From a virus, in the IMG/VR virus record IMGVR_UViG_3300018049_000156, positions 1-23,364 of that record: DNA of 23,364 nucleotides; one strand, 5' to 3'. Positions 1-23,364 of the stretch are shown here, piece after piece; within the stretch, counting starts at the first letter, position 1; the number at the start of each line of letters is the position of its first letter. The position numbers and the translations under genes were made by a program. The notes under the pieces were generated by a model, which was not told the DNA's origin, did not search any database, and saw nothing but the letters and a program-made list of their open reading frames with translations.

Positions 1-224
1 CAATCGCCTTTGTAGATCCTGTCTATAAAGCGAAGCCTAGCATCGAACAGTTACTTTCGAAATACGCATCTTCATGTCTCCATGCTCATGCGCTGCCACT
101 ACAGCTACTAGCCAAGTTACTGCCTCTACTCAACAGCATTTCCTTGCACTATCTAACTAGGACCGTCGTCTTCGTTATGTTTATATAATAGCATCGTATA
201 AAAAAAAGTCAACCAAAAAAAGTC
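1..224. other. GC-richer region without a convincing gene (left edge)
   Basis: This stretch is clearly richer in GC than the genes beside it. All three minus frames carry early stops. One plus frame is open from the window edge to a TAA at 189-191 (about 62 codons), but its product is Leu-rich, matches no phage family I know and does not use the codons typical of the neighbours. I could not fold a tRNA on either strand. A host-type promoter at 185-212 points leftward into it, so a non-coding RNA or a long leader of a gene beyond the edge is possible. Confidence 0.4.
185..212 (-). promoter_or_regulatory. Putative sigma70-type promoter reading off the left edge
   Basis: On the minus strand a -35 TTGACT (207-212) is followed after 16 bp by a -10 TATTAT (185-190). 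It lies just past the gp23 terminator, so it would restart transcription leftward. The spacing is one base short of ideal and the region is AT-rich, so a chance match is possible. Confidence 0.45.
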
Positions 225-256
225 AAAAAAATAGGGCCCGTAGGCCCTATTTTATA
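225..256 (-). terminator. Intrinsic terminator of the head operon (after gp23)
   Basis: On the minus strand an 11-bp perfect stem (228-238 with 243-253) closes on a TACG loop flanked by C-G, which is a UNCG-type tetraloop, and is followed by a run of seven T. It begins 14 bp after the gp23 stop codon. It would end the gp20-to-gp23 transcript. Confidence 0.9.
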
Positions 257-269
257 ATAAAAACTAAAC

Positions 270-1454
270 TTAGCTAAAGGAAACGTTACCGTTATTGATA
301 GCAACTTTAGCTAGATAGTCTGCTGCGTTACCTAGTGACGAAGCAGTATTGTTAAGCTCAACATAACCATAACGTGTTAGGAAGCTTACTACTGGTTCGA
401 AGGTAGCAGGATCTAGTACCACACCACTTGACATTAGTGGAACATATGGACAGTAGAATGCTGCTGCATCAGACTCTGAGGTTCCTTTGTAACCAACTAG
501 TACTGCTGCACTATCAGCTGCATAAGTGTTTACATAAACCTTCATAGCGTTGTTAAGAGTACCAACCATCTTTGTGTTAGTTGGTGCTTCGAAAGTACCT
601 TCTGTAGTACGTGCAAATGCAGAAGTTGTAGCAGACTGAAGAATTGTAAGTGCTAATGGACTTACAACTGCCCAGTTACCAGCGCCGCGACGTGTGCGCT
701 GAGCAATTAGGTTTGCTGCACGGTTGATTTGAACTGCAAGTGCTGCATGCTCGTCACCAACAAATGTAGCTGTACCAGATACTGCTGCTTGGTTGTATGT
801 CTCAACTGCTGTACCAGCAAGATTGTCTAGACTAGCTAGAATTTCTTGGTCGATTTCAGCAGTAATTTCTTGTGCTAAAGCAGCCATAATTTCTGCTTCA
901 ACATCGATACCGTGCTGTGATTGCGCATCTTGAGCAGCTTCAAAAGTCCAGCGAGCGGATAGCTTACGTGACTTAGCTTCTACTGTCTGCTTCAAGATCT
1001 GAATGCTTAGACGGTTACCAGCTCTACCTTCAAGGTTTGCTGTGTTTGCAGCTTTAGCAGTAGATGCATCACCGGAATATGCTTCAGCAATCTTGAATGG
1101 TGATAGCGCTTCTTCACCTGCTGTTACATCAGTGTTACCTGCTGATGTGTCGTTTACTGAATCGCTATAGCGAACACGTAGGGTATGCACTTGACCAACT
1201 GGGCCGGTCATTGGCTGTACACCAACTAGCTCGTTTGCTATTACTGTTGGCATCACACGTCTGATAACTGGAAGAATTACACGGTTAAGTGTAGCAACGT
1301 TACCAGCAGATGTAGCACCTGCAGTTGCACTCTCTCGTAACTGCTTGCGAGTATTTTCGAGAGTTGTTTCCATTACGGACTTTTTGTTGCCGGATAGACC
1401 TTCAAGTAACGCACTTTTAGTGTCGTTCCAGCGGCCTTCTAGTAGTTCTGACAT
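270..1454 (-). CDS. 23: Major capsid protein (T4 gp23-like)
   Basis: This protein forms the hexamers of the head shell. The 394 aa contain gp23 signatures: a VGVQPM block at 77-82 followed by a GQV-LR-RY stretch, and VEAKSR at 158-163 leading into an AQD-HGIDVEAE helix that resembles T4 VIEAKSR and AQD-HGMDADAE. The C-terminal half keeps the RRGAGNW and FLTRYG patterns. T4 gp23 is about 521 aa. This one has a short N-terminus and only about 60 residues between VGVQPM and VEAKSR, so the T4 insertion domain appears absent. Two LLEG motifs (residues 4-7 and 16-19) fit the gp21 cleavage rule of hydrophobic-x-Glu before a small residue, giving a candidate short propeptide. A strong AAGGAGAG ribosome site precedes the ATG, and the gene follows gp22 by 13 bp. 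Confidence 0.95.
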   Translation of the reverse strand: MSELLEGRWNDTKSALLEGLSGNKKSVMETTLENTRKQLRESATAGATSAGNVATLNRVILPVIRRVMPTVIANELVGVQPMTGPVGQVHTLRVRYSDSVNDTSAGNTDVTAGEEALSPFKIAEAYSGDASTAKAANTANLEGRAGNRLSIQILKQTVEAKSRKLSARWTFEAAQDAQSQHGIDVEAEIMAALAQEITAEIDQEILASLDNLAGTAVETYNQAAVSGTATFVGDEHAALAVQINRAANLIAQRTRRGAGNWAVVSPLALTILQSATTSAFARTTEGTFEAPTNTKMVGTLNNAMKVYVNTYAADSAAVLVGYKGTSESDAAAFYCPYVPLMSSGVVLDPATFEPVVSFLTRYGYVELNNTASSLGNAADYLAKVAINNGNVSFS

Positions 1455-1467
1455 AATTAATCTCTCC

Positions 1468-2571
1468 TTATTTTAAGCCTGCAAGACGTCGTAGTGCAAC
1501 TACATTTTCGTCTGCTGTAGAACTATGTGTTTGAGTTTCTTTGTTGCCTGTTATTTCTTTGCCTTCTGTTAATGTTGCCTTATTACTAGCTGCCGCTGTT
1601 GTAGATGAGTTACCATCTATTACCGCAGGTAAGTACTTTTTAAATGCTGATTCAAGTCTGCCAGTTTGTACACTTTCTAGTAGATCTGACATTATTTCCT
1701 GTTGTTTTTTGCTTAACGGGGATAATAGTTCATTTATCGTATTAGAGCGTTCGGCAGATTCTTTCAGAAGCTTGATTTCAGTATTCTTGCTTTCTGTAAT
1801 TTTCTTTGCTTCAGCAATTAATTTTTTAGCTTCATGTAGTTGATCATTTTTCTTATTAACCACTTTCATGAGTCTAGCAGTTTCGGACTTTTTGTTCATA
1901 TGACTACCAATATATTCCTGTTGGAAGGATTCGAATAGTCTGCGTCCAAAATCATTTTGACGTGCAATTGTAATATCTTCTTTTAGCTGAGTAAGTTCAG
2001 ACTTAAGTGATTCACTAACTGTTTTATTAACAAGTTTTGCACTTTTTGCTATGAAGTCTTTTTTCACTTCATCAAATGCGTTCTTTGATTCACGCATAAG
2101 TTTGACTTTTGTCTCAGCAAGGTCTTTCTTATCAGAATAGAATTCAGAAATTTCTTTTGTAAGAGCTTCTACTACAAATTCTTCTAATTTTTCAAACTTT
2201 GCTGCAACTGTTTTTTGATCTTCGTGTAGTTCAGATACTTCACCACTTAATTGCTCTATAACAAATTTATTGAGTAATTCAGAGTGGTCACGCATTGCTA
2301 CTGCATATTTTGCTTTCGCTTCTGCAAGTTGCTTACGATCTTCTTGAAATTCTGCAATCTCTTCTGCTAGAGATTCACCAAGCATTTTGTCTATAGATTC
2401 AACCATTGTTTGCTTGTCATGCTCGTATTTGCGTGCAAACTCTTCACGAAGTTCAGCAGTGACCTGCTTTTTATTTTCGTTAATTTTTTGAGTCCACGCT
2501 TCTTCTATGTCAGCACGAATTTCTTCTGATACTACATTATTTTCAAATAATGTTTTTAGTGCATCCAACAT
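1468..2571 (-). CDS. 22: Prohead core scaffold protein (T4 gp22-like)
   Basis: This is the main scaffold on which the capsid shell assembles; in T4 it is then degraded by gp21. The 367 aa are charged and helical, with long Glu/Lys/Gln-rich coiled-coil segments from about residue 20 to 280. A conserved-looking tail near 295-320 (LLES, then RLESAFKKYLPAV) is followed by a Thr/Ser-rich end. Several L-x-E sites could be gp21 cleavage sites. Position directly between gp21 and gp23 is the T4 order. An AGGAGA ribosome site precedes the ATG, and the gp21 stop lies 12 bp upstream. The assignment rests on position, coiled-coil character and tail sequence. Confidence 0.88.
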   Translation of the reverse strand: MLDALKTLFENNVVSEEIRADIEEAWTQKINENKKQVTAELREEFARKYEHDKQTMVESIDKMLGESLAEEIAEFQEDRKQLAEAKAKYAVAMRDHSELLNKFVIEQLSGEVSELHEDQKTVAAKFEKLEEFVVEALTKEISEFYSDKKDLAETKVKLMRESKNAFDEVKKDFIAKSAKLVNKTVSESLKSELTQLKEDITIARQNDFGRRLFESFQQEYIGSHMNKKSETARLMKVVNKKNDQLHEAKKLIAEAKKITESKNTEIKLLKESAERSNTINELLSPLSKKQQEIMSDLLESVQTGRLESAFKKYLPAVIDGNSSTTAAASNKATLTEGKEITGNKETQTHSSTADENVVALRRLAGLK

Positions 2572-2583
2572 ATTATTCTCCTG

Positions 2584-3207
2584 TTATTGGAGACCGTTGA
2601 TTATATTAACCAACGATTCTTTTAGATATTTTTGTGCCTTAGGATCTTCTTTAACTTCTCTGCCTAGTTGTAATGCCTTGTATCCGCCTCTTGCATTCAT
2701 CAAATGTTCGTATATTGGACTAGGATACGCACTCGGTGCGCTTGGTTGTGCAACAATATCTACTGTTACAATTTCAAACTCACTAACACGCCCGGACCCG
2801 TCTTCTTGAACATTTCCTGAACCTCTACTTGAAACACCTAATTTTACGCCGCCTTCTAGTAGTGTTTTTACTAGTTGACCCATAGGAGTTTCTAAAATTT
2901 TCAGTTTGCCATAACCTTTAGAGCCTTCGCACCACATACCTTCGATCATATGTGAAACACGATCAATATTGATGTTAAGGCCTTCGGGATGGTCAACTTC
3001 ACCGAGTACAGAATAGCCGCCTTTAATTTGCTCATTTATAGATTCGACAGCTTTTTGAATTTCATTCATCGGATATACTCGAGAGTTAGCATTTTTTACA
3101 TCACCCTCAATGAAAATTCCTTTCATGAACAAATTTCTGCCTTCATTAGCAGACTCAACAACTATTTTAGCATCGTCAAATGTAAGGTTTTCTATTAAGT
3201 TAACCAT
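2584..3207 (-). CDS. 21: Prohead maturation protease (T4 gp21-like)
   Basis: This serine protease is carried inside the prohead, where it cleaves the scaffold, capsid protein and internal proteins during maturation. The 207 aa show the family hallmarks: NSRVYP near 41-46, the probable catalytic histidine in VDHPEG (His73), a DRVSH block, and the probable nucleophile in GVSSRG (Ser126 or Ser127), with VDIVAQPSAP near 149-158 supplying a likely third catalytic residue (Asp150). Length and motif order match gp21 (peptidase family U9/S80 type). The ribosome site AAAGGAA overlaps the TAA stop of the upstream core gene, which suggests coupled translation. Confidence 0.93.
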   Translation of the reverse strand: MVNLIENLTFDDAKIVVESANEGRNLFMKGIFIEGDVKNANSRVYPMNEIQKAVESINEQIKGGYSVLGEVDHPEGLNINIDRVSHMIEGMWCEGSKGYGKLKILETPMGQLVKTLLEGGVKLGVSSRGSGNVQEDGSGRVSEFEIVTVDIVAQPSAPSAYPSPIYEHLMNARGGYKALQLGREVKEDPKAQKYLKESLVNIINGLQ

Positions 3208-3217
3208 CCCTGTTCCT

Positions 3218-3856
3218 TTAGTTAGCTACTGGAGATTTCGCACCATCAGCTTTTTTAGCTGCGCCGCCGCTAACTGATCTTAGTTTTTGGGTGCTACCTG
3301 GTTTGTTTACATTACCGCCATCTTCTTCTTTTACAGATGGAGCAGAACGACCATTTTCAGTTCCGCCTTGAGCAATGTTACTAGCATCACCTTCGCCTAT
3401 TGATGCACCTGGACCATTTGGCGATTTAGTGTTAACACCGTCGTCGCCCATTTTTGCACTTACAGGTTTTGTGTATTCATCTAGCTTCTTCATATAAGAT
3501 GCCATCATTTCTGACTCAGTTTTTGGTTCTTCTTCAGGCTCTTCGTCTTCAGGCTCTTCATCTTCAGGCTCTTCGTCTTCGACATCATCTACAAAGTCAT
3601 CAGTAGCGTCGCCGCCCATTGGCATGTCGCCTTCGTCTTCTTCAGGCTCTTCGCCTTCGTCTTCTTCATCGTCCATCATTGCTGCAAATTGATCTTGAAG
3701 ATCTTTAAGTTGGGCTTCTAAATCGTCAATATCTCCTTGAGTAGCTGGCTCATCTTCTGCTGACATCATGTCGTCGTCCATTGGGCCCATTGGTCCGTCA
3801 TCGTCGCCCATTGGTCCGTCATCGTCGTCCATTGGTCCTTCGAACTCCATTGACAT
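3218..3856 (-). CDS. Distal part of acidic prohead core protein, after an in-frame amber codon
   Basis: The 212 aa are extremely acidic. They begin with GPM-DDD repeats (residues 7-30), continue with a short coiled coil (near 42-62), several EEPEDE repeats to about 111, then a Gly/Asn/Ser-rich tail that turns basic. The reading frame is the same as that of the 68-aa ORF upstream (3953-4159); only one TAG at 3953-3955 and 32 further codons separate that ORF from this ATG. No Shine-Dalgarno sequence precedes this ATG. The natural product is therefore probably one protein of about 313 aa, and this piece is made only by amber readthrough, by weak internal initiation or not at all. In T4 the position between gp20 and gp21 is held by core proteins gp67 and gp68. 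Confidence 0.65.
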   Translation of the reverse strand: MSMEFEGPMDDDDGPMGDDDGPMGPMDDDMMSAEDEPATQGDIDDLEAQLKDLQDQFAAMMDDEEDEGEEPEEDEGDMPMGGDATDDFVDDVEDEEPEDEEPEDEEPEEEPKTESEMMASYMKKLDEYTKPVSAKMGDDGVNTKSPNGPGASIGEGDASNIAQGGTENGRSAPSVKEEDGGNVNKPGSTQKLRSVSGGAAKKADGAKSPVAN

Positions 3857-3862
3857 TTCGTC

Positions 3863-3970
3863 GTCGTCTTCTTCTAGATCCCAGTCCTCGTCAAGGTCCC
3901 AATCTTCTTCTAGATCTTCATCTTCTTCTAGATCTTCATCTTCTTCTAGATCCTAATCTTCCTCAAGTTC
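3863..3970 (-). repeat. Six-fold 18-bp tandem repeat encoding acidic hexapeptides
   Basis: Read on the minus strand, six 18-base units encode (D/E)-L-(E/D)-E-D-X. The last position is, in order, amber, Glu, Glu, Trp, Trp, Asp. The units are nearly identical in DNA (GATCTAGAAGAAGATGAA), so slippage could change copy number. The amber codon at 3953-3955 occupies exactly position X of the first unit. Confidence 0.9.
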
Positions 3971-4159
3971 TTCGTCACTTTCGTCAAGTTCTAGTTCTTC
4001 ATCTTCTTCAATTTCATCGTACATGTCATTTTCTAGTAGACTTTCGTAGATGTTTCTTGATTTTTCTACAACAATCTCATGAAAGAGATCTTTTGCGCCT
4101 TGAACGTCTTCATTAACTAAACGCTCAAGCATTTCTTCAAACTTATTAGCCTTAGCCAT
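3953..4159 (-). CDS. Proximal part of prohead core protein (gp67/gp68-like), ends at amber codon
   Basis: The 68 aa begin with a helical domain (residues 5-45) of the kind KFEEMLERL, then LFHEIVVEKSRNIYESLL, that I associate with T4-type prohead core proteins gp67/gp68, and then become almost wholly Glu/Asp. These small acidic proteins sit in the scaffold core and affect head shape; gp21 cleaves them. Position between gp20 and gp21 supports the call. The AAAGGATATAA ribosome site lies just before the ATG. The ORF stops at TAG 3953-3955, but the frame continues open without another stop to 3218. A free 68-aa product is possible but would lack the coiled coil and tail of the full protein. Confidence 0.7.
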   Translation of the reverse strand: MAKANKFEEMLERLVNEDVQGAKDLFHEIVVEKSRNIYESLLENDMYDEIEEDEELELDESDEELEED

Positions 4160-4264
4160 TTTATATCCTTTCTAATGTATAAGTGCTTACGTACACATAG
4201 GAAAAAATACTCTTACTTTTTAAGGTAAAAGAATTTTCCAATGAATGATTGTAAACTGTCATGT

Positions 4265-4272
4265 TATTTACG
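4265..4272 (-). promoter_or_regulatory. Weak candidate late promoter upstream of the core gene
   Basis: CGTAAATA on the minus strand shares the TAAATA core of the other late-promoter candidates but lies about 105 bp before the start at 4159. A second near-match, TATAAACA at 4292-4299, is alternative. The 160-bp gap 4160-4319 holds nothing else I can support. Confidence 0.3.
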
Positions 4273-4319
4273 TATTTTATTAAAAAACTAGTGTTTATAC
4301 GTACTTTTTTGGTATATTT

Positions 4320-5012
4320 TTACATACCAGGATGTATGTTTAAAAAAACATCTTTATGCATAATTTTTAAATTTTTAAATTTATCTAATTCCGAAGGCAT
4401 AAAAGTGTTATGATCAATTACTCTTACAAATTGTACTTTTGGATTTTGCTCAATTACTGTCTTAGTTTGCCTTAACCAGTTTCCATAAAAAGTAGCGCCG
4501 TCGGTTGATCTTTTATAGTTTTCAGTATCTGCAAAAATATTGTTAAATTTAGTACCGTTTTGTAACCCCTGGTAATCAAAACCTAAAATATAAATTACGT
4601 CATATCCCTGTTGTGTTGCCATCCAAAGTGCAGTAGGACCACTGCTCCATCCCTTGCTTGGCTTAAAATAATTTAAATTATCGAAATTTTCATAAGCTTT
4701 GTTATAATTTGTCCATACCTGATGATTTTTTGAATAACCACTTTTGTTTATTTCAAGAATCATTTTTACATCAACTGCTATTAAAAAATCAGGTGTACAA
4801 TCTCTGTAAATTGCATTGCAGCCGTATACAACGCCATGTTTTGATAAACCATTTATGCTTATGCCGCTTCTACTAGTACCGTTGCCTATAACATATGCAG
4901 TTTTTGCACCAGCAACTTTTTTAGAACGCTCTTGTATTTTTTTAAATTTTTTATCTTGTTTTAATTGCTTATACTGTTCTTTTGTGTACAAGGACTTATC
5001 GATTTTAGGCAT
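4320..5012 (-). CDS. GT42/DUF115 (MptE)-like Rossmann protein, possible glycosyltransferase
   Basis: The 230 aa have a basic N-terminal helix (1-35), then a core resembling the GT42 sialyltransferase and DUF115/MptE superfamily: GNGTSR at 43-48 (family GNGPS), GCNAIYR at 64-70 (family RCNxFY), a PDF-IAVD strand near 74-81, SSGPTALW at 123-130 and YILGFDY at 141-147 (family TSG, A-A-LGY-IYL-GxDFY). These elements form the nucleotide-binding core in that superfamily. Members transfer sugars or pyrophosphate; the substrate here cannot be read. The gene lies inside the head operon, 3 bp after the 77-aa gene, so it should be expressed late with capsid proteins. Possible roles are virion glycosylation or DNA-base sugar modification, both inferred. 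A 6-bp hairpin sits at its stop codon. Confidence 0.6.
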   Translation of the reverse strand: MPKIDKSLYTKEQYKQLKQDKKFKKIQERSKKVAGAKTAYVIGNGTSRSGISINGLSKHGVVYGCNAIYRDCTPDFLIAVDVKMILEINKSGYSKNHQVWTNYNKAYENFDNLNYFKPSKGWSSGPTALWMATQQGYDVIYILGFDYQGLQNGTKFNNIFADTENYKRSTDGATFYGNWLRQTKTVIEQNPKVQFVRVIDHNTFMPSELDKFKNLKIMHKDVFLNIHPGM

Positions 5013-5015
5013 ACT

Positions 5016-5249
5016 TTATATAGCTGGTGCTTCGGGTGCCTTGTACATACGTTGTATATCTTCAACTTCTTTAAGTTTTTCTTGCAAGTGAAAATCAGAC
5101 GCTTGTCGTGCTATCTTAATTTGTCCCAAGGTTAAACTTACTTGTCTAACGTTCTGAGTGCGATCCCAGCCTGGATCAATATCTGTGCTTAGATCTTCTT
5201 CATCTTCTAGTGTGTTTCGATCAAATGTAAAGAATTCTTGTAACAACAT
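5016..5249 (-). CDS. Small conserved-looking protein downstream of portal, function unknown
   Basis: The 77 aa start MLLQEFFTFD, then an acidic stretch (16-27) and a helix-forming second half (40-70) rich in Gln, Lys and Glu. I do not recognise a family. The gene follows the portal stop codon by 13 bp and precedes the GT-like gene by 3 bp, so it is part of the head operon. Its first residues loosely resemble the EF-containing N-termini of the candidate packaged proteins at 10805-13311, but no proper gp21 cleavage motif follows. A GGAT sequence is the only ribosome-site candidate. Confidence 0.7.
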   Translation of the reverse strand: MLLQEFFTFDRNTLEDEEDLSTDIDPGWDRTQNVRQVSLTLGQIKIARQASDFHLQEKLKEVEDIQRMYKAPEAPAI

Positions 5250-5262
5250 AAAATTATTTATC

Positions 5263-6996
5263 CTATAAACCGCCTGTGCCGCCTGCTGGGGGCGTAGCTC
5301 CTGGTTCTGGCGGTGCGGTTGCAGTATCTGGCGGAGTACCTTGATCTATAGCACCTGCTGTTAAATCATCAGTAGGAGCAACTTGATCCATTGCTCCTAA
5401 ATCAGCACCTATGCCACCTGCACTTACTCCTGCCATTCTCATTTCAGCGCTACCATCTGCTTGTAAAGCTTGTTCAGGGTCAGCGTTTTCTTCTTTCCAT
5501 AAAGTTTCGTTTTGAGCTATTTCTTCTTTTGTTAAACCTAAGAATCGTTCAAGCGCAAATCTATTTGAAATATACGGCAATGCTGCCATTTGACCAAATG
5601 TAGGAACTCTAGCATTATCAAGTTCTGCTTGTCTATAACTTGCAAAATTTTGTGGTTTTACAAAAGCAAGATCGAACATTTGCACGTCTATGTTAACTTC
5701 TTTTTCAAGTAAGTAGCGTTTGAATTCTCTATTAAAAGTTTCAATTAACAAGCCTTGCAAACGTTCGCAATAGGTGTTGAATCTTAGCTCTTGTATGTAA
5801 GCAGTGCCTACTCTACCATCTTGGAAATTGTTTGCGCCGTCATCAGCACCTGTCGGAAGATAACTACTAGGAATACGCAAACCTCTTACTAATTTATTTG
5901 TAAAATAACGTAAATCGTCGATTTCGCCTAGGTTTGTACCACCGGGCAATGTTTCAACCTTAGACCCTCTACCTTCAGCAGTCTGAGGAAAGAAGTAGTC
6001 TTCGTTTATTGAAAGCGGGTTGTAAGATGAGTCTATTACATTAGTGCCTCCGCCTGTTGCACTAGGTATTCTACGTTGATGAATTTCAGTTTTAACTCTT
6101 TCAACAAACTGCATTGCTAAGTGTGCAGGCATATTACCTACGTCAACATAAAACACTCTACGCTCGGGTGCACGCTGTACTCTGTAAATAATAATTGCAT
6201 CTTCTAGTAATTCTTTTTGTTTGTATACTTTGAATACAGTTTCTAATAAACTATTACCAAAAGGAAAATTATTATCTAAGCCTTCGCTTAAACTTAAATG
6301 TAGTATATGTTCTGCTGCAATACCTAATTCTTGTTGTTCTTTGTAGAATCTGTTACCAGATTGTTGCGCAGTATTTCCTAGCATGCCTCTTGCACCACCA
6401 GTTAGGTAATTGCCACTAGAATTACCGCCTTGGATATTTCCGTTAGTTTGGTGTGGGGTTGTAGCAATTCCTTCTACAAAGTTAAAATTTATATCCCTAA
6501 CTACGTATTGCTCAGGTATTTTTCCTTTGCTTTCATTTACAATTATACGAGAAACTTTAGCAGGATCTACATGATAAAGTTTTTTAGTTTCTGGATCCCG
6601 TAGAAACATTTCGTCGCCATATTTAAACACATTCCTAAATATTCTAAACATCTTAGTGTCAAAATCATTTAGCTTGCACCATTGGCGCATATATTGTGTT
6701 AATATTTCTATTTCTGAATTAGTTGCCGGTTTGTTAAATTCAAAATCAAAATGGTTGCCTTGATGATTTTTTTGTGTACAAAATTCAGCAAGAATGTCTA
6801 GTGCAGCATTAACTTCACTATCTAAATCCATTGTATTATACTGACCATATCGTTCTACACGATTAGGAGAACCTACATAAACATCTGGCAAGTAACTGCT
6901 GTAGTTTGCACTTGCAGGTCCACTAGTATTAGTTGACGCTCCGTTAATAGGACTTACAGATCCGTCATATGGGGTAAAATATTTTTTCCAACTCAT
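5263..6996 (-). CDS. 20: Portal vertex protein (T4 gp20-like)
   Basis: The dodecameric portal initiates head assembly, is the DNA channel, docks the terminase and later joins the neck. The 577 aa (T4 gp20 is 524 aa) begin with a Ser/Asn/Gly-rich stretch, followed by LDSEVNAALDILAEFC near 58-73. The strongest hallmark is the central block APERRVFYVDVGNMP with an HQRRIPSATGG stretch (near residues 279-318), then the LPGG and LRIPSSYLP segments that are almost invariant in this family. The C-terminus is Ala/Pro/Gly-rich, low in complexity and longer than in T4. It is the first gene of the head operon, with a CATAAATA late promoter 24 bp upstream and a weak AAGTGA ribosome site. Confidence 0.95.
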   Translation of the reverse strand: MSWKKYFTPYDGSVSPINGASTNTSGPASANYSSYLPDVYVGSPNRVERYGQYNTMDLDSEVNAALDILAEFCTQKNHQGNHFDFEFNKPATNSEIEILTQYMRQWCKLNDFDTKMFRIFRNVFKYGDEMFLRDPETKKLYHVDPAKVSRIIVNESKGKIPEQYVVRDINFNFVEGIATTPHQTNGNIQGGNSSGNYLTGGARGMLGNTAQQSGNRFYKEQQELGIAAEHILHLSLSEGLDNNFPFGNSLLETVFKVYKQKELLEDAIIIYRVQRAPERRVFYVDVGNMPAHLAMQFVERVKTEIHQRRIPSATGGGTNVIDSSYNPLSINEDYFFPQTAEGRGSKVETLPGGTNLGEIDDLRYFTNKLVRGLRIPSSYLPTGADDGANNFQDGRVGTAYIQELRFNTYCERLQGLLIETFNREFKRYLLEKEVNIDVQMFDLAFVKPQNFASYRQAELDNARVPTFGQMAALPYISNRFALERFLGLTKEEIAQNETLWKEENADPEQALQADGSAEMRMAGVSAGGIGADLGAMDQVAPTDDLTAGAIDQGTPPDTATAPPEPGATPPAGGTGGL

Positions 6997-7020
6997 TGCA
7001 TTTCACTTGGTTTGATGTTA

Positions 7021-7028
7021 TATTTATG
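7021..7028 (-). promoter_or_regulatory. T4-like late promoter of the head operon
   Basis: CATAAATA on the minus strand differs at one base from the T4 late consensus TATAAATA. It lies 24 bp before the gp20 start. The same octamer precedes the 480-aa gene at 13311. It should be recognised by the gp55 sigma factor encoded at 17923-18768. Confidence 0.65.
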
Positions 7029-7066
7029 TTAATATAAAACGTATTTAAAAAAGTATAAGTACTTAG

Positions 7067-7207
7067 ATGGCAGATAAAAAAACAAAAAAATCAAAAGCAG
7101 TTCATGTAGACCAAAGCAATCCTGGTCCAATGCTTACTACTGAACAATATGAAAAATACTTTTTTAAAAAATCACAAGGTAAAAAAAATGACAGTGATGA
7201 CTCTTAA
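7067..7207 (+). CDS. 46-aa Lys-rich small protein, function unknown
   Basis: The frame opens at ATG 7067 and stops at TAA 7205. The product is Lys-rich at both ends, with a central NPGPMLTTEQYEKYFF segment that looks like a real protein motif. It overlaps the following gene by 20 bp and fills the gap between two divergent operons. No good ribosome site is visible; a TATAAGTA octamer ends only 5 bp before the ATG. I do not recognise a family. Confidence 0.5.
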   Translation: MADKKTKKSKAVHVDQSNPGPMLTTEQYEKYFFKKSQGKKNDSDDS

Positions 7208-7526
7208 ATTGATAACTGGCGAAGAAATTATAGGTGATGTTATATCACAAGACGAATATGAAATTACAATTTTACGTCCTGTTACTATGATAGAATCAGC
7301 CGAAGCCGGTAGTATTAGTCTTGTACCTTGGATTTATTCTATAGACATTACTAAGCCTATCTGTATTGAAAAAGACAAAGTATTTTTATCTGCAGAAACA
7401 GATATAAGATTTGCTGATTCTTATCAAAAATATGACAGTAGCTTAACTACAGCTATGGAAGAATTAGAATCAGGTGCATACACTGATGAAGAGTATGACG
7501 ACGAAGAATTAATCACAATTCATTGA
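7188..7526 (+). CDS. Sm-like small beta-barrel protein, function unknown
   Basis: I choose the ATG at 7188 (112 aa), because AAGG lies 8 bp before it and the product then begins MTVMTLKLITGEEIIGDV. An upstream in-frame ATG at 7149 would add 13 Lys-rich residues inside the overlapping small gene. The first 60 residues (LITGEEIIGDV, then ITILRPV, then ISLVPW) have the strand pattern of a small Sm/LSM-like barrel, as found in short proteins of many T4-like marine phages. The tail is acidic (near 90-108). The gene ends 2 bp from the convergent 719-aa gene. RNA binding by analogy with Sm proteins is speculation. Confidence 0.7.
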   Translation: MTVMTLKLITGEEIIGDVISQDEYEITILRPVTMIESAEAGSISLVPWIYSIDITKPICIEKDKVFLSAETDIRFADSYQKYDSSLTTAMEELESGAYTDEEYDDEELITIH

Positions 7527-7528
7527 AT

Positions 7529-9688
7529 TTAATTTACTCCAGTTAAACTGTTTAATTGTACTTCTTTTTGGAGGTTTTGGTTAGAATATGAAGTTGTTAT
7601 AGCAGCTTGTGTTGTAGCACCTGCTTGACGATCAGCTCCGCTATCGATTGCTAATTTAATGTTTCTTAGCTCAGTTATAAAAGTTTGAAAGTTATCAATC
7701 AACATTTGTGGCACTCCGCCTTCGTCTTTTGAGCCAATAGTGCTTTCTAAACCTAAATCAGCATCAGATTTAAAATAAGCTCCGTCTCTTGTTTGAAGTC
7801 GACGGGATATATCTGTGTCGTCATTTCCGCCTAATACACCCTCAACTAAAGTGCCTGCACCCTCTACTAAATTGCCTAAAGCGTCTCTTACTGCGTTAGG
7901 TGCTGCACTAAAGTTAAATCCCGATTGCTCTGAAAGGTCTGCCGGTGTACCATTTAATTGTGCGTCTAATATTCGCTTACCTGTTTCTGACCTAAGCGCT
8001 TGTAGTATATCATTCAATACTTGCTGCTGCCCCTCAGTTAATTCAATTCCTGCTTGTTGTAAATCGTATAATTTTACAAAATCATCTAACATAACTTGCT
8101 CTGAGCTTGTAATTTGCCTTTCAGGGTCACTTTTAAATGTAAATGTGCCGGTTTTTATTTCTGCTACTATACTTTCGACAGCAGCATTTATTTGCTCTGC
8201 TCTTATGTCTGTTGCTTCAGAATCAGGACGCAGCAATTCTATACTGTTTGCTAAAGTTTCAGCTGCTGCGCCAATTGTTCCAGCAGCTACACTTACAAGT
8301 CCTAAATTTGCAACTATATCTGCTTGTGCATTAACAAGTTGTTCTGTTTGTCCTGCAATTTTTTGTCTAGTTTCAGTTAATGTACCTATAATTTCATCAT
8401 CCATTCTAGCATTCATTACATCTTGTGCTGCTGCTTGGTTTGCTGCTGTGGCATTAGGATCTGCTCCTGTTTGAAGAATTGATGCTCTCAAGTTTTGGGA
8501 ATCTCTAGATAAAAACCCAAATTCTTCACCCAATACACCCGCGAATGCACCTAGTTCTCCTACTAGATTAGTAGTTTCTTGATTATAAATTTGCTGTAAT
8601 TGCCGTTCAGCAGCTCTAATTTCCTCAGGATCTGCACCTGATGCAATCATTTGGCTAATTTGTTGCATCATTGCAAATGATTGTGGTTTCAAGGCCGCTT
8701 CTATTTCATTACCGATAGGTAGACCTAACCCGCTTATAAATCCTTCGCCTAGATCTGATGCTCCGATTGCTTGTAAAGTAGTTGCAAACCTTGTAAGATT
8801 TTGATTAAATTGCGGGTTGTTAATATTTCTAAGTTGTTGAGATAACATACCCGGTGTTTCTGCTATTGCCTTTGTTGCCTTTACTTGTTCATCTACAGAC
8901 ATGCCAGTAGTTTGCGAAAGCTCTACCATATTTGTAATTAGGTCTTCTTGTACGCTTATAAAATCAAGAACAGCTTGTCTACTTTCCGGCGTAGACTGGT
9001 TATTTTCATCTAGTAATTCTTTTAAATCTACTGCTACGGATGGTCCTAATACACTGCCTAATTGAATAAACATTTCAGATAGTTGAGAAGTGTTAAAACC
9101 TAATGCATCCATTTCTTGCACTAGATTTCGACTACCGTCAATTAACTGGCCATCTTCGCCTGCTTCCGGAATATTTTCAACTGCTTGTTTAAACAGTGCC
9201 ATATTACCTAAAACATCAGTAGCTAGTCCTCCTTGTGCTCTAAGTATATCTGGATTTGATCCTATTTGTTGCAGTTGTTGGTTTGTAATATTTAAATTAG
9301 CTTGATCTCTAAACAATTGCTCTATATTTGTAAACATAGTTCCTTGCTGTGCAAGTTGTTGCGAGACTGTTAGCTGTTGTTCAGCTAATAGAGCTGGTGC
9401 AGTTCCTATGTTAGCAAGTCCAGTTGGATCTAAACCAGCCATTGCTTCTATTGAACCTTGTGCATTACTAGCTGCTCTATTTGCTGTATTTAATATTGTA
9501 GAAGCAGTCTGTATAGCTCCGATCGTTTTATTAACTAAACTTAAATTAGCATCTTGTAATTGATTAATTGAAGTTGTTGCACCGGCTGTAGCACTATTAA
9601 ACGTATATAAACCATCACTAGAAACACCTAAAGCTGAATTAAGGGTAGTAATTGCTTCGGTTAGCTGCCTTAGTAGTTCTTCATCCAT
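7529..9688 (-). CDS. Large helical virion protein, possibly tape-measure-like
   Basis: The 719 aa are rich in Ala, Gln, Asn, Leu and Thr and almost entirely helical in character, with many short heptad-like stretches and no clear transmembrane helix or enzyme motif. A central part (about 190-400) has alternating helices with GLxxSQLSEMFxQLG and Gly-rich turns, a pattern I associate with tape-measure and related tail proteins of marine T4-like phages. The C-terminal 100 residues are polar and less ordered. It lies back to back with gp26, a baseplate-hub gene, with divergent late promoters between them. Ribosome site GGAAA. T4 gp29 is shorter (about 590 aa), and I see no motif that settles the call. 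Confidence 0.55.
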   Translation of the reverse strand: MDEELLRQLTEAITTLNSALGVSSDGLYTFNSATAGATTSINQLQDANLSLVNKTIGAIQTASTILNTANRAASNAQGSIEAMAGLDPTGLANIGTAPALLAEQQLTVSQQLAQQGTMFTNIEQLFRDQANLNITNQQLQQIGSNPDILRAQGGLATDVLGNMALFKQAVENIPEAGEDGQLIDGSRNLVQEMDALGFNTSQLSEMFIQLGSVLGPSVAVDLKELLDENNQSTPESRQAVLDFISVQEDLITNMVELSQTTGMSVDEQVKATKAIAETPGMLSQQLRNINNPQFNQNLTRFATTLQAIGASDLGEGFISGLGLPIGNEIEAALKPQSFAMMQQISQMIASGADPEEIRAAERQLQQIYNQETTNLVGELGAFAGVLGEEFGFLSRDSQNLRASILQTGADPNATAANQAAAQDVMNARMDDEIIGTLTETRQKIAGQTEQLVNAQADIVANLGLVSVAAGTIGAAAETLANSIELLRPDSEATDIRAEQINAAVESIVAEIKTGTFTFKSDPERQITSSEQVMLDDFVKLYDLQQAGIELTEGQQQVLNDILQALRSETGKRILDAQLNGTPADLSEQSGFNFSAAPNAVRDALGNLVEGAGTLVEGVLGGNDDTDISRRLQTRDGAYFKSDADLGLESTIGSKDEGGVPQMLIDNFQTFITELRNIKLAIDSGADRQAGATTQAAITTSYSNQNLQKEVQLNSLTGVN

Positions 9689-9713
9689 TATTTTTTTCCA
9701 TATGTTTTACAAG

Positions 9714-9734
9714 GTTAAATATAATATATTTAGT
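9714..9734. promoter_or_regulatory. Divergent overlapping late promoters within a palindrome
   Basis: GTTAAATA (9714-9721, plus) faces gp26, 23 bp from its ATG. ACTAAATA (9727-9734, minus) faces the 719-aa gene, 38 bp from its ATG. Together they form a perfect 17-bp palindrome, TAAATATA-A-TATATTTA, at 9716-9732. The minus-strand CAACTAAATA decamer is identical to the one upstream of the 273-aa baseplate gene. Confidence 0.55.
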
Positions 9735-9744
9735 TGGATAAAAT

Positions 9745-10590
9745 ATGTCTACATTTCTAAACAAACACAGTCGACAACCTAAGCTGTATATTGACCTTCC
9801 GTCTAGTGGCAAGTACTACAAAGACGGAGTTATTGAAGACAATCAATTTGTGCACATACCTGTATTTGCCATGACCACTGCTGACGAGATAACAACAAAG
9901 ACTCCTGATGCTTTGTTTTCAGGACATGCAGTTGCTGATGTGATTAAAAGTTGTGTTCCGCTAATTACCACACCATGGTCATTAATTAAAACAGATCTTG
10001 AATATATATTAACTGCTATCAAAATAGCTTCAATAGGCGATAAAACAACAATTAGTACAACATGTCCTAAATGCAGTACTGAAAGTCATGTAGAATTAGA
10101 ATTACAAAATATTTTAAATTTTTATGATAGCATAGAACATCATTATGACTTTGAAATTGACAACTTTAAAATTACACTTGCTCCAGTAAATTATAAAAAT
10201 CTTACCGAATTAGGTTTAGCTTCCTATAGTGTGCAACGTCAATTATATCAAATAACAACTTCTGATTTATCCGAAGATGAAAAAATGTCTAAACTAGCTG
10301 AACTTAACAACATGTTAACTAATGAAAATTTAAAAACTTTAATTAGGTATATAAAAAATATCGAAGAAATAAATTCATCCGAAGAAGAAAATGATAATAA
10401 TAAAATATTTGAGTTTATTAAAAACAATGACAGTAAAATTTTAAAAAGTTACAGTGCCCATATTCAAAAATATACAGAATCAATTAATTATCCTGAGCAA
10501 AATATTCAATGTGAAAACGAAGAATGCGAACATATTTTTTCTGTAAAATACAATAGTGATTACTCGGCTTTTTTCGATCGTACATCTTAA
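9745..10590 (+). CDS. 26: Baseplate hub protein (T4 gp26-like)
   Basis: This protein is needed to assemble the central hub of the baseplate in T4. The 281 aa carry the family pattern: LPSSGKYY near 18-25, then DEITTKTPDALFSG (47-60) and an LEYILTAIKIASIG helix (85-98). There is also a probable zinc site of four cysteines, CPKC at 107-110 and C256/C261 in CENEECEH. The zero-frame protein ends FFDRTS. Just before the end, the codons GCT TTT TTC contain the heptamer T-TTT-TTC, and a -1 shift there continues into the gp51 frame, so two products (281 and about 354 aa) are likely. T4 gp26 is about 208 aa. GGA 8-11 bp upstream is the ribosome site. Confidence 0.88.
   Translation: MSTFLNKHSRQPKLYIDLPSSGKYYKDGVIEDNQFVHIPVFAMTTADEITTKTPDALFSGHAVADVIKSCVPLITTPWSLIKTDLEYILTAIKIASIGDKTTISTTCPKCSTESHVELELQNILNFYDSIEHHYDFEIDNFKITLAPVNYKNLTELGLASYSVQRQLYQITTSDLSEDEKMSKLAELNNMLTNENLKTLIRYIKNIEEINSSEEENDNNKIFEFIKNNDSKILKSYSAHIQKYTESINYPEQNIQCENEECEHIFSVKYNSDYSAFFDRTS
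10569..10575 (+). promoter_or_regulatory. Candidate -1 ribosomal frameshift site, heptamer T TTT TTC
   Basis: In the gp26 frame the codons are GCT TTT TTC, so the X_XXY_YYZ rule is met (T_TTT_TTC). The -1 frame is open from 10560 to the gp51 stop, and the heptamer lies inside that overlap. About 16 bases downstream a weak hairpin (ACTC 10592-10595 with GAGT 10605-10608) could act as stimulator. No strong pseudoknot was found by eye. Confidence 0.6.
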
Positions 10591-10808
10591 GACTCTCTGA
10601 TTCTGAGTTACAAGAATTGATTAAAAAATATGAAAATCAAATAAAAGAATTAAAATATAATGTTTATAAAATAGGCTGGTTTATGCGAGGTTTTATAACT
10701 TATACTGATGCTATGCATGTAATATCTAGCGAAGATTTAACAATATTTAATGATATAATAAAAGAAAATATGGATATTACAAAAGAAACAAAATTACCTT
10801 TTATCTAA
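10575..10808 (+). CDS. 51: Baseplate hub assembly protein (T4 gp51-like), probably a -1 frameshift extension of gp26
   Basis: The region encodes the conserved block of marine T4-like gp51: a Glu/Lys-rich helix, then IKELKYNVYKIGWFMRG, then a DLTIFNDIIKENMDITKETKLPF end that is very typical. No ATG precedes this block: the only candidate initiator is TTG at 10617, without a ribosome site, and it would cut off protein-like sequence (FFRSYILRLSDSELQEL) encoded upstream. The frame is -1 relative to gp26 and is entered from the heptamer at 10569-10575, adding 77 residues to give a fusion of about 354 aa. The stop TAA overlaps the stop of the convergent 354-aa gene. The role in hub assembly is inferred from T4. 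Confidence 0.75.
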   Translation, partial: RSYILRLSDSELQELIKKYENQIKELKYNVYKIGWFMRGFITYTDAMHVISSEDLTIFNDIIKENMDITKETKLPFI

Positions 10809-11869
10809 ACAGAATTAGTATCTTGGTAGTGCTGCATTACTTGCTGTCTTTCCCATGCTTTTAAAGCTTGATATTCTACTGCATATTCGTCTGGATTAGA
10901 ACGTATTTCGTCTGCTGCTACTTTAACAAATTCACTCCATGTAATTTCTAACGATGCAACTTCTTCTTGTGAAAGGATGCTATCATCTTCTCCCATGCCT
11001 TCTATACTAGCAACTTGGATCCCTGCAACTCTTGCAAATTGACTAAGTGTTTTTTTTCTTAGTAAGCGATTCATAATCCATTTTGCAAGATATTTTGCTA
11101 CTGGATCACTCCATGTGGCATAATTTTGAACTGCTGTTCTTACTGCAATGTAACCAGCTGCGCCAACTACAAACTGAGCTATTCCTACTAATCGACCTCC
11201 CGGACCACCTAGTCCAGATATTCTTAACAATATTCTACTTATAAATTTAGTTACTCTTGCACCGCCAGCCATCATGATTAACCAAGTATACAGATAGGTT
11301 TTTATTTCTAAATAAAGTTGACCAGTGAAAGTATTAATTCTATCTGGATTATCTAGATAATAATCAATATAAGGATCCTCATACCAATCTCTACGTTTAT
11401 AATCTCTTACAGGCACTATATCTTTACCTAGTCTCGAGTTGGGATATTTAACAACACCTGAAAAACTAGTTTGTGTAACATACGCTATAAATCGTATTAA
11501 CCACCCTTGAAAAAAACCAAGTGCTACAAGTCTTTGGAAAAAGTGCCCTGGCCCTGCTACTATTCGATAACCAAGACGTAATAGTCTCTGAATTTTATTA
11601 GGTTTTTTTGGCTCTTTATCAGCTGGCTTATTTCTATCTGTGTCTGTAGCAGTTGAAGTGTTATCAGGATCAGGTTTGGTGTTACTAGAAGTAGTAGTTG
11701 CTTGTGTTCTTAAATCAGCATCAATCTTTATTCTATCTTGATTAGCTAATGCTCTATTTTTGTAAATTTTATCAGATACAGCTTTACCGTCAGGTCCAAA
11801 TATTTGAAAACCACCAGGCACCTTTTCAACTGTTGTTATATCTTCTGCTAAAAATTCAGTAGCTTTCAT
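10805..11869 (-). CDS. Candidate packaged (internal) protein with membrane segments
   Basis: The 354 aa start MKATEFLAED, closely resembling the T4 internal-protein capsid-targeting peptide (MKTYQEFIAE before Ala) that gp21 cuts after Glu; here the cut would follow Glu9. Next come an unstructured Thr/Asp/Lys-rich linker (55-92) and hydrophobic stretches near 112-132, 184-202 and 226-246 with glycines, suggesting membrane-inserting helices. The C-terminal third is amphipathic and charged. I recognise no domain family. It overlaps the 480-aa gene upstream by one base (TAATG), so the two are translationally coupled and probably act together. I infer packaging in the head and ejection with the DNA, perhaps into the host envelope. 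An alternative is an ordinary tail or neck protein. Confidence 0.65.
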   Translation of the reverse strand: MKATEFLAEDITTVEKVPGGFQIFGPDGKAVSDKIYKNRALANQDRIKIDADLRTQATTTSSNTKPDPDNTSTATDTDRNKPADKEPKKPNKIQRLLRLGYRIVAGPGHFFQRLVALGFFQGWLIRFIAYVTQTSFSGVVKYPNSRLGKDIVPVRDYKRRDWYEDPYIDYYLDNPDRINTFTGQLYLEIKTYLYTWLIMMAGGARVTKFISRILLRISGLGGPGGRLVGIAQFVVGAAGYIAVRTAVQNYATWSDPVAKYLAKWIMNRLLRKKTLSQFARVAGIQVASIEGMGEDDSILSQEEVASLEITWSEFVKVAADEIRSNPDEYAVEYQALKAWERQQVMQHYQDTNSV

Positions 11870-13311
11870 TATGCAGCCTTTTTCATAATTTGTTCTAATG
11901 TGCGTAATTTTTTTCCTGTTAATTCTTTTTGAAGACTTGTAATAACGTTTTCAAACATACTTTCTATTTCTATAGCAGTACTTTGATCTATCACACTAGA
12001 AAAATCCATGTTTTGAACTTTGTCGCCGGTTTCATTATCGATTATATCTGCATCAGGTTCAGCAGCTTCGTTTGTCTTTGTACTACATACAAAATCAATG
12101 TATTCATTACTACCGAACTCTTTCATAATCATTACTGCCATTGGTTCGGTTATCATTTTTCCTTTTTCGTCTGCTTGGAACTCTTTGATAAATTTGTTAA
12201 TTAACATAGTCAACAACCAGCCGACGCCAACAGACACAATTGCGCTTACTACTCCAGCAAAGAACCCTACACCAGAACCTGCTATAATGCCGCTTACTGC
12301 TAGTGCAATCCCTCGTATAATTGATATACCTACTATTGTACCTACAAGTAAAGTAGGTATAGTAGCAAATAATTCTTCGCTTATTCTTTCTGTAAATGGT
12401 GATCTTGTTATTGTATCACTACGTGCAGGAATCAAATATATCGGCTCAATACCGGTACCAATTGGTATAGATATACCATCAGGTGTTAATTTATCTCTTA
12501 AAGAACTCATTGGATCGCTAATAGCGGTTTGGCCAGGTAACATAAACCAACGATCATTTATCTTTACGTCTGCTTTTATTAATTCTGCTTGTCTACCTTT
12601 GTTATTAAAGTTTAAGTCAACAAATCCATCTCGATTTATACTATAGCTAGGATTATCACACGGCACTGGATTTTTACTATTTTTTATTTGGTGAACACCT
12701 AATAGATATGAGTGCCAATCTTCGAGTATTCTTGCATAATTACCAACCACTGCCGGTACAGCTATGATAGTAAACAATGGGTTTCGTGCACCCATGTTGT
12801 CTAGTTTTTTATTAGTAAAGTCCATTAGTTTACTTAGTTTTGACTGTCGTCTTTTTGCTGTTGCTACTTGTTGCTGAATTTGTTTAGCTTCTTGTGGCGT
12901 TTGCGGTTCATATGTAGTTGGTTTAGGTTGAGGCTCCGGAGTACTCCTAGCTGTAGTACTGCTGCTACCTGTCGACGGCGTCTTTTTTATAGGGTCGCTG
13001 TAAACCATACTAGGTTTACCGTAGAATCGTCTTATGTAATCAGCATCCTTATTTTGACGCTCTAAATAAGATTCAAGCTGGTTTTGTAATGACCCCCACA
13101 TTATACGAAATTTTGGATCACGCAGTTGTTTTTTTATTTTTTTAATTTTTTTATCATAAAATTTAGTATTAGCTTTATAATATTGTTGTTCAGCACCAGG
13201 AGAATTGGGGTCTATTTCAGGAAATCTACTAGAAATTTGTTTAAACATATTCTTTGCTAATGTTGTTGGTTCGTCTTGTTCAACAATTACTACAAATTCT
13301 TGTGCTTTCAT
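11869..13311 (-). CDS. Candidate packaged (internal) protein with hydrophobic Gly-rich domain
   Basis: The 480 aa begin MKAQEFVVIVEQ, again like the T4 capsid-targeting peptide, with a possible gp21 cut after Glu11. A charged helical region (40-100) and a Pro/Thr/Ser/Gln linker (108-142) follow. Then a hydrophobic stretch lies near 177-192, a soluble domain at about 200-310, and a long hydrophobic region (314-375) with Gly-zipper-like spacing that could make two or three membrane helices. The tail is acidic, then basic. It is the first gene of a two-gene operon with a CATAAATA late promoter 28 bp upstream and ribosome site AAGGAA. No known family recognised. Membrane activity during DNA entry is an inference from the targeting-like N-terminus and the hydrophobic region. 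Confidence 0.65.
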   Translation of the reverse strand: MKAQEFVVIVEQDEPTTLAKNMFKQISSRFPEIDPNSPGAEQQYYKANTKFYDKKIKKIKKQLRDPKFRIMWGSLQNQLESYLERQNKDADYIRRFYGKPSMVYSDPIKKTPSTGSSSTTARSTPEPQPKPTTYEPQTPQEAKQIQQQVATAKRRQSKLSKLMDFTNKKLDNMGARNPLFTIIAVPAVVGNYARILEDWHSYLLGVHQIKNSKNPVPCDNPSYSINRDGFVDLNFNNKGRQAELIKADVKINDRWFMLPGQTAISDPMSSLRDKLTPDGISIPIGTGIEPIYLIPARSDTITRSPFTERISEELFATIPTLLVGTIVGISIIRGIALAVSGIIAGSGVGFFAGVVSAIVSVGVGWLLTMLINKFIKEFQADEKGKMITEPMAVMIMKEFGSNEYIDFVCSTKTNEAAEPDADIIDNETGDKVQNMDFSSVIDQSTAIEIESMFENVITSLQKELTGKKLRTLEQIMKKAA

Positions 13312-13339
13312 GGGTATTCCTTATATCATAATTTATATG

Positions 13340-13347
13340 TATTTATG
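13340..13347 (-). promoter_or_regulatory. T4-like late promoter of the two-gene membrane-protein operon
   Basis: CATAAATA on the minus strand is identical to the octamer before gp20. It lies 28 bp before the ATG at 13311. Confidence 0.6.
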
Positions 13348-13526
13348 TCTCAACTACGTTGATCCATGTCTTCGTTTGTTTGCTCAGCTATCGCTATCGC
13401 AAATCAAACTCAACAACTTACTTCGTACTAATACGCTTTTTGATTGTTTTAAAAAGTCTTTTTTAGATTTTTTTAGGTACTCGGGAAGAAAGATTCCTGT
13501 AGATTAAGCTGCTCAGACGGAACCTA
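13348..13526. other. Non-coding spacer with inverted repeats
   Basis: No believable gene is present on either strand. Paired segments include CAAC/GTTG, GTTTG/CAAAC and a GCTATC direct duplication near 13385-13400. A strong hairpin at 13516-13539 has a 9-bp stem with one G-U on the minus strand and lies across the end of the small ORF to its right. No T-run follows it, so it is not a standard terminator. Confidence 0.5.
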
Positions 13527-13730
13527 TTACGGCTCCGTCATAAAGAAAATTTTTGTTTTCCTGTGAGTATCACCACCCGTGACATGGAAGTAGGTATTTG
13601 TTTTATACACACGTTCAATGGGCTCTGACCTTTCCCAACCTACGTCGACATCACGCACGAATGCGATACCTGTGCTCTCGTTCCTACTTGCACAGTTTTT
13701 ATGAACTAGTGTGTTTGTGATTGACAGCAA
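13527..13730 (-). CDS. Doubtful 67-aa ORF, function unknown
   Basis: The frame runs from a TTG at 13728-13730 to TAA. Its product (including DVDVGWERSEP and TYFHVTGGDTHRKTK) reads like a real polar protein, but I recognise no family. The TTG sits inside a 6-bp hairpin (13718-13733), with only a weak AGG upstream. Codons are GC-richer than in the neighbouring genes, like the whole 13500-13860 block, so it may be foreign or may be a chance frame in a structured RNA. Confidence 0.35.
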   Translation of the reverse strand: MLSITNTLVHKNCASRNESTGIAFVRDVDVGWERSEPIERVYKTNTYFHVTGGDTHRKTKIFFMTEP

Positions 13731-13855
13731 TCAACCTATGTTAACTTACCACCTCTGGGTGTTGGCTTAACATGTTACGTGTTCAGGTCTGCTCCCTGAC
13801 TTTTCCACAGCGGTTTTATATCCGGCCCGCTAACCTTATGTGCTGCATGGCTTGC
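13731..13855. other. Hairpin-rich GC-rich non-coding segment after the GIY-YIG gene
   Basis: Three further stems follow one another: 13738-13773 (7-bp outer stem ATGTTAA/TTAACAT, inner CACC/GGTG), 13783-13799 (TCAGG/CCTGA, 7-base loop) and 13809-13831 (AGCGG/CCGCT). No tRNA or known riboswitch core could be assembled. With the hairpins at 13718-13733 and 13516-13539 this suggests a folded RNA. Confidence 0.45.
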
Positions 13856-14296
13856 CTAAAGTTTTGTTTTACCTGTTTCATTGCCTAGGTACTCCTTTAA
13901 TATTTTAGAACTGCCTATCCTAACGTTTATTATTCCGTTATAGTAATTGTCAGATTCTAAAACTCGCCTTTCAAATTGTTCTCGTGCTTCTAAATAACTT
14001 GCAATGCCTCTACTGGGACAAATGTAAAGTATTTCTCTTGTAAATTTTTCTTTGCCTAAATTTTCTATGTCTTTTGTTAAATGATCAGAAGAACCCCAGT
14101 AGTCTCTCCAATCACTTTCTACTTTTGTACGCCTTTTGTTTTTCTTTCCTTTAAGAGGTGGTCGAGTTTTTGTAGATTTTGCGTATTTCTTGCCTATATA
14201 TTGCTTACCGTTAACTGTATTTGTAATCACATATACAAAACCTTCACAGTTATCAGGTAAACTATCGATTACATTGCCTTTATAGGTCCATTCCAT
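13856..14296 (-). CDS. GIY-YIG homing endonuclease
   Basis: This is a DNA endonuclease of the type encoded by free-standing mobile genes in T4-like phages (Seg family). The 146 aa hold one GIY-YIG domain: VYVI at 21-24 with the paired YIGKK at 33-37, a basic loop (KKNKRR near 51-56), an ESDWRDYWGSS block near 60-70 that is frequent in phage members, and a probable metal-binding Glu in the YLEAREQFE helix (Glu106). The residues needed for activity appear intact. There is no obvious DNA-binding tail after the domain. It lies at the end of the gp47-gp46 operon, beside the unusual hairpin-rich block, which could be its insertion site or cargo. No good ribosome site is visible before the ATG. Confidence 0.85.
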   Translation of the reverse strand: MEWTYKGNVIDSLPDNCEGFVYVITNTVNGKQYIGKKYAKSTKTRPPLKGKKNKRRTKVESDWRDYWGSSDHLTKDIENLGKEKFTREILYICPSRGIASYLEAREQFERRVLESDNYYNGIINVRIGSSKILKEYLGNETGKTKL

Positions 14297-14316
14297 ATAA
14301 TGTTTATATTCATGCC

Positions 14317-14547
14317 TTAGTCAGTGCCTTTGTTTCTGGTTTTTTTATTTTTTGCGTATTCTTCGTGTATTTCTTTTTGCCTTTCTCTAGCTAATTTGAT
14401 AATATTTCTTAAGTGCCTTCTGCTTGATCGGTGTGTTCTAAAACTGTGCCTGCTTTGAAATTTTATATTAGTATCGTAATATCTTAGATACTCTTTAACT
14501 AATTTTTCATGCGTTGTTTCTTCTTCGTTATTTGAGTCTTCAGTCAT
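14317..14547 (-). CDS. Small basic protein coupled to gp46, function unknown
   Basis: The 76 aa have an acidic start (1-15), a helical middle and a basic region rich in Arg, His and Lys (33-60: RTHRSSRRHLR, then IKLARERQKE) that could bind nucleic acid. No family is recognised. Its ATG overlaps the gp46 stop (ATGA), so it is translated by coupling and is probably co-regulated with the recombination proteins. Confidence 0.7.
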   Translation of the reverse strand: MTEDSNNEEETTHEKLVKEYLRYYDTNIKFQSRHSFRTHRSSRRHLRNIIKLARERQKEIHEEYAKNKKTRNKGTD

Positions 14548-16319
14548 TCTACAACGTCCAAGTCTGTTGAATAAGAAGTAAATCCTGATTCTTTTATCAC
14601 TTTGAGAACATGATTTACTCTTCCCACTAATTCATCTTTGTGTGAGATAAGAAAAACATTTTTTCTTCCTTCTCTACCCATGTGTTTGATTACACCTAGT
14701 GCATTTTCAACACCAGCTGAGTCCATACCGCTGTCTATCAGCTCATCGATAAACAATAAGTTGATATTTTGATATAGATTTTCCCATACGTCTCTAAATG
14801 CAAAACTTAATCCAAGTATAAGTCTATTACGTTCGCCTCGACTCAAATTATCAAAGTCTAAATCCTGTCCTAGTTGCGTAATTTCTACATTTAGATCATT
14901 TTGAAAAGCAACTTGATGCGGAAGTCCAAGTTTATTAAGATAAGATGTTAGTCTATTGTTTAAATATGCTAAATTTTGATCAATAATCTTCTTTCTTATG
15001 AAACTATCTTTGTTTGTAAGTAGTTTTAATAGAAATTCTTGGTGTTCTTGATAGTTTGTAAGTTCGTTTACAGTATTCCAATTAATTTCTTGAAGTGCCG
15101 TATTAGTTAATTCATCAATCTGAGCCTTATAAGGGTCAGTTTCGGCCTGTTTTGCTTCAAGACTTTGCAAAAGACTATCAATGTTTTGTCTATGTTCGTA
15201 TGCTTCCTTCATAGATTCATAAAAAACTTTAGGCTTACTTGCTAATTCACCAATATCAGCGATATTTTTTTGTGTTTTATCAAGCGTTTCGATAATTTCT
15301 TGCAAATATTTTGCAGATTCGTTTAGCTCTTCGGTCTTTTTTGCAAGAATTTCTTGTTTTTTGTCGTCATGTAGTGGTTGATCGCAAGCATAACATACTG
15401 CGTCTTCGAGATCTTGAATATCTTTTTCTATTTTGTCTACGGTTTTTTGTGCTCTTTGGTGAGCAGACTCTAAAGCTACACGTTCTTTTTGTAAATTTTC
15501 AAGTTCAGTATTGGTTGTTTGCCAATTTTGTAGCTTTTCATGACTCTCAATTTCAGTATTAATGTCTAGTTTGCCTAATTCATCGATAGCAGCTTGTAAT
15601 TTTTCAATATCTTGCTTTCTTTTTGCTTGCCAAGCACGTTGAGTACCACCTAAACTAGCAATTGTTTCTTCAATTTTCTCATTTGCTGACTGAATTGCAT
15701 GGATTTTGTTAGTTTCTGAGTCAATATTAGTTTTTGTTTCTCTAATTTTTTCTTTTAGAACTTCAGCTTTTTCAGAAAGTATGGTAATACCGAGCAATTG
15801 TTCAATAATTGCACGCTGATCGTTAGTACGCATTGCTAAAAATGGCTCGGAATAGGTATTAAGCGCCACAATATGCTTAAACATATCGTGACTCATACCT
15901 AAAAGCTCATTAATCGACTCTTGAGTCTTGCGAGAGTCGCCTTGTGACTCGTCTGTAAGCTCTTGTTCTTCGTTGTTAACATAAAATTTAGTAAATGTTG
16001 GCGATCTACCACGCTCGATACGGTATTGAACATTATTTTTTTCAAAATTCAACGTTACTAACATGTGTTTTGAGTTAGTTTTGTTAATAAGGTTGTTTCT
16101 TTTGATATTAGTTAGTGCTTGGCCGTAGAGAGCGTAAGACAATGCATTAATTATTGTAGTTTTGCCCGTCCCGTTTCGTGATCCAGAATCATCACCTCCT
16201 TGGTCTAAGTTTTCACCAAGCACTAGAGTGAGCTGTTCTTGATCAAACCGCACTGCTTGGGTTTGATTTCCGACGCTCATAAAGTTTTTAACAGTTAAAT
16301 CTTTTAAAATAATTGACAT
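14544..16319 (-). CDS. 46: Recombination nuclease ATPase subunit (T4 gp46-like, Rad50/SbcC family)
   Basis: With gp47 it forms the nuclease complex that resects DNA ends for recombination-dependent replication and helps degrade host DNA. The 591 aa show Walker A (GSRNGTGKTT, 46-55), a long coiled coil broken at a zinc hook CYAC (Cys309, Cys312), a second coil, the ABC signature LSRGE (492-496), Walker B LLFIDE (521-526) and a switch histidine in LISHKDE (His560). All catalytic elements are present, and the length matches T4 gp46 (560 aa). It starts 3 bp after the SDR-like gene with no good ribosome site, so coupling to the upstream gene is likely. Confidence 0.95.
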   Translation of the reverse strand: MSIILKDLTVKNFMSVGNQTQAVRFDQEQLTLVLGENLDQGGDDSGSRNGTGKTTIINALSYALYGQALTNIKRNNLINKTNSKHMLVTLNFEKNNVQYRIERGRSPTFTKFYVNNEEQELTDESQGDSRKTQESINELLGMSHDMFKHIVALNTYSEPFLAMRTNDQRAIIEQLLGITILSEKAEVLKEKIRETKTNIDSETNKIHAIQSANEKIEETIASLGGTQRAWQAKRKQDIEKLQAAIDELGKLDINTEIESHEKLQNWQTTNTELENLQKERVALESAHQRAQKTVDKIEKDIQDLEDAVCYACDQPLHDDKKQEILAKKTEELNESAKYLQEIIETLDKTQKNIADIGELASKPKVFYESMKEAYEHRQNIDSLLQSLEAKQAETDPYKAQIDELTNTALQEINWNTVNELTNYQEHQEFLLKLLTNKDSFIRKKIIDQNLAYLNNRLTSYLNKLGLPHQVAFQNDLNVEITQLGQDLDFDNLSRGERNRLILGLSFAFRDVWENLYQNINLLFIDELIDSGMDSAGVENALGVIKHMGREGRKNVFLISHKDELVGRVNHVLKVIKESGFTSYSTDLDVVE

Positions 16320-16322
16320 ATA

Positions 16323-16862
16323 CTAAAATTGTTTCGGATCAATACTAATTTCATTAATACAAATGTCTTTAGGTTGATCGATTATCCACTTAATATAGCT
16401 TACAGCGTTATCAATGTCAAGACATTTTCGATCAGGATGTTTATTTTGATTGTTAGATAACGTGCCAAAGCTTATATATGTTAATTTTGGTTTTTTATCC
16501 CATACTCCGCCGAGGGAAATAGAGTTAGAATAGTCTCTTAATGCTTTCTTTTCTGCATTGTATCTCCAAACTTTACCACTTTTAGTTCTATCGGTAGTAC
16601 TGCCTATGGTAATAATATGAGGATTATGATCATTTTTTACGCAAGATTTATAAACTTCGTCTAATAAGTTTGTTTGATGAAATTTCCACAAAGCTGAACA
16701 TATAATTATCACGCTATGATTGAGGGATTCTATGGCAAATCTATATTGTCCGTCATACGAGCACAAGTCGTAACCGGTAGTTCTGCTACAAAAAACAGCA
16801 TCGGGGTACAATGTGTGCAGAGATTTAGCTACGCCAAACTCTTTATTTCCTGATATTAACAT
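16323..16862 (-). CDS. Divergent short-chain dehydrogenase (SDR)-like protein
   Basis: The 179 aa look like a shortened, diverged SDR fold. The N-terminal SGNKEFGVA (4-12) replaces the TGxxxGxG nucleotide loop. An IITIGS strand supplies Ser88, a YNAEK sequence (Tyr101, Lys105) matches the catalytic YxxxK, and the C-terminal NEISIDP resembles the SDR NEI-P end. SDR enzymes are about 250 aa, so it is short and its cofactor loop is weak; a redox role is uncertain. It lies between gp47 and gp46, overlapping the gp47 stop by one base (TAATG), so it is made together with the nuclease subunits. Confidence 0.6.
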   Translation of the reverse strand: MLISGNKEFGVAKSLHTLYPDAVFCSRTTGYDLCSYDGQYRFAIESLNHSVIIICSALWKFHQTNLLDEVYKSCVKNDHNPHIITIGSTTDRTKSGKVWRYNAEKKALRDYSNSISLGGVWDKKPKLTYISFGTLSNNQNKHPDRKCLDIDNAVSYIKWIIDQPKDICINEISIDPKQF

Positions 16863-17872
16863 TATAAATCCTTGTAAATGTCTAAAAGCATTTTTTGATT
16901 AAATGCTTCAGAATCGATTGCAGTAATTTCTTTAGTAACAATTTCATCAACACTTTCAAACTTACTAATATCAAGTTCGGTAGATATTTCGTCTAATTGT
17001 TTTTGTGGTATGAGAGTAATTTCTCTACAATTGTGCTGTTTTATATAAGTGTCCTTAATAAAACTTGCTTCTTCGTAAGAAATTGGAATATCAATAGATA
17101 CTCTAAGATACATTTTGTCTTGAATTATGTTGTTTTCGGGATCAAGTAACTGAGAAAGAGTAACAGTTCTGTATTTCGGACAGTTCGGCCAATCAATATA
17201 AATCGGTTCGCCGTTGTTTTCTCTATCTAAAACAACCATTCCTCGTTCATCGTCCCAAGCATCTGAGTAATTATGAGGGAAAGCATTGCCGATATAATGT
17301 ATATTACCTTTAACTTGTCTTTTATGAAAGTGTCCACTGAAAACATATTTTTGATTTATAAAATGAGAAGCTCGTAAATCACCGTGTTCTGGCATTTGAA
17401 CATGAGCATTCATTAAAAATGTAGGCAGTTCAAAATGACCAAACATATATTTTGATTTTGACTTTTCAATTTTCTTCCATTCAGGTCCAACTAACCACGG
17501 AACAAATGCTACATCTTCTATTTCGGTAAATTCATCTATTACTGTAATGCCTGGAATGTGTTTTGCAAAGGTTGTAGAAGTAACATCTCTACGATCTTTA
17601 TAATATAAGTCGTGATTACCTACAAACATTATTACATTGTCAAACGAATTGCCTAATTTTTCTAAACATCTTACCGTTGTGTCTAGTGTAGACAAGTTTA
17701 CACTACTTCGATTATGATGCCAGTCGCCACAAAAGATAGCAGTTTCGCAATTGTTATCTTTTGCTGTATCAATAAACCAATCAACAAATTCTTCACAATC
17801 TTGATTATGTATTTTACTATTGCTTTTTAAACCGAGATGTATATCAGTAAAGATAGCTGCTTTTTTAAACAA
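16862..17872 (-). CDS. 47: Recombination nuclease subunit (T4 gp47-like, Mre11/SbcD family)
   Basis: This is the metallophosphoesterase nuclease partner of gp46. The 336 aa (T4 gp47 is 339) contain the complete motif series: D10-x-H12 in FTDIHLG, GDWHH (Asp50, His52), VGNHD (Asn86, His87), FGHFE (His146) and SGHFHKRQ (His181, His183). These bind the two metal ions, so it should be active. The start is TTG at 17872, chosen because GAGGT lies 6 bp upstream and no ATG is available in frame. It is the first gene of an operon with a sigma70-type promoter overlapping the end of gp55. Confidence 0.94.
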   Translation of the reverse strand: MFKKAAIFTDIHLGLKSNSKIHNQDCEEFVDWFIDTAKDNNCETAIFCGDWHHNRSSVNLSTLDTTVRCLEKLGNSFDNVIMFVGNHDLYYKDRRDVTSTTFAKHIPGITVIDEFTEIEDVAFVPWLVGPEWKKIEKSKSKYMFGHFELPTFLMNAHVQMPEHGDLRASHFINQKYVFSGHFHKRQVKGNIHYIGNAFPHNYSDAWDDERGMVVLDRENNGEPIYIDWPNCPKYRTVTLSQLLDPENNIIQDKMYLRVSIDIPISYEEASFIKDTYIKQHNCREITLIPQKQLDEISTELDISKFESVDEIVTKEITAIDSEAFNQKMLLDIYKDL

Positions 17873-17897
17873 AATTACCTCATATAAATTATAGTTT

Positions 17898-17926
17898 AGT
17901 ATAAAATAACTTTAAAAAAAGGTCAA
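17898..17926 (-). promoter_or_regulatory. Sigma70-type promoter of the gp47-gp46 operon
   Basis: -35 TTGACC (17921-17926), 17-bp spacer, -10 TATACT (17898-17903), each 5 of 6 to consensus. The -35 box overlaps the TGA stop of gp55. It is 25 bp from the gp47 TTG start. Confidence 0.7.
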
Positions 17927-18768
17927 CTTTTTTGTGATGAATTATTTGCATCCCATTCACGTTGGCTTTGCCTAGTATAGCTCGGAGTCATGTCGTTCAT
18001 TTCTAAAATATCATCTCTTATATTTTGATTACGTTTTTCTAAGTTTATGACACGAACAAAAGAGTTTGTTACAGCAGCAGTATAGTAAGCAAAAGGATTT
18101 TGACTTTTTGATTCGTCAAATTGTAACCCTATTTGAGTTAATTGTAAGATCGCTTGTCCACGCATTTCGTCATTATATGTATAGCCTCTTACATTTCCTC
18201 TAGTTGCATATCTTTCACATAGTTTCATCCACATGTGAGCAAGCTTATTGGTAACTTTTCCGCTTTGTTTGTTAAAATACCCGTTTTCCATACCGCCTTC
18301 CCAATGACTTTTGCCTACACACACTAAATCATCGTTTTCGTTAAACTTGTAATGTTGATATGGCGGAAAATTTAATTTTGTTTTTGTGTCAGCAACTGTT
18401 TTTGGCGTTTTTTTACGACCTGGTTCGTCAGGTATATGATTATAAGTCATTATTCTAAAAACTAAGTCTTTTTTATCTATTTTTTTCCAGTTGACTTCGA
18501 AATCAGCTAACTTAACTTTTTGTCCTTGGGCCTTAGCAGCGTCAAAGTTTTGATTTTGAATTCTTTTTGCTTTATTTCTTTTTGCTTCGGCTATAGTTCT
18601 AATGTTTATTTTTTGCAGTCCTTCGTCTAGGGTACCGTGCGGACCTTGTAAAGGGATGATCAAATCATATTGATGAAAATCATCTTCAGTGTAACTGCAA
18701 AAACTACTTTTTGATTTGTGTATTTCGGATAAAATATCCTTGTTGTTTAAATAATTGTGTTTTCTCAT
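17923..18768 (-). CDS. 55: Late-transcription sigma factor (T4 gp55-like)
   Basis: gp55 replaces host sigma factor on RNA polymerase and recognises the late promoter octamer. The 281 aa are longer than T4 gp55 (185 aa), with an N-terminal extension rich in basic and polar residues. The recognisable part is the C-terminal half: ERYATRGNVRGYTYNDEM (185-202) and NPFAYYTAAVTNSFVRVIN (224-242), followed by an EKRNQNIRDDIL helix. It resembles sigma region 2, which melts and binds the -10 element. A perfect sigma70 promoter lies just upstream, so it can be transcribed by unmodified host polymerase. It is followed directly by the gp47 promoter. Confidence 0.92.
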   Translation of the reverse strand: MRKHNYLNNKDILSEIHKSKSSFCSYTEDDFHQYDLIIPLQGPHGTLDEGLQKINIRTIAEAKRNKAKRIQNQNFDAAKAQGQKVKLADFEVNWKKIDKKDLVFRIMTYNHIPDEPGRKKTPKTVADTKTKLNFPPYQHYKFNENDDLVCVGKSHWEGGMENGYFNKQSGKVTNKLAHMWMKLCERYATRGNVRGYTYNDEMRGQAILQLTQIGLQFDESKSQNPFAYYTAAVTNSFVRVINLEKRNQNIRDDILEMNDMTPSYTRQSQREWDANNSSQKS

Positions 18769-18797
18769 TTAAAAAGTTTATTCCTAATAATGTATTT

Positions 18798-18826
18798 ATT
18801 ATAAAATATACGTATGTTTTTGTCAA
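18798..18826 (-). promoter_or_regulatory. Perfect-consensus sigma70 promoter of gp55
   Basis: -35 TTGACA (18821-18826), 17-bp spacer, -10 TATAAT (18798-18803); all 12 consensus bases match. It is 29 bp upstream of the gp55 ATG. Confidence 0.88.
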
Positions 18827-18833
18827 CTAAATA
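18826..18833 (+). promoter_or_regulatory. Late-type promoter of the baseplate operon
   Basis: ACTAAATA lies 22 bp before the ATG at 18856. The decamer CAACTAAATA is identical to that before the 719-aa gene. It overlaps the -35 box of the divergent gp55 promoter by one base, so the two polymerases could interfere. Confidence 0.5.
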
Positions 18834-18855
18834 CTACTACAAGTAAGGAAAACAA

Positions 18856-19677
18856 ATGGCAGTTGAGTTTGTAGAAAATCCATCAGCAGAAGCACAAAGT
18901 AGAGTAGGTAGAAATCCTACTGAATCGCCTAATACATATACAGGAAGTTCTGTGTCGTATGGCGATAATACAAATAATATAGATGAATTATCAGATACAG
19001 AAAATTATGATTCAAAAACATTCGTAAGTAACATTCGTCGAAGAAATATACCTCCTGGTGCTAACCCAACACCGTTGCCTTACAACATTGCTTCATGGAA
19101 GGCATCAGGTGCTCCGGACTGGCGAGTGAAATTAAGTATTCCTTCTGGCGTAAGTTTTGGACCTTTGCACGGTTCATTATCTAAGACTGGAGGTTGTATG
19201 TGGCCTTATACGCCAACTATAAACTTTGGTACAGGTGCTGTGTATTCAGAAATGACACCAACACATGCTCTTTATCCGTATGTTGTGTATCAGAACAGCA
19301 TGGTGCAAGATATTAACATAGCAGGAACATTTACCTGTCAGAATGCCGAAGAAGCGACATATATAATTGCTGCACAGCATTATTTAAAAACTGTAACTAA
19401 AAGTGCTTATGCTAATAGTGCTTTCCAAGGATCACCGCCGCCTGTTGTGTTTTTAAATGGGTACGGACAGTTTATGTTTCAAAATGTGCCAGTAGTAATT
19501 ACATCGTGGAGTATAAATTTACCTCAAGACGTTGATTATATACAATCTACGGTTGGAACTTATGCACCAACTAAATGCGAAATACAAGCTAATTGTAAAG
19601 TTGCATACAGCAGAAGCAAAACACAATCATTTAGCTTACAAAGCTTTGCAGCTAGCGGCGGAGGAGGTTTTCTATGA
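18856..19677 (+). CDS. Baseplate tube/cap-like protein (gp48/gp54-like)
   Basis: The 273 aa have a polar disordered N-terminus (1-60), then a beta-rich domain with WRVKLSIP, a WPYTPTINFG strand, and a DINIAGTFTCQNAEEATYI-A-HYLKTVTKSAY strand-helix unit (near 152-178). That unit is the pattern of tail-tube-fold proteins and of the T4 gp48/gp54 tube-cap family. The C-terminus ends in a Gly/Ser stretch. It is first in an operon with gp53, a hub-like protein and gp5, which supports a baseplate role. TAAGGAAAA is the ribosome site. I cannot distinguish gp48 from gp54 by eye, and T4 proteins of both types are longer (320-364 aa). Confidence 0.65.
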   Translation: MAVEFVENPSAEAQSRVGRNPTESPNTYTGSSVSYGDNTNNIDELSDTENYDSKTFVSNIRRRNIPPGANPTPLPYNIASWKASGAPDWRVKLSIPSGVSFGPLHGSLSKTGGCMWPYTPTINFGTGAVYSEMTPTHALYPYVVYQNSMVQDINIAGTFTCQNAEEATYIIAAQHYLKTVTKSAYANSAFQGSPPPVVFLNGYGQFMFQNVPVVITSWSINLPQDVDYIQSTVGTYAPTKCEIQANCKVAYSRSKTQSFSLQSFAASGGGGFL

Positions 19678-19994
19678 CCACTCTATATGATAAGGTAAAG
19701 TATACAACTACTAGTCCTTATTTTAAAACGGAAGTTAAAAATAACGAATATCTAAGTTACTTAACAATACGACCGGTGCCTGCAAGGGCAAACGATGTTT
19801 TATACACAATAGAAGTTCAGTATACACATAGACCAGATTTGTTAGCTTATGATTTATATGGTACTCCGGATTTATGGTGGGTTTTTGCACAAAGAAATTT
19901 AAATGTAATAAGAGATCCTATATATGATATAGAAGCAGGAGTCCAAATATATTTGCCACAGAGTCAATTTATAAAAGATACTATCGGAGCATAA
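19674..19994 (+). CDS. 53: Baseplate wedge protein (T4 gp53-like)
   Basis: gp53 joins neighbouring wedges of the baseplate. The 106 aa carry the family core: YTHRPDLLAYDLYGTPDLWW (59-78 region), an AQRN segment, and IYDIEAGVQIYLP near the end, a LysM-like tail typical of this protein. T4 gp53 is 196 aa; the shorter form is common in marine relatives. Its ATG overlaps the preceding stop (ATGA). Confidence 0.88.
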   Translation: MTTLYDKVKYTTTSPYFKTEVKNNEYLSYLTIRPVPARANDVLYTIEVQYTHRPDLLAYDLYGTPDLWWVFAQRNLNVIRDPIYDIEAGVQIYLPQSQFIKDTIGA

Positions 19995-22262
19995 ATGTCT
20001 AAAATTAGAACAAATGCAAATATTACAGATGGCGCAACAAGTTTAGACAATGTATCACGTTCAACTTCGGGCGATTCGTGGAGATCATGGACTGCGTCTA
20101 GTCCTGATGAATTTTTCTATCTTCGTGAATCAGGAAATATAAGAACTAGCACTGGTGCATCTTCTAGCGGTGGCGGCGGTGGCGGAGGAGGCGGAGGAGG
20201 AGGTCCTTCGATTAACCCATTGCATAAGTTTGCAACTTATAGTTGGATGTGGTCATTAAATGTTTTAAGTGTTGAGCAAACAAATAATCCTGAATCTATT
20301 TTTAAAGGAAAAATGTTTAGAGCCGGTATAACTGTAGCTGAAGACATGGGTGGTTCTGATTATCATTTTGATAATGTGAAAATAAAAAGTATTATATCAG
20401 CAACAAAAGGACAAAGAGGAACAAGTGCTTTAACATTTGCATTTGACATTGTAGAGCCGTATAGTTTAGGTAATTTTTTGAAAGACTTAGATACCGCAGC
20501 TCAAAGACAAGGTTTTAAAAACTATGTTGAAGCCGGAATGATGCTAGCAGTTAAATTTGACGGTTGGAAAGATGATGGTAGCTATGAACAAGTCGGACCT
20601 TACAATTTCATTATAAAATTAGTACAGGCAAAATTTACAGTAACAGAAGCTGGCACAGTTTACCAATGTTTAGCAGTTGCTTGGAATGATCAAGCGTTTA
20701 ACGACGAAGTAGCTACTGTAAAGGCGTCTGGAACTATTGCAGGCAGGACAGTACAAGAAATATTATCAACTGGAAATAATAGTTTACAAGCTATATTAAA
20801 TGAACAAGAGCTAAAACAGGTTGAAAAAGGTGTACAAAAAGAAGCAGATCAATATTTTATTGTGTTTCCTAAAACAGAAACGTCAGCTGAAGAAGCAGCA
20901 ATATTAGGGACTGCTAGTGCAGGACTTACTGATAACCCTATTGACATCATTCAGCAATGGGAATCCACCAGAGGCGGAGAGAGCACCGGCGACGAAGGAC
21001 AATACAATCTTCAAAATTTTGGAGGTGATGTTAAAACACTCCAATTAGGGGTTTCAAAATCGGCACACAGTCTAGGGCCTACTATAAGAGCTTTTTATGA
21101 CGGAAATGTTAACAACATAGGGTTAGCTGAATTAAAGAAAAATCCCGAAGACCCTGCAATAGTTATAAACACAAATTTTGATAACTCACAATCTACTGAT
21201 GATCCAATGGTTCATGATACAAAAAATTCTAGGGTACCTTTAGATGTTGCTGGCACGCAAATTAGCCATAGTCAAAAAATTGTTAATGTTATTGAACAAG
21301 TTATTTTAGCAAGTAAGTATGGAAGAGAAGAAGGAGCATGGAAACCGCCTGACGGAAATAACAAGATAGAATGGTTTAGAATAACTGCATTTGTTTTAAC
21401 TACTAACGGACCTAAGGAAGACGAGACAGGCAGAAAAGGAAAAATTTACATTTATCGGGTCATTCCGTATAAAGCCGCAGCTAATAGAATTGCATCTCCA
21501 GGTTCAAAAGGCAAAGGCGGCGGCTCACCAGCTAGGGTATATGATTATATCTATACAGGAAAAAATACAGATATCTTAAAACTAGATTTAGATTTTAATG
21601 CAACATTTTATGTACCCGTCGGGCATGATTTAGGTCAAAATGAACAATCTAGATTGTCTGGTTTTGCAGCGGGTCAAACTGATATGGATCCGATGACTTT
21701 GTTAAAATATAAGCAAGGAAGCGCAGGCGGCGACGAAGACTCATTAACCAGTTCTCAAAAACGATCAGATAGCCCAACAAGAAGTTCAGGCGGACAGCTT
21801 TTTCAACATCCAGAATCTGCTCTAAATAGATATTGGCATGAAACATTGATGAATTCAAAAGTTGACTTGTTGAAACTGAATGTAGTTGTACACGGCGATC
21901 CATACTTTTTAACAAGTACCGGAGCTGGAAATTTTATTGACAGCGGATCAGTAAATGAAACATCACTTGGTCAAATAGAATATATACGAAGTGAAGCAGA
22001 TATACGTATAAATTTTGAAACGCCTTATGATTTAGGAGTGCCTTGGATGACCACGTCTCAGTACAAATTTACTGGAATGTATCAAGTGTTAACTATAGAT
22101 TCTAGTTTTACTAAAGGTGAAGGTTTTAGACAGAATTTATTATGTTTACGACATAGGCAACAAGGTGACGGAACAAGTTCACCTTTGCTAGAAGAAGGTG
22201 ATATTTCTAATTCTACCACAATAGCTGATCAACCTGGCACTAATATTCACGGAGGGCCATAA
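19995..22262 (+). CDS. Large baseplate hub-like structural protein
   Basis: The 755 aa begin with a Ser/Thr-rich stretch and a run of 12 glycines (59-70). Beta-rich domains follow: FSL-type motifs near 76-240 (MWSLNVLSVEQ, GTSALTFAFDIVEPYSLG), a Glu/Ala helix region (about 255-310), and a C-terminal hub-like domain (about 610-735) with LKLNVVVHGDPYFL and GMYQVLTIDSSFTKGEGF, the pattern of hub proteins such as T4 gp27 and Mu gp44. The gene lies between gp53 and gp5; gp27 is the direct partner of gp5 in T4, so a gp27-type role is likely but its length is far beyond gp27 (391 aa), which suggests fused extra domains. Start directly abuts the gp53 stop. Confidence 0.6.
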   Translation: MSKIRTNANITDGATSLDNVSRSTSGDSWRSWTASSPDEFFYLRESGNIRTSTGASSSGGGGGGGGGGGGPSINPLHKFATYSWMWSLNVLSVEQTNNPESIFKGKMFRAGITVAEDMGGSDYHFDNVKIKSIISATKGQRGTSALTFAFDIVEPYSLGNFLKDLDTAAQRQGFKNYVEAGMMLAVKFDGWKDDGSYEQVGPYNFIIKLVQAKFTVTEAGTVYQCLAVAWNDQAFNDEVATVKASGTIAGRTVQEILSTGNNSLQAILNEQELKQVEKGVQKEADQYFIVFPKTETSAEEAAILGTASAGLTDNPIDIIQQWESTRGGESTGDEGQYNLQNFGGDVKTLQLGVSKSAHSLGPTIRAFYDGNVNNIGLAELKKNPEDPAIVINTNFDNSQSTDDPMVHDTKNSRVPLDVAGTQISHSQKIVNVIEQVILASKYGREEGAWKPPDGNNKIEWFRITAFVLTTNGPKEDETGRKGKIYIYRVIPYKAAANRIASPGSKGKGGGSPARVYDYIYTGKNTDILKLDLDFNATFYVPVGHDLGQNEQSRLSGFAAGQTDMDPMTLLKYKQGSAGGDEDSLTSSQKRSDSPTRSSGGQLFQHPESALNRYWHETLMNSKVDLLKLNVVVHGDPYFLTSTGAGNFIDSGSVNETSLGQIEYIRSEADIRINFETPYDLGVPWMTTSQYKFTGMYQVLTIDSSFTKGEGFRQNLLCLRHRQQGDGTSSPLLEEGDISNSTTIADQPGTNIHGGP

Positions 22263-23364
22263 TGGCACAAGAAAAAGACACTACATCTGCTAGAGCGCCG
22301 ACTAGTGGTAGTACTGATCCCGGTATATACATTGGTAGAATTTTAAATCCAATTGACGGTAAGCGAATGGGCGAAATGCGTGTTCAACTGCTGAGTTCAG
22401 GTAAATCAGGTACTACTGGTGGTAGCAACGTAGAAGCAATCAATGCTATACCTTTACTACCTATTGGTGGCCAATTACCATCTAGTGGTCTTACAAAAAA
22501 CGATCAATATGATTATAATCAACAAAGTTACGGTTTATGGGGCATACCTCCTGACTTTGGAGGATTTTGTATTGTGCTAGTCACTGAAGGAGGCGACGGT
22601 AAAGCATTTATCGTAGGATACTTTCAAGATGAGATGATGAATGCTAATATGTTTAATAACCTAGAAGCAGAGTACAATAAAAAAATTAGACCACCGGCAG
22701 TATACGATCCTGACACTAATGAACGTCAGTTAAACAACATGTCTCCTTTTAAAGGAAGCGGAACATATGCTGATAGAGTAAAATTAGAAAAAGTCAATGG
22801 TTTATGGGCTGATCCTGATCGTGGACCTCAAACAAGTGGTCCTAGGAGAGATGCTATACCTATGGTACAAGGTTGGAGTTCGCCAGGACCATACAAATAT
22901 GATGGACCTAAATTAAATAGAACTCCAGAAGAGGTAGGACAAGTAATTGCTGAATTACCTTTTAGTCGCCTTGGAGGTACTAATATTGTATTTGATGACG
23001 GAAATCCAGGCTTATATCGAACTACACTTGCTAAAGATGGCAAACGAGAATATGTACCAGCACCCGGCGGTGAACGTACAGTACCTCATAGTGAACAATT
23101 TAGGATAGAAACTCGTACAGGACACAAAATTATTTTACATAATAGTGAAGACTTTATTACTATTATTCATTCTAATGGCGACAGTTGGATGGAATTTACT
23201 GCAAATGGTAAAATTGATGTTTATTCTAGAGGAGGAATAAGCATGGGTACAGAAATGGACGAAAAAGCATCAATTAATTTTCATGCTCATCAATTCAATG
23301 TAGAAGTTAACGAGTTTAATATTAGCGCTAAAAACGAAATTAATATAGAGCAAAGACCTGATCC
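22262..23364 (+). CDS. 5: Baseplate central spike protein gp5-like, 3' end beyond window
   Basis: The first 367 residues are visible. Residues 18-125 form the OB-fold head of gp5/VgrG proteins (GIYIGRILNPIDGKRMGEMR and VGYFQDEMMNANMF). A Pro/Gly/Asp-rich linker (130-275) follows, then the start of the spike beta-helix (RIETRTGHKIILHNSED and NGDSWMEF, then INFHAHQFNVEVN and FNISAKNEINIE repeats). In T4 a lysozyme domain lies between OB fold and helix; here the linker is about 145 residues and I see no lysozyme Glu-Asp-Thr pattern. It overlaps the hub-like gene by one base (TAATG). It would form the cell-puncturing spike. Confidence 0.88.
   Translation, partial: MAQEKDTTSARAPTSGSTDPGIYIGRILNPIDGKRMGEMRVQLLSSGKSGTTGGSNVEAINAIPLLPIGGQLPSSGLTKNDQYDYNQQSYGLWGIPPDFGGFCIVLVTEGGDGKAFIVGYFQDEMMNANMFNNLEAEYNKKIRPPAVYDPDTNERQLNNMSPFKGSGTYADRVKLEKVNGLWADPDRGPQTSGPRRDAIPMVQGWSSPGPYKYDGPKLNRTPEEVGQVIAELPFSRLGGTNIVFDDGNPGLYRTTLAKDGKREYVPAPGGERTVPHSEQFRIETRTGHKIILHNSEDFITIIHSNGDSWMEFTANGKIDVYSRGGISMGTEMDEKASINFHAHQFNVEVNEFNISAKNEINIEQRPD

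Follow-up and report, generated by a model that had tools for sequence, protein, structure and literature searches.

The stretch of DNA analysed here, referred to below as the window, is the IMG/VR virus record IMGVR_UViG_3300018049_000156, with a total length of 23,364 bases. Its first 7 kb carry, on the minus strand, a head gene cluster of the T4 type that is recognizable from the open reading frames (ORFs) and their PHROGs matches. The order of the genes on this strand is portal, a 77-aa ORF, a 230-aa ORF, the interrupted gene dealt with here, prohead protease, a gene at the position of gp22 and the major head protein. The gp20-type portal protein (5263-6996, ending in TAG) matches phrog_213 (E 6e-114), the gp21-type head maturation protease (2584-3207) phrog_207 (E 6.9e-58) and the gp23-type major head protein (270-1454) phrog_138 (E 8.2e-100); the gp22 (scaffold) gene (1468-2571) is named by its position only, its match being phrog_10922, of unknown function (E 1.6e-85). 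The best-listed relatives of the portal protein in the phage collection are only ca. 49% identical; they come from phages of Pseudomonas (PA5oct group) and Agrobacterium (Atu_ph07) with large genomes. The phage of the window therefore has no close cultured member in this collection. The 230-aa ORF (4320-5012, minus strand), located between the 77-aa gene and the core gene, has a weak match to a sialyltransferase family (phrog_4603, E 6.4e-06) and a stronger one to phrog_30607, of unknown function.

The interrupted gene (3218-4159, minus strand) occupies the position of gp67 and comprises 313 codons, with one internal TAG in the window contig; an intact 313-aa counterpart is found in a near-identical contig (L089, see below). 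An ORF of 68 aa (4159-3953) is followed in the same frame by one of 212 aa (3856-3218, ending in TAA), and the sole stop within the 314-codon stretch is the TAG at codon 69 (3953-3955). The 68-aa piece holds the conserved residues 1-48 and the beginning of an acidic part, and the 212-aa piece, which starts at the next in-frame ATG, holds a conserved segment, DLE..L..F, as well as the C-terminal part. The TAG falls within an 18-bp tandem repeat of about four copies (3902-3973, identified with Tandem Repeats Finder and the codon list) that encodes acidic x-D-L-E-E-D units. It is the sixth codon of the unit, a place taken in the next five copies by GAA, GAA, TGG, TGG and GAC, and the 32 codons from the TAG to the ATG at 3856 continue the repeat. 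An earlier note on this DNA had described the two ORFs as lying in one frame split only by this TAG, and had given the same repeat codons; the ORFs and the codon list agree with it on both points.

The domain structure of the family was examined in 17 sequences chosen from the 69 complete relatives described below. It consists of a conserved N terminus (mean column identity of 86% over residues 1-48 in the 17 sequences), a repetitive acidic middle, and then the DLE..L..F segment and a C-terminal part, both of them conserved. In the intact relative, D and E make up 25% of residues 1-48 and 53% of residues 49-230. An excerpt of PMC9026906 describes T4 gp67 as a prohead core component cleaved by gp21, and gives L/I-X-E as the gp21 cleavage motif. 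The intact relative contains 12 such motifs, six of which fall in the repeat region (residues 65-95), although a motif this short is expected in an acidic protein. No PHROGs or Pfam family was found for the 68-aa or the 212-aa piece. Against the phage collection, megablast of the region 2800-4600 gave no match and neither did tblastn of the intact 313-aa relative, the latter probably because the acidic part was filtered. An exact-peptide method found no relative in the bacterial and archaeal genome collection. The 48-aa N terminus alone retrieved 11 Pseudomonas phage records from the phage collection at E 0.02, matches that are convincing only because gene order and a profile comparison could be added to them.

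Among cultured phages, the closest relative found is a virion protein of Pseudomonas phage PA5oct, the 270-aa "structural protein" EST35_0151 (QCG76033.1), whose record notes its detection by mass spectrometry (ESI-MS/MS). Portal, small gene, core gene, protease, gp22 position and major head protein follow each other in the same order in both phages. Residues 1-39 are 44% identical to the window family (BLASTP E 7e-9 in a single comparison), and the comparison with the family profile by hhalign gave a probability of 98.0% (E 1.8e-13) over 125 columns that include the DLE..L..F segment. The PA5oct protein is less acidic (26% D/E versus 38%), and it has neither the DLEED repeat nor an internal stop. 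The extra 230-aa gene between the small gene and the core gene is present only in the window, and the 77-aa gene showed no sequence match to its PA5oct counterpart. In T4, gp67 likewise lies between gp20 and gp21 and, as in the window family, a short N-terminal region is followed by an acidic tail; however, it has 80 aa versus 313, and the profile match is weak (hhalign probability 22.3%, 22 columns). Another T4 prohead core protein, gp68, is also found between gp20 and gp21, but it has no sequence match to the window family and its C terminus is basic. In Agrobacterium phage Atu_ph07, other genes are located between the portal and a gene annotated as "prohead core protein". Position, acidity and the T4 precedent taken together indicate a prohead core protein, and the name of prohead core gene used in the earlier note is correct as to position and likely role. 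In this T4-related marine phage, the product would be an acidic scaffold protein of the prohead core, probably cut by the gp21-type protease during head maturation.

Two contigs from other IMG/VR samples, possibly not independent of the sample of the window, are ca. 99.9% identical to it. These are IMGVR_UViG_3300018428_000445 (L089, which also appears as L009; whole contig of 14,355 bases) and 3300017985_000173 (L090 and L095; whole contig of 19,204 bases). L089 differs from the window by 12 mismatches in 14355 bases and by two indels, of 1 bp (intergenic) and of 6 bp (in frame), and L095 by 16 mismatches in 19204 bases plus six gap positions. Both L089 and L090 have TGG at codon 69, where the window has TAG, a single G-to-A transition on the coding strand. 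At position 3887, the window and L090 have GAG and L089 has GAA; since the window sides here with L090 against L089, TGG is the shared state and TAG is derived in the window. The TAG is also the sole gene-breaking difference in a codon-by-codon comparison that covered all of L089 and 14422 of the 19204 bases of the contig of L090; the other differences in these stretches are substitutions, the in-frame 6-bp indel and the intergenic 1-bp indel, the last found only in L089. The 6-bp indel, at window position 7803 in a 719-aa ORF, sets the window apart from both contigs, and L090 has more substitutions nearby. In IMG/VR, the 33-mer immediately before the TAG matches only L089 and L090, and no other viral contig matches the 22-mer that begins with the TAG (the window's own record was perhaps outside both searches); a pattern search with the right flank retrieved only L089. 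A third near-identical contig (L003) stops short of the TAG site, so only two inform on codon 69. The earlier note had proposed looking among relatives for a single unbroken ORF with a length near 313 aa, and in the nearest relative it has exactly 313 aa.

A wider set of relatives was collected with the 68-aa part alone, a choice blind to the downstream sequence. It gave at least 598 confirmed relatives, and the survey covered the 80 best of these. The gene is complete in 69 of them, L089 being counted here, and runs off the contig end in the other 11. Every one of the complete relatives has a single uninterrupted ORF of 294-347 aa that ends in TAA, and together they represent 65 distinct proteins. 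The gene is also uninterrupted in three contigs (L091-L093) whose neighbouring head genes share ca. 79-84% identity with those of the window; the 212-aa part has matches of 37-38% in L004-L008. A stop at the site of codon 69 was found in 0 of the 69 complete relatives and in 0 of the two near-identical contigs (one contig is common to both sets), and therefore a conserved stop, a readthrough site or a gene split has no support among the relatives examined. As far as the compared sequences tell, the TAG is not a conserved feature.

The possibility that there are two genes here, with ATG 3856 as the start of the second, takes its appeal from the 212-aa frame, which is open and begins with an ATG. 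However, this ATG (and the one at 3850) has just upstream a match of at most three bases to the anti-Shine-Dalgarno sequence, against five at the true start at 4159 and five to seven for gp21, gp22 and gp23 (gp20 has only four, the 77-aa gene four and the 230-aa gene three). It lacks a ribosome site, as already remarked in the earlier note. The continuation of the repeat beyond the TAG, as far as the ATG, also speaks against two genes, as does the presence of a single gene in every complete relative and in the cultured homolog of PA5oct, which leaves this explanation with hardly any credibility. Very improbable as well is a leaky or programmed stop that would yield core proteins of two lengths, 68 and 313 aa. 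The frame does remain open past the TAG, and in T4 some head genes have additional products from internal starts (gp21' and gp17'), according to their annotation; the short gp21 is described as essential in the excerpt of PMC9026906. Against this, neither the 69 complete relatives nor the two near-identical contigs have an internal stop, and a 106-nt stretch that spans the TAG and the sequence following it shows no stronger folding than its shuffled versions (z 0.10). The idea is implausible because a regulated readthrough site would exist in a single contig only.

Suppression would be another way of living with the TAG. A real amber allele would be kept by an amber-suppressing tRNA of the host or the phage; a single substitution in a variable codon of the repeat would be tolerable if suppressed. 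However, ARAGORN detected no tRNA in the window, and 11 related records, of which two have 169 and 201 kb, gave no hit with the Rfam tRNA model (all 14 control genomes were positive); a suppressor tRNA with the CUA anticodon is thus missing from these records and from the window, the latter being a genome fragment. Besides, TAG ends four genes of the window, at 5263 (the portal), 10805, 13856 and 16323. The one at 13856 closes a 146-aa ORF (13856-14296, minus strand) that, judging by its motif, we take to resemble a GIY-YIG homing endonuclease. The portal gene of the relatives stops with TAA at 64 loci and with TAG at 12 (these are numbers of loci, to which some contigs contribute more than one), and therefore TAG is an ordinary stop in the group. 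General recoding, which the earlier note had held unlikely in view of the stops at 10805 and 13856, is excluded. An in-frame TAG within a structural gene recalls the TAG-recoded gut phages such as phAss-1, as portrayed in excerpts of PMC10607447 and PMC10879173; here, in contrast, there is one TAG in one gene, no suppressor tRNA was found in the records searched and TAG stops four genes. Among the genes of the window only the core gene has an in-frame TAG, and not many genes as in a TAG-recoded phage. We regard maintenance by a suppressor tRNA as very improbable. The same holds for a real, high-frequency allele in one phage population, tolerated by host amber suppression or low-level readthrough; if this were true, the strain would live with a mostly truncated core protein.

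The explanation that we favor, with a probability of about 0.93 for the whole of it, is that the interrupted frame is one gene and not two, and that it carries a nonsense substitution present in one contig; either the genome is defective, or the repetitive DNA was wrongly assembled or called in the consensus. Among the options offered by the earlier note, the one in which the TAG comes from TGG, by a recent nonsense mutation or as an assembly variant, is supported by the two near-identical contigs and the uninterrupted relatives; the leaky stop and suppression have no support, given a stop that is not conserved, the lack of tRNAs in the window and the 11 records and the unremarkable downstream RNA fold. 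In the window contig alone, one codon of the tandem repeat that is TGG in the near-identical contigs reads TAG. This may be a rare nonsense allele, which would give a 68-aa stub and, in the absence of suppression, a defective genome; or the short repeat may have been misassembled or its consensus miscalled. We would give about even odds to a real mutation and to an error. Since a stop at codon 69 would remove both the C-terminal part and the conserved segment, we infer that the allele, if genuine, is probably a defective one. Exact 29-mers recur within the 18-bp array, and two of the three near-identical contigs break in this gene, L095 within the repeat (window position 3867) and L003 further along (3466), so that the gene is hard to assemble. 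Five of the 12 substitutions that separate the window from L089 fall in the 942-bp core gene, a cluster that would fit rapid evolution of the gene as well as local problems of assembly; the chance figure for it, 0.001, is based on 13 events, was picked after the data had been seen and assumes equal rates. The role in the core, the origin by mutation or error and the loss of function are what we infer from these comparisons.

A search of the literature retrieved nothing on premature stops in viral contigs. Most likely, the TAG reflects a mutation private to this contig or a slip of the assembly, rather than a novel mode of gene expression. The finding has in itself little biological importance, one premature stop in a low-complexity repeat splitting a gene that is whole in close relatives; its lesson is that, when a phage gene appears split in metagenomic data, near-identical contigs should be compared before recoding or the expression of two products is invoked.

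Follow-up and report, generated by a model that had tools for sequence, protein, structure and literature searches.

In long-tailed phages, the genes for the tail assembly chaperones usually lie between those of the tail tube and the tape measure. In lambda, G and GT are two nested products, and their slip sequence differs from T_TTT_TTC. T4 gp26 and gp51 are listed as hub assembly chaperones, with gp51 absent from the particle (PMC3004832). A frameshifted chaperone pair is already proposed for T4-like phages: a passage of PMC12846349, after Vladimirov, Gautam & Davidson (2022, Virology 566:9-15), describes poly-T slip sites in the short chaperone genes, and according to a passage of PMC10885494 some T4-like phages instead carry one short gene and one long fusion gene. 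A -1 poly-T shift giving short and long forms has also been proposed at GTTTTT in the chaperone of the Vandenendeviridae and Andersonviridae, which are a different phage group (PMC12846349); the likeness to the gp26 system is one of mechanism.

Here we describe a locus in a 23,364-base record, the whole of which is referred to below as the window. The record is a fragment of a T4-like virus, and a second full-length gene could lie outside it. Based on the slip site, its phase, the open frame, conservation, coding constraint, gene context and the paralogy of T4 gp26 and gp51, we consider it very likely that the locus makes a short and a long tail assembly chaperone by a -1 frameshift of the G/GT type; the occurrence of slipping, its rate and the chaperone function are what we infer from the sequence. 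Given the proposal of Vladimirov, Gautam & Davidson (2022), the window locus adds to a known type. With the T4-like TAC-N/TAC-NC pairs, as far as these are outlined in the passages cited, the locus shares a poly-T slip site late in the short gene, whereas the window lineage is distant (~25-35% identical to the named phages) and its extension gave no match in Pfam and PHROG searches. Two nested products are shared with lambda G/GT, a likeness that had been rightly drawn in a first-pass annotation of this DNA and was already published for T4-like phages; the likeness is one of mechanism, and gp26 is here divergent from the tape-measure candidate and not upstream of it. T4 gp26 and gp51 belong to the same Pfam family as the window protein, gp51 being the family domain plus a C-terminal extension, but they are two separate divergent genes with no slip site. 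The range of the frameshifted chaperone would then include a divergent T4-like branch, and the extension found there belongs to no database family.

A slippery heptamer in phase near the gp26 stop

The features of the locus are collected in Table 1. The gp26-like protein matched PF12322 (T4_baseplate, E=5.7e-13, 49.5 bits against a curated cut-off of 24.5) and phrog_150 (baseplate hub, E=5e-14), and the Pfam search also found a gp53-like wedge protein encoded in the window. The 3' end of gp26 reads TCG GCT TTT TTC GAT CGT ACA TCT TAA. Base 10569 is the third position of its codon and is followed by TTT (10570-72) and TTC (10573-75), so the heptamer lies in the phase needed for tandem -1 slippage. 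Its presence inside the overlap of the two frames, as well as an open -1 frame from 10560 and a fusion of about 354 residues, had been noted in the first-pass annotation, and all three were confirmed on the sequence: the -1 frame is open over 10560-10808, and the slip product has 277 + 77 = 354 residues. The distance to the gp26 stop, given there as 15 bases, is better put as 12, the four sense codons GAT CGT ACA TCT that separate TTC from TAA, as 15 includes the stop codon itself. The -1 frame had also been described as having neither an ATG nor a ribosome site. ATGs do occur at 10683 and 10713, deep within the domain; it holds that there is none early, the earliest possible start being TTG 10617, which has no more than a weak GAG ahead of it. 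The other window genes checked have ATG starts, many of them with a GGA/GGAG-like site.

Under the frameshift reading, most ribosomes would end at the gp26 stop (10588-10590) and release the 281-residue short form. On a minority, the two Phe-tRNAs on TTT and TTC would move back by one base to pair anew with TTT TTT; decoding would then continue in the -1 frame up to 10806 and yield the long form, whose C-terminal extension is predicted to be helical. If lambda G/GT is a guide, the N-terminal part common to both forms would coat the tape measure protein and the extension would recruit tail-tube subunits, with the slip efficiency setting the ratio. A long form made in small amounts by infrequent slips would be in keeping with a protein that was at one time investigated as catalytic (1968 paper).

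Table 1. Positions of the chaperone locus and its neighbours in the window
Feature	Position	Strand	Basis
gp26-like gene, 281 aa, putative short chaperone form	9745-10590	+	PF12322, phrog_150, AF2 model
Slippery heptamer T_TTT_TTC in gp26 phase	10569-10575	+	4 codons before gp26 stop
Zero-frame end of gp26 beyond the heptamer (D R T S stop)	10576-10590	+	frame reading
-1-frame extension, 77 aa, stop 10806-10808	10575-10808	+	open frame, aligned relatives, AF2 model
Extension segment ahead of any possible start codon	10575-10616	+	evolves as -1-frame protein
Neighbouring gene in divergent orientation, 719 aa, purely positional tape-measure candidate	7529-9688	-	synteny with jumbo phages
T4-like portal protein gp20 (context)	5263-6996	-	PF07230 E=9e-107

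Heptamers elsewhere in the window

The window contains 15 copies of TTTTTTC where 15.3 would be expected; another of them, at 10535, is out of phase. Since the heptamer is no rarer there than chance, the sequence by itself is suggestive, and the evidence for a frameshift is comparative. A scan of 22 window genes for in-phase XXXYYYZ heptamers found 65, of which two combine a position no more than 20 codons from the stop with an extension of more than 30 codons beyond it: T_TTT_TTC in gp26 and A_AAA_AAA in the gene at 11869-13311 (-). The latter stands 12 codons before its stop, and its -1 frame enters the gene at 10805-11869 (-) across a TAATG overlap. A frameshift joining these two genes was rejected, as it is not conserved in loci L146-L148, in which the adjacent gene starts at an ATG of its own; the A_AAA_AAA heptamer is probably incidental.

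Neither downstream RNA structure (z=-0.6 and -0.3) nor an upstream Shine-Dalgarno-like stimulator was found at the window junction, and Rfam and tRNA scans were empty. Across all junctions compared, the mean downstream folding z was about -1.4. Many of the cyano-type loci (L022-L101) have a Shine-Dalgarno-like 4-mer 12-15 bases upstream of the heptamer, a possible stimulator, which coincides with conserved Glu-Gly codons.

Near relatives and coding constraint

Four near-identical contigs (L002-L005) have the same junction over the stretch compared, which argues against an assembly error. In L146-L149, gp26 is 52% (L146 and L147), 47% (L148) and 46% (L149) identical to that of the window, and the L146 protein scores 56.2 bits against PF12322. 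All four keep T_TTT_TTC 3-4 codons before the gp26 stop, and their -1 stretch runs for exactly 79 codons from the heptamer and aligns to the window without gaps. The sequence ahead of TTG 10617 had been said to read as protein, and this was borne out: over 10575-10616, pN is below pS and the changes among the four near relatives fall mostly at -1-frame third positions, as in the remaining extension. This leader evolves like coding sequence read in the -1 frame and is very probably translated in it, most simply after a shift out of gp26. Relatives were also sought among genome contigs, where none were found, and a search of phages with the extension alone as query gave no match.

Conservation of the slip site in distant relatives

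The same T_TTT_TTC in the same phase was found in the jumbo phages PA5oct, Atu_ph07, RaK2, 121Q, SCTP-2 and Vibrio phage 2.275.O, in the cyanophages S-SM1 and S-RIM8, and in GAP32 and CBB; XacN1 and RAS14 have T_TTT_TTT in its place. IMG/VR loci retrieved with cyano-type and RaK2-type queries all have T_TTT_TTC, 1-11 codons before the stop (94/94). Conservation of the heptamer and of the -1 phase was the check proposed with the first-pass annotation. Both are kept by each of the near relatives and by all distinct junctions compared (97/97; marine, cyanophage and jumbo-phage relatives), with a T run of exactly 6. All seven heptamer columns have zero entropy, and adjacent wobble bases vary. In the cyano-type loci, the entropies at the three -1-frame codon positions were 0.71, 0.45 and 1.23, respectively, the pattern of coding DNA. 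The slip site is thus invariant over cyanophages, marine phages and jumbo phages.

A coincidental heptamer, with the Phe-Phe pair kept for protein reasons and the -1 frame a leftover, would agree with the chance-level count of TTTTTTC in the window and with the invariance of residues F276 and F277. Such a pair need not be coded as TTT then TTC after a T, however. Among 91 distinct gp26 genes, T_TTT_TTC encodes the terminal Phe-Phe pair in 91/91 cases and other Phe-Phe pairs in 0/92 (Fisher p=1e-54, a value that overstates independence, the sequences being related). Together with the purifying selection on the -1 frame, this makes coincidence extremely improbable. RNA polymerase could instead slip on the T run, and mRNAs with altered numbers of U would then join the two frames. 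The site is indeed a homopolymer, and some relatives (HTVC008M, Cr30 and phiM12) have 7 or 8 T. Polymerase slippage, however, requires no codon phase and usually takes longer runs, and the six T followed by C in a single fixed codon phase, as seen in 97/97, would be unneeded by such a mechanism, which we regard as highly improbable.

The remaining alternative is that the -1 frame is a separate small gene starting at TTG 10617 or ATG 10683, perhaps translationally coupled to gp26. Separate genes of 60-70 aa are annotated at this place in 121Q, SCTP-2, S-SM1 and GAP32, and an ATG close to the gp26 stop is common among cyano-type loci. Against this stand the conservation of the leader as -1-frame protein, the replacement of TTG by TTA in L146, and the early -1 frame of PA5oct, which contains no ATG, GTG or TTG; 21 of the 97 junctions have none of these codons within the first 15 -1-frame codons, and just two have an ATG or GTG with a Shine-Dalgarno-like 4-mer. 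The relatives thus show no consistently conserved ATG and ribosome site for a separate gp51, and a separate gene would leave the invariant heptamer unexplained. We therefore judge a separate gene very unlikely. An independent start at either of the two codons was rejected on the TTA in L146, the leader constraint and the rarity of Shine-Dalgarno-like sites. For annotation, a separate gp51 called after gp26 would often be the second half of a fusion. Public annotations omit the extension (PA5oct, L009) or call it a small separate gene (121Q, L012; S-SM1, L015; GAP32, L019), and none seen fuses it to gp26.

Identity and predicted structure of the extension

Profile comparison showed the window extension to be homologous over its full length to those of PA5oct, Atu_ph07, SCTP-2 and L115 (prob 98.4), and extensions of the window/PA5oct type link to the RaK2 type (prob 95.6). 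Direct hhalign comparison of the window extension with the cyanophage or T4 gp51 extensions gave no match. With merged profiles, the extension aligned to the C-terminal part of T4 gp51 (phrog_634) at a marginal level (prob 57, E=1e-4), with an MP..ER-like motif aligned. Hence, of the earlier proposal that gp26 and gp51 form a frameshift pair, the shift pair is supported, whereas the gp51 label meets no Pfam or PHROG match and a marginal profile link; gp51 is reasonable as a functional name for the extension and weakly supported as a statement of homology.

The AF2 model of the extension is helical (pLDDT 85.7), and a fold search with it was uninformative. The gp26 model (pLDDT 84.6) matches baseplate-hub proteins of many phages; against the PDB it had no match below E=0.1 and found no solved chaperone.

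Probable frameshift or duplication in the PF12322 family

A genome-wide PF12322 search found one copy in KVP40, HTVC008M, phiM12, phiW-14, P-SSM2, Vi01, Cr30, SP-15, S-SM1 and 121Q, and two copies in T4, RB49 and Campylobacter phage CP220. All single-copy genomes have T_TTT_TTC or T_TTT_TTT before the gp26 stop (KVP40, HTVC008M, Cr30, phiM12, phiW-14, P-SSM2, S-SM1 and 121Q), with the exceptions of Vi01 and SP-15. In Salmonella phage Vi01 (L131, ~2200-2500), the single gp26-family gene has a non-canonical site, GAA_ATT_TTC, and a homologous-looking -1 extension. Slip site and extension are both absent from the gp26 of T4, RB49, phiAS4, PhT2, phiP4-3, RB43 and CP220; for phiAS4, PhT2, phiP4-3 and RB43, two-gene status was taken from annotation and position. 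One gp26-family gene of CP220 (L138, L141) has an in-frame gp51-like C-terminus and no slip site.

T4 gp26 and gp51 both match PF12322, and gp51 has an extra C-terminal part. The cyanophage fusion aligned to T4 gp51 from near its start into the extension (hhalign prob 96.7, E=3e-10). From these comparisons, the two T4 genes are paralogous, and gp51 corresponds to gp26 with an extension added. In the tree, T4-type gp26 and gp51 form one clade that does not include KVP40 with its single copy, a topology to be expected had duplication taken the place of frameshifting in the T4 type. The CP220 pair groups together outside this clade, on long branches, which hints at a second, separate duplication. 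The abstract by Vladimirov, Gautam and Davidson reportedly names T4 genes 26 and 51 and states that several T4-like groups have retained frameshifting.

A marine branch of the gp26 family (L156-L180, 42-100% identical to L151) has a different arrangement. In all junctions viewed, the sequence before the stop reads GAC_TTT_TTT_TGG_CCT (GACTTTTTTTGGCCT), and the extension (FFGL...) lies in the +1 (or -2) frame; the -1 frame soon meets a stop, and L181 reads differently. A -2 slip would give the long form here, as would a +1 slip at TTT_TGG, where the run of seven T allows perfect re-pairing. The junction at L151:5225-5300 belongs with these marine +1/-2-type junctions. In Bacillus phage SP-15 (L017:3640-3940), gp26 ends GAA_TTT_TTT_CAC and the extension is in the +1/-2 frame. 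A change of shift direction within the PF12322 family may be new. On balance, we lean towards a family history in which production of the long form switched several times: a -1 slip at T_TTT_TTC or T_TTT_TTT in the window and most lineages, a +1/-2 shift in L156-L180 and probably SP-15, and duplication in the T4 type and perhaps independently in CP220. If true, this would be a natural series in which to study the exchange of recoding signals under a constant fusion product.

Gene neighbourhood and the tape-measure candidate

The annotated order in SP-15 is sheath, tube, gp26, small ORF and tape measure. L151, a distant relative whose gp26 matches PF12322 with E=1.6e-15, shows by eye the order tail sheath, tail tube, gp26, extension and a 743-aa tape-measure-like protein. 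In both, gp26 occupies the usual chaperone position of long-tailed phages. In the window and the jumbo phages, gp26 is divergent from a protein of 700-800 aa beside the portal. In place and orientation, the gene at 7529-9688 corresponds to those of the structural proteins (720-800 aa) that separate portal and gp26 in PA5oct, RaK2 and 121Q. Its product had no sequence match to T4 gp29 or to the RaK2 and PA5oct counterparts, and it is accordingly named here as a tape-measure candidate. Elsewhere in the window, a 146-aa ORF at 13856-14296 (-), starting GFVYVITNTVNGKQYIGKKY, looks GIY-YIG endonuclease-like by eye, and the genes near it resemble gp46/gp47, also by eye.
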